Of a DNA stretch of 64,000 nt, positions 1 through 64,000 are shown one piece after another. Numbering within the stretch: position 1 is the stretch's first letter; every line of letters starts with the position of its first letter. This stretch comes from Micromonospora sp. NBC_01813. GTDB lineage: Bacteria; Actinomycetota; Actinomycetes; Mycobacteriales; Micromonosporaceae. The stretch lies in the NCBI RefSeq assembly GCF_035917335.1, contig NZ_CP109067.1:1676501-1740500 (forward strand), given 5' to 3'. Under the pieces are notes generated by a model that ran no database searches, was not told the origin of the DNA, and saw only the letters and a list, made by a program, of their open reading frames with translations. The position numbers and the translations under genes are program-made.

Positions 1-687
1 CCCACGATCGCGCAGTCGGCGGCACGACCGGTGCGGATCCTGCTGGCCGACGACCAACCGCTGCTGCGTACCGGCTTCCGGATGGTGCTGGGCGCGGAGG
101 AGGACCTCGACATCGTGGGTGAGGCCGGCGACGGCGCCGAAGCCGTCGATCTTGCCCGGCGGCTGCTGCCGGACGTGGTGCTGATGGACATCCGGATGCC
201 CCGGATGGACGGTGTGGCCGCCACCCGGGCGATCGTCGACGCCCGGCTGCCGGTGCGGGTGCTCATCCTGACCACTTTCGACCTGGACGAGTACGTCGTC
301 GGCGCGCTCCGGGCGGGTGCCAGTGGCTTCCTCGCCAAAGACGTTCCGGCGGAGGACCTGGTCGCCGCGATCCGTACGGTGGCGGTCGGCGAGGCGGTCG
401 TCGCTCCCCGAATCCTGCGCCGGCTGCTGGACAAGTTCGCACTGGCCCTGCCGGACCCCGACGCGACGACGCCGAAGACGTTGGGCGTGCTGACCGAACG
501 GGAACGCGAGGTCCTCCTGCAGATGGCCCGGGGACTGTCCAACGCGGAGATCGCGGCCGCGCTGTCGGTGAGCGAGACCACGATCAAGACCCACGTCGGA
601 CACGTGCTGACCAAACTCGGCCTACGCGACCGGGTCCAAGCAGTGGTGCTCGCCTACGAATCCGGGCTGGTCCGACCCGGCAGCTGA
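1..687 (+). CDS. LuxR/NarL-family response regulator (5' end probably outside window)
   Basis: This is a two-component response regulator. An N-terminal receiver domain carries the acidic pair in ILLADDQ, the phospho-acceptor Asp in [13 protein letters not shown] and the conserved Lys in FLAKD. It is followed by a C-terminal LuxR helix-turn-helix ([21 protein letters not shown], then [15 protein letters not shown]). A GTG at 31 could start a 218-residue protein, but it has no convincing ribosome site and the frame stays open to base 1, so the real start is likely upstream. The partner sensor kinase is not in the window and may lie just upstream. The ABC exporter genes that follow on the same strand are plausible targets, by inference from position only. 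Confidence 0.93.
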
Positions 688-744
688 GGCGCCGCGCCGT
701 CGGGGTGGTGGTCCGGGTCGGCCGTGCGGCGGATCGCGAGCCAG

Positions 745-760
745 CTGAGATCCTTCTCAG
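745..760. promoter_or_regulatory. Inverted repeat upstream of the first ABC operon
   Basis: CTGAGA-TCCT-TCTCAG is a perfect 6-bp inverted repeat in the 188-bp gap between the response regulator and the first ATPase gene. There is no T-run, so it is more likely an operator than an intrinsic terminator. It is absent from the leader of the second ATPase copy. A binding site for the adjacent regulator is possible but unproven. Confidence 0.3.
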
Positions 761-875
761 GTTGGAGATGCGCTCATGCCCGGACCGGGCAGTAAACCGT
801 TCCCGGGCACGAGGGATCAGGGCACTGCGGAACCTACCGTTGCAGCAGACGACAACGCTGAGAACGGTGGTAGAC

Positions 876-1643
876 GTGACGACGACGGTGACAGGCCAGG
901 CGGCCCGTGCGGTGGACGTGTGGAAGGTGTACGGGTCAGGCGAGGCACAGGTCATCGCCCTGCACGGAGTCAGCCTCGACCTCCAACGCAGCCGCTTCAC
1001 CGCCATCATGGGACCATCCGGCTCCGGTAAATCCACCCTCATGCACTGCCTCGCCGGCCTCGACTCCGTCACCCGCGGCACCATCACCATCGGCGACACC
1101 ACCGTCACCGGCCTCAACGACAACGGCCTGACCAAACTCCGCCGCGACAAGGTCGGCTTCATCTTCCAACAGTTCAACCTCCTGCCCACCCTCACCGCCG
1201 AAGAGAACATCCTGCTCCCCCTGTCCATCGCCGGCCGCAAACCAGACCCCGCCTGGTTCGACACCGTCATCGACACCGTCGGACTCCGCGACCGCCTCCA
1301 CCACCGACCCACCCAACTCTCCGGCGGACAACAACAACGCGTCGCCTGCGCCCGCGCCCTCGTCGCCCGCCCCGACGTCATCTTCGCCGACGAACCCACC
1401 GGCAACCTCGACTCCCGCGCCGGCGCCGACGTCCTCGGCTTCCTCCGCAATTCGGTGCGCGACCACGGCCAGACCATCGTCATGGTCACCCACGACCCCG
1501 TCGCCGCCTCCTACGCCGACCGCGTCGTCTTCCTCGCCGACGGACACATCGTCACCGAACTAGCCGAGCCCACCGCCGAAACGGTTCTCGACCAACTGAA
1601 AAACCTCGACGTCGTGGCGATCGCCGGGCAGGAGCACGCCTGA
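876..1643 (+). CDS. ABC transporter ATP-binding protein (LolD/MacB type), copy 1
   Basis: Cytoplasmic ATPase subunit of a MacB/FtsX-type transporter, about 255 residues. It carries all nucleotide-binding motifs: Walker [11 protein letters not shown]-loop QQFNLLP, signature [15 protein letters not shown], Walker [14 protein letters not shown] and H-loop VTHDP. I chose the GTG at 876 because it aligns exactly with the start of the second copy at 4448; the frame is open further upstream to 705 but without family similarity. The stop overlaps the permease start (TGATG at 1641-1645), so the two are translationally coupled. Codon use is strongly C-ending, unlike the coupled permease. Residues after the shared block differ from copy 2 ([10 protein letters not shown] tail). 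Confidence 0.95.
883..1611 (+). repeat. 729-bp near-identical direct repeat, copy 1 (partner 4455-5183)
   Basis: Aligned by eye at a constant offset of 3572, this block matches 4455-5183 with only three mismatches: AAT versus GAC near 1449-1451 (two bases) and AAA versus AAG near 1600 (one base). It covers almost the whole ATPase gene and ends abruptly at both sides. Confidence 0.95.
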
Positions 1644-4189
1644 TGCTGCGCGCGACGATGAAGAGCCTGCTCTCCCGCAAACTCCGGCTGGTGCTCTCCG
1701 GGGTGGCGATCATCCTGGGGGTGCTGTTCGTCTCGAGCGCGACGGTGCTCACCGACAGCCTCAGCAACCGCTTCGAGCAGCTGTTCCAGACCGTCAACGC
1801 AGACGTCGCGGTGCAGGTGCAGGCCACCGAATCCGCCAATGCGCAGGCCGAACCGCCGCTGCTGACCGAGGCCGACCTGGACCGGCTCGGCGCGCTCGAC
1901 GGGGTGGCGTCGGTGACCGGCGACGCCAGTGCGACCGGGGTGATCCCGTTCCGGGCCGACGACGGCAAGGCGGTGCCCAGCCAAGCTCCACAGCTGGGCA
2001 TCGGATTCGGCGGCGACGGTGGCGACGACACGCTGTTGCAGATCGCCGAGGGCCGCGGCCCCGCCGCCGACGACGAGGTCGCGGTGACCCGGCTGACCGC
2101 TGAACAGGCCGGGGTGAGCGTCGGCGACCGGCTGCGGGTCTACGTCTCCAGCGCCTACGAGACGAGCGAGTACGACGTGGTAGGTCTGCTGGAGTACAGC
2201 GGCGGGCGAGCCACCCTCGGCGGTGAGACCCTGGTGGCCTTCACCGTGCCCCAGGCACAGTTGCTGTTCTTCGGCGAGACCGGGGTGTTCGGCACCGCGC
2301 AACTGACCGCCGCGTCGGGCATCGCCGACGAGGAGCTCAAGCGGATCGTCGCCGACGAGCTGCCCACCGGATTCGAGGCGCTCACCGGTGCGGAGATCGC
2401 CGACCAGCAGGCGTCCCAGTTCACCCAGCTGCTGACCTTCGTCAACTGGTTCTTCCTCGGGTTCGCGTTGGTCGCCCTGCTGGTCGGGATGTTCCTGATC
2501 TTCAACACGTTCAACATCCTGGTCGCCCAACGCTCCCGCGAACTGGCGCTGCTACGGGCGCTGGGTGCCAGTTGGGGCCAGGTCACCTCGACGGTGCTCG
2601 TCGAGGCGGTGGTCGTCGGAGTGGTCGCGTCCACCCTCGGCCTCGCCGCCGGCATCGGCGTCGCCGCGGGCCTGCAGTACCTGGCGGTCAGCGCGCTGTC
2701 GCTGCCGGCCGGCGGGCTGATCATCTCACCGATGGCAGTGGCGGCGTCCTACCTGGTCGGCGTCCTGATGACCGTGGTCGCGGCGTTGATCCCGGCGATC
2801 CGCGCCTCGTCGGTACCGCCGATAGCGGCGATGCGTGACGTGGTCCGGCCGGACAAGTCACTCACCGGGCTCACCGTCACCGGCGCGGTGGTCACCGCGA
2901 TCGGCGCGGTCGGGCTGGCCGCCGGGCTCACCGGCGTACCGGGATTGACCGCGATCGCCCTCGGCGGCGGAGTGCTGCTGTCGATCATCGGCGTCGCCTT
3001 GTTGTCACCGGCGCTGACCCGGCCGGTCGCCGGCGCCATCGGACGGCTGGTCAGCTGGGGCACCGCCACCGCCCTCGGTCGGCGCAACACCTTGCGCAAC
3101 CCGCGCCGCACGGCGGTCACCGCCGCCGCGCTGATGATCGGCGTCACCTTGGTCAGCACCATCGCGGTGATCGGCGCGTCGTTGAAGGCCACCACCACCG
3201 ACCTGGTGGACAACGGGCTCGGCGCCGAGATCATCATCCTGACCGGCGGTCAGCAACTGCCGACCGGGCGGGAGGGTTTCGACCCGCAGCGGCTCGACGA
3301 CGTGGCCGAGATCGACGGGGTGACCGGCACGGTCGCATACCACTTCACGATCCTGACCGCCGACGGCCGACCGAACCAGCTGGTTTCCGCCACCGACCTG
3401 GTGCAGGCCGGATCGACGTTCGCGTTCGAAACCGAACAGGGCCGGCTGGATGCCGGCGACGGCGAGGCCGTCGTCGACGTCAACACCGCCGAGACCAACG
3501 GTTGGGCCGTCGGCGACGAGATCAGCATCGACATGCCACGGGGTGGCGAACGGTCGTACGAGATCGTCGGCATCTACCGCACCGCCCTGACCGCAGGACT
3601 GATCCTGCCGACGTCGCAGGTGCAGTACTTCGCCGGCCCGCTGGCATACCAGGGGTTCGTCAGCGTCGCGCCAGATGCCGACGTCGCCGGGATCGTCGCC
3701 GAGACCGAGGCCCTGATGGCCGACTACCCACTGGTGACGGTGGGCGATCGCAGCAGCTTCGTGGAGCAGCAGAACCAGTTGGTCGACACCCTGCTCGGCA
3801 TCTTCTACGTGCTGCTCGCCCTCGCTGTACTCGTGGCGTTCATCGGCATCGTCAACACGCTGGTGCTGAGCATCTACGAACGGACCCGTGAGCTCGGTCT
3901 GCTGCGGGCAGTCGGGATGAGCCGGCGGCAGGTGCGCCGCATGGTGCGCGTCGAGTCCCTGCTGATAGCGGTCTTCGGCTGCCTGCTCGGCGTCGGACTC
4001 GGCGTGGCACTCGGTCTGGCGGCCTCGTACGCGATGAAGAGCCAGGACGTGCTGTCGGTGGTGAGCATCCCGTACGGCCAGTTGCTCGGGTTCGTCGTCG
4101 CTGCCGGGTTGGCCGGTGTGGTGGCCGCCTGGTGGCCGGCCTGGCGGGCATCGCGGTTGAACGTGCTGCAGGCGATCGCCTACGAGTAA
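1643..4189 (+). CDS. FtsX/MacB-type ABC transporter permease, copy 1
   Basis: Membrane permease of 848 residues forming a transporter with the preceding ATPase. An N-terminal membrane helix (about 15-35) is followed by a MacB-type extracytoplasmic domain. An FtsX domain with three helices lies near 270-400 (motif NTFNILVAQRSRELALLRALGAS), then a second extracytoplasmic domain, and a second FtsX domain near 715-845 (VNTLVLSIYERTRELGLLRAVGMS). This duplicated layout is typical of Gram-positive FtsX-like exporters that move lipids, peptides or antimicrobials; the substrate cannot be read from sequence. Its ATG overlaps the ATPase stop. It is much more diverged from its paralogue at 5209 than the ATPases are from each other. 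Confidence 0.93.
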   Translation: MLRATMKSLLSRKLRLVLSGVAIILGVLFVSSATVLTDSLSNRFEQLFQTVNADVAVQVQATESANAQAEPPLLTEADLDRLGALDGVASVTGDASATGVIPFRADDGKAVPSQAPQLGIGFGGDGGDDTLLQIAEGRGPAADDEVAVTRLTAEQAGVSVGDRLRVYVSSAYETSEYDVVGLLEYSGGRATLGGETLVAFTVPQAQLLFFGETGVFGTAQLTAASGIADEELKRIVADELPTGFEALTGAEIADQQASQFTQLLTFVNWFFLGFALVALLVGMFLIFNTFNILVAQRSRELALLRALGASWGQVTSTVLVEAVVVGVVASTLGLAAGIGVAAGLQYLAVSALSLPAGGLIISPMAVAASYLVGVLMTVVAALIPAIRASSVPPIAAMRDVVRPDKSLTGLTVTGAVVTAIGAVGLAAGLTGVPGLTAIALGGGVLLSIIGVALLSPALTRPVAGAIGRLVSWGTATALGRRNTLRNPRRTAVTAAALMIGVTLVSTIAVIGASLKATTTDLVDNGLGAEIIILTGGQQLPTGREGFDPQRLDDVAEIDGVTGTVAYHFTILTADGRPNQLVSATDLVQAGSTFAFETEQGRLDAGDGEAVVDVNTAETNGWAVGDEISIDMPRGGERSYEIVGIYRTALTAGLILPTSQVQYFAGPLAYQGFVSVAPDADVAGIVAETEALMADYPLVTVGDRSSFVEQQNQLVDTLLGIFYVLLALAVLVAFIGIVNTLVLSIYERTRELGLLRAVGMSRRQVRRMVRVESLLIAVFGCLLGVGLGVALGLAASYAMKSQDVLSVVSIPYGQLLGFVVAAGLAGVVAAWWPAWRASRLNVLQAIAYE

Positions 4190-4219
4190 AGCGGGATCGG
4201 ACGCAGCAGGCGTACGGGG

Positions 4220-4260
4220 GGTAGGGGGTGACCGGTTACGGTCACCCCCTACCGCGTTTT
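4220..4260 (+). terminator. Strong intrinsic terminator after the first ABC pair
   Basis: A perfect 15-bp stem (4220-4234 with 4239-4253) closes a GTTA tetraloop and is followed by GCGTTTT. It lies 30 bases after the permease stop and separates the two exporter operons. The rest of 4190-4447 shows no gene. Confidence 0.85.
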
Positions 4261-4447
4261 CCCGGATACAGCGGGCAGACCAGCACGAATCGCCGTAGGG
4301 TCAGGGACAACCCTGACCCGGTATCCGGAGCCACCCGCAGCGAAAGATCCGCGCCCGTCTCCTGCTGACGACGGATTCAGCCGCGGCCACCGCCACCCAC
4401 CATGGACGCAGCGGCCACGACGGCCGCTTCGACTCGTAGGAGGAGCT

Positions 4448-5209
4448 GTGACCGCGACGGTGACAGGCCAGGCGGCCCGTGCGGTGGACGTGTGGAAGGT
4501 GTACGGGTCAGGCGAGGCACAGGTCATCGCCCTGCACGGAGTCAGCCTCGACCTCCAACGCAGCCGCTTCACCGCCATCATGGGACCATCCGGCTCCGGT
4601 AAATCCACCCTCATGCACTGCCTCGCCGGCCTCGACTCCGTCACCCGCGGCACCATCACCATCGGCGACACCACCGTCACCGGCCTCAACGACAACGGCC
4701 TGACCAAACTCCGCCGCGACAAGGTCGGCTTCATCTTCCAACAGTTCAACCTCCTGCCCACCCTCACCGCCGAAGAGAACATCCTGCTCCCCCTGTCCAT
4801 CGCCGGCCGCAAACCAGACCCCGCCTGGTTCGACACCGTCATCGACACCGTCGGACTCCGCGACCGCCTCCACCACCGACCCACCCAACTCTCCGGCGGA
4901 CAACAACAACGCGTCGCCTGCGCCCGCGCCCTCGTCGCCCGCCCCGACGTCATCTTCGCCGACGAACCCACCGGCAACCTCGACTCCCGCGCCGGCGCCG
5001 ACGTCCTCGGCTTCCTCCGCGACTCGGTGCGCGACCACGGCCAGACCATCGTCATGGTCACCCACGACCCCGTCGCCGCCTCCTACGCCGACCGCGTCGT
5101 CTTCCTCGCCGACGGACACATCGTCACCGAACTAGCCGAGCCCACCGCCGAAACGGTTCTCGACCAACTGAAGAACCTCGACGCCCACACCGCCGAGACG
5201 GTGGCCTGA
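4448..5209 (+). CDS. ABC transporter ATP-binding protein (LolD/MacB type), copy 2
   Basis: ATPase subunit of 253 residues, nearly identical to the protein at 876 across the nucleotide-binding domain, with the same Walker A, Q-loop, signature, Walker B and H-loop. The start is a GTG with an excellent site (TAGGAGGAGCTGTG). The stop overlaps the permease ATG at 5209 (TGATG). Only the first few codons and the last few residues (AHTAETVA) differ from copy 1, apart from one Asn/Asp change. Having its own leader downstream of a strong terminator suggests an independent transcript. Because the two ATPases are effectively the same protein, each may be able to drive either permease. Confidence 0.95.
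4455..5183 (+). repeat. 729-bp near-identical direct repeat, copy 2 (partner 883-1611)
   Basis: Second copy of the ATPase block described at 883-1611, with three mismatches in 729 bp. The flanking DNA and the downstream permease genes are far less similar, which marks sharp edges. Confidence 0.95.
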
Positions 5210-7758
5210 TGCTGCGGGCAACCTTGAAGAGTCTGTTGGCCCGCAAACTCCGGCTGGTGCTCTCCGGCATGGCGGTCGTGCTCGGCGTCATGTTCGTCTC
5301 CGGCGCCCTGGTACTCACCGACACGCTCGGACGCACCTTCGACGCCGTCTTCAGTGACGCGTACGCCACCACCGACGTCGCCGTCAGCGCCGCCCCGAAC
5401 ATCGAAGTCGCCGAGTTCGATGGCGAACAGGTCGCGGCACCGCTGCCCGCGCCACTGGTGCGGCAGGTCGCCGCGATCCCCGGCGTCGCCGAGGCCGTCG
5501 GAGTGATCAGCGCCGACGGCGCCCGGGTCGTCGGCACCGACGGCAAGGCGCTCACCTCGTTCGGCCCGCCGCAACTCGGCGGCAACTGGGTCGGCGAAGA
5601 CGACCTCGTACAGCTGCGGTCGGGCCGCGGCCCGACGGCCGACGACGAGATCGCGGTCAACGCCGCCGTCGCACAAGCCGCCGGAGTGAGCGTCGGCGAC
5701 CGCGTCGGCGTCCTCACCCGGGAACCGCAGCGGGAATTCACCCTGGTGGGCGTCTTCGGATACAGCGGTGGACGGGACAGCATCGGCGGCGTGCAGGAGG
5801 TCGCCTTCACCGACGACGCGGCGGCCCGCTACCTGCTCGGCCAGCCGGACGCGTACACGAACATCGTCGTCCGCGCGGACGACGCGGTCACCGCCGAGTC
5901 GCTACGCGACGACATCGCCGCCGCCCTCGGCACCGGCTACCAGGTCAAGACCGGCGCCGAACTCGCCGAAGCGGCATCCGCCGGTCTCAAACAGGGCCTC
6001 GCCTTCTTCAACAACATCCTGCTCGGCTTCGCCGGCGTCGCCCTGTTCGTCGGCACCTTCCTGATCCTCAACACCTTCTCCATCATCGTCGCGCAACGCA
6101 CCCGTGAACTCGCGCTGATCCGCGCGATCGGCGGCAGCCGCCAACAGATGGTCACCACTGTCATGATCGAGGCAGTCGTCATCGGGCTGGTCGCCTCGGT
6201 GCTCGGCCTGGCCGCCGGAGTCGGGGTCGGGACCGGACTCGCGTACCTGTTCGGACAGTTCGGCGGCGGACTTCAACTCGCCGGCATCGGCCTGCCCGTC
6301 AACGCGGTTGTCGCCGCCTTCACCGTCGGAACGCTGGTCACCGTCATCGCCGCGGTGCTACCCGCGCTACGGGCGTCCCGGATCGCGCCCATCGCCGCGA
6401 TGCAGGAGGCCGCCACCCCGGACCGGCCGCTGACCCGGCTCACCGTCGCGGGTTCGGCGGTGAGCACCGTCGGCGCCGCGCTCCTGGCGGTCGGGCTCAG
6501 CGGCAACGCTGGCGGCAACACGCTGTGGACCATCCTCGCCGGCGTACTCGTCGCGTTCGTCGGCGTCGCGCTGCTCACCCCGCTGATCAGCAAGCCGGCG
6601 GTCGCCACGATCGGCCGGATCTTCTCCTGGTCGGTACCAGGCAGGCTGGGCCGGCTCAACTCGGGCCGTAATCCGCGCCGCACCGCCATCACCGCCGCCG
6701 CGTTGATGGTCGGCATCGCGCTGGTCACCGGTGTGACGGTCATCCTCGATTCCGCCAAGCAGAGCATCACCCAGCTGGCGCAGGACACCATCGCGGCGGA
6801 TCTGGTGATCGCCGGCACGCAGACCGGGCCGCGAATGCCGACCTTCGATCCGGCGGTGCTCGACGCCACGGCGGACCTCGACGGGGTGCGGCTGGTCGCC
6901 GGCGTCTACGGTGACCAGGCACTGATCGACGGCGAACGGCAGTGGGTCACGGCCACCAGCAACATCGCCGCCCTCAGCGAGGTCTACCAGGCCCGTCCCG
7001 TCGCAGGCAGGATCGACGTCCAACCCGACGACGGACTTCTGGTCGACTCGGCCACCGCCACCGAACTCGGACTCGCCGTCGGCGACCGGGTCGAGGTCCA
7101 GTACACCCGAGGCGATCCGGTCGACTACACCCTCACCGGGATCTACGCCGAGTCGGACCTGTTCGGGGGATTCGTCGTGCCAGGCGTCGCGACCGACGAC
7201 TTCGCCATCCCGCAGCCGTCCCAGGCCTACATCCAGCTGACGCCGGACGCGGCCAAGGACCGGGTGCTCGAGCGGGTCGGGGCGCTGCTCGCCGACTCCC
7301 CCGAGGTCGCCGTCGCCGACCGTGCCGCCTTCATCGACCAGCAGACCAGCCAGTTCGACACCCTGCTGACCATGATCCAGATCCTGCTGGCCCTGGCCAT
7401 CCTGATCGCGGTACTCGGCATCGTGAACACCCTCGCACTGTCGGTACTGGAGCGGACCCGCGAACTGGGCCTGCTGCGGGCGATCGGGCTGAGCCGGGCG
7501 CAGACGATGCGGATGGTCACCGTAGAAGCGGTGGTGATCTCGGTGTTCGGGGCGCTGCTCGGAGTCGTCGTCGGAACCGGACTCGGCGCAGCCGTGGTAC
7601 GGGCACTGCGTGACCAGGGCATCACCGAACTGTTCCTACCCTGGGGGCAGATGGCGCTCCTGCTCGGCCTCGCCGCCCTGGTCGGCGTCGTCGCAGCGGT
7701 GTTGCCCTCGATCCGCGCCGCCCGGCTCAACGTACTCGCCGCGATCGCCCACGAGTAG
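5209..7758 (+). CDS. FtsX/MacB-type ABC transporter permease, copy 2
   Basis: Permease of 849 residues with the same layout as the protein at 1643: an N-terminal helix, an extracytoplasmic domain, an FtsX domain near 270-400 (NTFSIIVAQRTRELALIRAIG), a second extracytoplasmic domain and a C-terminal FtsX domain (VNTLALSVLERTRELGLLRAIGLS). The first ~30 residues are close to copy 1 (RKLRLVLSG), but the extracytoplasmic regions have diverged strongly, suggesting a different cargo. Its start overlaps the ATPase stop by one base. The operon ends at the hairpin at 7767-7810. Confidence 0.93.
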   Translation: MLRATLKSLLARKLRLVLSGMAVVLGVMFVSGALVLTDTLGRTFDAVFSDAYATTDVAVSAAPNIEVAEFDGEQVAAPLPAPLVRQVAAIPGVAEAVGVISADGARVVGTDGKALTSFGPPQLGGNWVGEDDLVQLRSGRGPTADDEIAVNAAVAQAAGVSVGDRVGVLTREPQREFTLVGVFGYSGGRDSIGGVQEVAFTDDAAARYLLGQPDAYTNIVVRADDAVTAESLRDDIAAALGTGYQVKTGAELAEAASAGLKQGLAFFNNILLGFAGVALFVGTFLILNTFSIIVAQRTRELALIRAIGGSRQQMVTTVMIEAVVIGLVASVLGLAAGVGVGTGLAYLFGQFGGGLQLAGIGLPVNAVVAAFTVGTLVTVIAAVLPALRASRIAPIAAMQEAATPDRPLTRLTVAGSAVSTVGAALLAVGLSGNAGGNTLWTILAGVLVAFVGVALLTPLISKPAVATIGRIFSWSVPGRLGRLNSGRNPRRTAITAAALMVGIALVTGVTVILDSAKQSITQLAQDTIAADLVIAGTQTGPRMPTFDPAVLDATADLDGVRLVAGVYGDQALIDGERQWVTATSNIAALSEVYQARPVAGRIDVQPDDGLLVDSATATELGLAVGDRVEVQYTRGDPVDYTLTGIYAESDLFGGFVVPGVATDDFAIPQPSQAYIQLTPDAAKDRVLERVGALLADSPEVAVADRAAFIDQQTSQFDTLLTMIQILLALAILIAVLGIVNTLALSVLERTRELGLLRAIGLSRAQTMRMVTVEAVVISVFGALLGVVVGTGLGAAVVRALRDQGITELFLPWGQMALLLGLAALVGVVAAVLPSIRAARLNVLAAIAHE

Positions 7759-7766
7759 CCGCTGGT

Positions 7767-7810
7767 TCCCGTGCGGTGTGGGCTCCCGTGGGACCCCACA
7801 CCGCACGGGA
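7767..7810. terminator. Bidirectional hairpin between convergent genes
   Basis: A perfect 16-bp stem (7767-7782 with 7795-7810) has a 12-base loop. It lies 8 bases after the permease stop and immediately before the stop of the minus-strand HAD gene, so it can end transcription from both sides. There is no T-run on the plus strand. Confidence 0.7.
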
Positions 7811-8503
7811 TCAGTTCGCGGTCACCGGATGCCCGGCACGATCCGCCGGCACCAGCGCGGCCAGATCCTCGACCGACAGCCCGGCCAGCGTCGTCCGCAG
7901 CGCGACACCCGCCGGCACGGTGAGCATCACCTCGGCCGGCACCGCCAGCACCGCCACACCGGCGGCGTGGGCGCTGGCCACGCCCGCCGGCGAGTCCTCG
8001 ACCGCGACACACTGCCCGGCTGGCACACCAAGGGCGGCCACTGCGGCCAGATAGGGTGCCGGGTCCGGCTTCGTCGCCGGCACCTCGTCCCCGCAGACAA
8101 CCACGTCGAAGTGATGCCGGCCCAACGTCCGCAGCGCCACCTCCACCAACCCACGTTCGGTGGAGGTGACCAGGGCGGTGGGCACCCCCGCGTCCCGGAC
8201 CGCCCGCAGCAGACCGGCGGCGCCGGGACGCCACTCGATGCCGACGGCGAACAGCTCGGCCACTCGGCGCGTCAGCCACTCGGCGCCGCCGCGTGCGTCG
8301 CGCCATGGCTGGCCGAGGTCGTCGTGCAACAGACGCATGCTGGTGGTCAGGTCGGAACCGACCATGGCGAGCCGGGCCGAGTCGGACAGTCGCCCGCCGT
8401 AGTGGGCCGCGAGTTCGTTCAGGGCCACGTCCCACAACTTCTCACTGTCGATCAACGTGCCATCCATGTCGAACAGCACGGCCGCAGGAACCCGGATGCT
8501 CAA
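7811..8503 (-). CDS. HAD-superfamily hydrolase (phosphoglucomutase/phosphatase-like)
   Basis: Cytoplasmic haloacid-dehalogenase-fold hydrolase, about 230 residues. Motif I is FDMDGTLIDS (nucleophile Asp12 and Asp14 from the chosen start). Motif II is the Thr/Ser in ALVTSTERG, motif III is the Lys in ATKPDP and motif IV is VAVEDSPAG. A helical cap follows motif I, as in the beta-phosphoglucomutase/CbbY group. I chose the TTG at 8503 because GGAGG lies five bases upstream; the frame is open to an upstream start at 8572 with no family similarity there. It converges on the second exporter operon. The exact substrate is unknown. Confidence 0.88.
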   Translation of the reverse strand: MSIRVPAAVLFDMDGTLIDSEKLWDVALNELAAHYGGRLSDSARLAMVGSDLTTSMRLLHDDLGQPWRDARGGAEWLTRRVAELFAVGIEWRPGAAGLLRAVRDAGVPTALVTSTERGLVEVALRTLGRHHFDVVVCGDEVPATKPDPAPYLAAVAALGVPAGQCVAVEDSPAGVASAHAAGVAVLAVPAEVMLTVPAGVALRTTLAGLSVEDLAALVPADRAGHPVTAN

Positions 8504-8582
8504 CTGAACCTCCCTGGTCAGACGCCGGCTCTTGCGTACCGATCCTGCCTGATCCGTCTGCCGGCCGACCACCCGCCAGCGG

Positions 8583-9344
8583 TCACGTCAGATCGCAACC
8601 AGCCAGTGACCCGTCGTAGCCTTTGAAGAACGCCGCGATCCGCTGCTCGGCGGTGCCGTGCGAGCCCTCCTCGAACCATGGCTGGTCCGGGTCGTCCGCG
8701 ACCGCTTCCAACCCCAGTTGGAACTCGTCCAGATCCCCGTCGTCGAGCCGCAACGTACCCTCACGCACCGAGTCGCCGAGGTACGCACCAGCCAGACAGT
8801 CCGCCGCGAGCTCACGTTCGATGCTGAACGCGTACTCAAGTTCCAGCCGAACCTGGATGCCATGCGCGTACTCGTGCCCGATCAGGTAGAACAGGAAAGA
8901 GTCGCCGACTGCCTGGAACACGGCGTACGCCCAGTTCGCGTCGTAGGCGATGAACTCGGTGCTGCCGGCCAGGCAGTAGACCGCGTTGTTACGCGGAATC
9001 AGCTGGTCACCGCAGCTCAACTCGCCGTCCCGGTAGTAGGCGACCGCCTGCCCGATGGGCCGAAACGAGGTACCGGTCCCGGCGAACCGCTGTTCCCAGT
9101 ACCGGTCGGCGAGGGTCTCGGCACCGGCGATGTCCTGCTCGAACTCCTCCACCGTGTCCGTACCTTCCAGCAGTTCCTCGCCGTCGGGACCGGTGGCCGC
9201 ACCGTCGGGCACGGCCGGCTGGTTCTGCTCCCCTGGCTGCCCCTCGGGCAGCGGGGAGACCGCGCAGGCGGCTGCCGCGACGAGGGCCGCGCACAGCGCC
9301 ACGAGCCGGGTCCGGCTCCAGACTCGCTCGCCGGGCTGATCCAT
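8583..9344 (-). CDS. Secreted lipoprotein, putative neutral zinc metallopeptidase
   Basis: Protein of 253 residues with an N-terminal hydrophobic signal and a lipobox-like AAAC (Cys27), so probably a membrane-anchored lipoprotein. A Pro/Gly/Glu-rich spacer (30-65) precedes the catalytic region. GHEYAHG gives an HExxH zinc site (His157, Glu158, His161), and ERELAADCLAGAYLG supplies the downstream acidic ligand region typical of the putative neutral zinc metallopeptidase (YpfJ-like) family. The ATG at 9344 has a clear AGGAGG site. No physiological substrate is known for this family. It is divergent from the PAC2 gene, with a 266-bp gap between them. Confidence 0.88.
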   Translation of the reverse strand: MDQPGERVWSRTRLVALCAALVAAAACAVSPLPEGQPGEQNQPAVPDGAATGPDGEELLEGTDTVEEFEQDIAGAETLADRYWEQRFAGTGTSFRPIGQAVAYYRDGELSCGDQLIPRNNAVYCLAGSTEFIAYDANWAYAVFQAVGDSFLFYLIGHEYAHGIQVRLELEYAFSIERELAADCLAGAYLGDSVREGTLRLDDGDLDEFQLGLEAVADDPDQPWFEEGSHGTAEQRIAAFFKGYDGSLAGCDLT

Positions 9345-9610
9345 TCTCCGGTCCTCCTCACGCCACGGTCGGGCAGCGACACGGATGCGCGGCCCGCCTG
9401 TGGTCCATGCTCCCCCAGTTGCACAACACGTACCAAGACGGCCGGTGGATCATCCGCGTGGCGGCTGTGCCGGCGCGGCCATCCGGCCGAGTCAGCGGCC
9501 GGCACGTAGGCTGACGGGGTGAGGCACGACAAGTATCCCGCCAGCAAGTGTCGCCAACCCTTCCAGCCAGCCGGGGATGCCCTACGGCGGCCGCTCGTCG
9601 AGGAGGCGTG

Positions 9611-10480
9611 GTGACCGAGTTCGACGGCCTGCCGATCCTACGGTCTCCGGTGGCGATCGCGGCGTTCGAAGGTTGGAACGACGCCGCGGACGCGTCGACC
9701 GCGGCGGTCGAACATCTGGAGGATGTCTGGCAGGCGCGTGAGGTCGCGGCGCTCGACCCGGAGGACTTCTACGACTTCCAGGTCAGCCGGCCCACCATCG
9801 CGATGGCCGGCGGCGAGACCCGCAGCGTCCAGTGGCCGACCACGAAGTTCATGGTGGCCAGCCCGGAGGGCACCGACCGCGATGTCGTGCTGATCCGGGG
9901 CATCGAACCCAGCATGCGGTGGCGGACCTTCTGCGAACAGGTGCTGGAGTTGTGCCACAGCCTGGAGGTCAACCGGGTGGTGCTGCTGGGTGCGCTGCTC
10001 GCCGACGTTCCGTACACCCGGCCACTGCCGATCAGTGGCACCGCGTCCGACAAAGAGGCGGCCGAGCGACTCGCGCTCATTCCGACCCGCTACGACGGAC
10101 CGACCGGGATCGTCGGGGTCCTGCAGGACGCCTGCAGCCACGCGGAGGTCGACGCGGTGTCCTTCTGGGTGCACGTCCCGCACTACGCCAACAACCCGCC
10201 ATGTCCAAAGGCGACGCTGGCGCTGCTGCACCGGGTGGAGGACGTACTCGATCTGCCCGTCCCGATGGCTGATCTGGCCGAGGAGGCCGCCAAGTGGGAG
10301 GCCCGGGTGCGGACGACCGCCGAGCAGGACGCCGAGCTCGGTGAGTACGTACGTGAGCTGGAGGAACGCGTTGGCGACGCCGGGATCCAGCCACTCACCG
10401 GCGACGAGATCGCCCAGGAGTTCGAGAAGTATCTACGTCGACGGGGCGGGTCGGCGGGACCGACGGCCGGCTCCTGGTGA
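9611..10480 (+). CDS. PAC2 family protein
   Basis: Protein of 289 residues with the PAC2 fold found in proteasome assembly chaperones and their bacterial homologues. Recognisable stretches are IAAFEGWNDAADAST near the N-terminus, LIRGIEPSMRWRTF, VVLLGALLADVPYTRP, and the C-terminal helical segment around YVRELEERVGDAG. Actinobacteria have proteasomes, but a chaperone role for this bacterial branch is not established. The GTG at 9611 follows AGGAGG by four bases; a GTG three bases upstream is too close to that site. It starts downstream of a 266-bp divergent region. Confidence 0.9.
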   Translation: MTEFDGLPILRSPVAIAAFEGWNDAADASTAAVEHLEDVWQAREVAALDPEDFYDFQVSRPTIAMAGGETRSVQWPTTKFMVASPEGTDRDVVLIRGIEPSMRWRTFCEQVLELCHSLEVNRVVLLGALLADVPYTRPLPISGTASDKEAAERLALIPTRYDGPTGIVGVLQDACSHAEVDAVSFWVHVPHYANNPPCPKATLALLHRVEDVLDLPVPMADLAEEAAKWEARVRTTAEQDAELGEYVRELEERVGDAGIQPLTGDEIAQEFEKYLRRRGGSAGPTAGSW

Positions 10481-10481
10481 C

Positions 10482-10495
10482 TGACCGAACGGTCA
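10482..10495. promoter_or_regulatory. Possible TetR-type operator palindrome
   Basis: TGACCG-AA-CGGTCA lies directly after the PAC2 stop and about 70 bases before the O-methyltransferase start. Short palindromes of this form are common TetR-family sites. No TetR gene is in the window, so the regulator would be encoded elsewhere. Low confidence. Confidence 0.3.
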
Positions 10496-10563
10496 GCCGA
10501 ACCGTTCTATCGGCTAACTGACAGCTGGGTAGGCCGGACGGTTGTTTACCGGAAAATGTCCGG

Positions 10564-11586
10564 ATGCTAACCCCCACCCCTCTTATGCGTCTGGTGACCG
10601 GTTTCTGGAGCTTCAAAACGCTCGCCGCCGCTGTCGAGCTCGACCTGTTCACCAGCCTGGCCGGCGGACGGACCATCACGGTCGACGAGCTGTGCGACCG
10701 GTACGGCCTGGCCGAACGACCGGCGGACACGCTGCTCGCCGCCTGCGCCTCGCTCGGGCTGCTGGACAAGGCACCAGGAGGGAAGGGCTACCGCAACTCC
10801 CCTGTCGCCGAGGAGTTCCTCGTGGCGGGCCGACCGTACTACTTCGGCGGACAGGTCCGGTACTGCGACGAACGGACCTACCTGCCGTGGCACCGCATCG
10901 GTGAAGCGCTGCGCAACGATCGGCCGCTGACCTGGGATCCGGGCAACCAGGACTCGATATTCGCCAACGTCGACCCGCAGATGCTCGACCTGTTCTGGGA
11001 GGCGATGTACGCGACGTCGCTCTTCACGGCCCGCGCGCTCGGCGAAGCCTACGACTTCGGCGCCCACCAGCGGCTGCTCGACGTGGGCGGGGGTTCCGGG
11101 GCGTACCCGATCGAACTCTGCCGACGCTTCCCGCACCTGCGGGCAAGCGTCTACGACCTGCCGCACGTCGTACCGATCGCTGCCGAGAAGGCCGCCAGCG
11201 CGGGCCTGGGCGACCGGATAGCCACCATCGCGGGTGACTTCTTCACCGACGAAACGCTGCCGCTGGGCCACGACGTGCTGCTGCTCAGCATGATCCTGCA
11301 CGACTGGGACGAGCCGACCAACCGGCGACTACTCGCCCGTTGCCACGAGGCGCTGCCGCCCGGCGGGGCAGTCGTCATCTCGGAACTGCTACTGAACCCC
11401 GACCGCACCGGGCCGCCAGAGGCGGCGCTGATGGGGATGAACATGCTGGTGGAGACCATAGGTGGACGGAACTACTCGGAGACCGAGTACGCCGACTGGC
11501 TGGCCGACGCGGGTTTCGGCTCGATCCGGACGGTCACCTTCGACGCCCCCGGCGCGAACGGGGCGCTGATCGCCCGCAAGAGGTGA
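10564..11586 (+). CDS. SAM-dependent O-methyltransferase (plant-type, dimeric)
   Basis: Protein of 340 residues in the O-methyltransferase family that includes polyketide methylases such as DnrK-like enzymes. Residues ~1-100 form the winged-helix dimerisation domain. The SAM site is LLDVGGGSGAYPIELCRRFP (about 172-191), followed by YDLPHVV. The MILHDWDE motif carries the conserved His/Asp of the active site. The ATG at 10564 has no good Shine-Dalgarno sequence, so translation may be leaderless or weak. Enzymes of this family usually act in secondary metabolism, yet no biosynthetic cluster surrounds it, so it looks like an orphan. An intrinsic terminator follows at 11613. Confidence 0.92.
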   Translation: MLTPTPLMRLVTGFWSFKTLAAAVELDLFTSLAGGRTITVDELCDRYGLAERPADTLLAACASLGLLDKAPGGKGYRNSPVAEEFLVAGRPYYFGGQVRYCDERTYLPWHRIGEALRNDRPLTWDPGNQDSIFANVDPQMLDLFWEAMYATSLFTARALGEAYDFGAHQRLLDVGGGSGAYPIELCRRFPHLRASVYDLPHVVPIAAEKAASAGLGDRIATIAGDFFTDETLPLGHDVLLLSMILHDWDEPTNRRLLARCHEALPPGGAVVISELLLNPDRTGPPEAALMGMNMLVETIGGRNYSETEYADWLADAGFGSIRTVTFDAPGANGALIARKR

Positions 11587-11612
11587 GCGGGCGAACCTGA
11601 CGACACAGCGGT

Positions 11613-11657
11613 CGGCCGGTCGCTCCTCGGAGTTTCGATTCGGCTGGCCGTGTTTTT
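11613..11657 (+). terminator. Intrinsic terminator after the O-methyltransferase
   Basis: A 10-bp stem with two G:T pairs (11613-11622 with 11641-11650) and an 18-base loop is followed by TGTTTTT. It is 27 bases after the stop codon. Confidence 0.65.
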
Positions 11658-11693
11658 GATCGGGGCGCGGGCTGGACACACCCGCCATGGCGT

Positions 11694-11707
11694 CCTAGGA
11701 TGCTAGG
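11694..11707. promoter_or_regulatory. Inverted repeat, possible GntR autoregulatory site
   Basis: CCTAG-GATG-CTAGG sits 34 bases before the chosen start of the GntR gene and overlaps a possible -10 hexamer (TAGGAT). GntR proteins often bind such sites in their own promoters; this assignment is an inference. Confidence 0.4.
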
Positions 11708-11740
11708 TGTATGCCGGTGAAGGAGAGGGCCATGCAGCAG

Positions 11741-12526
11741 GTGAATCCGGGTGCCGCCGAGGTTCCGCACCGTCAGATCGCAGATCAGTTGCGGGAGCGA
11801 ATCCGGCGAGGCGACTGGGCGCCGGGTGAGCGGTTGCCCGCCATCCCCGCCCTCGCCGACATGTACGGGGTGGCGAAGCAGACCGTCCAACGCACCGTCG
11901 ACCAGCTCCGCGTCGAGGGCCTGCTCATCACAAAGCCCGGGTCGGGCACGTTCGTCCGCGGCACCCGACGCCGACTCAACCGGCTCGCCCGGGGCAGGTA
12001 CGGACGCCACCGCGGCTACCACGCCGATCTTGCCGCGCGGTACCGACAGCAGTTGACCGAGGTCGGTCGGGCACCGGCGCCGCCGGAGGTCGCCGACGCG
12101 TTCGGGGTGCCCGACGGGACCGAACTGGTGGTGCGCCGCCATCTGGTACGCACGGAGGACTCCCCTGTGGAGGTCGGCGCCTCCTGGCTCCGAGTCGCCG
12201 ATGCCGCCGGCACCAGCCTGGAGCGAGTCGAACCCTTCGGCCGGCCGCTGTACCAGGAAGTCGAGGAGGTGACCGACCGCCGTTACACCTGGGCCCGCGA
12301 CGTGCTCAGCGCCCGCCAGCCGAGCCGGGAGGAGGCACAGATCCTGCGGATCCGTCCGGACACACCGGTGCTGCACCTGCTGCATGTGGCGTACGACGCC
12401 GACCGACGTCCGATAGAGGTCGCTCAGGCGACCTGGCCCGGCCCGGTCACCACCCTCACCGAGGAGTACCAGATCCCGGCGCCCATGCCGGATGCCGACC
12501 CAGATCCGGGGCTGGTGCTGGGCTGA
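11741..12526 (+). CDS. GntR-family transcriptional regulator with UTRA domain (HutC type)
   Basis: Regulator of about 261 residues. The N-terminal winged helix is visible as IADQLRERIRRGDWAPGERLP, then VAKQTVQRTVDQLRVEG and the wing PGSGTFVRG. The C-terminal half is a UTRA ligand-binding domain ending in LLHVAYDADRRPIEVAQATW. I chose the ATG at 11741 because AGGAGAGG lies before it; an in-frame ATG at 11711 is possible. The family senses small acidic or sugar-like molecules, and no metabolic partner is adjacent, so the effector and targets are unknown. The upstream inverted repeat suggests self-regulation. Confidence 0.9.
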   Translation: MNPGAAEVPHRQIADQLRERIRRGDWAPGERLPAIPALADMYGVAKQTVQRTVDQLRVEGLLITKPGSGTFVRGTRRRLNRLARGRYGRHRGYHADLAARYRQQLTEVGRAPAPPEVADAFGVPDGTELVVRRHLVRTEDSPVEVGASWLRVADAAGTSLERVEPFGRPLYQEVEEVTDRRYTWARDVLSARQPSREEAQILRIRPDTPVLHLLHVAYDADRRPIEVAQATWPGPVTTLTEEYQIPAPMPDADPDPGLVLG

Positions 12527-12550
12527 CCGTCGCGAGGGTCGCGCGGCAGG

Positions 12551-12582
12551 CGCCGGGACGAGGGCAACCGGCGGCCGTTTTC
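12551..12582. terminator. Weak terminator-like hairpin between convergent genes
   Basis: CGCCGG (12551-12556) pairs with CCGGCG (12568-12573) around an 11-base loop, followed by GCCGTTTT. It lies between the GntR and mshC stops. The short stem makes this tentative. Confidence 0.35.
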
Positions 12583-12624
12583 ACACGACCAGGCGTTGCA
12601 CGGCGCGGACTCCCACCTGGCAAC

Positions 12625-13869
12625 TCAATCGCGGACCCGGACTCCGAGCAACGCGTCGCAGACGTCTGCCATCAGGCTGGGCGCCTGCGGGTCCGGCGCG
12701 ACGCCGGCGAGAGCCTGGTCGGCCCATTCGTCGATCGCTGCCAGCGCACCGGGCGTATCCAGGTCGTCGGCGAGCCGTCCGCGCACCGCGGCGAGCAGGT
12801 CGGCACCGCCCGGGCCGCCGGCGCCCCGGGCGGCCGAGCGCCACCGGTGCAGGCGCTGCTGGCCGGTCTTCAGCGTGTCGTCGGTCCATTGCCGGTCGGA
12901 CCGGTAGTGGCCGGCGATCAGCGCCAGGCGCAGGGCCATCGGCGCGACCCCGTCGCCCCGCATCCGGGAGACGAACACCAGGTTGCCTCGCGACTTCGAC
13001 ATCTTCTCGCCGTTGAGTCCGATCATGCCGGCGTGTACGTAGTGCGCGGCGAAGGGTGTCTGCCCGGTCAGCACCTCGGCGTGGGCAGCGGAGCACTCGT
13101 GGTGCGGGAAGATGAGGTCGTTGCCGCCACCCTGGAGATCGATCTGATCGCCCAGCAGTCCCAGAGCGATGACCGCGCACTCGATGTGCCAACCCGGCCG
13201 GCCAGGGCCGAGCGGGCCGCCCTCCCAGGCCGGCTCACCGTCGCGGGCACCCCGCCACAACAGCGGGTCGAGGGCGTCCCGCTTGCCGGGCCGGGCCGGG
13301 TCGCCGCCGCGCTCGGCGGCGAAGACGAGCATCTGGTCGCGGGACAGGTTGGATTCGGAACCGAAACCTGATGCCGAGGAGACATCGAAGTAGATGTCGC
13401 CGGTGCCGTCGGCCATCCGGTACGCCGCACCGCTGTCGATCAGGGTACGGATCTGTTCGGCGATGGCCGGGATCGACTCGACCGCACCCACGTAGTGGTC
13501 CGGCGGGATGATCCGCAGGGCTTCCATGTCCTCCCGGAACAGCGCCGTCTCACGCATCGCGAGGACCACCCAGTCCTCGCCGTCACGGGTGGCCCGCTCC
13601 AGCAGGGGGTCGTCGATGTCAGTGACGTTCTGGACATACTTCACCTGATGCCCGGCGTCACGCCACATCCGCTGCACCAGATCAAACGTGATCATGGTAG
13701 CTGCATGGCCGAGGTGGGTGGCGTCGTACGGGGTGATCCCGCAGACGTACATCGTCGCCGGGCTCGCCGGGCGGGTGGGCGCCACGGCCTGCCGGGCGGA
13801 ATCGAACAGCGCCAGTGGCGTGCCGGTGCCGGGCAGCCGGGGCACCTCATGACCGGTCCAGGAATCCAT
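12625..13869 (-). CDS. mshC: Cysteine:GlcN-Ins ligase of mycothiol biosynthesis
   Basis: MshC joins L-cysteine to glucosaminyl-inositol, the third step of mycothiol synthesis. The 414-residue protein is a cysteinyl-tRNA-synthetase-like class I enzyme. It has the hallmark [17 protein letters not shown] with an HLGH signature, [15 protein letters not shown], zinc-site residues around [10 protein letters not shown] and the KMSKSRGN loop. It is the last gene of a minus-strand run with the SCO1664-type, DUF3090 and phosphomutase-like genes, a neighbourhood that is familiar across actinobacteria. The ATG at 13869 is 47 bases after the upstream stop. Mycothiol is the main low-molecular-weight thiol in this phylum. 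Confidence 0.96.
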
Positions 13870-13916
13870 AGCGCCACCCTATCCACCAGTGACGGGGCCG
13901 GTGGCTGCCGAGCGGA

Positions 13917-14735
13917 TCACATCGGCGGCCACGGGATGGCGCTGCGGTCGTCCGGCGGCGGCGGGAAGCGACCGGCGTCGAGCAGCCGCTCGGCGCGGTG
14001 GTCCAGCGCGGCGATCTCGGCCACCGTCAGCAGGTCGGCCAACTCGTCACTCAGCTGCCCGGCCAGCGCCGAGCGCAGCCGGGTCAGGGCCGGGCCGATC
14101 TGCTCCGGCAGCGGACTACCGGCCCACCCCCACAGCACGGTCCGCAGCTTCTCGTCGACGTGGAAACACAGTCCGTGGTCGACGCCGTACGCCTGCCCGT
14201 CAGGACCGGTGAGGATGTGTCCGCCTTTGCGATCGGCGTTGTTGACCAGCGCGTCGAACACCGCCATTCGGGCGAGCCGGGGGTCGTCGGCATGTCCCAG
14301 GGCGTAGGCGTTCCCTGCGGGATCCCGCGCGGCGGCGATCGGCAGCCAGTCGGTCGGCACCTGCTCGGCCGGCACGAAGCCCACCAGGGCCGTCGACTCA
14401 GCCGGCTCCTCGATCCACAACTGGCAGGCGCCGGGGCCGAACGGACCGTCCCGCAGAATCGTCGGCGGCACCAGCGGCCAGTCGAGTGCCCGCGCCACCA
14501 GGTACGCGGCGACTTCCCGGCCGGCCAGGGTGCCGTCCGGGAAGTCCCACAGTGGACGCTCGCCGCGGATCGGTTTGTAGACGCACCGGGCCGTCATGCC
14601 GTCGGCACTGAGGATCGCGCGCAGCGTCGTGTTGGAGGCGTCGACCAACTGCCCTTCCAACTCCACCGAGCCGGTACGCAGCAGGCGCAGCACGTCGGGT
14701 GCCTGCGACACCGTCGATCGCTCCCCGGACTCCAT
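13917..14735 (-). CDS. SCO1664-family protein (PI3/4-kinase-like fold)
   Basis: Conserved actinobacterial protein of about 272 residues. It resembles the SCO1664/TIGR03843 family, distantly related to phosphatidylinositol 3/4-kinases. ARCVYKPIRGERPLWDFP is a likely Lys-containing nucleotide-binding strand. VFDALVNNADRKGGHI and YGVDHGLCF look like the catalytic-loop Asp/Asn and metal-binding Asp of a kinase fold. The function is unknown. The ATG at 14735 lies five bases after the DUF3090 stop, so the two are co-translated; the frame is open upstream to 14813 but that would overlap DUF3090. It sits directly before mshC. Confidence 0.85.
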   Translation of the reverse strand: MESGERSTVSQAPDVLRLLRTGSVELEGQLVDASNTTLRAILSADGMTARCVYKPIRGERPLWDFPDGTLAGREVAAYLVARALDWPLVPPTILRDGPFGPGACQLWIEEPAESTALVGFVPAEQVPTDWLPIAAARDPAGNAYALGHADDPRLARMAVFDALVNNADRKGGHILTGPDGQAYGVDHGLCFHVDEKLRTVLWGWAGSPLPEQIGPALTRLRSALAGQLSDELADLLTVAEIAALDHRAERLLDAGRFPPPPDDRSAIPWPPM

Positions 14736-14740
14736 CGGGC

Positions 14741-15340
14741 TCAGCGGTGATAGCCGTTGTGCCGGGGACACAGGTGGCCGCGTGGGTCCAACGGCTGGCC
14801 GCAGAGCGGACATGGTGGACGGCCGGCGGCGACCACCCGGCGCGCTCGGTCTATGAAGCCCCGGGCCGCAGCCGGCGTCAGCCGTACCCGCAGCCGGTCC
14901 AGGCCGGCGTCGACCTCGTCGTCGACCTCGTCGCCGTCGTCGAGCAGGTCCGCGACGGTGTCGTCGTCGCTGTCCGCGTCCGCCTCCGGGTCCTGCTCGC
15001 CGGCGGCGATCGCCTCGATCACCACGGTGGCCGTGTCGACGTCGAAGGCGAGGCCGAGCGTTCCGACCCGGAACTCCTCGTCGACCGGTGTCTCCAACGG
15101 GTCGTTGTCCGACTGGCTGGTCGGGGCCTCGGGCACGTCGACACCGAACCGGCGCTGCGCCTCGGCGAGCAACTCCTCGAGCTTCTCCGCCAGCAGCGAC
15201 ACCTGGACCTTTTCCAGGGCCACACTGACCACGCGGCCGCCGCCCCGGGCCTGGAGGAAGAACATGCGGTCCCCCGGCGGCCCCACGGTCCCCGCGACGA
15301 ACCGCTCCGGCGGCTCGAAGGCATGTACCTGGTGGGTCAT
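14741..15340 (-). CDS. DUF3090 family protein with C-terminal zinc ribbon
   Basis: Conserved actinobacterial protein of 199 residues. The N-terminus is typical of DUF3090 (FEPPERFVAGTVGPPGDR and FFLQARGGGRVVSVALEK). A highly acidic stretch follows near 120-150. The C-terminus holds CPLCGQPLDPRGHLCPRHNGY, a CxxC...CxxH zinc-ribbon-like motif. I chose the ATG at 15340 because it gives the family N-terminus; the frame extends to 15415. The biochemical role is unknown. It is nearly always found beside the phosphomutase-like and SCO1664-type genes, as here, which suggests a shared pathway. Confidence 0.87.
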   Translation of the reverse strand: MTHQVHAFEPPERFVAGTVGPPGDRMFFLQARGGGRVVSVALEKVQVSLLAEKLEELLAEAQRRFGVDVPEAPTSQSDNDPLETPVDEEFRVGTLGLAFDVDTATVVIEAIAAGEQDPEADADSDDDTVADLLDDGDEVDDEVDAGLDRLRVRLTPAAARGFIDRARRVVAAGRPPCPLCGQPLDPRGHLCPRHNGYHR

Positions 15341-15411
15341 GCCGTCGACCCTATCGGGCCCCTGGGTCGATCCGGTAACGCACCAACCCGATTGCGCCGC
15401 CCGGGCCCGCG

Positions 15412-16131
15412 TCACGGTCGGTCCCCGTCGGTCGCGGTGCCCGCGCCGCCGCCGATGGCGGCGTCGGAGTCCGGCAACCGACCACGCCGGCGCGACCGGC
15501 CCCGCTTCGACGAGACCAGCCCGGCCAGGTCGGTACCGGTGTCGTTGAGTCGCAGTAGGAACGGTCGCGTCGGGGTGTAGCGGATCAGGGTCAGTGACGC
15601 CGGGTCGGCCACGATCCGCTGGAACAGGTCCAGGTGCAGGCCGAGAGCGTCAGCGACGATGGCCTTGATCACATCGCCGTGGGTGCACGCCAGCCAGAGC
15701 GCCTCCGGCCCCCGCTCGGCCTCGACCACGGCATCCCAGCGGCGGACCGCCGCCACCGCCCGCGCGGACACCGCCGACATGGCCTCGCCACCGGGGAACA
15801 CCGCCGCACTCGGGTGTTCCTGGACGACCCGCCACAGCGGCTGCTTGGCCAGCGCCGACAACGCCTGGCCCTCCCACTGGCCGTAGCCGCACTCGATCAG
15901 GCCCTCCTCCAGCACCGGCGTCACCTCCGGCAGGGCCAACCCGAGGGTCTGCCGGCAGCGGACCAGCGGACTGCTGACCACCTGTGCCCATGGCACTCCG
16001 GCCAGCCGGGCACCGACCGACCGGGCCTGGGCCTGACCGGTCTCGTCCAGCTCGACCGGCTGCCGGCCGGCCAGGCCGCCCTCGGCATTGGCCGTCGTAC
16101 GGCCGTGTCGCAGAAGCACCAACGTCGCCAC
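15412..16131 (-). CDS. Histidine-phosphatase-fold enzyme, MSMEG_4193-type putative phosphomutase
   Basis: Protein of 239 residues in the histidine phosphatase superfamily. It has the catalytic LVLLRHGRT motif at the N-terminus, SSPLVRCRQT with a phosphate-binding Arg, ECGYGQWEG with an acidic residue, and ACTHGDVIKA with the second catalytic His. The arrangement and neighbours match the actinobacterial MSMEG_4193-like putative phosphomutases. The last ~40 residues are a basic, low-complexity tail. The substrate is unknown. A 71-base gap separates it from the DUF3090 start, and UppP is directly upstream on the same strand. Confidence 0.88.
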   Translation of the reverse strand: MATLVLLRHGRTTANAEGGLAGRQPVELDETGQAQARSVGARLAGVPWAQVVSSPLVRCRQTLGLALPEVTPVLEEGLIECGYGQWEGQALSALAKQPLWRVVQEHPSAAVFPGGEAMSAVSARAVAAVRRWDAVVEAERGPEALWLACTHGDVIKAIVADALGLHLDLFQRIVADPASLTLIRYTPTRPFLLRLNDTGTDLAGLVSSKRGRSRRRGRLPDSDAAIGGGAGTATDGDRP

Positions 16132-16190
16132 CGGGCCAGCCTACGGCGGCGAAGGCCAAGCCCGGCACCGGTGGCGGTCGGTCGGTCAGG

Positions 16191-17017
<827 letters not shown>

Positions 17018-17018
<1 letters not shown>

Positions 17019-18070
17019 CACCGCCCCACCCCGGCCGCGTCCAACGCCTGCGCCACCGTCCGCAGCGTCGCCACCCGAGCCTGCGTGTCACCGTCGAACA
17101 GACTGACCGACAGGGTCGTCACCCCGGCCGCGGCGTACTCGGCCATCCGCCGCGCGATCCGCTCGGGCGGCCCCAGCAACGACGTACGGTCGATGAACTC
17201 GACCGGCACGGCCGCCGCGGCCTCCCGCAGCCGCCCGGCCAGGAAGTGATCCTGGACTTCGTCGGCGGCCGTGCCGAATCCCATCCGGGTGGCCAGCTGG
17301 TGGTAGAAGTTCTGGGTCCGGCTGCCCATCCCGCCCAGGTAGAGCGCCGCGTAGCCGCGCACCTGGTCCGCGCAGGCCGCGACGTCCGCACCGACCACCA
17401 CCGGGACGGTCGGCACCACGTCGAAGCCGGCGAGTTCCCGCCCGGCCCGGGCACGGCCAGCGGCGATCCTGGCCAACTGCTCGGCGGCGGTCTCCGGGGA
17501 ATAGAAGATCGCCAGCCAGCCGTCGGCGATCTCGCCGGCCAACTCCAGGTTGCGCGGGCCGACCGCGGCCAGATAGATCGGGACCTGCGCCCGGTGCGGT
17601 CGGAAGTTGAGCTTCAACGCCTTGCCTGGTCCGTCAGGCAGCGGCAGCGGGTAGTGCGTTCCGGCGTACTCCACCCGCTGGCGGCCGATCGCGGCACGGA
17701 CGATGTCGACGTACTCGCGGGTCCGGGCCAACGGCTGACCGAACCGTACGCCGTGCCAGCCCTCGGACACCTGCGGACCGGACACGCCGAGTCCCAGCCG
17801 GAACCGCCCACCGGAGAGCGTGTCGATGGTCGCCGCGGTCATCGCGGTCGCCGCCGGGGTCCGCGCCGGGATCTGCATCACCGCCGCGCCGACGTCGATC
17901 CGTTCGGTCTGGCCGGCGAGCCAGGCCAGCACGCTCGGGGAGTCGGATCCGTACGCCTCCGCTGCCCAGACGACCGCGTACCCGAGCCGATCGGCTTCCC
18001 TGGCCAGCGCGAGGTGGTCCGCTGGCGAACTGGTCGACGTGAGGTAACCAAGGCTGAGTCCGAGTCGCAC
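17018..18070 (-). CDS. LLM-class F420-dependent oxidoreductase
   Basis: Luciferase-like TIM-barrel oxidoreductase of 350 residues, cytoplasmic, probably using coenzyme F420. Typical stretches are [10 protein letters not shown] at the start, [59 protein letters not shown] and a C-terminal [17 protein letters not shown]. The substrate cannot be inferred. The GTG at 18070 opens the frame and gives the family N-terminus. It is the first gene of the minus-strand run through uppP to mshC, with a 210-bp divergent gap to the aldo/keto reductase. Confidence 0.92.
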
Positions 18071-18280
18071 TCCCAGTCATCCCCCATCCCCCGGTCACGG
18101 GGTATCCACGGCACCCGGCTGGCATCAGCCGGGTGGCAAGCCGCACCAGGGTACGCAATCGTCCGCCGCCGTTGAACGACCGGTTGGGACGACTCGCCGA
18201 CCGGGCAGCATCCAGGCAGGCCAACGAGGTCGACGAGAGTGAGGATATCGGTACCGGCAGGTTCTGAATAAGGTGCACCT

Positions 18281-19252
18281 ATGCAGCAGCGACCGCTCGG
18301 CCGCAGCGGGCTGGCGGTTTCCCGGCTCGCGCTCGGCACCATGACCTGGGGCCGGGACACCGACGCCGACGACGCCGCGGCGCAGTTGAAGAGTTACCTC
18401 GACGCGGGTGGCAACCTCATCGACACCGCCGACGTCTACGGCGACGGTGACGCCGAGACAGTCATCGGTTCACTACTGGACAGCATGGTGCCACGTGAAG
18501 ACCTGGTCATCGCCACCAAGGCCGGGCTACGGCCGGGTGGACACCGGCGACGCGACACCTCCCGCTGGCACCTGCTGCGCACGCTCGACGCCTCGTTGCG
18601 CCGGCTCGGCACCGAATACGTCGATCTGTGGCAGGTACACGGCTACGACCCGCAGACGCCGCTGGAGGAGACCCTCAGCGCACTCGACCACGCGGTGAGC
18701 AGCGGCCGGGTGCGCTACGTCGGCGTGTCGAACTTCAGCGGCTGGCAGACCGCCCAGGCGACGGCGTGGCAGGCAGCGGTGCCCGGACGCGCCGCGGTGG
18801 TCGCGGTCCAGGTGGAGTACTCGCTGCTACAGCGCGGCGTGGAGCGGGAGGTGCTGCCCGCCTGCGCGGAGCTCGGACTCGGGGTGCTGCCCTGGTCACC
18901 GCTGGGCAGGGGGGTGCTGACCGGTAAGTACCGGCACGGCCGCCCGGTCGACTCCCGGGCCGCCTCGGCCCACCTGGAACGGTTCGTCGCCGGCTATCTG
19001 GAGCCCCGGTGCTCCAGCATCGTGGAGGCGGTGTCGACCGCGGCCGCCGGGCTCGGCGTGGCCCCGCTGGAGGTGGCGCTGGCCTGGGTACGCGACCGGC
19101 CCGGGGTGACCGCGCCGATCCTGGGCGCGCGGACCGTGGGGCAGTTGATGGGGGCACTCCAGGTCGAACGGATGAACCTGCCGGTCGAGATCGCCCGGGC
19201 GCTCGACGACGTCGCCGCGCCGCCGGTCGGCTATCCGGAACGTGACGGGTGA
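18281..19252 (+). CDS. Aldo/keto reductase
   Basis: NADPH-dependent aldo/keto reductase of 323 residues with the AKR TIM barrel. Catalytic residues appear in order: Asp in LIDTADVYGDG, Tyr in the same motif, Lys in IATKAGL and His in LWQVHGYD. The cofactor-binding region includes GVSNFSGWQ, LPWSPLGRGVLTGKY and PILGARTVGQL. It belongs to the group that includes general stress protein Gsp69/YdbC-like enzymes; the physiological substrate is unknown. It is divergent from the LLM oxidoreductase, and the DUF5703 gene follows 33 bases downstream. Confidence 0.92.
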   Translation: MQQRPLGRSGLAVSRLALGTMTWGRDTDADDAAAQLKSYLDAGGNLIDTADVYGDGDAETVIGSLLDSMVPREDLVIATKAGLRPGGHRRRDTSRWHLLRTLDASLRRLGTEYVDLWQVHGYDPQTPLEETLSALDHAVSSGRVRYVGVSNFSGWQTAQATAWQAAVPGRAAVVAVQVEYSLLQRGVEREVLPACAELGLGVLPWSPLGRGVLTGKYRHGRPVDSRAASAHLERFVAGYLEPRCSSIVEAVSTAAAGLGVAPLEVALAWVRDRPGVTAPILGARTVGQLMGALQVERMNLPVEIARALDDVAAPPVGYPERDG

Positions 19253-19285
19253 CGGGCGCCGGGACCGCCCGGCAGGATAGGTGTC

Positions 19286-19477
19286 ATGGACTACGAGTAC
19301 GCGCCGCTGAGGTTGCCGCCGAACGTCGACCGGTTGACCGCCGCCGCGCAGTTGGCCATCCAGGCCGAATTCTCCGGCTGGGAGCTGGCTCGGGTGCGGC
19401 TGTTTCGCGACGGGACACGCCAGGTGATGCTTCGGCGCAAGGTGGCGAAACAGCCGCAACCCGGGCTGTCCGTGTGA
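19286..19477 (+). CDS. DUF5703 family small protein
   Basis: Small protein of 63 residues starting MDYEYAPLRLPPNVDR and containing the aromatic/basic core FSGWELARVRLFRDGTRQVMLRRK, which matches the actinobacterial DUF5703 family. No signal peptide or membrane segment is seen. The function is unknown. The ATG at 19286 has only a weak upstream site (GGATAGG). It probably shares a transcript with the aldo/keto reductase. A GC-rich hairpin (GGCCGG-GTG-CCGGCC) lies just after its stop and may serve both converging genes. Confidence 0.85.
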   Translation: MDYEYAPLRLPPNVDRLTAAAQLAIQAEFSGWELARVRLFRDGTRQVMLRRKVAKQPQPGLSV

Positions 19478-19508
19478 CGCGGGACGCGCCGGCCGGGTGC
19501 CGGCCTGA

Positions 19509-20192
19509 TCAGCGCAGCGGCTGCGCGTCAGAGGTCTCGCTGTCGTCGAGTTCGTCCGGCAGGTAGGCGTGTTCGTCGAGGCGTCCGACGATCTCGTCAC
19601 CGGGTGCCGAGCGGAACGGCCCGTCGACGTCACCGTCGTCGAAGGCGTCCGGGTCCAGCGCGGTGCCGACCTCGTGCACCATGACCACCCCGTCGAGGGG
19701 GTCCAGCTCGGGGATGTCCAGGGCGCCGAGTGATCCGTCCCCGGCCTGCAGCAGCTCCAGGACCGCTTCGCCCACTCCGTTGACCGGATCCGGCTCCTCC
19801 GCCGCGGGTGTGCTCTGCCGGCGGGCGGCCTCGGCGATGCGGATCAACGCGGCCACCGACGGCACCCGGTAGTCGCGCCGCTGTCGCACCGAGACCACCT
19901 GCGGGTACGGGTCGTCCGGTTCGGTGCCGTCGACTCCGCCGGCTCCGACACCGAACCGTTCGTCGGCTTCCTGCGGGTCGATCGACTCGACGTCCCAGGG
20001 GGTGACTTCACCGAACGCGTCCAGGAGCAGTTCGTCGTAGGCGTACGAGGCGTTGTTCAGGGTCACGTACGCCTGCCAGACGGCATCGTCGTCGATCCGG
20101 CCCTGGGCGGCCTTGACCGTGGCCAGATGTGCTCGGGCCGCGTGGAACACCTCTTCCAACGCGGCGTCGAGTGCGGCGTGCTGGTCGGTCAC
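19509..20192 (-). CDS. Conserved hypothetical actinobacterial protein
   Basis: Protein of 227 residues that I do not recognise. It is acidic and soluble, with a helical N-terminal segment (HAALDAALEEVFHAARAHL and WQAYVTLNNASYAYDELL). A middle region, DYRVPSVAALIRIAEAARR, follows, and the C-terminus is very Asp-rich with PDAFDDGDVDGPF. There is no signal peptide or membrane helix. I chose the GTG at 20192 because AAGGGA lies upstream; an in-frame GTG at 20210 lacks one. It lies between convergent DUF5703 and the M20 peptidase on the same strand. It looks like a real gene from its length, codon pattern and placement. Confidence 0.7.
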   Translation of the reverse strand: MTDQHAALDAALEEVFHAARAHLATVKAAQGRIDDDAVWQAYVTLNNASYAYDELLLDAFGEVTPWDVESIDPQEADERFGVGAGGVDGTEPDDPYPQVVSVRQRRDYRVPSVAALIRIAEAARRQSTPAAEEPDPVNGVGEAVLELLQAGDGSLGALDIPELDPLDGVVMVHEVGTALDPDAFDDGDVDGPFRSAPGDEIVGRLDEHAYLPDELDDSETSDAQPLR

Positions 20193-20304
20193 GGATGTGG
20201 TTCCCTTCACAGTCGATGGGGGCCGGCGTCGCCAGCGGTCCGGCCGCAGGGGCGACGCCGGGCGGGCGGGCCGAAGGGTCGGCCGGCCGGCGGGGTGCCG
20301 GTGG

Positions 20305-21627
20305 TCAGCTCTGTCTCAGGAAGCGGTCGAGCACGTGCACGCCGAACTGTAGTCCCTCGACCGGGACCCGCTCGTCGATGCCATGGAACAGCGCGGAGAA
20401 ATTCAACTCCGCCGGCAGCCGCAACGGAGCGAACCCGAAACAGCGGATGCCGAGTTGCCGGAACGCCTTGGCGTCGGTGCCGCCGGAGAGCATGTACGGC
20501 ACCACCCGGGCACCGGGGTCGACCTGGCGCAGCGCGGCGGCCATCGCGTCGACCAGCGCGCCGTCGAAGGTGGTCTCGATGGCTGGTTGCCGCTCCACGT
20601 GCTCGATCTCCACGTCCGGGCCGACCAGTTCCCGCAGTTCGGCCAGGAACTGCGCCTCCTGGCCGGGCAGCACCCGGCAGTCGATCGTGGCGCTGGCCCG
20701 ACCGGGGATGACGTTCTCCTTGTAACCGGCCTGCAGCCGGGTCGGGTTGGCGGTGTTGCGGATCGTGGCGCCGATGATGTTCGCGATCGGCCCGAGCTTG
20801 GCGATCGTCAGTTCCGGATCGGCCGGATCGAACCCGATGCCGAGCAGATCGGAGACCTCTGCCAGAAAATCCCGCACGGTCGGGGTCACCACGATCGGGA
20901 ACTGGTGGCGGCCGACCCGGGCGACCGCCTCGCACAGGGCGGTGACCGCGTTGTCGTCGTGCACCATCGAGCCATGCCCGGGTCGGCCGCGGGTGTGCAG
21001 GCGCAGCCAGTTGATCCCCTTCTCGGCCGTCTCGATCAGGTACAGCCGCAGGTCGTCGCTGATCGTGTAGGAGAATCCGCCGACCTCGCCGATCGCCTCC
21101 GTGCAGCCGTCGAACAGCTCACGGTGCTGCTGCACCAGGTAGTGCGCCCCGTACCGGCCACCGGCCTCCTCGTCGGCGGTGAAGGCCAGCACGATGTCGC
21201 GGGGCGGACGCACCCCGGTTCGTTGCCAGTCACGCACGACGGCGAGCACCATGGCGTCGAAGTCCTTCATGTCGATCGCGCCCCGGCCCCACAGGTACCC
21301 GTCACGCAGCTCGCCGGCGAACGGCGGCACCGACCATTCGGCCGGGTCGGCCGGGACCACGTCGAGGTGCCCGTGGACCAGCAGCGCTCCCCGGCCAGGG
21401 TCCGTCCCGGCGATGCGGGCCACGAGGCTCGCCCTGCCCGGCGCGGACTCGACGATCGTGCTGGGCACCCCGACCTCGGCGAGCTGGCCGGCGACGTACT
21501 CGGCGGCGAGGCGTTCACCGGCGCTGGTGAGCGGATCCCCGGTGTTGGTGGTGTCGATGCGCAGCAGATCACGGCAGATCCGCACGACCTCGTCGGTGGG
21601 TGCCGGCGACGCGGGCAGTGAACTCAT
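20305..21627 (-). CDS. M20/M25/M40-family zinc metallo-hydrolase
   Basis: Zinc-dependent aminoacylase/carboxypeptidase-type enzyme of 440 residues, cytoplasmic. Metal and catalytic motifs are LVHGHLDVVP (His ligand and catalytic Asp), GRGAIDMKD (bridging Asp), AFTADEEAGG (general base Glu and ligand Glu), and FHGIDERVP with the C-terminal His. A lid/dimerisation domain occupies about 190-310. The family removes acyl or peptide groups from amino acids; the exact substrate is unknown. I chose the ATG at 21627, which gives a normal N-terminus (MSSLPASPAPTDEVVR); the frame runs open to 21924 with non-homologous sequence. Confidence 0.92.
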   Translation of the reverse strand: MSSLPASPAPTDEVVRICRDLLRIDTTNTGDPLTSAGERLAAEYVAGQLAEVGVPSTIVESAPGRASLVARIAGTDPGRGALLVHGHLDVVPADPAEWSVPPFAGELRDGYLWGRGAIDMKDFDAMVLAVVRDWQRTGVRPPRDIVLAFTADEEAGGRYGAHYLVQQHRELFDGCTEAIGEVGGFSYTISDDLRLYLIETAEKGINWLRLHTRGRPGHGSMVHDDNAVTALCEAVARVGRHQFPIVVTPTVRDFLAEVSDLLGIGFDPADPELTIAKLGPIANIIGATIRNTANPTRLQAGYKENVIPGRASATIDCRVLPGQEAQFLAELRELVGPDVEIEHVERQPAIETTFDGALVDAMAAALRQVDPGARVVPYMLSGGTDAKAFRQLGIRCFGFAPLRLPAELNFSALFHGIDERVPVEGLQFGVHVLDRFLRQS

Positions 21628-21796
21628 GCGGTTCTTCTTACCAGTCCGCCCGCCGCCGACCCAGCCCCGCCGCCCTCGGCACGGTCCGACAGATCGTTTG
21701 GTCCGGGTCGGTGGTGGGTATCGCGGCTGTACGTACGGCGGATTCGCGTACGCGGACCGGTTGCGTGGGCACCCGGACAGGCATGAGGAGGTAGCC

Positions 21797-22450
21797 GTGT
21801 CGGTGGGACTCCCCCCGATCCCGTCGCTGGGCGAAGCGGATCCGAACCATGACCCGGGCGGTACCGACCTGGTCACCCTGCTACTCGACGAGCACCGGGC
21901 GATCGACCAACTCCGTACCGCCATCGCCGGTGAGGCCGATCCGGCCCGGCGCCGGACGATGTCCGACGTCCTGGTGGCGATGATCTCCAGACATCTGTCC
22001 GCGGAGGAGCAGTACCTCTACCCCGCCGTGCGGGCCGCGCTGCCCGACGGCGCGGACCTGGCCCAGGCGGGTATCGACACCGACCGGCAACTGCACGGCG
22101 CCCTGGCCGGATCACCTGCCGACGGGAACGGCGGTACGCAGGACGTGCCGGCCGCGTGGCACCGGCACCGGCAGTTCACTGAGAGCGAGTTGTTGCCCCG
22201 GTTACGAACCGCCGCTACAGCCGAGGAATTGATCCGGCTCGGCAACCGGGCGGCGATCGCCGAGGAGGCCGCGCCCACCCGCCCGCATCCAGGCGCACCG
22301 GAGCAGCCGCCGTGGAACCGGGTCGCGGCGCCGGCGCTCGGGCTGCTGGACAAGGTCCGGGACCTGGTCGCGGGCCGCACCACCTACCCGGAGGACCTGC
22401 CTGGGTCGCCCGATGCGCACCGTCGGGGTTCGTCGGGCGACGATCGTTGA
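21797..22450 (+). CDS. Hemerythrin-like HHE domain protein
   Basis: Protein of 217 residues with an N-terminal hemerythrin-like four-helix bundle. Candidate di-iron ligands are His in LLLDEHRAIDQL, His and Glu in ISRHLSAEEQYLYP, His in RQLHGAL, and His and Glu in WHRHRQFTESELLP. A Pro-rich segment and a C-terminal helix (LGLLDKVRDLVAG) follow. Related bacterial proteins bind oxygen or nitric oxide or handle iron; the role here is inferred only at family level. The GTG at 21797 has an excellent site (GAGGAGG, five-base spacing). It is divergent from the M20 peptidase with a 169-bp gap. Confidence 0.88.
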   Translation: MSVGLPPIPSLGEADPNHDPGGTDLVTLLLDEHRAIDQLRTAIAGEADPARRRTMSDVLVAMISRHLSAEEQYLYPAVRAALPDGADLAQAGIDTDRQLHGALAGSPADGNGGTQDVPAAWHRHRQFTESELLPRLRTAATAEELIRLGNRAAIAEEAAPTRPHPGAPEQPPWNRVAAPALGLLDKVRDLVAGRTTYPEDLPGSPDAHRRGSSGDDR

Positions 22451-22581
22451 CCCACGTGGGTAGGACGCACCGGCGACGGACCCGAGCGGGCAACTGACCG
22501 GCCGCCAAATCACCGAAAGTAATTGACTCAGGTCGTTACGTTGATCTTCGTGTCCGTTCGGAGATGTTTCACATTGATGTC

Positions 22582-22596
22582 CGGGAACGTTTCCCG
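22582..22596. promoter_or_regulatory. Palindrome upstream of the LysR regulator
   Basis: CGGGAA-CGT-TTCCCG is a perfect inverted repeat 48 bases before the lysR-type start, in a comparatively AT-rich leader. LysR proteins usually bind near their own promoter, so this is a candidate autoregulatory site. Confidence 0.35.
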
Positions 22597-22643
22597 CATC
22601 GAAGGTCTTCCCGTCGATCCCGTTCTGGTCCTACCGTCACGTT

Positions 22644-23630
22644 ATGAACCTGGAGCTGCGGCACCTACGGGTGGTCTGCGCCATCGCCGAAACCGGCAGC
22701 GTGACCAAGGCTGCCTCCATGTTGGGCCTCGCCCAACCGGCACTCACCGCACAACTGCAGCGGATCGAGCGAACGCTTGGTGGCCCGCTGTTCGAACGCG
22801 ACCGACGCGGCGCGCGACCCACCGCACTGGGTGAACTGGTGCTGGCTCGCGCCCGAGTCCTGCTGCCGGCGATGAAAGGGCTCCAGGACGAGGCCGCCCG
22901 GCTGGCCGGCACCGGCAGTGTGATTAGCCGCTTCCGACTGGGTGGGGTGAACAGCCCGATCCTCGGCGGGCTGGTGCACCGGCTGGCGGCCGACCAGCCG
23001 CAGGCACAGATCAGCACCTACGCGTCGTGGTACGTCGACGAACTGGCCCAGATGGTGCTCGGCGGCCGACTGGACTACGCCTTGACCGGGGTCTGCGGCG
23101 ACTCCACCCCGTCCGGGGAGTTCGGCCTGGCCTGGCGACCGGTCGCCGTCGACGCGATCTTCGTGCTGTTGCCGGAATCCCATCCGATGGCGCAGCACAG
23201 CCAGATCGAGTTGGGGATGCTGGCGGAGGAGCAGTGGGTCGCCGCGCCCGGCGACGGCTGCTTCGGCGACTGCTTCGCCGCCGCCTGCGCGCGGTCCGGC
23301 TTCACCCCGCGCAAGATGTACGAGACCGACATCCGAGGCTGCGTGGACCTGGTCGAGTCGGGTGAGGCGATCGCGCTGTGCCAGGCGACGTTCCGGCCGA
23401 TCAGCGGTTTGGTGACCCGGCCGTTGGCCGACGCGCCGCTGCGTTGGCGGCTGCTGCTGGGCTGGCACCCGGACGCCACCGCCGCCGCACTCGCCGACCG
23501 GGTACTCGCCCACGCGACCGCGGCGTACAACGATTCGCTGACCCGCAACCCCCAGTATCTGGGCTGGCTCGCCGACAATCCCGGGTTCGGTGCGCAGAGC
23601 GTGACCGCGACTCCGGCGACACCCGGGTGA
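22644..23630 (+). CDS. LysR-family transcriptional regulator
   Basis: Regulator of 328 residues. The N-terminal winged helix-turn-helix is clear: LELRHLRVVCAIAETGSVTKAASMLGLAQPALTAQLQRIE in consecutive segments, followed by LFERDRRGARPTALGE. The C-terminal substrate-binding domain (about 95-300) has the usual VRLGGVNSP-like strand, here FRLGGVNSPI, and LDYALTGVCGD. The effector is unknown. No target operon is divergent from it; the gene upstream is the hemerythrin-like gene on the same strand, 193 bp away. The ATG at 22644 lacks a strong Shine-Dalgarno sequence. Confidence 0.92.
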   Translation: MNLELRHLRVVCAIAETGSVTKAASMLGLAQPALTAQLQRIERTLGGPLFERDRRGARPTALGELVLARARVLLPAMKGLQDEAARLAGTGSVISRFRLGGVNSPILGGLVHRLAADQPQAQISTYASWYVDELAQMVLGGRLDYALTGVCGDSTPSGEFGLAWRPVAVDAIFVLLPESHPMAQHSQIELGMLAEEQWVAAPGDGCFGDCFAAACARSGFTPRKMYETDIRGCVDLVESGEAIALCQATFRPISGLVTRPLADAPLRWRLLLGWHPDATAAALADRVLAHATAAYNDSLTRNPQYLGWLADNPGFGAQSVTATPATPG

Positions 23631-23653
23631 TCCGGGCGTCGGTGCCCCGGCGC

Positions 23654-24016
23654 TCAGCCGGCGGTGTCGGCGTCGGCCCGCAGCGGATCGTGTCCCAGGT
23701 CCAGCAGCGCCCGCCGCCACCGGTCGTCCGCCGCGCCGGCCGGTGGCCGGCGCTCGAGCAGACCGCGGATCTCGTCGACGACCTGCGCCATCACCTGCCG
23801 ATCCGAGCTGGTCAGATCCCCCCGACGCTTGCCGAGCACCGCCAGTACCGCGCCACCGGGTTGCGGCAGGTCCGTGCCGGGGCCGACGAAGGCCTGCTCC
23901 CCGGACGCCTCGGTCAGCAGCCAGTCACGCAGCTGCTCCGAGGTGACGTTCACATAGCGGTGGAACTCGTCCCACAACTGGTCGCTACTGGTGTCGGTAC
24001 GCCGATGTGCCGCCAT
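23654..24016 (-). CDS. DUF3140 family protein
   Basis: Small protein of 120 residues. The core DQLWDEFHRYVNVTSEQLRDWL, followed by GGAVLAVLGKRRGDLTSSD and VMAQVVDEIRGLLERR, matches DUF3140, a family of short bacterial proteins of unknown function, sometimes likened to DNA-binding proteins. No membrane segment is present. I chose the ATG at 24016, preceded by a GAGGGGG site; the frame is open further upstream only because it overlaps the ClpC-like gene in another phase. It lies 43 bases downstream of the ClpC-like stop on the same strand, so co-expression is likely. Confidence 0.82.
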   Translation of the reverse strand: MAAHRRTDTSSDQLWDEFHRYVNVTSEQLRDWLLTEASGEQAFVGPGTDLPQPGGAVLAVLGKRRGDLTSSDRQVMAQVVDEIRGLLERRPPAGAADDRWRRALLDLGHDPLRADADTAG

Positions 24017-24059
24017 TGACAACCCCCTCGCTTGGTCAGTGTCCGACGGGCGAATCAGT

Positions 24060-26609
24060 TCACCGCCCGATACCGGCCGCCGCCGGATCGCGACCCGCCC
24101 CGGCACCGTCCGCGACGTCGAACCGCAGTTCGCCGTCGCGGGCGTCGATCGTGACCAGTTGGCCAGCGGTGAGCCCGCCGTCGAGAAGCATCCGGGACAA
24201 CTGGTTGTCGACCTCACGCTGAATAGTGCGGCGCATCGGACGGGCACCGAACTCAGGTTGGTAGCCGGCCTCAGCTATCCAGTCGGCCGCCGGGTCGGTG
24301 ACCTCCACCGAGATGTTCTGGGCGTGCAGGCGCCGACGGGTCTCCTCCAACAGCAGGTCGGTGATCTGCCGCAGCTGCGGCGCCGCCAGCTGCCGGAAGA
24401 TGATGATCTCGTCGATCCGGTTGAGGAACTCCGGACGGAAGTCCTCCTGCAGACGGCGCAGCATCCGGGCCCGCAGGTCATCGTCCAAGCTGGCGTCGTC
24501 CGTGCCGCCGAAGCCCACGCTGCGGCCACCACTGGTGATCAACTCCGAACCGATGTTGCTCGTCATGATCAGCACCACGTTGCGGAAGTTCACCGTCCTG
24601 CCCTGGCTGTCGGTCAACCGTCCCTCGTCGATGAGTTGCAGCAGGACGTTGAACACGTCGGGGTGGGCCTTCTCGATCTCGTCGAGCAGCACCACCGCGT
24701 ACGGTCGACGTCGGACCGCCTCGGTGAGCTGTCCCGCCTCCTCGTATCCGACGTAGCCGGGTGGCGCGCCAACCAGGCGACTGACGGTGTGCCGCTCCTG
24801 GAACTCGCTCATGTCCAGACGGACCATGCGGTCGGCGTCGCCGAACAGCGCCGCGGCCAGGGCCCGCGCCAGTTCGGTCTTGCCGACCCCGGTGGGGCCG
24901 AGGAACAGGAAGCTGCCGACCGGACGGTCGGGATCGCCCAGCCCGGCGCGGGAGCGGCGGACCGCCTCGGCGACAGCGGTGACCGCGTCGTCCTGCCCCA
25001 CCACGCGCTGATGCAGCTCGCCCTCCAGCCGCAGCAACCGGTCCCGTTCCTCCTCGGTGAGTTGGTTCACCGGGATCCCGGTCGCCCGGGACACCACCTC
25101 GGCGATCTCCTCGACGCCGACCTGCGGCACCCTGGCCCCGTCCGGACTACGCGCGGCTTCGATCCGCCCCTGGACCTCGACCAGTTGGTCGCGCAGGTTC
25201 GAGGCACGTTCGTACTGTTCGTCGGCGACGGCCTGGGCCTTGTCCCGGTGCAACTGCTCCAGGTCACGTTCCAGCTCGCGTACGTCGGCGGCGGGCATCC
25301 GGGTCCGTAACCGCACCCGGGCCCCGGCCTGGTCGATCAGGTCGATCGCCTTGTCCGGCAGGAAGCGGTCGCTGATATAGCGGTCGGCGAGTTCGGCCGC
25401 CGACATCAGCGCGTCGTCGAGGAACCGCACCTGGTGATGGGCCTCGTAGCGGTCCCGTAGTCCGTGCAGGATCGCGACGGTGTCCTCGACGCTCGGCTCG
25501 GGCACCAGCACCGGCTGGAACCGCCGGGCCAGGGCCGCGTCCTTCTCGATGTTGCGCCGGTACTCGTCCAGCGTGGTGGCACCTACCACCCGCAGGTCGC
25601 CCCGGGCCAACGCCGGTTTGAGCATGTTGCTGGCGTCCATCGAGCCTTCGGCACCGCCACCACCGGCGCCGACCAACGTGTGCAACTCGTCGAGAAACAC
25701 GATCAGATCGTCGCCGTGAACACGAATCTCGTCGATGACCTTCTTCAACCGTTCCTCGAAGTCGCCACGGTAGCGGGTACCGGCGACCAGACCGGCCAGA
25801 TCCAGCTGCACGACCCGCTTGCCCGCGAGGGTCTGCGGCACCTCGCCGTCGATGATCCGCTGGGCGAGACCTTCGACGATCGCGGTCTTGCCGACGCCGG
25901 CCTCGCCGATCAGCACCGGGTTGTTCTTCGTACGCCGCGACAGGATCTCCACCGCCTGCTCGATCTCGTCGGCCCGCCCGATGACCGGGTCGATCGCGCC
26001 CTGACTGGCCAGCTCGGTCAGGTCCTGGCCGTACTGGTCGAGGGTCGGGGTCTTGCGGGCGGGCCGGGCCTTGGCGCTGCCCCCACGTTCGGCGCTGGCG
26101 TCCTGGAGCGACCGTGGCTCGACGTGCCCCGCGGCGAGCATCCGCCCCGCCGCCGACTCCGGGTTCACCGCCAACGCCATCAGCACGTGCTCGGGCCCGA
26201 TGTAGGTCGCTCCGGTGGCCCGGGACAGCTGGTGCGCGTCGAGCAGCGCACGTTTGGCCGCCGGAGTCAGCGAGAGGTTCGCCGGGACCTCGCCGCGGCC
26301 GGCGGCGGGTCCGCCCAGTTCGGCGAGCAGACCCTTCGGGTCCGCCCCGGCCTTGCGCACCAATTCCCGCAGCGGCTCACGCTGCAGCGCGGCCCACAGC
26401 AGGTGGTCGGTGTCGAGATCGCTGGTGCCGGACTGGGCCGCCCGCCGGGCGGCCGCGGTCAGCAGGTCCCGGGCGTCCGCGCTCATCAGGCGGGTGATGT
26501 CGACCCGGTGTACCGGCATCCGTGGTTCGCCGCCGGTGAGGAACCGGGCCAGCAGATCTTCCCACGGGTCGGTGCCCAGCCCACCCGGGCCGTACGGTCC
26601 GTCACTCAT
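24060..26609 (-). CDS. ClpC-like AAA+ protein unfoldase
   Basis: Hsp100 unfoldase of 849 residues. An N-terminal Clp adaptor-binding domain (about 35-175) precedes AAA+ module 1 with Walker A GEAGVGKT (235-242) and Walker B LIVFLDE. A short middle region with a UVR-like helix ([11 protein letters not shown]) follows, then AAA+ module 2 with Walker A GPTGVGKT (571-578) and Walker [10 protein letters not shown]. The short middle domain and the VGF tripeptide after NIGSELI favour a ClpC-type, ClpP-partnered enzyme over the disaggregase ClpB. The N-terminal ~35 residues (Gly/Pro-rich) are unusual. It is probably a paralogue of the housekeeping clpC. The ATG at 26609 has a GAGGGGG site. Confidence 0.9.
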
Positions 26610-26737
26610 GCTCGTGCCCCCTCGCCGGGTCGCCGGCCGTGACCCGCCAGTGGCTACCCGGAGCCGGCGGGCACAAACGTGCGCCGGAGAGGTGCCGCCC
26701 GCCGCCGACCGCGACCGGTACCTGGCAGGCTTGCCGG

Positions 26738-27157
26738 ATGGGAACTGTGCTCGTCGTCGATGGCGCCAACGTGGTCGGCTCCCGGCCGGACGGATGGTGG
26801 CGGGATCGGCTCGCCGCGGCGGTACGGCTACGTGACCGGCTCGCTGTGCTCACCGACCGGGAGCCGCCGGGCCTGGCACCCCCGGTCGAGGTGGTCCTCG
26901 TGGTCGAGGGGGCCGCCAGTGCCCTGCCGAGCGCCGTAGGGGTCCGGGTCGAGGCGGCAGTAGCGTCGGGCGACGACCTGATCGTGGACCTCGCCACCAG
27001 TTGCGCCCGATCGGCGGAACGTGCCGTCGTGGTGGTCACCGCTGACCGGCGGTTACGGGCCCGGGTGACGGCGGTGGGCGCCGAGGTGCGCGGCCCTCGC
27101 TGGCTGACCCGGCAGTTCGACGACCCGCCACCGAGCGACCAGCTGTCGGACTTCTGA
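26738..27157 (+). CDS. NYN-domain (PIN-like) putative ribonuclease
   Basis: Protein of 139 residues. It starts with VLVVDGANVVGSRPDGWWRDR, the acidic first strand of the NYN/PIN-like nuclease fold. Further acidic residues lie in ASGDDLIVDLA and VVVVTADRRLRAR, spaced as in metal-dependent RNases of this group. The C-terminus RGPRWLTRQFDD resembles a family tail. I chose the ATG at 26738, which directly precedes the conserved strand; the frame is open from 26639. The RNA target is unknown. It is divergent from the ClpC-like gene. Confidence 0.82.
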   Translation: MGTVLVVDGANVVGSRPDGWWRDRLAAAVRLRDRLAVLTDREPPGLAPPVEVVLVVEGAASALPSAVGVRVEAAVASGDDLIVDLATSCARSAERAVVVVTADRRLRARVTAVGAEVRGPRWLTRQFDDPPPSDQLSDF

Positions 27158-27159
27158 CC

Positions 27160-27178
27160 GGTATTCAGACTGAATACC
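27160..27178. promoter_or_regulatory. Perfect AT-rich palindrome after the NYN gene
   Basis: GGTATTCA-GAC-TGAATACC is a perfect 8-bp inverted repeat three bases after the NYN stop. There is no T-run, and the AT-rich arms stand out in this GC-rich DNA. It could be an operator for the downstream four-gene operon or a weak terminator. Confidence 0.4.
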
Positions 27179-27296
27179 TGATCCGGGCAGCGCAGGAACC
27201 CAGCTCATTGCGGGTCCCCGTCACCGGACGGCGGACCGAACGACCGAGCCCATCTGCGGGATCGGACAGCCAGGCAGCAATCGCCCACCGGCGGTA

Positions 27297-27311
27297 GGCT
27301 CTAATAGAGCC
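27297..27311. promoter_or_regulatory. Palindrome in the leader of the FtsK operon
   Basis: GGCTCT-AAT-AGAGCC is a perfect 6-bp inverted repeat 27 bases before the GTG of the first operon gene. It overlaps possible -10 hexamers (TAGGCT). The strong ribosome site AGGAGG follows. A repressor site over the promoter is an inference. Confidence 0.4.
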
Positions 27312-27338
27312 TTCCAGTCCCTCCAGGAGGTTTCCCCC

Positions 27339-27599
27339 GTGGCGAGTGTCGCCGAGGTCAAGTCCGCTATCGAAGCCGCGATCATGCAGGTGTCGGAAGG
27401 CCAGGCTGCCGTTCAGGCCGCCAGCGAGAAGATCGCCGAGGCCCAGCAGAGTCTCGCTGCGGCCTTCGAGGGCAGCGGCCACGAGGCGGTCGGCGCTGCC
27501 CAGGCGGCGCTCTTCCAGGCGAGTAGCGAGCTTGAAGAGTGCCTGGCCGCCACCCTCGCCGCCGTCGAGCAGGCCCAGACCTACTCCGCGACCCTGTAG
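27339..27599 (+). CDS. Small two-helix protein, WXG100-sized, first gene of FtsK operon
   Basis: Protein of 86 residues rich in Ala, Glu and Gln. It is predicted as a helical hairpin: helix 1 about 3-43, a turn at EGSGH (44-48), and helix 2 about 49-80. There is no tryptophan, no signal peptide and no membrane helix. Size and hairpin shape recall WXG100 substrates of type VII secretion, but neither the WxG turn nor a C-terminal YxxxD/E signal is present. The GTG at 27339 has a strong AGGAGG site nine bases upstream. Six bases separate its stop from the next gene. The function is unknown; the pairing with an FtsK-type ATPase gene is the main clue. Confidence 0.85.
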   Translation: MASVAEVKSAIEAAIMQVSEGQAAVQAASEKIAEAQQSLAAAFEGSGHEAVGAAQAALFQASSELEECLAATLAAVEQAQTYSATL

Positions 27600-27605
27600 C
27601 CAGGC

Positions 27606-28517
27606 ATGTCCCTCGTCGAGAACCTCGCCGCGCGGGTCCGGGCCACCGCCGACGACCTGCCGGTGGGACAGATCGCCCTGGCGGTGCAGCGGCTGCGTGC
27701 CGCGACCGACCTGCTCATCTGGATACGCCAGGAGTCCGCCGACCCGCTGGCGGTCCCACAACTCGCCGGCGCGACCGAGCACGCGGAGCAGGCTGGGCAC
27801 GCGCTGCGGGTCGCCGCGCAGTCGGTCGCCGACTACCTGGCGGCGATCGGGGTGGACGGCTCGGCGCCAGCGGACGACTCCTGGCGGGCGGCGCTGGAGC
27901 GCCGCGACGAGACCGCTCGGCCACACGGCGGTGGCCCGGCCGCCGGGGCCACCGCCGCCCGGCTCGGCAACTGGTGGGCGACCCGGGTGGCGGAGCTGAC
28001 CGACCTCGAACCGACCGGTGCCGCAGAGCCCGATCAGGCCGCGGCCGACACCCCGGACCTGCTGCGGCGGGTGGCGGCGGCGGTCCGGCGTACCGACCGC
28101 GACGGGCTGCGCCGCGAACTGGCCGCCGTGGCCGCGCCCACCGGCCTGGACCTGGCCGCGATCACGCCGCCGGTGCTCCGCCGACTCACCGGTGATCTGC
28201 TCGACCACGAACCCCGCGCCGAGGACCTGCGCAAGCTCGGCACCGCCACCTCCGGCCGGGTGCGTGAGCTGCTACCAGGCATGCCGCAGCAGGTGCTGGA
28301 CACCCTGCTCGCCCGACTGTGCCGGGTCCCGGTCGACGAGCGCGCCGGTGGCGCGGAGAACGCCGATCGCGGCGCCGACCCGCCACCGCCACCGCACCCG
28401 GCGGACTCAGCGGTGGCCGGAGCGGTCCTCACCGGAGTGCTGCTCCAGCTGCTCGATCGGGATCCGCAGACCCTGCACCCGGAGCAGCCGTCCACTCACC
28501 GGGGACACGATGGCTGA
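27606..28517 (+). CDS. Unknown helical protein of the FtsK operon
   Basis: Protein of 303 residues that I do not recognise. The first ~85 residues form an amphipathic helical region (VGQIALAVQRLRAATDLLIW, then a long helix around HAEQAGHALRVAAQSV). A Pro/Gly/Ala-rich spacer follows (about 88-120), then a second helical domain around LRRVAAAVRRTDRDGLRREL. The C-terminus is Pro-rich and ends with a hydrophobic helix (AVAGAVLTGVLLQLL) too short to call a membrane anchor with confidence. Its last eight bases overlap the start of the FtsK-type gene, so translation is coupled. A structural partner or adaptor for the ATPase is plausible but speculative. Confidence 0.8.
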   Translation: MSLVENLAARVRATADDLPVGQIALAVQRLRAATDLLIWIRQESADPLAVPQLAGATEHAEQAGHALRVAAQSVADYLAAIGVDGSAPADDSWRAALERRDETARPHGGGPAAGATAARLGNWWATRVAELTDLEPTGAAEPDQAAADTPDLLRRVAAAVRRTDRDGLRRELAAVAAPTGLDLAAITPPVLRRLTGDLLDHEPRAEDLRKLGTATSGRVRELLPGMPQQVLDTLLARLCRVPVDERAGGAENADRGADPPPPPHPADSAVAGAVLTGVLLQLLDRDPQTLHPEQPSTHRGHDG

Positions 28518-31191
28518 CGCGCGGACCGAGCTGATCGCCAGGGTCCGGCGGGCACTCGGCCAGGCCCGGGCGGCGGCCCGGTACCGCCTCGACCTGGTCG
28601 AGGCGGATCTCGCCGCCGCAGAGCAGCAGCTGAAGCGAGTTCGACGGGCTGCCGACCAGGTACCGCCCCGGGCCGCGGCGCACCGCGATCAGCGGTTGGC
28701 CGAGCTCGCCAAGCGATATCAGGACGAGATCGACTCGGTGGCGCGGCGGGCGGTCACCGCTGTGACAGAGGCTGCACCGGGAGCCGCCGCGCTGGACTGG
28801 CCCGGCTGGCGGCCCACCCCGGCCGGACGGGCGGAACCGCCGGGCCTGACCCGGATCGGGCTGACCGGGCTGACCGACGGCCCGACCATCGCCGCGCTGG
28901 TGCCGCTGCTGGACCAGGGACACGTCGTGTTGGACGGCGACGACCGGGCAGGTTGCGACGCGGTGATCTCCGCGCTGCTGTTGCGCATACTCGGCCGGGC
29001 CACCCCCGGCGCGGTGCGGTTGACCGGATACGACCCGGAACGACTCGGCGGTGGTCTGGCCGGCTTCGCCCCGCTGGCCGGGCCGGGCCTGCTGACCTTC
29101 GCCGGCCCCGGTGGGTTGAGCCGCCACCTGGACGAGCTGGTCGATCACGTCCGGCGGATCAACGAGACAGTGCTGGCCGGCGAGTACGGGTCGCTACGGG
29201 AATTGGCGACGGCCACCGGGCGCCGGCCGGAACCGTGGCGGATCGCCGTGCTGCTGGGCAGCCCAGGTGAGGAGCTGTCCCGGCACGAACGCGCGCAGCT
29301 CGACCGGATCGCCCGAGCCGGCGCTGCCTGCGGGGTCCACCTGCTCGTCCGGGGGATCGCGCTCGGGCCGGGTCCGACGATGACCACCATCTCGGTCTCC
29401 GCTCGCGTCGCCAGAGTCAGCGGCTACCCTCAGTTGCCCGTCCGGCTGGATCCGCCGCCGCCGGCCGAGTTGGTCACCCGTACCTGCCGGACGATCGCCG
29501 CCGCGATGTCAGCCGGACCGACGCCGGCGGTCTTCACCGACCTGCTGCCTGAGCAGGAGTGGACCGAGGTGGCGACGACCGGAATCACCGCTCCGGTGGG
29601 CGACAGCCCGCAGGGGCGACCGGTGGAAGTCACCCTGAGCGACTACCCGCCGCACGCGCTGATCGGCGGCCCGTCCGGCACCGGAAAGACCAATCTGATC
29701 TACGCGTGGATCGGTGCCCTCGCGGCCCGGTACTCCCCCGCCGAGTTGGAGTTCTACCTGCTGGACTTCAAGGAAGGTGTGTCGTTCGCCCGGTTCGCAC
29801 CCGGACGCCGGGACCCGAGTTTCCTGCCACACGTCAGGTTGGTCGGGGTGAACGTCAACACCGACCGGGAGTTCGGCCTGGCGATGCTGCACTTCCTCGG
29901 AGCGCAGCTACGGCGGCGGGCCGACGCCGCCAAACGGCACGAGGTCACGAAGCTCGCCGAACTACGGGCGGAGGACCCACACGGGCGGTGGCCTCGAATC
30001 GTCGCGGTGATCGACGAGTTCCAGGTGCTGCTCTCCGGCAACGACGCGCTGGCCACCGAGGCCGCGACGCTGTTGGAGGACCTGGCCAGGCGGGGCCGTT
30101 CCCAGGGCATCCACCTGATCCTCGCCTCCCAGGACGTCTCCGGCATCCAGGCGCTGTGGGGGCGTACCGCGTTGGTCGCCCAGTTCGCGTTGCGGATCGC
30201 GCTACCCAAGGCCCGCCGAATCCTGCCGGAGACAAACACCGCGGCCGAGGCGTTACCGCGCCATCACGCGGTGGTCAACTCCGAGTCGGGTGCGGCCGAG
30301 GCGAACCGGATCGTCCGGATTCCGGCCGCCAGCGATCGGGATACCTGGCAGGAACTGCAGCACCGGTTGTGGCGGCGACGCCCGGAAGGGCTTTCCGCGC
30401 CGCGGTTGTTCGACGGTGACGCGGTGCCCCGGTTGACCGAGGCCCCCGACTATCTGGGCCTGTCCGCCGCCGACGGTGCCCCGCGCGAGCCGGTGGCTCT
30501 GCTGGGCGAGACGATCGACGTACTGGCCCGCTCCGCCCGGTTGGGTCTGGCGCGCGCACCAGGGCGCAACCTGGCGGTACTCGGCACCCGGGTGGACGAG
30601 GCGTGCGCGGTACTCGACGCCGCAGCCCGCTCACTGGCCCGGCAGTACCCGCCCGGCGCCGCCCGGTTCGACCTGGCCTGCCTCGACCCGGACGCGGAGG
30701 CTCCCGCCCGGCGCCTGCACGCGGAGTTGCCGCCCGGAACCGGCCTGTACGACCTCGACACCGTGTCCGGGCTGCTGGCCGATACCACCGACCGGCTGTC
30801 GGCCGACATGCTGGACGGCCCGGTACGGCCGCATTTCCTGGTGCTGTACGCGGTGGACGCCGCCGCAGGTCGCCTGGCGGCGAAGTTCGCCGGCAGGTCG
30901 GGGCTCGACCGACTGCGGCGAGTACTGCATCTGGGCCCGGAACGGCACACCCACGTGCTGGGCTGGTGGCGCGGTGTGGCCCGGCTCCGCGACGATCTCG
31001 GCGGGATCGGCTCCCGGACCGATCAGATCGGCGCCTGGGTGGCGCTCGACGTACACGGATCCGAGCTCGGGCCGCCGCTGTATCCCCGCGCGGGTGGGCC
31101 GGCCTGGTATCCACGGCCGTGGCGGGCGCTGTACTTCGACCGGACGGTGCACCGTAGCGCTGAGGTCGTCATCCCGTACGGCCTGTCTTGA
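28510..31191 (+). CDS. FtsK/SpoIIIE-type ATPase with three tandem modules
   Basis: Protein of 893 residues. An N-terminal coiled coil (about 5-80) is followed by an FtsK-like module with no intact P-loop (about 115-290; GHVVLDGDDRAGCDA at the P-loop position). The central module is intact, with Walker A GGPSGTGKT (about 385-393), Walker B IVAVIDEFQ (about 497-505) and the FtsK-type LILASQDVSG. A third degenerate module (about 660-890) ends in RALYFDRTVHRSAEVVIPYG. Three tandem modules recall EccC/EssC of type VII secretion, but no membrane helix is present; the next gene may supply it. The ATG at 28510 lies inside the previous gene's end; the stop overlaps the next start (TGATG). Alternative: a DNA-handling translocase. 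Confidence 0.9.
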   Translation: MADARTELIARVRRALGQARAAARYRLDLVEADLAAAEQQLKRVRRAADQVPPRAAAHRDQRLAELAKRYQDEIDSVARRAVTAVTEAAPGAAALDWPGWRPTPAGRAEPPGLTRIGLTGLTDGPTIAALVPLLDQGHVVLDGDDRAGCDAVISALLLRILGRATPGAVRLTGYDPERLGGGLAGFAPLAGPGLLTFAGPGGLSRHLDELVDHVRRINETVLAGEYGSLRELATATGRRPEPWRIAVLLGSPGEELSRHERAQLDRIARAGAACGVHLLVRGIALGPGPTMTTISVSARVARVSGYPQLPVRLDPPPPAELVTRTCRTIAAAMSAGPTPAVFTDLLPEQEWTEVATTGITAPVGDSPQGRPVEVTLSDYPPHALIGGPSGTGKTNLIYAWIGALAARYSPAELEFYLLDFKEGVSFARFAPGRRDPSFLPHVRLVGVNVNTDREFGLAMLHFLGAQLRRRADAAKRHEVTKLAELRAEDPHGRWPRIVAVIDEFQVLLSGNDALATEAATLLEDLARRGRSQGIHLILASQDVSGIQALWGRTALVAQFALRIALPKARRILPETNTAAEALPRHHAVVNSESGAAEANRIVRIPAASDRDTWQELQHRLWRRRPEGLSAPRLFDGDAVPRLTEAPDYLGLSAADGAPREPVALLGETIDVLARSARLGLARAPGRNLAVLGTRVDEACAVLDAAARSLARQYPPGAARFDLACLDPDAEAPARRLHAELPPGTGLYDLDTVSGLLADTTDRLSADMLDGPVRPHFLVLYAVDAAAGRLAAKFAGRSGLDRLRRVLHLGPERHTHVLGWWRGVARLRDDLGGIGSRTDQIGAWVALDVHGSELGPPLYPRAGGPAWYPRPWRALYFDRTVHRSAEVVIPYGLS

Positions 31192-31853
31192 TGGCTGATT
31201 CCTACCCCGTGCTGATCCGCCGGTTGGCTGAACTCGCCGCCGGGGTGCAGGCCCGCCGCGACGAGGCCCAGCACTGGTACGCCGACCGCTGCGCCGGCGC
31301 CCAGGCGGCGGTGGAGCAGGCGGAGGCGCGACTGGCCGACCTGCACCAGGCTCGGGTTCAGGCGAGCCTCGAGGTGGAAGAGGTCGACCGGGAAGCCGCC
31401 ACCATCTGGACCGAGTTCGCTCATCGACTCGGCCCGGTGGCCGATCGGTTCGGCGGGGTGCCGGCACCGACGTCGGGCCCCGCCACGGTGGGCCCGGACC
31501 AGGCAGACCGGTGGTTGACGGCGGCTCGGGGGCTGGTGGAGCGGTCAGCCGAGGCCGAACCGCTGCCCCGAACGGCCTACCCTGCTCTCGCGCTGTTCGG
31601 CGCGCTCGGCGCGGCCGTCGCGTTCGGGTTCGCGGCCGTGGCCCGGTGGACGGGCGAGCGCTACGGCGGTGACCTGGCGGTCGGCATGCCGGTGATCGCG
31701 CTGGTCGTCACGCTGCTCGGACCGCTGTTCGGGTTGGCACCGGCGAAGTTGCTCACCGACCGCCGGCACGCGGTGCTGGATGTCCGGAGCGTCGCGGTGG
31801 TCCTGGTCACCGGTCTGGTGACGACGGCGACACTGGTCGCCGTGTTGCGCTAG
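31191..31853 (+). CDS. Membrane protein with N-terminal coiled coil, last gene of FtsK operon
   Basis: Protein of 220 residues. The N-terminal ~75 residues are a charged coiled coil (VQARRDEAQHWYADRC, AAVEQAEARLADLHQARVQ). Three hydrophobic segments follow at about 130-150 (YPALALFGALGAAVAFGF), 160-180 and 198-218 (VAVVLVTGLVTTATLVAVL). The ATG overlaps the ATPase stop by one base, implying equal expression. It may anchor the soluble FtsK-type ATPase to the membrane, matching coiled coil to coiled coil; that is an inference. No homologous family is recognised. Confidence 0.82.
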   Translation: MADSYPVLIRRLAELAAGVQARRDEAQHWYADRCAGAQAAVEQAEARLADLHQARVQASLEVEEVDREAATIWTEFAHRLGPVADRFGGVPAPTSGPATVGPDQADRWLTAARGLVERSAEAEPLPRTAYPALALFGALGAAVAFGFAAVARWTGERYGGDLAVGMPVIALVVTLLGPLFGLAPAKLLTDRRHAVLDVRSVAVVLVTGLVTTATLVAVLR

Positions 31854-31903
31854 CTGGTCGGCGCACCGGGACCGGCGACGCGGCCGGCGCGACTCGGCGG
31901 TGC

Positions 31904-33169
31904 TCAGCCGCCGACAGCGATCGCTTCGCGCAGCAGCCGACGCGCGAGCACCAGCCGGTCCGCGTCGTCGTCGAGGCCCGGCAGGTCACCGACCCGAACG
32001 CCAGGGGATTCCAGCACGGCCTGCAACGCCGGGACGCACTGCGGCGGAAAGCTGACCGTACGGTCGAACACCTGGAGGTCGACCGGACCGTCGGGTTGCG
32101 CCGACAGCCGCCAGCGCAGCCCCGGCCGGCGGGTGATGCGGTCGTCGGCGGTCAGGCAGCGGATGAGTTCGGCCTGTGCCAAGGGGCGCAGCGGGGCCGG
32201 GCGGGTGGCCGGCCAGCTCCGACGGCGTAGTTCAGCGGCGATCCGCTGCGGCGTCACGGTGTTCAGCCAGTCGCGCAGCGCGGCGATCGTCTCGGTCGCC
32301 TCGGGCTCGATCCCGGCCGGATCGGTCACGTCGACGCCAAAAGGCAGCGACGCGCGTAGCCGCGGATCGTCGACCGCCAGGTCCAGCAGCGTTTCCACCA
32401 TGGTGAAGCGGGTCCACGCCCGTACTCCGACGGTGAGATGCAGCGAAGGATCCTGCTGGGCGGTGGCGCTGTGCAGCCATCCGCGGGGCAGGTAGAGCGT
32501 GTCGCCGGGTTCGAGCACAGTGTCCAACGCCGGTGCGGAGTCGGACTGGGCGGCTACCTCGTCAGCCCGCCCCGACCAGGTCTGCCGGGGCAACGGGTCC
32601 GTCAGCACCGGCTCGTGGACACGCCACCGCTTCCGACCCTGGACCTGCAGGACGAACACGTCGTGGGTGTCGTAGTGGGTGGCGAAGCCCTGGTTGCCGG
32701 CAGGCGTGAGGTAGGCATTGACCTGAAGCGGTTGTCCGAGTACACCGGCGAGCTCACCGGTGAAGTCGATGATCGGCGGCCAGAGTCGGTGCAGACCCTG
32801 CAGGACGAGGGTGGCGCCATCGGCGTACAGGCTCAGCACCCGCTCATCCAGGACCTGGTCGCTGATCTCGGCACCGGCGCCGCCACCGCCGGTGTATGCC
32901 GCCTCCGCAAGGACCTCGCCGTCGCGAGCGACCCGGAGAAACGGCGTACGCAGCCCGCTGCGGCTGAGCAACTCGTCGGCGGCGGCCCGATCGAGCAGAT
33001 CGGTGAATCCGGCCGGGTTGGCCAGGTCGCCTGCCCGGGACAGCAGCGGGGCGCGGCCCCAGTGCGCGGCGGCGAACTTCGCCGGTTCCATCGCGATGCA
33101 GCGGGCCAACGCCGGGCGGTGGGGTGCGCCGCCCGGCGTACCGGATGAGAGTTCGGTGCGACCTGTCAA
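31904..33169 (-). CDS. JmjC/cupin-fold 2-oxoglutarate and iron-dependent oxygenase
   Basis: Protein of 421 residues of the ribosomal-oxygenase-like (cupin_4/JmjC) family, which hydroxylates residues of proteins or peptides. The iron triad is visible: His165 and Asp167 in FATHYDTHD, and His233 in PRGWLHSA. A Lys near 180 (QGRKRW) is suited to bind 2-oxoglutarate. The C-terminal half (about 250-421) is a helical/winged domain as in this family. The start is a TTG at 33169 overlapping the stop of the repeat-peptide gene (TTGA), so translation depends on that gene; the TTG has no ribosome site of its own. The upstream peptide is the obvious candidate substrate. Family assignment is firm, substrate is inference. 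Confidence 0.9.
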   Translation of the reverse strand: MTGRTELSSGTPGGAPHRPALARCIAMEPAKFAAAHWGRAPLLSRAGDLANPAGFTDLLDRAAADELLSRSGLRTPFLRVARDGEVLAEAAYTGGGGAGAEISDQVLDERVLSLYADGATLVLQGLHRLWPPIIDFTGELAGVLGQPLQVNAYLTPAGNQGFATHYDTHDVFVLQVQGRKRWRVHEPVLTDPLPRQTWSGRADEVAAQSDSAPALDTVLEPGDTLYLPRGWLHSATAQQDPSLHLTVGVRAWTRFTMVETLLDLAVDDPRLRASLPFGVDVTDPAGIEPEATETIAALRDWLNTVTPQRIAAELRRRSWPATRPAPLRPLAQAELIRCLTADDRITRRPGLRWRLSAQPDGPVDLQVFDRTVSFPPQCVPALQAVLESPGVRVGDLPGLDDDADRLVLARRLLREAIAVGG

Positions 33170-33438
33170 CGCCGGTTGGCCCCGCCGTCGGCACCGCCGT
33201 CGTGACCGGCCGGATTGGCCCCACCGTCGGCCAGACCTTCCCGGGCCTTGGGCCCGGCGCTGCCGTCGGCACCGCCGTCGTGCCCGGCCGGATTGGCCCC
33301 GCCGTCGGCGAGTCCCTCCCCCGGGGTGGCCTCGCCGTCGGCACCGCCGTCGTGCCCAGCCGGATTGGCTCCACCGTCGGCAGGACCATGCCCGCTGGCC
33401 GACCCGGTGCTACGAATGTCGTCGTCGTCGAGTTTCAT
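33166..33438 (-). CDS. Repeat peptide with acidic leader, candidate oxygenase substrate/RiPP precursor
   Basis: Protein of 90 residues. An acidic leader-like start, MKLDDDDIRSTGS, is followed by three perfect copies of DGGANPAGHDGGADG at residues 21-35, 45-59 and 71-85. The linkers are EATPGEGLA and SAGPKAREGLA, and the protein ends GGANRR. It is rich in Asp, Gly, Asn and His, with no Cys, no hydrophobic core and no signal peptide. The ATG at 33438 has an AGGGGG site. Its stop overlaps the TTG of the JmjC oxygenase gene. The repeated Asn, Asp and His are residues JmjC enzymes can hydroxylate, so it is plausibly a precursor with three modified cores. Such small repeat proteins occur in actinobacteria without known function. 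Confidence 0.8.
   Translation of the reverse strand: MKLDDDDIRSTGSASGHGPADGGANPAGHDGGADGEATPGEGLADGGANPAGHDGGADGSAGPKAREGLADGGANPAGHDGGADGGANRR
33184..33378 (-). repeat. Three 45-bp coding repeats in the peptide gene
   Basis: Repeat units lie at 33334-33378, 33262-33306 and 33184-33228. They encode identical 15-residue units and are very similar in DNA. The two spacers differ in length (27 and 33 bases). Confidence 0.85.
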
Positions 33439-33523
33439 GCTGCCCCCTGCGGGTTGGTCGACGCCCGCCGGTCCGTGCGACGGTGCGATCGTGCCCGGCA
33501 CCGGTACCCGCAAAGAAGTACCA

Positions 33524-34543
33524 CTAACCCCGCAACGGTGCGCAGCTGTCGCGGACGACCAGTTCGGTGGCGAGTTCCACCCGTGGGGTGTCCAGCGGCT
33601 CGCCCTGCGCCAGACGCAGGACGGTACGAGCGGCGAGCAGGCCCATTTCGGCCAGCGGCTGGCGCACGGTGGTCAGCGGCGGCGACGACCACCGTACCTC
33701 CGGCAGGTCGTCGAACCCGATCACGCTGACGTCGTCGGGCACCCGCAGACCACGTTGGCGCAGTGCTTCGTATGCCCCGAGGGCCATCTGGTCGCTGGAG
33801 GCGAAGATCGCGCTCGGCCGGTCGTCGAGTGCCAGCAGGGCAGCGGCACCGCCGAAGCCGGACTCGTGATAAAAGTCGCCGGGGACGATGTACTCCGGGC
33901 GCAGGGGGATCTCCGCTGCTTCCAGTGCCGCCCGGTACCCGTCTAGCCGGGCCCGGCTGCACAGCAGTCGGGGCGGGCCGGCGATGAAGCCGATCTGCCG
34001 GTGCCCCAGTGCGATCAGGTGCTCGGTCGCCCGCAGTCCGCCTGCCCAGTTGGTGGCGCCGATGGTAGGAATGTCCAGGCTCGGAACGCCGGCGGGGTCG
34101 ACCAGGACCATCGGCACATTGAGCCGGCGGAGCTCGGTGTGCAGTGGCGGTGCCAGCTCGCTGGTGACCAGGATGACCCCGTCGGTTGCCCTGGTGCGCA
34201 GATTCTGCAGCCACTGGCGGGTCGAGGTGGACCGGCGGTGGATGGCCGACACCACGGTCCCGACGCCGGCCGCGTGGGCGACGTCCTCCACTCCTCGGAT
34301 GATCTCCACCGCCCAGGGGCTGTCGAGGTCGTTGAAGACGAGGTCGATGAGGCTGGCACCGGCCCGTGACCGGGTGGCCCGCCGCCGGTAGCCGTGCCGG
34401 CGCAGTAGCTCCTCGACCCGCTCACGGGTCTGCGGCGCGACATCGTTGCGGCCGTTGAGCACCCGCGACACGGTCGGCACCGAGACGCCCGCTTCCTGGG
34501 CGATCGCGGTGATCGTGATCCTGCGTCCTTCGTCGACCGTCAC
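33524..34543 (-). CDS. LacI-family transcriptional regulator
   Basis: Regulator of 339 residues. The N-terminal LacI helix-turn-helix is ITITAIAQEAGVSVPTVSRVLNG, followed by a hinge-like RVEELLRRHGYRRR. The periplasmic-binding-protein-like sugar-sensing domain includes IDLVFNDLDSPW, VDPAGVPSLDIPTIG, YHESGFGGAAALL and AIFASSDQMALGAYEAL. The GTG at 34543 is preceded by AAGGAG with good spacing. It is divergent from the GH3 glycosidase, with two palindromes in the shared 387-bp region, so it most likely represses that gene until a sugar ligand appears. Confidence 0.93.
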   Translation of the reverse strand: MTVDEGRRITITAIAQEAGVSVPTVSRVLNGRNDVAPQTRERVEELLRRHGYRRRATRSRAGASLIDLVFNDLDSPWAVEIIRGVEDVAHAAGVGTVVSAIHRRSTSTRQWLQNLRTRATDGVILVTSELAPPLHTELRRLNVPMVLVDPAGVPSLDIPTIGATNWAGGLRATEHLIALGHRQIGFIAGPPRLLCSRARLDGYRAALEAAEIPLRPEYIVPGDFYHESGFGGAAALLALDDRPSAIFASSDQMALGAYEALRQRGLRVPDDVSVIGFDDLPEVRWSSPPLTTVRQPLAEMGLLAARTVLRLAQGEPLDTPRVELATELVVRDSCAPLRG

Positions 34544-34930
34544 GGCAGCTCCTTCGTCGAGGCTCCAGGGTACGGCCGTAGGTGTGGCCAGTCGGTCCGG
34601 CACGTCGGCTCCGGGCATATCTTGCCGCAGCGGGAGGAGCGACCGGCATCGACCGCAGCGTCAGGGCCGTCGCCTCCCGTGTCGACCCGCCACCGAGACC
34701 TTGCGGAATGTTCCGGAATTTCCGCCGCCGCACCGGCTGCGCCGGCCCTACCGCCCCGTGCCCCAGTATGCCTACCTGCGCGATCATACCCCCGCACGAT
34801 GCCCGCAAGTTGTCGGCCGATGGACCTCGACGAGACCGCAAATTTCCGGAAACATGGCGGAAAACATGGTCGGGTGGCCCGGTGGCGCAGGGACCGGGCT
34901 GGCCCGGCGACGACCGACAGGAGACTGCCC
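34544..34930. promoter_or_regulatory. Divergent regulatory region between LacI and GH3 genes
   Basis: This 387-bp region has no gene of its own. It contains TTCCGGAA at 34711-34718 (in AATGTTCCGGAATTTCC) and TTTCCGGAAA at 34843-34852 (in AATTTCCGGAAACATGG). Both have a central CG, as LacI-family operators do, and are related to each other as inverted copies about 133 bp apart. The spacing could permit looping. Confidence 0.5.
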
Positions 34931-37378
34931 GTGAGCAGCAAGGACCATGCCCCGGACGTCAGCGTGGCCAGCTCCGGCCTGGCTCGCCATCGGGACGGTG
35001 CGACCGGTCCGGCGGCAGGCGGCGCCGGTGACGCGTCCGCTCCCTGGCGCGATCCCAGCCTCCCGGTCGACGAACGGGTCTTCGACCTTCTCCACCGGAT
35101 GTCGTTGGCGGAGAAGACCGCACAGTTGTACAGCTTCTGGCGGGGTGCGAACGCCACGGTCGACGACATGGCGCCCCTGCAGCACGACCTGGTCGACGAC
35201 ACGGTCGACTGGGCTGATCTGCTGCACACCGGCCTGGGCCAGCTGACCCGACCGTTCGGGACCGCCGCGGTCACCCCTACCGATGGAGCCCACACGCTGG
35301 CCCGACTGCAGGCCGAGATCGTCGCCGGTAACCGGTTCGGCATCCCGGCGCTGGTGCACGAGGAATGCCTCACCGGCTTCATGACCTGGGGGGCCACCGT
35401 CTACCCGACACCGCTCGCCTGGGGTGCCAGCTTCGACCCGGACCTGGTGACGCAGATGGCCACCCGGATCGGACAGGACATGCGCGCGGTCGGAGTGCAC
35501 CAGGGGCTGGCTCCGGTGCTCGACGTCGCCCGGGACCCACGCTGGGGCCGGACCGAGGAGACCATCGGCGAGGATCCCTACCTCGTCGCGACGATCGGCA
35601 CGGCGTACGTGCGGGGTCTGGAATCGGCGGGCATCGTCGCGACGTTGAAGCACTTCGCCGGATATTCGGCCTCGCGCGCCGGACGCAACTTCGGCCCGGT
35701 CTCGGTCGGCCCCCGCGAATTCGCCGACGTGCTGCTCCCCCCGTTCGAGATGGCGGTACGCGACGGCGGAGCCCGCTCGGTCATGCACTCCTATGCCGAA
35801 GTCGACGGCATCCCGGCGGCCGCGGACGGCGGGCTGCTCACCGATCTGCTGCGTGGGCGGTGGGGATTCACCGGCACGGTGGTGGCCGACTACTTCGGCG
35901 TATCGTTCCTCGAACTGCTGCACCGGGTGGCCGACAGCGCGGCCAGTGCGGCCGCGCTGGCGCTCACCGCCGGGGTCGATGTCGAGCTCCCGGCGGTCCG
36001 CTGCTACGGGAGCCCGCTCGTCGAAGCGGTCCGCGCAGGCGCGGTACCGGAGTCCGTGGTCGACCGGGCGGTCACCCGGGTGCTCCGACAGAAGTGCGAA
36101 CTCGGGCTACTCGATCCGCACTGGGATCCGACGCCCCCCGCGCTCGTCAACGACGACGCGGCGCGGATCGACCTCGATCCGCCAGCGAACCGGGCGCTGG
36201 CCCGCCAACTCGCCGAGGAATCGGTGGTGCTGCTGGCCAACGACGGCAGCCTGCCACTGCCACCGCAGGCGCGGATCGCCGTGGTCGGGCCGCTGGCCGA
36301 CTCGGTCGCCGGCCTGCTCGGCTGCTACACCTTCCCCGGCCACGTCGGCACCACCCCGGCTGCCGCTGACGGCGACCCTCGGATGCGGACCGTCCTCGGC
36401 GCGCTGCGCGCCGAACTGCCCGACGCTCAGATCGACCATGTCTCCACCGGCCCGGTGGATGCGCAGGACACCCCGGGCATGGTGGTTGCCGCGGACACCG
36501 CCGCCCGTGCCGACATCTGCGTGGCTGTCGTCGGCGACCGGGCCGGCCTGTTCGGCAACGGCACCTCGGGAGAAGGCTGCGACGCCACCGATCTGGAGCT
36601 TCCCGGCCGGCAGGGCGAACTGATCGAGGCGCTGGTCGCCACCGGCACTCCGGTGGTGCTTGTGCTGCTCGCCGGTAGGCCGTACGCGCTGGGCCGCTAC
36701 GCCGACCGGCTCGCCGGGGTGGTCCAGGCGTTCTTCCCCGGTGCGGAGGGCGGCCCGGCGGTCGCCGGGGTACTCAGCGGCCGGGTCTGCCCGTCGGGCC
36801 GGCTACCGATCGCCGTGCCGCAGCTGCCCGGTGGGCAGCCGGTCAGCTATCTCAGCCCGCCGCTGGGCCACCGAACCGAGGTGAGCAACGTCGACCCCAG
36901 CCCGCTGTTCCCGTTCGGACACGGGCTGTCCTACACGTCGTTCGAGTGGTCTCCGCCGCTCGTCGACGGGGCGGCGGCGGATCCCGACGACACCACTGCG
37001 GTCGAGATCGGCACCGATGGTGCTGTTCGCGTGTCGATCGAGGTCCGCAACACCGGCGACCGGTCTGGCGACGAGATCGTGCAGTTGTACCTCCACGATC
37101 CGGTTGCTCAGGTGACCCGGCCGGTCGCCCGGCTGATCGGGTACGCCCGGGTGTCGCTCGAACCGGGTCAGGCCCGCCAGGTCGAGTTCGACGTGTCTGC
37201 CGACCTGTCCTGTTTCACCGGTCGCGACGGGCGTCGGATCGTCGAACCCGGCGACCTGCAACTGCGGCTCGCGACGTCGAGCACCGCGACCCGCTACCAG
37301 GTTCCGCTACGGCTGGTGGGCCAGTACCGCCAGGTCGACCACCGCCGCAGGCTGACCACGCGGGTGACTCTGCGGTGA
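34931..37378 (+). CDS. Glycoside hydrolase family 3 beta-glucosidase/xylosidase
   Basis: Protein of 815 residues without a signal peptide, so probably intracellular. GH3 N-terminal domain: FGIPALVHEECLTGF, GLAPVLDVARDPRWGRTEE, LKHFAGYSASRAGRN, and the nucleophile Asp in GTVVADYFGV. The GH3 C-terminal domain is around SVVLLANDGSLPLPP to GRLPIAVPQLPGGQP. A fibronectin-III-like domain closes it (DEIVQLYLHDPVAQVTRPV). It cleaves terminal beta-linked glucose or xylose from oligosaccharides; the exact specificity is not readable. The GTG at 34931 follows AGGAG; the frame is open to 34622. Control by the divergent LacI protein is likely. No sugar transporter is adjacent. Confidence 0.93.
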   Translation: MSSKDHAPDVSVASSGLARHRDGATGPAAGGAGDASAPWRDPSLPVDERVFDLLHRMSLAEKTAQLYSFWRGANATVDDMAPLQHDLVDDTVDWADLLHTGLGQLTRPFGTAAVTPTDGAHTLARLQAEIVAGNRFGIPALVHEECLTGFMTWGATVYPTPLAWGASFDPDLVTQMATRIGQDMRAVGVHQGLAPVLDVARDPRWGRTEETIGEDPYLVATIGTAYVRGLESAGIVATLKHFAGYSASRAGRNFGPVSVGPREFADVLLPPFEMAVRDGGARSVMHSYAEVDGIPAAADGGLLTDLLRGRWGFTGTVVADYFGVSFLELLHRVADSAASAAALALTAGVDVELPAVRCYGSPLVEAVRAGAVPESVVDRAVTRVLRQKCELGLLDPHWDPTPPALVNDDAARIDLDPPANRALARQLAEESVVLLANDGSLPLPPQARIAVVGPLADSVAGLLGCYTFPGHVGTTPAAADGDPRMRTVLGALRAELPDAQIDHVSTGPVDAQDTPGMVVAADTAARADICVAVVGDRAGLFGNGTSGEGCDATDLELPGRQGELIEALVATGTPVVLVLLAGRPYALGRYADRLAGVVQAFFPGAEGGPAVAGVLSGRVCPSGRLPIAVPQLPGGQPVSYLSPPLGHRTEVSNVDPSPLFPFGHGLSYTSFEWSPPLVDGAAADPDDTTAVEIGTDGAVRVSIEVRNTGDRSGDEIVQLYLHDPVAQVTRPVARLIGYARVSLEPGQARQVEFDVSADLSCFTGRDGRRIVEPGDLQLRLATSSTATRYQVPLRLVGQYRQVDHRRRLTTRVTLR

Positions 37379-37448
37379 CCGCGCCCCGTAATGGTGCCAG
37401 CTGTGTGCCGACGCTGACCGTCCGTACCGGGCACCGTGCGGATCCGGG

Positions 37449-37859
37449 TCAGGCCGCCCGCCGCTCACGCGAGGCCTTGCAGGTGACACAGGTGGTGGCA
37501 GCCGGGTAGATCTCCAACCGCTCCACCGGGATCGGGGCGGCGCAGCCCTCGCAGTGTCCGTAGTCACCGGCGGCGAGTCGGGCGAGCGCACGCTCGAACT
37601 GGGTCCTGCGTTCCAGGATGGTCCGGATGAGCGACTGCGCGGCGTCCCGCTCGGCGGTCTTGGTGCCGCTGTCGACCTGATCGTCGCCAGCGGTGTCGCC
37701 CCCCTCGATCAGCCGCAGCAGCTGGCTCTGCGTGATCGCCTGCTCGTACTCGGCGGTGAGCTCCTCGTACCGGCTGGTCAACGCGGTTCGAACCCGGTCG
37801 CTGTCGGCGACGACCGGGATCCCCAGACCCGCCCGCTGTTCCACGTCATGCATCAGCAT
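37449..37859 (-). CDS. TraR/DksA-type C4 zinc-finger protein
   Basis: Protein of 136 residues. A helical coiled-coil segment (about 20-95) is followed by the DksA/TraR zinc finger CEGC...CVTC (GHCEGCAAPIPVERLEIYPA, then TTCVTCKASRE). DksA-like proteins insert a coiled coil into the RNA polymerase secondary channel; the actinobacterial members are often RbpA-unrelated regulators of unclear role. I chose the ATG at 37859, with an AAGGGGG site; a second in-frame ATG lies two codons later. The frame is open to 38429, but this upstream portion has no family similarity. It is downstream of the winged-helix gene on the same strand. Confidence 0.86.
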   Translation of the reverse strand: MLMHDVEQRAGLGIPVVADSDRVRTALTSRYEELTAEYEQAITQSQLLRLIEGGDTAGDDQVDSGTKTAERDAAQSLIRTILERRTQFERALARLAAGDYGHCEGCAAPIPVERLEIYPAATTCVTCKASRERRAA

Positions 37860-38002
37860 GCGCCCGTCCCCCTTCAGATCGAGTACGGCGTGCCGGCCCC
37901 TGGCTGGAACGAGCCGATCGGCGATCCGCCGCGAAGATCCGCGTCTTACCCAGGGATGCCGGCCGGCAAACCGCTGCCGATCCGCGATCGTTTCGTGCCA
38001 GG

Positions 38003-38674
38003 TCAGCTGGCGGGATCGAGGGTGGCCCGCACCTCGTCGGCGAGCCGGTAGCCAACGCCGTAGACCGTGGTGACCAGCGGTGTTTCTCCGACTTTGACCC
38101 GTAGCCGGCGGATGTGGACGTCGACGGTGCGAACACCGGTGTGTTCGTAGCCCCACACCGCGGCGAGCAGTTGCAGCCGGGTGTACACCCGGCGTGGGTT
38201 CTGCACCAGGTGCAGAAGCAGGTCGAACTCGAGCCGGGTCAGTGGCAACGGTTGCCCGTCCAGCAGCACGGTCCGCGAGGCGACCATGACGTGCAGCTCG
38301 GGGACCGTGACCGTGGCGGTCCGAGCGGTCACCTCGCCGCGGCCGGCCGCGGCGGCAGCCCGGAGGAACAGCTGATCCGGGTCCCCGGCGGCCCCGATCG
38401 GGTCCACCGCCTCGACGTCGCTGCGCCACAGCTCACCTGGTGGCAGCTGCACCGTCGCCTCGCCCCGTTCGACGAGTTCGCGGGCGGCGTCCAGCAGCCG
38501 CCGTGCGGATGGCGACAACGCTTCCTCGCCCGCGGTGAGGGGAATCGACACGGTGACGGTGACGGTCGCCATGACCGGACCCGCACCCCGACGAGGCGCC
38601 GCAGGCGGCCGAGCAGCTCCGGATGGCGGCGGAGCGGACCAGCCGGCGCGGGGCGAGGCAGGGCTGACCGACAT
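38003..38674 (-). CDS. Winged-helix (OmpR/PhoB-type) regulator without a receiver domain
   Basis: Protein of 223 residues. The C-terminal ~95 residues are a clear OmpR/PhoB DNA-binding domain: LTRLEFDLLLHLVQNPRRVYTR, VWGYEHTGVRTVDVHIRRLR and VYGVGYRLADE. No CheY-like receiver precedes it. Instead there is a Pro/Ala-rich N-terminus, a strand TVTVTVSIPLTAGEEAL and a helix around SARRLLDAARELVERGEA, possibly a small dimerisation or sensing module. I chose the ATG at 38674, three bases after GGAGG; an ATG at M34 is also possible. The target genes are unknown. The divergent AEC transporter across a 275-bp gap is one candidate. Confidence 0.87.
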   Translation of the reverse strand: MSVSPASPRAGWSAPPPSGAARPPAAPRRGAGPVMATVTVTVSIPLTAGEEALSPSARRLLDAARELVERGEATVQLPPGELWRSDVEAVDPIGAAGDPDQLFLRAAAAAGRGEVTARTATVTVPELHVMVASRTVLLDGQPLPLTRLEFDLLLHLVQNPRRVYTRLQLLAAVWGYEHTGVRTVDVHIRRLRVKVGETPLVTTVYGVGYRLADEVRATLDPAS

Positions 38675-38949
38675 GGTCCTCCTAGGCAGTCCCGGCTGAG
38701 GTGGGTGATCCCGCAGCCGCCTGGTCTCCGTACGCGAGGGCGTCCCGGTTTGGGACCGGGCAGCAGACACCGGACACAGCAGACAATGGTGCGTCCGAGC
38801 CCGTACGCAGCCGATGCTGCCGGGCCGGGAGTCTGCGGTCAATACCAGACGGCGTTGCTTAAATGTGATAATAGACAAACGCAGCGTAATCGATTGCTTG
38901 CGCTGAATACCTGTTCTGAGTGCTAACGGCAACCGGGCAGGATGATCAC

Positions 38950-39873
38950 ATGCGCGCCATCCTCGCCGGGTTCGCCGCGATCTGGTCGGTCACCCTGGTC
39001 GGGTATCTGATCAGCCGGTACGAGTTGCTCGGTCCGGACGCCACGACGGTTCTCGCCCGCCTGGCGTTCCTCATCGCCACCCCGGCGCTGCTGTTCACCA
39101 CCCTGTCGACCACCACCCCGGCGCAGGTGTTCACCCCGGCGTTCGGCGCCTATCTGCTGAGCACCATCGTGGTCGCCACCTGCTACCTGGCGATAGCCGG
39201 CTGGTGGTGGCGCAGGCCCGCCGGCGAGGTCGCCATCGGCACGCTCGGCGCGTCCTACGTCAACGCCGCCAACCTCGGCATCCCGGTCGCCGCGTACGTG
39301 CTGAACGACGTCTCGGTCGTCGCACCGATCCTGCTGTTCCAGGTACTCGTCGCCGCCCCGACGGCATTCGCGGTGCTCGACCTCACCGCTGGCGGCCGAC
39401 GCCCCTCGGCCCGACGGCTGCTGTCGCTGCCGGCGCGCAACCCGATCATGATCGCGTCCGGGGCAGGGCTGGCGGTGGCCGTGGCCGGCTGGCATCCGCC
39501 AGCGGAGATCCTGCGCCCCTTCGAACTACTCGGCGCCGCAGCGGTACCGCTCGCCCTGCTTGCCCTGGGCATGTCCCTACCCGGCAGCCGACCACTGGCC
39601 GCCGGAGCCCAGTCCGCAGAGCGCGTCACCGCGGTCGCCCTCAAGGTCGTCGGCCAGCCCGTCGCGGCATACCTGATCGCCCGGCACGGCATGGACCTGA
39701 CCGGGCCGGCGCTGCTCGCCGCAGTGGTCACCGCCGCGCTACCCACAGCACAGAACGTCTTCATCTTCGCCACCCAGTACCGTCGCGGCGAGCGGCTGGC
39801 CCGCGATGCCGTCGTGCTGTCCACCATCGCCACCGCCGGCACTCTGCTGCTGATCTCGGCCTGGCTCGGCTGA
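38950..39873 (+). CDS. AEC-family transporter (auxin efflux carrier type)
   Basis: Integral membrane carrier of 307 residues with about ten hydrophobic segments in two five-helix halves. Typical motifs are LARLAFLIATPALLF early, SYVNAANLGIPVAAYVL in the middle, and PTAQNVFIFATQYRRG near the C-terminus (the conserved Asn-Pro/Asn-containing crossing region). Bacterial members export small organic acids; the substrate is unknown. I chose the ATG at 38950 over the GTG/CTG possibilities upstream (frame open from 38920) because GGCAGGATG precedes it. It is divergent from the winged-helix regulator; an unusually AT-rich stretch at about 38855-38935 probably holds its promoter. Confidence 0.9.
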   Translation: MRAILAGFAAIWSVTLVGYLISRYELLGPDATTVLARLAFLIATPALLFTTLSTTTPAQVFTPAFGAYLLSTIVVATCYLAIAGWWWRRPAGEVAIGTLGASYVNAANLGIPVAAYVLNDVSVVAPILLFQVLVAAPTAFAVLDLTAGGRRPSARRLLSLPARNPIMIASGAGLAVAVAGWHPPAEILRPFELLGAAAVPLALLALGMSLPGSRPLAAGAQSAERVTAVALKVVGQPVAAYLIARHGMDLTGPALLAAVVTAALPTAQNVFIFATQYRRGERLARDAVVLSTIATAGTLLLISAWLG

Positions 39874-40095
39874 CGCCGACCGTAGCCACCCAGCCGTCGC
39901 CCTCGACCTCGCGGCGAGGAGTCGAACGTCAGCCGGGACAAGATCGCTGACATTGCCCGGGCCAAATCCAGTTGCTTCAATGTAAGCGGAGCCGGGCCGC
40001 GGACTCCCGCACCTCTGCGTACCGCACCCGTCGCCGGTGGCCGGACGCCGAGGTCTGACAGCACCGTCCGTCCGTCGTCGCAACAGGAGAGACCC

Positions 40096-41187
40096 ATGCC
40101 CGGTAGACCACGACATCGCCTTTCCCGCCTGCTGGCCGCAGGCCTCGCCACGATCATCGTTGCGGCGGGAGCGGTCCCGGCCAGCACCGCCGCACCCGCA
40201 CCCGCACCCGCCGCTGCCGCCGCCGCGACCCGGATCATGCCACTCGGTGACTCCATCACCGGATCGCCCGGCTGTTGGCGCGCCGACCTGTGGAACCAAC
40301 TGCAGAACACCGGATACCAGAACATCGACTTCGTCGGCACCCTCGGTCCACAGGGCTGCGGACTGCCGTACGACGGCGACAACGAAGGCCACGGCGGGGC
40401 GCTCGTCACCACCGTGGCCAGCCAGAACCAGCTTCCCACCTGGCTGTCGGCGACCCGCCCGGACGTGGTGCTCATGCACTTCGGCACCAACGACGTGTGG
40501 AGCAACCGGACGACGGAATCGATCCTGGCGGCGTACGACCGGCTGGTCGACCAGATGCGCGCCAGCAACCCGGCGATGACGGTGCTGGTCGCCCAGCTCA
40601 TCCCGATGGCCCCGGCCACCTGTGGGGAGTGCGCTCAGCGGGTGGTGACGCTCAACGCCGCCATCCCGGGTTGGGCCGCCGACAAGCACACCAGCCAGTC
40701 GCCGGTGATCGTCGTCGACCAGTGGACCGGTTTCAGCACCACCACCGACACCTACGACGGCGTCCACCCGAACGCAGCCGGCGACCAGAAGATCTCCGAC
40801 CGGTGGTATCCGGCGCTGACCGCGGCGCTGACCGGCGGGCAGCCCAGTCCCAGTACGCCGCCCACCACGGCACCGCCGATGGAGCGTTCGTGCGCGGCCG
40901 CCTACCGGGTCGTCGGCCAGTGGTCCGGCGGTTTCCAGAGCGAGGTCACCGTCAGCAACACCGGCACGACCGCGCTCACCGGATGGTCCGTGCAACTCAC
41001 CTACGGCGGCGGTCAACAGGTGAACCAGGCCTGGAACGCCAGCGTCAGGCAGACCGGCGCGACGGTCACCGCCACCAACGTCGGATGGAACGGAACGCTG
41101 GCCCCGAACGGCGCCACCACCTTCGGCTTCCTGGCCAGTTGGCAGCAGAGCAACCCGACGCCGACGGTGAGTTGCGCGACGCCCTGA
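40096..41187 (+). CDS. Secreted SGNH/GDSL hydrolase with C-terminal CBM2
   Basis: Secreted protein of 363 residues. A signal peptide (about 1-32) is followed by an Ala/Pro-rich mature start and an SGNH esterase domain with blocks LGDSITGSP (Ser nucleophile), GTNDVWSN and DGVHPNAAG (catalytic Asp/His). A short Pro/Thr linker (SPSTPPTTAPP) leads to a CBM2 cellulose/chitin-binding domain (CAAAYRVVGQWSGGFQSEVTV, ending WQQSNPTPTVSC). It is probably an acetylxylan or acetyl-polysaccharide esterase of the CE3-like type. The ATG at 40096 has a CAGGAGAG site. It converges on the LPMO gene, and both proteins carry CBM2 domains, suggesting a shared polymer. Confidence 0.92.
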   Translation: MPGRPRHRLSRLLAAGLATIIVAAGAVPASTAAPAPAPAAAAAATRIMPLGDSITGSPGCWRADLWNQLQNTGYQNIDFVGTLGPQGCGLPYDGDNEGHGGALVTTVASQNQLPTWLSATRPDVVLMHFGTNDVWSNRTTESILAAYDRLVDQMRASNPAMTVLVAQLIPMAPATCGECAQRVVTLNAAIPGWAADKHTSQSPVIVVDQWTGFSTTTDTYDGVHPNAAGDQKISDRWYPALTAALTGGQPSPSTPPTTAPPMERSCAAAYRVVGQWSGGFQSEVTVSNTGTTALTGWSVQLTYGGGQQVNQAWNASVRQTGATVTATNVGWNGTLAPNGATTFGFLASWQQSNPTPTVSCATP

Positions 41188-41223
41188 CCCACGCACCGGA
41201 TCGATCTACGGGTCAAGGGTGCT

Positions 41224-41261
41224 GCGGGTGGTGCGGTGGTCGGGACCACCGCACCACCCGC
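41224..41261. terminator. Bidirectional hairpin between SGNH and LPMO genes
   Basis: A perfect 18-bp inverted repeat (41224-41241 with 41244-41261) with two central bases lies between two convergent stops. It is GC-rich with no T-run and is probably a shared terminator. Confidence 0.6.
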
Positions 41262-41285
41262 GACGGTACGAATCCTGCGGCGGAA

Positions 41286-42404
41286 TCAGCCGCAGGGCGA
41301 ACCGTTCAACGCCACGCCACTGGGCAACGCGCCGGCCGAGCCGCTACCGATGAAGCCGACCGAAACGGAAGCACCCGGCGCGAGACTCTGCGCCCAGCTC
41401 GGCGCCGCGGCCGTCACAGTGCCACCGGACTGCGAGACGGTGGCGTTCCAGCCCTGGGTGACCGTGCTACCGCCGGGCATCGTCCAGGTCGCGACCCACG
41501 GACTGGCCGCCGTAGCACCGGTGTTGGTCACCGTCACAGTCGCCTGATAGCCCCCGGACCAGGAGCTGTCCACCCGTACCTGGGCAGTGCAGGCGCCCGC
41601 CGGCGGGTTCGTCGTGGGCGCGGCTGTCGTGGGCGGCACCGTCGTGGGCGGCGCCGTGGTCGGTGGCGCTGTGGTCGGTGGCGCTGTGGTCGGTGGCGCC
41701 GTGGTCGGCGGCGGGGTGGGGGTCGGGTTTCCGCCGCCGGTGAAGTTCACGTCCGAGCAGTTGTAGAACGCCTCCGGAGAATCCGATCGCTGCCAGATCG
41801 AGTAGATGATGTGCCGGCCGCTCTTGTTCGGCAACTGCGCCCGCCAGGAGTACTCGGCGCCCGACTCACCGCTGCCCAGCGGTGGGTTCGTCACCTGGTC
41901 GAACGGCGCCGGCTCCAGGTCCGACCAGCGCAACGGGCGGTTCGGATCCCAGCCGTCCTTCGTGACGTACTGGTACCAGGTGCCGGGATGCGGCGCCCAG
42001 GCGTTGTACCTGAAGGTGATGCTGGCACCGGACTGCAGCGTGGTGGTGGGCCAGTCGGTACGGGCGGCGTTGTACGCGGCGTACTTGTCCGTCCCGGCAC
42101 CACAGAGTTGACCGTCCGGGATGATCTCCTGATGCCGGCCGCCGGCGTTGCCGATCAGCACCGCGTAGAAGTCCCACAACGGTTGCTTGCCGCCCTGAGC
42201 CACCGCGTCGGCGCAGGCCGGATTGCTCGGGTTGAGGTCGCCACCGCCCCAGGCGCGGCCGTCGACGTAACAGGCGTACGTACGGGTTGCCGGGTGGACG
42301 AACGCGCCGTGCGCCATCGCCGCGTCTGGTTTGAGCAGCAGCGCGACACCGCTGCCCAGCATGGCTGCGGCGGCCACGACCGCCACCTTCCGTCGGATTG
42401 TCAC
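41286..42404 (-). CDS. AA10 lytic polysaccharide monooxygenase with C-terminal CBM2
   Basis: Secreted copper enzyme of 372 residues that oxidatively breaks crystalline chitin or cellulose. A signal peptide ends at AMA, so the mature protein begins with His32 (HGAFVHPATR), the first His of the histidine brace. The second is in YNAWAPHPGTWYQYV. The AA10 domain ends near FYNCSDVNF. A linker with repeated APPTT units follows, then a CBM2 domain (CTAQVRVDSSWSGGYQATVTV to ALNGSPCG). The GTG at 42404 has a GGGAACG site; the frame is open to 42479. Cellulose specificity is suggested by CBM2 and the partner esterase, not proven. Confidence 0.93.
   Translation of the reverse strand: MTIRRKVAVVAAAAMLGSGVALLLKPDAAMAHGAFVHPATRTYACYVDGRAWGGGDLNPSNPACADAVAQGGKQPLWDFYAVLIGNAGGRHQEIIPDGQLCGAGTDKYAAYNAARTDWPTTTLQSGASITFRYNAWAPHPGTWYQYVTKDGWDPNRPLRWSDLEPAPFDQVTNPPLGSGESGAEYSWRAQLPNKSGRHIIYSIWQRSDSPEAFYNCSDVNFTGGGNPTPTPPPTTAPPTTAPPTTAPPTTAPPTTVPPTTAAPTTNPPAGACTAQVRVDSSWSGGYQATVTVTNTGATAASPWVATWTMPGGSTVTQGWNATVSQSGGTVTAAAPSWAQSLAPGASVSVGFIGSGSAGALPSGVALNGSPCG
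41611..41715 (-). repeat. Seven 15-bp tandem units encoding the LPMO linker
   Basis: Imperfect 15-bp units (for example GTGGTCGGTGGCGCT on the plus strand at 41656-41670 and 41671-41685) run through 41611-41715. They encode five-residue PPTTA-type repeats. Copy number is likely to vary between strains through slippage. Confidence 0.8.
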
Positions 42405-42751
42405 AACGTTCCCTTTCGATCGCTGTGCCCGGACCTCGCCACGGCTTGCGCACCGGCGTGGACCAGGCTCGCGGGGCACCCCTCGGCGGTCTCGTCCGTC
42501 GACGGGGAGCCGAACCTACTGTCGACACGTGCTGTCCGACCCGGCTGATCGGGGACGTTGCCCTGGACGTCCCGGCCCGGTTCGCCGTTCGCAGCACGCA
42601 GCCACTCACGACTGCCACGTGCCGCCATTCCACCATGATCTGCTGCAACGAGCAACGTCGATGAGTTGGCGGCCAGAACGCCGTCGGCCCGACCCGCCAT
42701 CGTGGTGGCGGATCGGGCCGACCGTGCCGAGCTACCGATCGGACAGCGGAG
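42405..42751. other. 347-bp gene-free gap between LPMO and LVIVD genes
   Basis: This gap holds the leader of the LPMO gene (minus strand) and the terminator at 42683-42722. Small open frames cross it on the plus strand, but none has a ribosome site and a recognisable product. Confidence 0.5.
42683..42722 (-). terminator. Hairpin terminator after the LVIVD gene
   Basis: A 17-bp stem with one C:A mismatch (42683-42699 with 42706-42722) and a six-base loop lies 29 bases past the LVIVD stop on the minus strand. No clear T-run follows. Confidence 0.6.
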
Positions 42752-44257
42752 TCACCAGCTGGGATACCAGGACTGGGTCTGCGCGTTCAGCTCATACGTC
42801 CGAACCAGCTTGGCGCTGGCCGTGCGCCAGTCCTTGATCTCCAGCACGTCCAGGCCCTTCTGGATGTCGCTGGAGTAGATGTGACCGTTGTAGTAGTAGG
42901 TGGACCAGGGCCCGCCGGTGACCATCCGGGTGTCGGAGACCGGACCGCGCTCCCAGTAGGCGATCTCCACCGGCTCGGCCGAGTTGGTGAAGTCCCAGAC
43001 CGAGATGCCGCCTTGATACCACGCCTGCACCATGATGTCGCGACCCAGCACCGGAATGAGCGAGCCGTTGTGGGCCACGCAGTTCTCGGTAGGACCGTTG
43101 GTCCGGGGGATCTTGAAGTAGCTGCGGAAGACGAGCGTGCGGGAGGCACCCTTGCCGGTGATGTCGTAGACCGCGTTCGCGCCACGATCCGGACCGATCG
43201 TCGCGTTGCAGGTCGCCGCGCCACCGCCACCGAGTTCGTCGGTGAACACCACCTTCGTGCCCGAGTTGTTGAACGTGGCCGAATGCCAGAACGCGAAGTT
43301 GGTCGTGTCCCTGACCTGGTGAATCACCCGGGGCGCCTCCCGGTTGGCGATGTCCAGCAGGACACCGTCGCCCATGCAGGCACCGGCGGCGAGATCCTTC
43401 TGCGGGTACACGGTGATGTCGTGGCAGCCGCTGGTCGTGGAGCTGCCGTTGCCGCCGGGATTTCCGCCGTCCGGGAAGAGGTTCGGGGTGGCGATCACCG
43501 CCGCGTCGGTCGGCGTCCGCAACGGAACCTTGATGATCGAGATCAGGTCGTGCGGGGGCTGGCAGTCAGGGAAGCTCGCCGACGGGCTGTACGAGGAGAC
43601 GTACAGGTAGACCGAGCGGAGGTCCTTCGCCGGCACCAGGGTGTGCGTGTGTGATCCGCAGTTCGTCTCGACCGACTTGATGTATCGCGGATTCTTCTTG
43701 TCCCGGATGTCGAAGATCTTCATGCCCTCCCAGGACTCCTTGACCGAGGCGGACTGCGAGGCGCTCTCGCACGAGTCGTCGCTTCGGGAGGAGTCGGTCG
43801 ACAGGAAGAGCAGGTCGCCGTGGACCGTGATGTCGTTCTGCGCGCCGGGACAGACCACCTGCGACACCAGCCGGGGCTGACGCGGATTCGCGATGTCGTA
43901 GATCACGAAGCCGTTGTAGTTGCCGACGAAGGCGTACCTGCCCTGGAAGGCCAGGTCGGAGTTGAGCGCGGACTCGGTGTCGAACGGCGCGGACTTCGGC
44001 AGATTGGCGATCTGGCGCAGGTTCGGGCTGCTGTCGATCTCATCAACGCCGAGGCCGGGGTCGTCAGCGGCGGAAGAGTTGGGCTGCGCCAGACACAGCT
44101 CGATCGCCAACGCGTCGGTGGTGTCGGTGCAGTCGACATCGAACGGTGTCCCGGCGTGACTCGGAGTCGCCATCGCGGTGCTGCCGAGCAGGACGGCGAT
44201 CGCCGTCACCGCAACGGTCCGCAACTGCCGCGGCCCTTGTGGGGAGCGTTTGATCAT
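42752..44257 (-). CDS. Secreted LVIVD-repeat beta-propeller protein
   Basis: Secreted protein of 501 residues with a signal peptide (basic start, then VAVTAIAVLLGSTAMATPSHAG). The mature part has LVIVD-type repeats of a beta-propeller: YAFVGNYNGFVIYDIANPRQPR, MKIFDIRDKKNPRYI, GVLLDIANREAPRVIHQV and ISVWDFTNSAEPVEIAYW. Several Cys (for example FDVDCTDT, VVCPGAQ, NCGSHTHT) may form disulphides. The function is unknown; related proteins are found on cell surfaces. I chose the ATG at 44257, with an AAGGGTG site and directly before the signal peptide. It diverges from the DUF305 gene across a perfect CRP-type palindrome. Confidence 0.9.
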   Translation of the reverse strand: MIKRSPQGPRQLRTVAVTAIAVLLGSTAMATPSHAGTPFDVDCTDTTDALAIELCLAQPNSSAADDPGLGVDEIDSSPNLRQIANLPKSAPFDTESALNSDLAFQGRYAFVGNYNGFVIYDIANPRQPRLVSQVVCPGAQNDITVHGDLLFLSTDSSRSDDSCESASQSASVKESWEGMKIFDIRDKKNPRYIKSVETNCGSHTHTLVPAKDLRSVYLYVSSYSPSASFPDCQPPHDLISIIKVPLRTPTDAAVIATPNLFPDGGNPGGNGSSTTSGCHDITVYPQKDLAAGACMGDGVLLDIANREAPRVIHQVRDTTNFAFWHSATFNNSGTKVVFTDELGGGGAATCNATIGPDRGANAVYDITGKGASRTLVFRSYFKIPRTNGPTENCVAHNGSLIPVLGRDIMVQAWYQGGISVWDFTNSAEPVEIAYWERGPVSDTRMVTGGPWSTYYYNGHIYSSDIQKGLDVLEIKDWRTASAKLVRTYELNAQTQSWYPSW

Positions 44258-44320
44258 GTGCGGCACCCTTCGAAAGGGATTGATGATGAGGCGACGATAC
44301 CGCCGAGTTCCCGCGATCGA

Positions 44321-44336
44321 TGTGACTGTCATCACA
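44321..44336. promoter_or_regulatory. Perfect CRP/FNR-type site TGTGA-N6-TCACA
   Basis: TGTGACTGTCATCACA matches the cAMP-receptor-protein consensus exactly, flanked by A and T to give an 18-base near-palindrome. It lies 64 bases before the LVIVD start (minus) and 57 bases before the DUF305 start (plus), well placed to control both. Actinobacterial Crp proteins use this same consensus. Confidence 0.7.
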
Positions 44337-44392
44337 TCGATCTATTTAGCTGATCAGATACCATCGCGGCATTTCTCGCCGGGGGGACGCCC

Positions 44393-45085
44393 ATGCTCCA
44401 GCAGCGGCACAGCACGCGTCGGAGACTGGCGGCCGTCATCGGGATCGCCGTGGTGGTCGCACTGGTCGCGGCCATCGTCCACCTGAGTGGATCAACCGCC
44501 GCCGGCAGCGCGACCGACCCAGGTACGGCCGCGTCGACCACCGCCGGAGCCGGCAGCGATCCACCGGTGATCCTGCCAGGACGACCCGGTGAGGAGTCCG
44601 AGATCCGGCCGGGCTCGCAGGTGACCATCGACCCGCCGCAGTACAACTCGCTGGACACCTGGTACGTCCAGATGATGATTCCACACCATACCCAGGCGGT
44701 TCAGCTGGCGACGCTCGCCGTCACCCGCGCGGACAGCCCCGGGATCCGCGCCTTCGCGGACCGAATCCGGGCCGGCCAGTCCGCGGAGATCGACGTCCTG
44801 CGGAACTGGCTACGGGAGCGGGACCTGCCCGTCGGCGACCACGATCACCAGGCGATGCCCGGCATGCAGTCCGAGCAGTCCGTCCGGGAACTGGCCACCA
44901 CCCGAGGCGCCGACTTCGACCGGCGATTCGTCGAGATGATGTCCGAGCACCATCAGGGCGCGATCGACATGTCGACCAGGGTACTCATCGGCGGCACCGA
45001 CCTGACCGTCGAGGAACTCGCCACCGCGATCGCCGCCGAACAGGCAATCGAGATCAACAGGTTGCGGGACCTGATCGACGCGTGA
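44393..45085 (+). CDS. DUF305 family protein, membrane-anchored
   Basis: Protein of 230 residues. One N-terminal membrane helix/signal (about 10-33, LAAVIGIAVVVALVAAIVHL) is followed by a Ser/Thr/Gly linker. Two DUF305 repeats then follow, each with a metal-binding-like motif: MMIPHHTQAVQ and MMSEHHQGAIDM. The Met- and His-rich pattern (also HDHQAMPGMQ) suggests copper or another metal, as proposed for several DUF305 proteins; this is inference. The ATG at 44393 has a GGGGGGA site. It is convergent with the DUF2231 gene with only eight bases between stops, and shares the CRP-type site with the LVIVD gene. Confidence 0.9.
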   Translation: MLQQRHSTRRRLAAVIGIAVVVALVAAIVHLSGSTAAGSATDPGTAASTTAGAGSDPPVILPGRPGEESEIRPGSQVTIDPPQYNSLDTWYVQMMIPHHTQAVQLATLAVTRADSPGIRAFADRIRAGQSAEIDVLRNWLRERDLPVGDHDHQAMPGMQSEQSVRELATTRGADFDRRFVEMMSEHHQGAIDMSTRVLIGGTDLTVEELATAIAAEQAIEINRLRDLIDA

Positions 45086-45093
45086 TCGGGCAC

Positions 45094-45567
45094 CTATCGC
45101 CGGGCGAGCGCGTCGAGCACAGGTGCACGCTCACCGGCGGCCGCCGCGTCCCCGGCGTAGCGCAGCAGGGCCGTTCCGTACCGCAGGCCCAAGCCCCCGA
45201 CGGCCAGCCCGACGAGCTCGACCAGCAGCAACGCGATCCCAGCCAGCGGCGACGAGCTGGAATTGCGGATCAGGCAGACGATCAGGAACACCGCCGCCAT
45301 CGCGCCGCTGATCAGATTGAACCGGACGAGCGCCGATCGAATCTGCCCGGCCGGTTCGTCCCACAGATCGATCAAGCCGACCGCGGTGGTCAGCCCCATC
45401 GCCGCGAGCCCGGCGACGGTCGTCCAGTATCCGACCTCGCCGAACAGCCGCGGTGCCCCCACCACGGTGGAGACGTCGAACAGCGTGGCACAGACGAACA
45501 GCCCGAACGGCAGGGTGACCAGCATCGGCTGCAGCGGATGGCCGGACCCACCTGACTGCCCTCGCAT
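45094..45567 (-). CDS. DUF2231 membrane protein
   Basis: Membrane protein of 157 residues with four hydrophobic helices. The N-terminal GHPLQPMLVTLPFGLFV is the typical DUF2231 start, with a conserved His-Pro and Pro residues. Further helices are VGYWTTVAGLAAMGLTTAVG, FNLISGAMAAVFLIVCL and IALLLVELVGLAVGG. Some family members carry haem or quinone-linked redox partners, but no such site is evident here. The function is unknown. The ATG at 45567 is the only reasonable start. Confidence 0.85.
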   Translation of the reverse strand: MRGQSGGSGHPLQPMLVTLPFGLFVCATLFDVSTVVGAPRLFGEVGYWTTVAGLAAMGLTTAVGLIDLWDEPAGQIRSALVRFNLISGAMAAVFLIVCLIRNSSSSPLAGIALLLVELVGLAVGGLGLRYGTALLRYAGDAAAAGERAPVLDALARR

Positions 45568-45659
45568 CGGCCGTCCCGCCTCCCCGCTGGTTCACGCCGG
45601 TCGTGGTGAACGGTGCTACCCGAGTATCGCGCCGGAGAAACGCCGCCGCCAGCAGCGGG

Positions 45660-46394
45660 TCAGCCGTCGAGGCGTTGCACCGAGGCGACCAACCGTTCGG
45701 CGACCTCCGGCAGCGGAATCGCGGTCGCCTGCGCGGCGTCGCGCAGCACGTCGAGTGCCTCCCCCGCCCGACAGCGCCGCTGGGTCATCACGATCCCGAT
45801 CGCCGGGCCGATCAGGTCGCTGTGGTGCCAACCGTCGCCGGCCAGGTCGGAACCGCGCCGGTCGCCCCCACGGTCACGCACCGCGCCAAGCAGCAGACCG
45901 GCATGTTCGGCGAGCAGCATCGCCGTGAGCTGTTCACCATCAGCGATGGCGCCGTCGCGGTCGGCGTACAGATTGATCGAACCGATCACTTCCTCATCGA
46001 CGTCGACCGGTGCGCACAGCACGGCGCGAATCCCGCCATCGACCGCCGCCGGACTCCAGTCCGGCCAGCGCGACGTCTCGGCCAACGAAGTGACGAGCAC
46101 GATCTCCCGGTCCCTGATCGCGGTCATCGCCGGACCGTCCGTCGCGTACTGCAGCTCGTCGAGATCCTTGATCAGCGGATCCGAGGCCGCTACCGACGCG
46201 GGCTGGCCGGCGCGCAGAAAACAGACACTGGCGTAGCTGAGCCCGGGCAACGCGAACCTGGTGGTCAGAGCGAGATGCTCCAGCGCCTGGTCGAAGTCCG
46301 TGCAACGGATCATCCCGGCGGTCAGCTCACGCAGGGTCGCGGCGGTCTCCAGCACCGCCAGGCGGCTGCTCCCGACCTGGTCGGGCCGGCTCAC
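45660..46394 (-). CDS. GAF-ANTAR antiterminator-type regulator
   Basis: Protein of 244 residues with an N-terminal GAF sensor domain (about 15-165; LSYASVCFLRAG, VLCAPVDVDEEVIGSINLYA) and a C-terminal ANTAR RNA-binding domain (about 190-242; LIGPAIGIVMTQRRCRAGEALDVLRDAAQ in consecutive parts). ANTAR proteins bind paired hairpins in nascent RNA to prevent termination. The GAF ligand is unknown. The GTG at 46394 opens the frame; no strong ribosome site is seen. It lies downstream of secA2 on the opposite-reading order of the minus strand, with a 175-bp gap, and is probably separately transcribed. Confidence 0.9.
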   Translation of the reverse strand: MSRPDQVGSSRLAVLETAATLRELTAGMIRCTDFDQALEHLALTTRFALPGLSYASVCFLRAGQPASVAASDPLIKDLDELQYATDGPAMTAIRDREIVLVTSLAETSRWPDWSPAAVDGGIRAVLCAPVDVDEEVIGSINLYADRDGAIADGEQLTAMLLAEHAGLLLGAVRDRGGDRRGSDLAGDGWHHSDLIGPAIGIVMTQRRCRAGEALDVLRDAAQATAIPLPEVAERLVASVQRLDG

Positions 46395-46569
46395 AGTGCC
46401 AGCACCGGCCCGACCGCCACCGCAGACGTCTCAACGGTACCGGCGGGCACCACAGCCATTCGTCACTCCCGTCATCCTCACCAGCGGGCGAAGCCCGGCA
46501 ACCCCCCGGCAACCCGGCCGAGCCTACCCATGGCAGCGGCCTGCCGAGCCAGCTTTCCGACGGTTCGCC

Positions 46570-48867
46570 TCAGCCTCGTCCGCCGCCGCCGAGGCGTCGC
46601 CCCACCGACGAGATCAGCCGGTCGAGCTCGGACCCGAACGGGTTGTCGTGTACCAGGTACGTCCAGGTCGCGCTCGGTCGTACCAACTGCGCGTCGTCGG
46701 GCTGCCAGTCCTCGTCGAACTCGGTCTCGGTGAACGTCGCGACCGTACGCGCCTCGATCTCCGGGATCAGCTGGTTGAACGCGGGGACGGCCGCCCGGTG
46801 GAACTCGTCGAGCGGGTCGAGCCGGCCGAGTGCCCGCAGGTGCACGCCCTCCCGGACCTCGGACAGCTCGGCGAGGTGCTCGGCCCAGAGCCGGTCCAGG
46901 TGGTAGAGGGCGATCGTCCGCGCCGCCCGGGACAACAGGTCCTCGTCCATCTCGGCGCAGCGGTCCGGGAGGCGCTCCATCAGCATCAGCGCGGCGACCT
47001 CCGTGGTGAGCAGCCGCTCACGCCGCTCGGCCAACGCCTTGCGTTGCTGCTCGATCACCACGCTGTACCGCCAGGTGTTGCGGTGGATCTCGTGGTCGAC
47101 ACCCTCGGCGATCCGTTGGGCGTACTCGATGGCGAAGTCCACCTGATCGTCCTGGACGATGCCGTCGGGAGTCATCTTCGGTGAGGGCGGAATCGCATCC
47201 GGAGCATGCCGCACGACCAGGTCGTCCTCCAGACTCACGAAGAACACCGAGCCACCCGGGTCGCCCTGACGGCCGGCCCGGCCGCGCAGTTGGTTGTCGA
47301 CCCGCCGGCTGTCATGCCGGCCGCTGCCGATGACGAGGAGACCGCCCAGCTCGGCCACCTGGTCACGGTCTGCCTGGTCGCTTCCGCCCAGCCGGATGTC
47401 CACGCCCCGGCCGGCCATCTGGGTGGAGACCGTCACCGTGCCGAGGGCACCGGCCTCGGCGATGATCGCCGCTTCCTCGTCGTCGTTCTTCGCGTTCAGT
47501 ACCGCGCACGGCACCCCTGCCTCACCGAGCGCGGTCGCCAGGCTCTCCGACTCCTTGACGTCCAGCGTGCCGATCAGCACCGGCCGGCCGGTGGCGTGGG
47601 CCGCCTTGATCTCGGTGACGAGCGCCTCGTCCTTCTCGGCGCGGGTGGCGTAGATCCGGTCCGGCTCGTCGACGCGGACGCACGGCGTGTGCGGTGGGAT
47701 GACCGCCACCTCGAGTTTGAAGAACTCCCGCAGCTGGTCGCCGACCAGGACCGCGGTCGCCGTCATCCCACACAGCGTGCGGTACGTCGCCACGAAGGCC
47801 TGCACGGTGATGGTGGCGAGCACCTCGCCCTCCGCCGTGGCGTTGAGCCCTTCCTTGGCCTCGACCGCGGCCTGTAGGCCATCCGGCCACCGACGGCGTT
47901 GCGCCACCCGCCCCCGCATCTCGTCGACCAACTCGACCACACCGTCCCTGACGATGTAGTCGACGTCGCGCTTGAGCAGGGCGTGCGCGTGCAGTGCGAC
48001 GTGGACCGCGGACAGTTGGGCCACGTTGTCGTCGGCGTACAGGTCGATGCCGTCCAGCTTGGCCTCGACCGCCGCCAGCCCCTCGGTGGTGAACGCCACG
48101 CTGCGGCCGTCGTCGGCGACGTCGTAGTCTCGGCCCGGGCGCAGACCACGCACGAGCGCGGCCGCGGTGTGCACCGGATCCTGCTCACCGGTCACCGCCC
48201 CGGCAAGAACCATCGGCACCCGCGCCTCGTCGATGAGGATCGAGTCGGCCTCGTCGACGATCGCCGTGGACATCGCGGGCTGGACCCGGTCGGCGATGTC
48301 GGTCACCAACTGGTCGCGGAGAAAGTCGAAGCCGGCCTCGCTGACCGAGACATAGGTGACGTCCTGCTGGTACGCCTGGCGCCGCTGCGCGGGGGTGCTG
48401 CTCTCGGTGACCCAGCCCACCGACAGCCCGAGCAGCGCGTACACCGGGGCCATCCACTCCGCGTCACGACGCGCCAGGTAGTCGTTGACCGTCAGCACGT
48501 GCACCGGCCCGTTGCCCCGCCGTACGTGCCCGTACGCGGCGACCGTGGCGGTGAGCGTCTTACCTTCGCCGGTGGCCATCTCCGCGACCTTGCCGGCCAG
48601 CAGCGACATCGCCCCCAGCAACTGCTCGTCGAACGGCCGCTCGTCGATGGCCCGGCGGGCCGCCTCGCGCCCCACCGCACAGACGTCGACGAACTCGACG
48701 GCGCGGCCGGCCTCCTCCGTCAACTCGGCGTCGTCCAGCGCGCGGAGGTCCTCCTCGCGCGCGGCGATCGCCGGAAGCAACTTCGCCAACGGCGCGAGAT
48801 CGACCGTGCTGCCCGGCCGCTGGAGGAAACGCCGAAACCGACTCTTCAGACGCTGCGACACACCCAT
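46570..48867 (-). CDS. secA2: Accessory Sec translocase ATPase SecA2
   Basis: ATPase of 765 residues, shorter than housekeeping SecA (about 900 or more) and lacking the C-terminal zinc-binding tail, which fits actinobacterial SecA2. Nucleotide-binding domain 1 holds MATGEGKTLTATVAAYGHV and STAIVDEADSILIDEARVP. The preprotein-crosslinking region includes VELVDEMRGRVAQRRRWPDGLQ in parts. Domain 2 includes VLIGTLDVKESE and TQMAGRGVDIRLGG, then RGRAGRQGDPG. SecA2 exports a small subset of proteins, often without typical signals, using the normal SecY channel. I chose the ATG at 48867, which gives the family N-terminus (MGVSQRLKSRFRRF); the frame runs open to 49362. It is divergent from gpgS. Confidence 0.93.
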   Translation of the reverse strand: MGVSQRLKSRFRRFLQRPGSTVDLAPLAKLLPAIAAREEDLRALDDAELTEEAGRAVEFVDVCAVGREAARRAIDERPFDEQLLGAMSLLAGKVAEMATGEGKTLTATVAAYGHVRRGNGPVHVLTVNDYLARRDAEWMAPVYALLGLSVGWVTESSTPAQRRQAYQQDVTYVSVSEAGFDFLRDQLVTDIADRVQPAMSTAIVDEADSILIDEARVPMVLAGAVTGEQDPVHTAAALVRGLRPGRDYDVADDGRSVAFTTEGLAAVEAKLDGIDLYADDNVAQLSAVHVALHAHALLKRDVDYIVRDGVVELVDEMRGRVAQRRRWPDGLQAAVEAKEGLNATAEGEVLATITVQAFVATYRTLCGMTATAVLVGDQLREFFKLEVAVIPPHTPCVRVDEPDRIYATRAEKDEALVTEIKAAHATGRPVLIGTLDVKESESLATALGEAGVPCAVLNAKNDDEEAAIIAEAGALGTVTVSTQMAGRGVDIRLGGSDQADRDQVAELGGLLVIGSGRHDSRRVDNQLRGRAGRQGDPGGSVFFVSLEDDLVVRHAPDAIPPSPKMTPDGIVQDDQVDFAIEYAQRIAEGVDHEIHRNTWRYSVVIEQQRKALAERRERLLTTEVAALMLMERLPDRCAEMDEDLLSRAARTIALYHLDRLWAEHLAELSEVREGVHLRALGRLDPLDEFHRAAVPAFNQLIPEIEARTVATFTETEFDEDWQPDDAQLVRPSATWTYLVHDNPFGSELDRLISSVGRRLGGGGRG

Positions 48868-49027
48868 GGCGCTCAACGCTACGCGACGCGTCGACGGCAC
48901 GGTGCCCCGCCCGGCCCTCGATCGTCGGGTCGGCGGGCTGGCGGCGGTGCCACCGACCCCGTTCAGGCATACCTGTGGCCACGGCGGGTAGCCGGTACCG
49001 GTTTGACCGTCGGCATGGGGGTGGATC

Positions 49028-50038
49028 ATGGGGTACGCGCGAACGACCATCGCTCCCACGGTGGGTGACTGGGCCGCCCGACGTACCGCCGTCGCGGGGC
49101 GCTGGACGCCGTGGGAGCTGGCCATGGCCAAGGACGGACGGCGGGTCAGTGTCGTCCTTCCGGCCCGCAACGAGGAGTCCACCGTCGGTCCGATCGTCCG
49201 GTCGATCCGCGAGCACCTGGTGGAGCGGGTGCCGCTGGTCGACGACGTACTGGTGGTCGACTCCCGGTCGCACGACGCGACGGCGGCCGTGGCGGTCGCG
49301 GCCGGTGCCCGGGTGGTGGGACAGGACGAGATGACCCGCGGACTACCTCGGCTGGAAGGCAAGGGCGACGCGCTCTGGGCCGGGTTGGCGGCGACCGACG
49401 GCGACCTGGTCGCCTTCGTCGACGCCGATCTGCGGGAGTTTCAGCCCGCGTTCGTCACCGGACTGCTGGGACCGTTGCTCACCGACCATTCGGTGACCTT
49501 CGTCAAGGGCTTCTACCACCGCCCGCTGGTGCGCTCGACGGACGTCGAGGCCGACGCCGGTGGCCGGGTCACCGAGATCATGGCCAGACCGCTGTTCAAC
49601 CTGTTCTGGCCCGACCTCGCTGGCTTCGTCCAGCCACTCGCGGGCGAGTACGCCGGACGACGATCGGCGTTGGAACAGATCCCGTTCGTGTCGGGGTACG
49701 GGGTGGAGACAGCGATGCTGATCGACCTGCTCGACCTGTGCGGCCTCGACGCGCTCGCCCAGGTCGATCTGGGCGAGCGACGGCACCGCCACCAGAGCAC
49801 CGAGGCGCTGGGCCGGATGTCCGCCCAGATCCTGCTGACCGCGTGGTCCCGGCTGTACCACAAGGGATGGGTGATCTCCGAACGCCCACCGGGGAGTCTG
49901 CTCACCCAGTTCCGGCGGGGGGACGCGGCCGCGCTGAGCAGCCTGGAACGGGAGATCGTTGTCAGTGACGTGTCGGTCCAGGAGCGTCCTCCCCTGGGCC
50001 AGCATCGCCGGTCCCTCGCGACCGCGACCAGCGGTTGA
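49028..50038 (+). CDS. gpgS: Glucosyl-3-phosphoglycerate synthase
   Basis: GT-A fold glycosyltransferase (GT81) of 336 residues. It transfers glucose from a nucleotide sugar to 3-phosphoglycerate, the first step to glucosylglycerate and, in mycobacteria, methylglucose lipopolysaccharides. Motifs: RVSVVLPARNEESTVG (nucleotide-binding start), VLVVDSRSHDAT, VAFVDADLREF (the metal-binding DxD-like site), FVKGFYHRPL, and FVSGYGVETAMLIDLLD near the acceptor site. No membrane segment is present. It is divergent from secA2. No glucosylglycerate phosphatase is adjacent; the phosphoglycerate chemistry links loosely with the glycogen genes downstream. Confidence 0.93.
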   Translation: MGYARTTIAPTVGDWAARRTAVAGRWTPWELAMAKDGRRVSVVLPARNEESTVGPIVRSIREHLVERVPLVDDVLVVDSRSHDATAAVAVAAGARVVGQDEMTRGLPRLEGKGDALWAGLAATDGDLVAFVDADLREFQPAFVTGLLGPLLTDHSVTFVKGFYHRPLVRSTDVEADAGGRVTEIMARPLFNLFWPDLAGFVQPLAGEYAGRRSALEQIPFVSGYGVETAMLIDLLDLCGLDALAQVDLGERRHRHQSTEALGRMSAQILLTAWSRLYHKGWVISERPPGSLLTQFRRGDAAALSSLEREIVVSDVSVQERPPLGQHRRSLATATSG

Positions 50039-50118
50039 ATCGTCGCGGGCCGATTCCCGCTGTCGCCGGTGATCCGCGCGACCCGAGTTGAGGCGCGCCG
50101 CAGGAGAGGTGACCGCGG

Positions 50119-50298
50119 CTACTTCTTGCTGCCGGCGCTCGGTTTGGTTGCGCTGAACACGACGAGTCCGACGATCAACCCGACCAGGGCGATCGCGCCC
50201 GAGTTCGACGTGTCGTCGCCGGCGCCGGAGATGCCGAAGGCGAACGTCACGGCACCGGCGACGACTGCGGCGACCAGACGATTCCCACGTTGCTTCAC
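50119..50298 (-). CDS. Small membrane protein (59 residues)
   Basis: A GTG-initiated frame on the minus strand encodes 59 residues: VKQRGNRLVAAVVAGAVTF at the start, a GAGDDTSNSG turn, GAIALVGLIVGLVVFSAT as a second hydrophobic helix, and a basic KPSAGSKK end. This two-helix hairpin with charged ends reads as a genuine tiny membrane protein. The ribosome site is weak. It sits between the gpgS stop and the sigma-STAS gene stop, with coding-like codons. The function is unknown; no partner is evident. Confidence 0.6.
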   Translation of the reverse strand: MKQRGNRLVAAVVAGAVTFAFGISGAGDDTSNSGAIALVGLIVGLVVFSATKPSAGSKK

Positions 50299-50392
50299 GC
50301 TCGGCAGGTTACGAGCGGAAACGCCGGCGAGACGGCACGACGACCCGCTCTCCCTCGAACGGGGGACGGGCGTCGGTGGTGTGCCGGTGCGC

Positions 50393-51529
50393 TCAGGCGA
50401 ACAACGGGGCCAGCCCGGCCACCGTGAGACTCCGCCGCACGTACGGCTGCGCGCGGGCGAACCGCAACCGTACCGCCGCCCGGCGGGCCGCCTCGTGGCT
50501 GGCCAGCAGCGCGGCGATACCGGCGGCGTCGATGAACCCCACGCCGTCGAGGTCGACGAGCACCTCGTCGTCTCCGGCGGCGCAGACCGCCTCCGTCAGC
50601 CCGACGCGCACCCGCTCGGCGGCGTCGCGGTCGAGCTCACCACGGACTCCCACCAGGACCTTCCCGCCGGTGCGCTCGACCGACATCGTCAGGGTGTCGG
50701 CGGTGTCGCCCTGGCCGACCCCCGACTCCCAGCGCGGTGGGGCGTCGGTCAGCATCGCCTGACGCAGCCAGGTCAGCGTGCGCGACAGCAGCCGGGAGAC
50801 GTGCATCTGGGAGATGCCGAACTCGGCGGCGATGTCCGACTGGGTGTAGTTGCCGTAGAAGCGCATCGCGAGGATGCGGCGTTCCCGGGCGGGCAGTCGG
50901 TAGAGCAGGCCACTGACGGTGAGTCGGTCGTCGACCGACTCCAGGTCCGCGTCGAGGGCGCCGAACATGTCGCCGAGTTCGGCCGGTCCGTCGTCACCGA
51001 CCGGGCCGTTGAGCGAGGCCGGGGTGTAGCCGGCGGCCGACTCCAACGCGGCCAGGATGTCCTCTTCGGAGGTCTCCAGGCGCGCCGCCAGTTCCGCGAC
51101 CGTCGGCGACCTGGACAGCTCGCTGGTCAGCACCGCGGTCGCCTGGCTGACCTCAATGGTGAGATCCTGTAGCCGGCGCGGTACGTGCACGCCCCAGGTC
51201 CGGTCACGGAAGTGGCGTTTGATCTCACCGGTGATGGTCACCGCCGCATAGGCGGTGAAGGAGCCGCGCTCCGGGTCGTAGCGGTCGACCGCCTTCACCA
51301 GGCCGAGTCGAGCCACTTGCTCGAGATCCTCCAACGGCTCGCCACGACCGCGGTACCTGCGGGCCAGCCGACCGGCGAATGGCAGCGCGAGTTGGACCAG
51401 TTCCTCCCGGAGATCTCGACGCCGGTTTTCCGGCTGGCCGGCGAACCGGGCAGCGTATGACAAGGCGGCGCCGTCCAGGTCTTCCAGTGCGTGTTCTGAT
51501 CGAGTCGCAGTACGTTTCGGTCCGGACAT
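50393..51529 (-). CDS. SigB/SigF-type sigma factor fused to a C-terminal STAS domain
   Basis: Protein of 378 residues. The N-terminal ~260 are a group-3 sigma factor: region 2 (LEDLEQVARLGLVKAVDRYD and FTAYAAVTITGEIKRHFRDR), region 3 (LSRSPTVAELAARLETSEED) and region 4 (LPARERRILAMRFYGNYTQ, then ISQMHVSRLLSRTLTWLR). A ~15-residue linker joins a STAS domain (about 278-378), the fold of anti-sigma antagonists. The STAS motif that usually reads D-S-S-G is D334-A335-A336-G337, so the normally phosphorylated Ser is absent. The STAS part could bind the anti-sigma kinase in cis and keep this factor free. The ATG at 51529 has an AGGGG site. No anti-sigma gene is adjacent. Confidence 0.93.
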   Translation of the reverse strand: MSGPKRTATRSEHALEDLDGAALSYAARFAGQPENRRRDLREELVQLALPFAGRLARRYRGRGEPLEDLEQVARLGLVKAVDRYDPERGSFTAYAAVTITGEIKRHFRDRTWGVHVPRRLQDLTIEVSQATAVLTSELSRSPTVAELAARLETSEEDILAALESAAGYTPASLNGPVGDDGPAELGDMFGALDADLESVDDRLTVSGLLYRLPARERRILAMRFYGNYTQSDIAAEFGISQMHVSRLLSRTLTWLRQAMLTDAPPRWESGVGQGDTADTLTMSVERTGGKVLVGVRGELDRDAAERVRVGLTEAVCAAGDDEVLVDLDGVGFIDAAGIAALLASHEAARRAAVRLRFARAQPYVRRSLTVAGLAPLFA

Positions 51530-51729
51530 TCCGCCCCTCCCGGGTAATCCGGCTTCGAGCTACGCGTTCCGGTATCCAGGGCGCGGTTCGCCGGTCAGGT
51601 CCCCCCTTGCCGGACCACCACTCCCTACGCCGGACCTTACTGCCAGTGACGACACGACCCAATCCATAGGCGCTAAATGCCGCGAAATTTCCACCGTGCC
51701 CCGCCGCCACGCGGGCCGCCGCGATCGCC

Positions 51730-52833
51730 TCACCCCGTGACCGGGTCCGCGTAGCGCAGGACCGCGCCGACGCCGCCGTCCAGTTCGGCCTCCTGGCCGA
51801 CCAGCACCAGGTCCGCGTCGGTCGCGGCCAACGCCCGCAGCAACGCCGCGTCGGCGCGTACCTCACGCGGTTCGGCGACCGACATGGCCGTCAGCTGGGC
51901 GGGGTCCAACGCGATCTGGGTCGGTTCGGGCCCGATCCACACCCGCTGCGTCGAGGACGGATCGTCGACCAGCAGCATCGTGTCGACCTGGGCCCGCTGC
52001 AGCGCACCGATGACCGCCGGCAGTCCGTCGCCCCGACCGCGCTGAGAGCCGTACCGGTCCAGCGCCTGATCGGTGTGCCTGGCCGCCACCTCGGCTATCG
52101 CCTGGATGGTCGCCTCGGTCAACGGCTCCGGGTCGGCCCCCACCGCCCGGGATCCAACATCCGCCTGCACGGTACGTGACTGCCAGTGCCGCGGCAGCCT
52201 ACCGATGAGCAACTGCCGTGCCTGCGGGTCACCGGCCACGACCAGTATCTCCGCGCCCACCTGCTCGGCGAGCGCCGCGGTGGCAGCGGCGCTCTCCCCG
52301 GCGTTGCGGTGCCAGGTCAGCTCGGCCGCCCGCTGGAACCGCGCCTGGGACCAGGCACCCGGCTTGACCTTGCGGATCGGCTGGGTCGCCGAACCGTCGA
52401 CGCCCATCTGCCGGGGCAGACCACCGGCGCTGACCGCGTCGATCTCGGCTCCGGTCCGGCTGACCAGCACCCGAATCCAGCTGATCTCCTCGCCGCGGTG
52501 AGCGACCAGTGGCATGGCGTGCGGGAGCGGTCCCACCGCCGCGAGGTCCCGCCGGGGCGGCGCGGGGAGGTAGTCGTGCAGGACCACCTCACCGTTGGCC
52601 GCGCTCAACGCCAGGCCGTACTCGCCGGAGCGGGGTACGTGCCGCAGCACGGACGAGCCCAGGGCGGTGATCGTCGCCGGATCGGCGCCCCGGTCGCCGA
52701 GCTGGGCGGCAAGGGCTCGCCATCGCAACTCGAGTGCCTCCGCCGCGTCCTCGGTGTCGCGTGAGGCGTCGAGATAGACCGACGCCCACGGTCCGGGCCG
52801 GGCGTACAGCGGCCGCAGAAATGACAGATCCAT
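51730..52833 (-). CDS. Vms1/eRF1-like (Rv2629-type) protein
   Basis: Protein of 367 residues resembling the actinobacterial Rv2629/baeRF family, which is related to the Vms1 and eRF1 peptidyl-tRNA-handling proteins. The N-terminus is typical (MDLSFLRPLYARPGPWASVYLDASRD). The middle includes GEEISWIRVLVSRTGAEID and a release-factor-like segment around KVKPGAWSQARFQRAAELTW, with Arg/Gln residues. The C-terminal eRF1-3-like domain contains VIGALQRAQVDTMLLVDDPS and ADLVLVGQEAEL. The hallmark Gly-Gly-Gln is not obvious. Mycobacterial Rv2629 is dormancy-associated. The ATG at 52833 has a superb AGGAGGGGG site. It lies upstream of the sigma-STAS gene on the same strand. Confidence 0.85.
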   Translation of the reverse strand: MDLSFLRPLYARPGPWASVYLDASRDTEDAAEALELRWRALAAQLGDRGADPATITALGSSVLRHVPRSGEYGLALSAANGEVVLHDYLPAPPRRDLAAVGPLPHAMPLVAHRGEEISWIRVLVSRTGAEIDAVSAGGLPRQMGVDGSATQPIRKVKPGAWSQARFQRAAELTWHRNAGESAAATAALAEQVGAEILVVAGDPQARQLLIGRLPRHWQSRTVQADVGSRAVGADPEPLTEATIQAIAEVAARHTDQALDRYGSQRGRGDGLPAVIGALQRAQVDTMLLVDDPSSTQRVWIGPEPTQIALDPAQLTAMSVAEPREVRADAALLRALAATDADLVLVGQEAELDGGVGAVLRYADPVTG

Positions 52834-52991
52834 GGCAGTACCCCCTCCTCTCCACGCCGACATACCCGGCTTGCCCCCCGAATCACCACAAATCAAGCTA
52901 ACAATCGCCTCATGAGCACCATTCATTCACGAGATTCACGCCGATCCATCGATACAATGCGTAAACAAGCGCAGACATTCGGTGGTGATGG

Positions 52992-53540
52992 ATGGATCCC
53001 GAACTCTTCCCGGAGCGCGCCGTACACCGGCCCGGACCGATCATCACCGGACATGTGGTGCGCCTGGTCGCCGGCTACTCACGGCCGATCAAAGTCGGCC
53101 AACCGGTACTGATCGGGGTCCTCGCCGCGGCCGGGGTGATCCGGACGATGAGCGCCGCCCTGTCCTCCGTACGGTTGGCCGGCAGCGGCTCCACCGCTGC
53201 CCGGCGCAAGTGGAAGGAACTTCGTACCGGGCCCGAGTACCTGGTGACCCCGCTGCACATCCGGGACACCAACGGCGTGCTGTGCGAAATGGAGATCCAC
53301 GGACACGTGCCGCAGAGTGCCCTCGACCCCGCCGACCACGTCCAGGTCACGGTCCGCAGGCAGAAGGACCCAGAGTTGCCGCCACGGGTGGAGCGCATCG
53401 TCAACCTGACCACCGGCCAGTTCCTCACGCCCCGTACCCCGACCCTGCGGTCGCATCTCGGTCCCGCACTGCTGTTCCAGGCGGTCCTCGGAGTGCTCGC
53501 CCTGATCGCGCTCGTCGCAGTTGTGATCATGTTGCGCTGA
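52992..53540 (+). CDS. Unknown protein with a C-terminal membrane helix
   Basis: Protein of 182 residues that I do not recognise. The N-terminus (FPERAVHRPGPIITGHVVRLVAG) reads as a beta-strand-rich domain. A second segment, YLVTPLHIRDTNGVLCEMEIHG, and the basic VQVTVRRQKDPELPPRVERI resemble an OB-like or nodulation-protein-like beta domain. The C-terminal 25 residues form a membrane helix (FQAVLGVLALIALVAVVIML), so it is probably tail-anchored. The ATG at 52992 follows GGTGATGG, a usable site. Its leader (52834-52991) is unusually AT-rich. Confidence 0.75.
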   Translation: MDPELFPERAVHRPGPIITGHVVRLVAGYSRPIKVGQPVLIGVLAAAGVIRTMSAALSSVRLAGSGSTAARRKWKELRTGPEYLVTPLHIRDTNGVLCEMEIHGHVPQSALDPADHVQVTVRRQKDPELPPRVERIVNLTTGQFLTPRTPTLRSHLGPALLFQAVLGVLALIALVAVVIMLR

Positions 53541-53698
53541 TCCGGCCGGCGCCAGTGGGTGATCCACCTCATGGCCTCCTCCACCTGATGGATGACCCGA
53601 TCGCGGGGAGTACTGCGTGAGGCGGATACCATCCACCACCGCCGGGCCGAGGTCGGCAACCTGCGGATACGGGATCATGGAGCGATGACGCACCTGCC

Positions 53699-54628
53699 GT
53701 GCCGACAGGCCGGGTCGTGACCCATCTGCTGATCTCCGTCGCCTTCGCGCTGGCCTCCTCCGGCGCCTACGCCCTCGGCGCGGTCGTCCAGGAGCGGCTC
53801 GCCGTCCGCCTCGGCGCGAGCACCCCCTGGCGCGTGATGGTCCACGCGCTGCTCCGGGCCCGCCGCTGGTGGCTCTCCGTCGCACTCAACGCCCTCGGTG
53901 CCCTGCTGCACGTCGCCGCGCTGGCCTACGGACCGCTGTCGGTGGTACAGCCACTCGGTGCTCTCACCCTCGTGCTGGCGCTGCCGATCGGGGCTGCCTT
54001 CACCGCCCGACGCGTCGCCAACCGCCAGTGGCTCGGTGCCGCACTGACCGTCGTCGGGCTCCTCCTTCTGCTGACGCTGACCGTCCCGGGAAGCGGCGAC
54101 GGGATGGACCCCGCCGACACCACCGCTCTGATCATCGTCAGTGCCCTCGTGCTGACCGCCATGGTCGCCGGGACGGCCACGGTGCGACGCACGGTGCCTC
54201 GCAGCCTGATGTACGCCATCGGTGCCGGGGTGGCGTTCGCGGTCGCCTCAGCCCTGACCCATGCCGTCACCCGGCAGTTCGAAGCCACCGGAGCCGCCAC
54301 CCTGCTCAGCCCGACGGTGCCCGCCATCGCGGCGATGGCCATCGCGGGTGTGCTGTTGTCCCAACTCGCCTACCGGGGCAGTGGTCTCGGCGCCCCGCTG
54401 GCCACGGTCACGCTGGCCAACCCCGTCGCCTCGGCCGTGATCGGCGTGGCGTTGTTCGGGGAACGTTTCAGCGACGGACCGCTCGCGATGGCCTTGCTGG
54501 TCGTCGCCGCCAGCGCCGCCAGCGCCGGCATCGTGCTGCTGTCGCCACCGGCGGCCGCGCCCCAGGACGGCACCGGCGTGGACCCGAAGGCGGAGCCGCC
54601 CCGCACGCCGGCGCTGTGCCGACGCTGA
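53699..54628 (+). CDS. DMT-superfamily (EamA-like) membrane transporter
   Basis: Integral membrane protein of about 309 residues with nine or ten hydrophobic helices arranged as two EamA-like halves. Typical segments are SVVQPLGALTLVLALPIGAAF in the first half, and YRGSGLGAPLATVTLANPVA with VIGVALFGERFSDGP in the second, the usual Pro/Glu pattern of drug/metabolite transporters. The C-terminus is a Pro-rich tail. The substrate is unknown. The start is uncertain: the GTG at 53699 is used here, but the GTG at 53717 is equally likely and neither has a good ribosome site. Confidence 0.87.
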   Translation: MPTGRVVTHLLISVAFALASSGAYALGAVVQERLAVRLGASTPWRVMVHALLRARRWWLSVALNALGALLHVAALAYGPLSVVQPLGALTLVLALPIGAAFTARRVANRQWLGAALTVVGLLLLLTLTVPGSGDGMDPADTTALIIVSALVLTAMVAGTATVRRTVPRSLMYAIGAGVAFAVASALTHAVTRQFEATGAATLLSPTVPAIAAMAIAGVLLSQLAYRGSGLGAPLATVTLANPVASAVIGVALFGERFSDGPLAMALLVVAASAASAGIVLLSPPAAAPQDGTGVDPKAEPPRTPALCRR

Positions 54629-54929
54629 CGGCGACCGCGCCGCCCCGGCGCTGACCGGACCGACCGGGTACCACCGACGGCCGTGTCTTCGGTCACCTCC
54701 GGCCGGTTCCGGGATGCGGATCCGCGCTCCATGCCGTTTGCTTGACTGCGAGACCCGGTCGCGCACCGCTGCGCGGCGCCTCTCCCCGATACCCGGCCGT
54801 CGGCCACCACCTCCTCCGCACCACCAGGCCATCGGCCTGCACTGCCATCACGCGCAGCAACCGCACCATGCCCTGTCGGCGTCGGCGCCGGCGCACCCGC
54901 ACACGTTCCAATGGATGGAGAAGATTGCG
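54629..54929. other. 301-bp gap before the glycogen genes
   Basis: No gene is seen. It probably contains the promoter of the GT4-glgB pair; a TTGACT hexamer at about 54739-54744 is a possible -35 element. The GT4 frame is open through this gap, but the translation is low-complexity Pro/His and not conserved-looking. Confidence 0.4.
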
Positions 54930-56342
54930 ATGACCCTGCGGGTCGGCGATCAGTTCGCCAACGCACTGGTCACCCAGGACGGTCTGTGCCGTCCGGTCCC
55001 GACTGCACGACCGCACCCGCCCCGGCCCGCCGCCGGAGACGCCTCCGCCGATGGCCGACGCCGGATCCTGATGCTGTCCTGGGAGTACCCGCCGGTACTG
55101 GTCGGTGGACTGGGCCGGCACGTGCACGCCCTCTCCGTCGCCCTGGCCAACGCCGGCCACGAGGTCACCGTCGTCACCCGCCACGCCCCCGGCGCACCCC
55201 TCGAGGAATACGCCGACGGCGTCCGCATCATCCGCGCCGCCGAAGACCCACCCCTGTTCCCCCTGGCCACCCCCAGCCTCCTCGCCTGGACCATGGCCTT
55301 CAACCACACCCTCACCCGCGCCGCCCTCCGCGCCACCCAGTCCGCCGAATACGACGTCATCCACGCCCACGACTGGCTCGTCACCCACACCGCCATCACC
55401 CTCAAGGAACACCTCGACATCCCCCTCGTCGCCACCATCCACGCCACCGAAGCCGGCCGCCACCAAGGCTGGCTCCCCGAAGAAATGAACAAGTCCATCC
55501 ACTCCATCGAGCACTGGCTCGGCCACGAGTCCGGCCGGGTGATCACCTGCTCCGGCTACATGCGTGACGAGGTGATCGACCTGTTCGGGGTCCGGGCGGA
55601 CCGGGTGGACGTGGTGGCCAACGGCGTGGACGTCAGCCGTTGGCAGGTGCCGACCGACGCGGTCGCCGCCGCCCGGGCACGCTTCGCCGGTGACGGCCCG
55701 CTCGTCTCCTTCGTCGGCCGGCTGGTCTACGAGAAGGGCGTCCAGCACCTGATCGCCGCCCTGCCGCGGCTGCGTCAGCAGCACCCCGGGCTGCGCCTGG
55801 TGGTCGCCGGCGACGGGCCCTACCGCAGCGAACTCGAGGCGGTCATCGACCGGCTCGGGCTGCGCGACGCCGTCACCCTGCCCGGCTTCCTCGGTGGCAC
55901 CGACCTGCCCGCGTTGATGGCCGCGTCGGACTGCTTCGCCGTACCCAGCATCTACGAGCCGTTCGGCATGGTCGCTCTCGAAGGGGCGGCGGCCGGTGCC
56001 CCGCTGGCGGTCGCCGCGACCGGTGGGCTCGCCGAGATCGTCGACCCGGGAGTCACCGGGATGACCTTCCAGCCCAAGGATCCGGAGAGCATCGCCGACG
56101 CGGTCGGTGCGCTGCTGGCCGACACCGCACTCGCCCGGCAGATCGCCCGACGGGCCCGACGGATGGTGCACGACCAGTACGGCTGGTCGGCGATCGCGCA
56201 CCGGACGGCCGCGACCTACTCCGCCGCGATCAACCACGCCTCGGTGTTCGACACCGAACGGGCGGCCGCCCGGATGGCGCAGGGCCGGGCCACTATCGTC
56301 ATCCCGGACGGAAATCTCCTCGCCGGCGCGGGGAGCAGATGA
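54930..56342 (+). CDS. GT4-family glycosyltransferase, glycogen synthase/GlgM-like
   Basis: Glycosyltransferase of 470 residues with the GT-B fold. The N-terminal domain starts [20 protein letters not shown], the glycine-rich motif of ADP-glucose-using glycogen synthases and Glg[21 protein letters not shown] and [14 protein letters not shown] follow. The C-terminal GT4 domain has [16 protein letters not shown] and the nucleotide-binding [16 protein letters not shown] with the EX7E glutamates. It makes alpha-glucan or maltose-1-phosphate from ADP-glucose; which one is not decidable here. The ATG at 54930 has a GGAG site; an ATG five codons earlier is possible. Its stop overlaps glgB (ATGA). 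Codons from about 55118 to 55510 are strikingly C-ending, unlike the rest. Confidence 0.9.
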
Positions 56343-58327
56343 CCGCTACCCGGGAGGCTGCCCTGACCGAGACGATCGGCGACTTCGACCTGTACCTGTT
56401 CGCCGAAGGGCGCCACGAACAGTTGTGGCGGATGCTCGGTGCCCACCCACAACCTGGCGGATGCCGGTTCGCGGTGTGGGCACCGAACGCCCGGCGGGTC
56501 CGGGTGATCGGCGACGGACCCGGTTGGGGTCCGTACGAAGGGCAGGAACTGGACCGACTCGGGTCCGGCGGCGTCTGGGCGGGCTTCGTTTCCGGAATGG
56601 TGGCCGGACAGCGGTACAAGTACCGCGTGCAGGCCGCGGACGGCTCCTGGTCGGACCGGGCGGATCCGATGGCGAACGCCACCGAGGTACCACCCAGGAC
56701 CGCCTCGGTGGTGTACCAGTCCGGCTACGTGTGGCAGGACGCGGACTGGATGGCCGCCCGGCGCGGTGACCACCACGCCCGTCCGATGTCCGTCTACGAG
56801 GTACACCTCGGTTCCTGGCGGCCCGGCCTCGGCTACCGGGAACTCGCCGACCAACTGGTCGGCTACGTCACCGACCTAGGATTCACCCACGTCGAGTTCA
56901 TGCCGGTGATGGAGCATCCGTTCGGCGGGTCCTGGGGCTACCAGGTGACCGGCTACTACGCGCCCACGTCGCGGTTCGGTACGCCCGACGACTTTCGGCA
57001 CCTGGTGGACCGACTGCACCAGGCCGGCATCGGCGTACTACTGGACTGGGTGCCGGCGCACTTTCCCCGCGACGCCTGGGCGCTGGCCCGCTTCGACGGC
57101 ACGCCGTTGTACGAACATCCCGATCCACGCCGCGGCGAGCACCCGGACTGGGGCAGTCTGATCTTCGACTACGGTCGGCGGGAGGTCCGCAACTTCCTGG
57201 TCGCCAACGCGCTGTACTGGTTGGACGAGTTCCACATCGACGGGCTACGGGTCGACGCGGTCGCCTCGATGCTGTATCTGGACTACTCGCGAGGTCCGGG
57301 GCAGTGGCTGCCCAACGACGAGGGCGGCAACGCCCATCACGAGGCGATCGAGCTGATCAAGGAGCTGAACGCCACGGCGTACCGGTTGCATCCCGGCACC
57401 GTCATGATCGCCGAGGAGTCGACCGCCTGGCCCGGCGTCACCCGACCGACCGACTGGGACGGGCTCGGCTTCGGCCTGAAGTGGAACATGGGCTGGATGC
57501 ACGACACCCTGAGCTACCTGGCTCGGGACCCCGTACACCGCAGCCACCACCACGACGAGCTGACCTGGCCGGCGTCGTACGCGCACACCGAACAGTTCCT
57601 GCTGCCGATCAGCCACGACGAGGTGGTCCACGGCAAGGGTTCACTGACCGCCAAGTTGCCCGGCGACCGCTGGCAACGGCTGGCCGGGCTGCGCGGCCTG
57701 CTCGCCTACATGTGGGCGTTCCCCGGCAAACAACTGCTCTTCATGGGTAGCGAACTCGCCGACGAGCAGGAGTGGAGCGAGCAACGCGGGTTGGACTGGT
57801 CGCTGGCCGCCGATCCGGCGGTCGACGGGGTACGCGCACTGCTGCGCGACCTCAACACGGTCTACCGGGGCTGCCCCGCGCTGTGGGAGCAGGATGTGGT
57901 CCCGCAGGGGTTCCGCTGGATCGACCACACCGATCGGGGTGCCAACCTCGTGTCGTTTCTGCGGTACGCCGCGGACGGCGGCGTCCTGGCCTGTGTCGTC
58001 AACTTCTCCGGTACGCCCCGGCACGGTCACCCGGTCGGGCTGCCCACACCCGGACGCTGGCGCGAGGTGGTCAACACCGACGCACAGCATTACGGCGGGT
58101 CGAACGTCGGCAACATGGGCGTCGTGCTTGCCGACGGCCCGCCGTTGCACGGGCAACCGGCGTCCGCCACGATCCAGGTGGGGCCGTTCGCGGCGGTCTG
58201 GCTTGCGCCCGAGACGGTGGCCGGGACGGCGCGGACCAGCCAGGCGGCGCGGACGAGCATGACGTCACGGACAGGCGGGGCGGGGGAAACGGCCACGAGG
58301 CCGGACGAAGGCCGGCAGATCAGCTGA
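56339..58327 (+). CDS. glgB: 1,4-alpha-glucan branching enzyme
   Basis: GH13 branching enzyme of 662 residues, cytoplasmic, which makes the alpha-1,6 branches of glycogen. An N-terminal CBM48 region (about 35-125; [18 protein letters not shown]) precedes the catalytic barrel. [15 protein letters not shown] holds the nucleophile Asp, [12 protein letters not shown] the acid/base Glu, and [11 protein letters not shown] the third carboxylate. The C-terminal beta domain is followed by a ~40-residue Ser/Thr/Arg/Gly tail not typical of the family. It is translationally coupled to the GT4 gene by an ATGA overlap. The shorter N-terminus (no N1 domain) is common in one GlgB group. A strong terminator follows. 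Confidence 0.95.
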
Positions 58328-58361
58328 TCCCGGCCGGCGGGCTGACGTCCGCCGGCCGAGG

Positions 58362-58401
58362 CAAACGTCCCCGGCTGGGAGGAACCGGCCGGGGACGTTT
58401 G
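58362..58401. terminator. Bidirectional terminator between glgB and citrate synthase
   Basis: A perfect 13-bp stem (58362-58374 with 58389-58401) has a 14-base loop and is followed by TGTTC. Its arms start with CAAA and end with TTTG, so each strand carries a short A/T flank. It lies between convergent stops. Confidence 0.75.
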
Positions 58402-58422
58402 TGTTCGCTGCGGGTGAAACCG

Positions 58423-59706
58423 TCAGCGCTGGTCGATCGGGACGAATCCGCGTTCGCCCGGTCCGATGTACAACTGCCGGGGCCGACCGATCTTGTTGCT
58501 CGGGTCGGCGATCATCTCCCGCCACTGGGCGATCCAGCCGGGCAGCCGCCCCAGCGCGAACAGCACGGTGAACATCTTCGGCGGGAAGCCCATGGCCTTG
58601 TAGATCAGGCCGGTGTAGAAGTCCACGTTGGGGTAGAGCTTGCGCGACACGAAGAAGTCGTCGGCGAGGGCGATCTCCTCGAGCTGCATGGCGATGTCCA
58701 GCAACGGGTCCGGCTTGTCGAGCCGACCCAGAATGTCCTGAGCCGCCTGCTTGACGATCGCGGCCCGCGGGTCGTAGTTCTTGTACACGCGGTGCCCGAA
58801 GCCCATCAGCTTGACGCCACGTTCCTTGTTCTTCACCCGACGGACGAACTCGTGCACGTCGCCGTCCGACGTGTCGATGTCCTGGAGCATCTCCAGCACC
58901 GCCTGGTTGGCGCCGCCGTGCAGCGGGCCGAACAGGGCGTTGACCCCGGCCGACACCGATGCGAACAGGTTCGCGTTGCTGGAGCCCACCAGCCGTACGG
59001 TGGAGGCCGAGCAGTTCTGCTCGTGGTCGGCGTGCAGCACCAGGAGCATGTCCAGTACCTGGGCGACGACTGGGTCGACCTCGTACTGCGCCGCCGGGAC
59101 CCCGAACGTCATGCGCAGGAAGTTCTCGACGTAGCCCAGGGAGTTGTCGGGGTACAGCAGCGGCTGTCCGATCGACTTCTTGTAGGCGTACGACGCGATG
59201 GTCGGCACCTTCGCCATCAGCCGGACCGTCGAGATCTCCACGTGGTCGGAGTCGAACGGGTCCAGGCTGTCCTGGTAGAAGGTCGACAGCGCGCTGACCG
59301 CCGAGGAGAGCACCGCCATCGGGTGTGCGTCGCGCGGGAAGCCGTCGAAGAACCGACGCATCTCCTCGTGCAGCAGGGTGTGCAGCCGGACCCGGCCACT
59401 GAACTCGGCCAGTTGGGCGCTGGTCGGCAGTTCCCCGTAGATCAGCAGGTAGCTGACCTCGAGGAAGGATGCCTTGCCCGCCAGCTGATCGATCGGATAG
59501 CCACGGTAGCGCAGGATCCCGGCGTCGCCGTCGATGTAGGTGATCGCCGACGCGCACGAGGCGGTGTTGACGTACCCCGGGTCGAACGTGACGTGGCCGG
59601 TGTCCTTCAGTAGCGCGCCGATCTCGATGCCGGGTGGCCCTTCGACTGCCGGCTGCACCGGCATCGATAGTTGGCCACCGGGATGGTCGAGCTTCACATC
59701 CGTCAT
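58423..59706 (-). CDS. gltA: Citrate synthase (type II)
   Basis: Enters acetyl-CoA into the TCA cycle by condensing it with oxaloacetate. The protein is 427 residues, the usual size of hexameric type II enzymes. Family motifs: GILRYRGYPIDQLA, LLVLHADHEQNCSASTVRLVGS (catalytic His region), GPLHGGANQAVLEML (second His), MGFGHRVYKNYDPRA (third His), and DFYTGLIYKAMGFPPKMFTVLFALGR in successive parts near the C-terminus. Arg and Asp active-site residues are all present. The ATG at 59706 has a GAGGG site. It converges on glgB across a shared terminator. A palindrome (GCGGCAC-C-GTGCCGC near 59772) lies in its leader. Confidence 0.96.
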   Translation of the reverse strand: MTDVKLDHPGGQLSMPVQPAVEGPPGIEIGALLKDTGHVTFDPGYVNTASCASAITYIDGDAGILRYRGYPIDQLAGKASFLEVSYLLIYGELPTSAQLAEFSGRVRLHTLLHEEMRRFFDGFPRDAHPMAVLSSAVSALSTFYQDSLDPFDSDHVEISTVRLMAKVPTIASYAYKKSIGQPLLYPDNSLGYVENFLRMTFGVPAAQYEVDPVVAQVLDMLLVLHADHEQNCSASTVRLVGSSNANLFASVSAGVNALFGPLHGGANQAVLEMLQDIDTSDGDVHEFVRRVKNKERGVKLMGFGHRVYKNYDPRAAIVKQAAQDILGRLDKPDPLLDIAMQLEEIALADDFFVSRKLYPNVDFYTGLIYKAMGFPPKMFTVLFALGRLPGWIAQWREMIADPSNKIGRPRQLYIGPGERGFVPIDQR

Positions 59707-59871
59707 ATGGTCCCTCGCTTCGCCGGCAGATCTTCGTCGAGTGCCTCACTTTTACCGTAATCGTGCGGCACCGTGCCGCCACAGGGACAGGGCAAGGGTG
59801 AGGGATGCGTCACCCGTTCAAGGCACGCGAAACACACAGAAGGCCCTAAGCCGGACAGACATCCCCGATGA

Positions 59872-61995
59872 TCAGGGCGATCGACGGAGCAGCGTGGTCC
59901 CGCCGTCGATCACCTCGAAGAGCTCCAGGCGGTTGTCGCCGGCCCGCAACAGCGACTCATCCTCGAGCAGCGCCGCGAACCGCCGGCCCTTGGCATCCGG
60001 CGCGAGCGCCGCCACCACCGCCGCGATCTCGCCGTTCAGCGCCACGGCGATCGGCGCCCCGTCGCGCACCACCGCCGGCAGTTCCCCGTACGCCAGCATC
60101 GGCAGTTCACCCGCGGCCGGATCGACTCCGGCATAGTCGCTGGCGTTGACGACGGTGGCCCGCACTCCGTCGTCGGTGACCGGCAACTCGTCGACCGTCC
60201 GGCCGACCAACGCGGGAAGAAGCGGCGCCGGTGCCGGCGGACCGGCCCGACCGGTCGTCAGCGCCTCGAACGTCGATGGGCCGGGCACCGTCACCGGTTC
60301 GCCGGGTACGTCGCGGAACTCCTTGTCGGCCCGCTGGCGTACGGGGCAGGTCCCGCAGCGGCCGTCGACCTCGAACGGCAACTCCACGCCAGCGTGGTGG
60401 GCGATGGTCGGCAGCAGATCGACATGCTCCCAGTTCTGGTCGTCGATCCTGCCCGTACGCTGGCCTGGTTCCTTGACGAAGGTCGGCACCCAGAGCACCT
60501 CGGCCGGTGCCGCCCGCACCGCGCCCATGCCCCGCCCCTGCTCCCCCAGGGTGAAGCTCACTCCGTGGTCGGCGGTCACGACCAGCAGGGCGTCGTCGTA
60601 TCGGCCGCTGGACCGCAGGGCGTCCAGGGTCTGACCGATCAGCCCGTCGGTATATCCAAGCTGGGCGAGATGCCGCTGACGGGCCAGCTGAATCCAGCCC
60701 TCGCCCTCGTTGGGAAAGTCCTCGGGAGCGTCGTACCGCACACCTGAGGGCAGGTAGCTCCACGGCGCGTGCGGCATCAACAGGTGGAGAAAGTGCACCG
60801 TCGGCTCCTCATCGGCGGCCGACAGGCCGTCGATGAAGGTGGTGAACCGCGCCGGTTGGTTGTCGTTGAGGGTGTGGAACCGGAACTTCGGATCGGTCGG
60901 CGCGTCGCCGCCGAGCGTCCGACCGGCCTCGGTGCTGGTGAGCCCGGCGTCGCCAGCGGTCGGCTCCCGGAAACTCGCCGTCGGATCGTCATGGCTCTCC
61001 ACCGGTGACAGAATCTGCCCCAGCAGGGCCCCTGTCTCCCGCAACAGCACCGGCATCGCCGCCACCGGCGCGCCGGCGGTCGCCGCGCAGCGGCTGGGTG
61101 GGCAGAGCTCGGTGATGCTCTCCTGCGCCTTGATCTGGTATGTGCCGCCGAGCGCGCTGAACAGGTTGTCCGGGTGCTGAGAGTAGTGCGGCGCGACCTC
61201 GTGCTGCGGGTAACGTCCGGTCAGCATCGCCGGCAACGCGTACGGCGTCCAACCGCTGACCGCGGTGGAGTTGCGGTACCAGGTCGACCCGCCCGCCAAC
61301 TCCGCGAAGTTCGGGTAGCGTTCGGCGTCGATCTGCCCGTCCGGGCCGAGCAGCGACACCAGCGGCAACTCGTCGAGGATCAGCACCACCACCGGCGGGT
61401 GATCGCCGGAAGCCGCTCCCGGGCCGGAGCTTTCCCGCTCGGTGGCGAGGACGACAGCCGAGGCGGGCGAGGCGAACGCGAACAGCGTCACGAAGACCAC
61501 CGGTCCGACCGAGGCCAGTCGGAGCAACTGCCCGACGCCGGACCACCGCCGGTACGCCAAGGTGGCCAGTGCACCCGCCGTCACCGCGAGCGTGAGCAGC
61601 AGCAGACCCCGCACCGGCAGCAGGTACTTGCCCACCTGAATCGCGAGAGCCACCAACAGCAGGCCCACGGTGACCAGGTGGGCGACCCGGCGGGCGGTTG
61701 GGCCGGCGAGCCCGGTCAGCAGCCCCGGCAGCCAGCAGGCCAGCGGCGGCAGAATCGTGTAGATCGCTACCAGCAGCAGGATCTCCGCCGTCGTGGCGCC
61801 GTGGAACAGGAAGAAGTCCGGACTCCGGCCCACCACGTCGAGCAGTGGCTGCGCCACGACCAGCCCACAGAGCGCGACGATCTCCAGCAGTCGGCCCCAC
61901 TCCGAGCGCCCGCTGGGCGGCGCGGATTCACGGGGCGGCGCGGATTCAACCGTCGGCTCCGGGCCGGGGCCGGCAGCGGGTGCGGCATCAGCCAC
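59872..61995 (-). CDS. Membrane-bound sulfatase/LTA-synthase-fold hydrolase or transferase
   Basis: Protein of 707 residues. The N-terminal ~200 contain five hydrophobic helices (for example LLEIVALCGLVVAQPLL, AHLVTVGLLLVALAI). An alkaline-phosphatase/sulfatase-fold domain follows, probably extracytoplasmic. VVVLILDELP provides the first metal ligands, GWTPYALPAMLTGRYP resembles the catalytic Thr region of LTA synthase-like enzymes, and VVTADHGVSF gives the Asp-His metal ligands. It may cleave or transfer phospho- or sulfo-groups on surface polymers; this is inference. The GTG at 61995 overlaps the methyltransferase stop by eight bases, so the two are coupled. Confidence 0.88.
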   Translation of the reverse strand: MADAAPAAGPGPEPTVESAPPRESAPPSGRSEWGRLLEIVALCGLVVAQPLLDVVGRSPDFFLFHGATTAEILLLVAIYTILPPLACWLPGLLTGLAGPTARRVAHLVTVGLLLVALAIQVGKYLLPVRGLLLLTLAVTAGALATLAYRRWSGVGQLLRLASVGPVVFVTLFAFASPASAVVLATERESSGPGAASGDHPPVVVLILDELPLVSLLGPDGQIDAERYPNFAELAGGSTWYRNSTAVSGWTPYALPAMLTGRYPQHEVAPHYSQHPDNLFSALGGTYQIKAQESITELCPPSRCAATAGAPVAAMPVLLRETGALLGQILSPVESHDDPTASFREPTAGDAGLTSTEAGRTLGGDAPTDPKFRFHTLNDNQPARFTTFIDGLSAADEEPTVHFLHLLMPHAPWSYLPSGVRYDAPEDFPNEGEGWIQLARQRHLAQLGYTDGLIGQTLDALRSSGRYDDALLVVTADHGVSFTLGEQGRGMGAVRAAPAEVLWVPTFVKEPGQRTGRIDDQNWEHVDLLPTIAHHAGVELPFEVDGRCGTCPVRQRADKEFRDVPGEPVTVPGPSTFEALTTGRAGPPAPAPLLPALVGRTVDELPVTDDGVRATVVNASDYAGVDPAAGELPMLAYGELPAVVRDGAPIAVALNGEIAAVVAALAPDAKGRRFAALLEDESLLRAGDNRLELFEVIDGGTTLLRRSP

Positions 61996-63430
61996 GGGGT
62001 ACCCCGGCGTACAGGGTCCTGGTCCCCGACGGCAGCTCCTCCCGTCGGGTGATCTCGTAGCGCTCGGCGAGCAACCGTTCGAACTCCGCGCGCTGGTAGT
62101 CCGGGAACAGCCCAGCCGGCTTGTTCGCGAGCAACTGGCGGGCCATCGGGTCGTCGGGATGCACGAACTCGATGATCAGGTGACCCTGGCCGCCGCCGAC
62201 CGGCAGCATGGCGGTCAGCCAGTCGAGGATTCGGGGCAGCGGCACGTTCCGACCGATCGCCAGATGGTGGATGACCGCCAACGCCAGCACGGAGTCCGCC
62301 TTCGCCCGGGACAGGAACGAGGTGCGTTCGTCGCCCGCCCAGCCACCACCGGGCGACGGATCGGCCAGGTCCATCAGGATCGGCAGGATCCGGTGCTCCC
62401 GCTCGGCCCGCAGTTTGCGGTAGAGGTCGTCGACCACGGCCGGGTCGCTCTCGACGGCCACCACGTAATCCGCGTGCGCGGCGGCGATCCGGGAGTAGGT
62501 GCCGTCGTTCGCGCCGAGGTCGAAGACGGTCCCGGGGCGCCGGTCGGCAAGCTCGCCGTCGACGAAGGCGGTCTTGGCCGTCCGATCGGCGTCCGAGTAC
62601 GTACAGGTCTGCTGGTAGTTGACCCAGTGGCTGCGCGGTGGCGCCCAGTCCAGTCGCTCGACCAGCCGGGCCACCGCCCGCACCGTCGCCTGCACGAGCT
62701 CGGCGGAGAAGCCGGCGTCGCGGATCTCGTCGCGGACCTCCCCCGTGCTCGCTCCCGCGTTGCGGGCCTGCATCGCGTCGTGCAGGTGTACGTGTTTGAA
62801 CACGCCTGCCCGCCACCGCCGCGCGCCGCCGAACATCCGGCGCATCTGACTCGACTCGATGCCGTCGATGCGCGCCCGCAGGAACGGTTGGAAGTCCAAC
62901 CCCAGGTGTGCCTGGAGCATGAGGGGGTAGAGCATCGTCTGGCAGAACTGCCGGTAGCCGGCCCACGGCTCACCGGCGGTGCCAGGTTGGAACGATCCGA
63001 CATCGATGAAGACCGGATCCGCCCCCCGCCACTGGAGGTTGTACGCCGAACCGTCGGTCATCGTGATCCCGTCGGCGAGCGCGTCCTGCAGAATCTCCAG
63101 ATGCAGCCGGGCCGCGTCGCGCAACATCGCGAACGACCACTCGTACGGGTAGGACACGAAGGGGATCCGGTCGTGCCGCAGCACCGTTGTCCAGCGGCCG
63201 GTCACCGTCGCGGGCAGGGTCTGCGGCGCGGCGGGTTCGGTGCCGATCACCTTTCCGGCAGCGAGCAACGGCGGCAGGAACGAACTACCCGAGACTGTCG
63301 ACCAGTCCTTCGCGGCCTGCGGCCCCAGCCCACGAAGGACGGCACCCTCGGCGTAGAAGACCTGATTGTCCGGGTCCCGGAACGAGCCGGGTTCGTCGCG
63401 CGTGGTCGAGGTAGGCGTTTCGGAGATCAT
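61988..63430 (-). CDS. SAM-dependent methyltransferase with N-terminal kinase-like region
   Basis: Protein of 480 residues. The C-terminal half is a class I methyltransferase with the glycine-rich FDLGANDGTYSRIAA motif, VVAVESDP and LALAVIHHL. The N-terminal ~230 residues include SYPYEWSFAML and DGSAYNLQWRGADPVFIDVGS, which resembles a kinase catalytic loop (D..N...D). Homologues with this layout are found in surface-polysaccharide loci. No membrane segment is seen. The ATG at 63430 is the natural start. It is in an operon with the 49-residue membrane protein upstream and the sulfatase-fold gene downstream (eight-base overlap). Confidence 0.87.
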   Translation of the reverse strand: MISETPTSTTRDEPGSFRDPDNQVFYAEGAVLRGLGPQAAKDWSTVSGSSFLPPLLAAGKVIGTEPAAPQTLPATVTGRWTTVLRHDRIPFVSYPYEWSFAMLRDAARLHLEILQDALADGITMTDGSAYNLQWRGADPVFIDVGSFQPGTAGEPWAGYRQFCQTMLYPLMLQAHLGLDFQPFLRARIDGIESSQMRRMFGGARRWRAGVFKHVHLHDAMQARNAGASTGEVRDEIRDAGFSAELVQATVRAVARLVERLDWAPPRSHWVNYQQTCTYSDADRTAKTAFVDGELADRRPGTVFDLGANDGTYSRIAAAHADYVVAVESDPAVVDDLYRKLRAEREHRILPILMDLADPSPGGGWAGDERTSFLSRAKADSVLALAVIHHLAIGRNVPLPRILDWLTAMLPVGGGQGHLIIEFVHPDDPMARQLLANKPAGLFPDYQRAEFERLLAERYEITRREELPSGTRTLYAGVPRG

Positions 63431-63444
63431 CGATACGGAGCCGC

Positions 63445-63594
63445 TCAGTCCTTCTTGGTGGGCTGCTTACGGAACCGGCTGGTCAGCCGACGCCAGTACA
63501 GCTTCGTCGCGACGACCACGCCGGCCGTGCCGGCTACCAGTGCCTGAACGATCAGGCTGCCGGATCCGGCGTCCAGGTAGGCCAAGTCCGTCAT
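63445..63594 (-). CDS. Small membrane protein with YLDAGSGS motif
   Basis: A 49-residue protein with a strong ribosome site (GGAGGT, eight-base spacing). It begins MTDLAYLDAGSGSLIVQALV and has one membrane helix (SLIVQALVAGTAGVVVATKL) and a basic tail (YWRRLTSRFRKQPTKKD). Small proteins with a DPGSGS/DAGSGS start followed by a helix recur beside surface-glycan and sulfatase-fold enzymes in bacteria, which fits this position 14 bases before the methyltransferase. Likely a membrane-positioning or assembly partner; inference only. Confidence 0.8.
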   Translation of the reverse strand: MTDLAYLDAGSGSLIVQALVAGTAGVVVATKLYWRRLTSRFRKQPTKKD

Positions 63595-63958
63595 GCCGGC
63601 CACCTCCCAACTGTGTCGAAGTTCGTGCCAACAGGTCCGGGCAGCAGATCTCCATGGTCGCGACCGGTGCCGGCGTCACCATGGGTTGGCCGGCAAGTCA
63701 CCTCACGGACAGCTGCCGTCCACCACCCTACGCCGAGCGTCGCACCGGCACCCTCAGCCCCACCGACAACTTGGCGAAGGCGGATCGTGGCATCGGCACC
63801 GACAAGTCGAGTTTTTGCGTTCTATGCCCCATTTTTCCACGTAGGTAGCCGGCGAACCCATCCCGCGAGCGCCAGGTAACAGTTCAACAACGGCCGACCG
63901 AACCGGCGGACTCCCGTCGAGCGGACCCGCCGGCTCGACCGGTCCCGATGCAGCCGGA
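63595..63958. other. Leader of the methyltransferase operon and gene-free gap
   Basis: I see no convincing gene in these 364 bases. Open plus-strand frames lack ribosome sites and family features. An AT-rich stretch around 63810-63845 (AGTTTTTGCG, ATTTTTCCACG) is the most likely promoter region for the minus-strand operon. Confidence 0.4.
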
Positions 63959-64000
63959 TCAGATGTCGCGCCGCACCGCTACCCCGCCGAGCGGGGAGCG
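63959..64000 (-). CDS. Possible 3' end of a gene running off the right edge
   Basis: On the minus strand the last bases read RSPLGGVAVRRDI and end in TGA at 63961-63959. The open frame to the edge and sensible codon use suggest the C-terminus of a gene that lies mostly outside. Too little is visible to name it. Confidence 0.3.
   Translation of the reverse strand, partial: RSPLGGVAVRRDI

Follow-up and report, generated by a model that had tools for sequence, protein, structure and literature searches.

A gene for a short aspartate-rich repeat peptide, lying directly upstream of a gene for a NO66-like JmjC oxygenase, forms a pair that is real and widespread in many soil actinobacteria. We favor, on balance, the reading that this 2-oxoglutarate oxygenase hydroxylates the repeated Asp residues of the ribosomally made peptide, as a RiPP-like system of two and often three genes. 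The pair studied here lies in a stretch of 64,000 nt from Micromonospora sp. NBC_01813 (NZ_CP109067.1), called the window below, and coordinates are positions in this window. Its features are as follows.

33443..33448, minus strand: AGGGGG, ribosome-binding-site-like, 4 nt ahead of the peptide ATG; GCAGGGGGCA in 7/7 same-genus loci
33166..33438, minus strand: Asp/Gly/Ala-rich repeat peptide, 90 aa, ATG start, putative precursor or substrate
33412..33438, minus strand: acidic leader box MKLDDDDIR, present in 7/7 same-genus peptides
33334..33378, minus strand: repeat copy 1 of DGGANPAGHDGGADG, residues 21–35
33262..33306, minus strand: repeat copy 2 of DGGANPAGHDGGADG, residues 45–59
33184..33228, minus strand: repeat copy 3 of DGGANPAGHDGGADG, residues 71–85
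33166..33169, minus strand: TTGA, in which the peptide TGA stop overlaps a possible oxygenase TTG start; likely translational coupling
31904..33169, minus strand: JmjC_2 (PF08007) oxygenase, NO66-like, 421 aa, presumably 2-oxoglutarate/Fe(II)-dependent
32411..32728, minus strand: catalytic JmjC region, Pfam match residues 148–253
32675–32677, 32669–32671 and 32471–32473, minus strand: Fe triad H165, D167 and H233
31904..32197, minus strand: C-terminal winged-helix domain, weakly RRE/PqqD-like

The initial annotation had described three perfect repeat copies in the 90-residue protein, and these were recovered at residues 21–35, 45–59 and 71–85, identical in protein sequence over 15 residues each and differing in DNA only by synonymous changes. 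Across the window, 601 stop-to-stop frames have a length of 60 aa or more, and a 15-mer present three times is unique to the peptide frame. Pooled over seven same-genus genomes, pN/pS was 0.14 for the peptide vs 0.36 for the oxygenase, and the window peptide is under purifying selection. The overlap of the peptide stop with an oxygenase TTG was also confirmed: a TTG or GTG lies across the stop (TTGA/GTGA), open and in frame with the oxygenase, in 7/7 same-genus loci. The silent-only repeat differences, this conserved overlap, and the low pN/pS together argue that the peptide is a real, selected gene; a chance low-complexity ORF was ruled out by the synonymous-only differences, the pN/pS of 0.14, and the wide pairing described below. 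An RTX-type Ca-binding repeat was also considered and set aside. The window peptide matched no Pfam or NCBIfam family at up to E 10, and seven related precursors matched no NCBIfam family at up to E 1. The TTG in TTGA is likely the oxygenase start in use, and coupled translation would yield peptide and oxygenase together.

The window oxygenase matched PF08007 with an E value of 1.8e-31. The intact HxD...H iron triad claimed for it stands up, as H165, D167, and H233 are invariant in 16/16 aligned orthologues and align with HYD...H of NO66. An AlphaFold model of the oxygenase (pLDDT 87.8) matched human NO66 (Z 28.4, rmsd 6.9 over 385 residues, 28% identity) and then MINA53 and YcfD, and the whole-length ROX architecture, including the C-terminal winged helix, is present in the predicted structure. 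Human NO66/RIOX1 and MINA53/RIOX2 and Escherichia coli YcfD share this whole-length fold, winged helix, and Fe triad but, going by the titles of their structure entries, have ribosomal proteins as substrates, with His or Arg as the target, whereas the window oxygenase is paired with an Asp-repeat peptide. That the closest solved enzymes are His hydroxylases (NO66, MINA53) or an Arg hydroxylase (YcfD), and none an Asp hydroxylase, counts against the reading that we favor.

Predicted alone, the C-terminal domain (pLDDT 92.3) best matched the winged helices of MINA53 and NO66 (Z 10.0–13.3), followed by a methyltransferase (Z 8.2) and then PqqD (Z 7.4, rmsd 2.5 over 82 residues); TbiB1 scored Z 7.0. 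Ranks 15–50 (36 rows) comprised 20 RRE-bearing proteins, 4 YcfD, and 12 others, where we took as RRE-bearing the rows for PqqD, TigE, TbiB1, ThcOx, TbtB, MibB, NisB, lasso B1, the McbB-complex chain, PbtF, LynD, TruD, and MccB. The RRE matches lie at Z ∼5–7.4, a range that can mean merely a common arrangement, and the non-RRE carbamoyltransferases GdmN/NovN, at Z 6.1–7.0, are level with them. A Pfam search for an RRE in the C-terminal domain gave no match in 15/15 members, and the strand-helix order of the domain fits the rule of Bregman et al. (PMC12710340). These matches are no more than suggestive of a weakly RRE-like domain. The peptide would dock on the oxygenase probably through this winged helix and, where present, the acidic leader.

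A search of 394 genomes of the class gave 63 close oxygenases (at least 362 bits): 58 with a DGGA-repeat peptide upstream, 3 (L230, L231, and L233) with an Asp-rich peptide that has a similar leader and other repeats, and 2 from one genus (L228 and L229) with neither. The reverse search with a peptide profile (E ≤ 1e-4, at most 13 candidates scored per genome) returned 65 matches in 53/394 genomes, and all 65 lay directly upstream of an oxygenase on the same strand. Peptide and JmjC gene, which the initial annotation had expected to co-occur, are thus found together nearly without exception (61/63 and 65/65), and none of the 65 peptide homologues stood apart from an oxygenase. Here a short putative precursor gene is linked to the gene of the enzyme presumed to modify it, as in RiPP systems. 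Most of the weak extra peptide matches in the 61 relatives considered below (E ≤ 0.1) were to long frames, one being G041:C349 (E 4.4e-4, 32% identity, 972-aa frame); as candidates for oxygenase-free peptides they were judged low-complexity chance, and none was seen at E ≤ 1e-4 in the 394 genomes. On the oxygenase strand at L228 (2660–2980) and L229 (upstream of 3001) there is an acidic small ORF or frame end with GPTIEPGA/GPTVEPGA, which is maybe a replaced substrate.

Some oxygenase match at E ≤ 1e-30 was present in 125/394 class genomes. We examined the surroundings of 90 class matches, namely the complete set of 63 at or above 362 bits and a further 27 of lower score (at most 266 bits), the latter a sample taken by hand among the matches listed, with G154 (254 bits, contig end) left out. 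The 27 lower matches had no DGGA peptide, and seven had Asp-rich repeat peptides (e.g., DADGTDGDATD), six of them behind a DDDM/DDDI-like leader. Among 61 relatives, the genome of the window included, 36 had an oxygenase match at E ≤ 1e-3, and a repeat peptide lay upstream in 30/30 relative loci examined, with L018 appearing frame-broken. Further matches in the relatives carried DGGA peptides in G053 and G049 (L081 and L084) and Asp-rich variants in G041 and G058 (L082 and L083); no Asp-rich repeat peptide was found upstream of the weaker JmjC relatives L085 to L089. By eye, the weak JmjC paralogue at L085 lies beside a SPASM-type radical SAM-like protein and a small peptide, and that at L089 beside a LanC-like protein; JmjC oxygenases of this kind may have a part in other RiPP clusters as well.

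A scan of named genomes covered the best 80 loci of at least 564 relatives, spread over Micromonospora, Salinispora, Actinoplanes relatives, Geodermatophilus, Blastococcus, Modestobacter, Actinokineospora, Amycolatopsis, Kribbella, Motilibacter, and others. A regular expression picked the peptide in 76/80 of these loci, with several starts truncated and a wrong pick at L136, where the peptide is nevertheless present; the misses were L102, L165, and L167, with only 65–143 bp of upstream sequence, and one broken frame. L158 and L139 look frame-broken. A family of the same order, probably Mycobacteriaceae, supplies 15 of the 63 close class loci (L183, L186, L192, L195, L198 to L207, and L235) and has 2–3 repeats of the type ADGGSNPEGHDGGADGTA. 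At the level of the phylum, 27 of 296 genomes matched the oxygenase at E ≤ 1e-55. Fourteen of 17 loci from other classes had an Asp-rich small ORF behind an [LV]-x-D/E-E/D-D-I leader, and 13/17 had a Suc_Fer match; L287 and L292 are cut by contig ends, and L289 has a different repeat. The Asp-rich peptides of distant branches were either chosen by eye or taken as the upstream ORF with the most Asp, a choice that favors the Asp reading and makes the evidence from other classes weaker. In a midpoint-rooted oxygenase tree (94 rows of 107 loci, those without the extraction motif dropped), a branch with support 100/98 sets apart 60 rows, namely the 58 DGGA rows and the 2 no-peptide rows; L230 and L231 adjoin this group, and beyond them is a 17-row group of mostly Asp-variant loci.

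This distribution bears on whether the oxygenase acts on a ribosomal protein, as NO66 and YcfD do, with the peptide as its regulator or decoy. Whole-length similarity to NO66, winged helix included, would fit such a role, but the peptide gene is upstream in 61/63 close loci, and in other branches the oxygenase has a different small Asp-rich peptide as its neighbor, a pattern resembling that of an enzyme with its substrate; we consider a ribosomal-protein substrate very unlikely.

With the peptide taken as substrate, the next question is which residue would be modified. FIH and similar JmjC hydroxylases can act on Asn, Asp, and His. Asp was present in every one of the 128 unique cores of DGGA type (136 rows), while 78 were without Asn, 22 without His, and 15 without both, and 1065/1537 of the counted core Asp stand directly before GGA; this count is free of the leader filter, draws on 136/138 rows picked, and includes some cores that are cut or extend into upstream sequence. 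A curated set of 105 peptides, in which leader columns are biased because class rows were admitted only on a leader regex match and others were dropped by hand, gave 61 without Asn, 20 without His, and 13 without both, with 6–24 Asp per core, no Cys or Phe in any core, and Lys rare. In Geodermatophilus and relatives the unit is reduced to tandem runs of DGGA, and in deeper branches DGGA is lost and Asp with Gly, Ala, Ser, and Thr is kept. Since these branches swap DGGA for other repeats of Asp plus small residues behind a similar leader, Asp is the constant part. The simplest inference from these counts is that Asp, rather than Asn or His, is the best candidate target, although the constant Asp could serve acidity instead of being the modified residue.

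The version given in the initial annotation, in which Asn and His of each repeat are hydroxylated in the manner of FIH or NO66, draws on the nearest solved relatives being His hydroxylases and on the Asn that same-genus repeats keep in all but one repeat (Asp in one peptide). Against it, 4/7 same-genus peptides have Arg in place of His in one or more repeats, and the cores that lack Asn, His, or both in the counts above do not support either residue as a common target. We regard this version as quite unlikely.

The initial annotation had also called the acidic leader conserved, which holds for 7/7 same-genus peptides and about 43/58 class loci, but not for one branch whose repeats are the same. 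By regular expression, an LDDDDI-type box was found in 69/78 named rows and 42/58 class rows, some rows being mispicked; on the class rows the expression misses L176 and L180 and wrongly counts L221, and the corrected figure is about 43/58. About 15/58 class peptides, mostly in one 16-row tree branch, lack the box (starts such as MSEQNPEGPADGG) and carry the same DGGA-type repeats, and the DGGA peptide of L081 is also without it. The leader is therefore not essential to the pairing. The count free of the leader filter made us less confident of the leader and, to a small degree, of the favored reading as a whole. In deeper branches a similar leader is kept while the core repeats change; at L230 (3771–4121, minus strand) an MTLRDEDI leader precedes GGDADQGDSDSTQADPQGSDPAGTD repeats, so that the core is changed and the leader kept, and L083 is similar. 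A peptide that stays unmodified, as a disordered acidic metal buffer supplying Fe(II) to the oxygenase, would be in keeping with Asp-rich cores that have no Cys in the curated set and with a leader that one branch dispenses with. It leaves unexplained, however, why most loci have a leader that differs from the repeats and why Asp stands at set places in a fixed unit, and we rank it as the least probable of the readings considered.

A third gene, Suc_Fer-like and in the same direction, was present in 12/27 neighborhoods and in 51/63 close class loci. In the 12 it lies directly downstream in all but L083, where it is ∼8 kb away, and 3/3 of the Suc_Fer-like proteins tested matched PF06999. In the home family it was found beside the pair in 0/3 cases; no Micromonosporaceae neighborhood had it, several of these being short downstream. 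The protein is probably a [2Fe-2S] ferredoxin; we take Apd1 to be a member of the same family. Where present, it may keep the oxygenase iron reduced. A second redox-type protein adjacent in 51/63 loci would also suit a pathway in which hydroxylation is only a step and Asp is modified further, to aminomalonate, a dehydro residue, or a cross-link. Precedent exists in the two-enzyme cascade SmaO/SmaX of a graspetide cluster, which takes Asp through beta-hydroxy-Asp to aminomalonate (PMC13097080). There is, however, one oxygenase only in the present system, the Suc_Fer gene is beside the pair in 0/3 home-family cases, and the curated cores are without Cys and rarely have Lys; we think such further modification unlikely.

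Under hydroxylation of Asp, the reading that we favor, the JmjC center with Fe(II), O2, and 2-oxoglutarate would oxidize, one after another, the Asp residues in the DGGA/DGSA units, with the beta carbon as the most likely site, and would leave a peptide with many beta-hydroxy-aspartates. Such a polymer would be expected to bind hard metals, e.g., Fe(III) or Ca(II). The peptide had been suggested to be cut into three products; this is not supported, as repeat number varies widely and there is no recurrent protease or exporter outside home-family synteny. In 27 neighborhoods (13.8–22 kb; ORFs from 70 aa upward; families counted when present in five or more other loci) no recurrent protease or exporter was found beside the pair. 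The only families recurring outside home-family synteny were the oxygenase and the Suc_Fer gene (12 loci), and those found in five to eight loci represent the shared synteny of the home family. That no exporter is linked to the pair points to a product that stays in the cell or is handled in another way; we speculate that it is whole or lightly trimmed and might act as a metal-binding or otherwise acidic polymer.

Other genes around the pair, and other small ORFs beside JmjC genes, were also seen. In the window, a LacI-like regulator gene (33524–34618, minus strand, named by eye) shares the strand of the peptide gene, with its end 85 bp upstream, and is divergent from a glycoside-hydrolase-like gene at 34622, also named by eye. 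Converging on the oxygenase (27339–31853, plus strand) are genes for an FtsK/SpoIIIE-family ATPase (28018–31191), an 86-aa small protein, and a membrane-like protein, and the neighbors on this side are kept in five or six other loci of the home family. On the oxygenase strand, the distant JmjC loci L245 (2709–2825), L246 (2643–2801), L249 (2638–2754), L256 (2700–2816), and L258 (2710–2823) have a small peptide upstream, of the type MDPxEVEVEDLxEVTSRDVTAGGDSDGTDSSSDFI, with a prolyl-oligopeptidase-like gene (named by eye); in some of them TetR-like and ABC-ATPase-like genes follow, which by eye resembles a more classical RiPP cluster. Upstream small ORFs with tails SDGGGTGRSDGND or SDGATGDSGENRDG were seen at the JmjC paralogues L254 (2823–2960), L257 (2822–2953), L259 (2630–2890), and L261 (2642–2761), and small ORFs with DPDP(S/T)D at L238 (2462–2833, also with Cys) and L240 (2711–2986), all on the oxygenase strand.

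JmjC action on ribosomal peptides and Asp oxidation by other enzymes are already known. BipG/BpmG, a JmjC enzyme dependent on Fe(II) and alpha-ketoglutarate, acts on the precursor of biphenomycin by hydroxylating ornithine (PMC12707348; PMC12257519). It resembles the present system, by description only, in joining a JmjC enzyme with a ribosomal precursor peptide; it differs in its Orn target and multi-enzyme cluster, where we find a compact pair and Asp repeats. Bregman et al. (2025) reported fish and algal proteins in which an RRE-like fold is joined to PF08007, and noted that JmjC homologues of bacteria occur in "RiPP-like genomic contexts" (PMC12710340); unlike the present pair, their RRE-JmjC proteins come, in the section consulted, with no described precursor family, repeats, leader, or Suc_Fer partner. 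In the corallotide (CorA/CorC) graspetide, a repeated core is hydroxylated by a 2OG oxygenase, as proposed here, but the oxygenase family is PF13640, the target is Lys, and a graspetide synthetase is involved (PMC13097080). PesHI (nitrilobacillins) and SmaO provide beta-hydroxy-Asp in a ribosomal peptide, the product type proposed here; PesH is, however, called an MNIO, and the word "JmjC" is absent from both main texts (PMC13060819, PMC13097080). The open-licence literature searched yielded no description of an Asp-repeat precursor with a NO66-like oxygenase and no occurrence of "DGGADGG." There is a fair chance that the peptide-oxygenase family is undescribed.

A stronger claim, which we hold to be doubtful, is that Actinobacteria make ribosomal poly-(beta-hydroxy-aspartate) peptides by means of a NO66-like oxygenase whose winged helix is a leader-binding RRE. 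If it were true, a common origin would link the RRE of RiPP enzymes to the winged helix found in human NO66/MINA53, the ribosomal oxygenases of eukaryotes would be kin to enzymes that make peptide natural products, and the peptide product would be the ribosomal counterpart of metal chelators that contain hydroxyaspartate. What emerges is a compact pair of an enzyme and its putative substrate, shared by many actinobacterial lineages, which gives bacterial NO66-like oxygenases an immediate, testable candidate substrate. The pair would offer a simple system for multi-site aspartate oxidation, and it bears on the kinship of ribosomal oxygenases and RiPP leader-binding domains.
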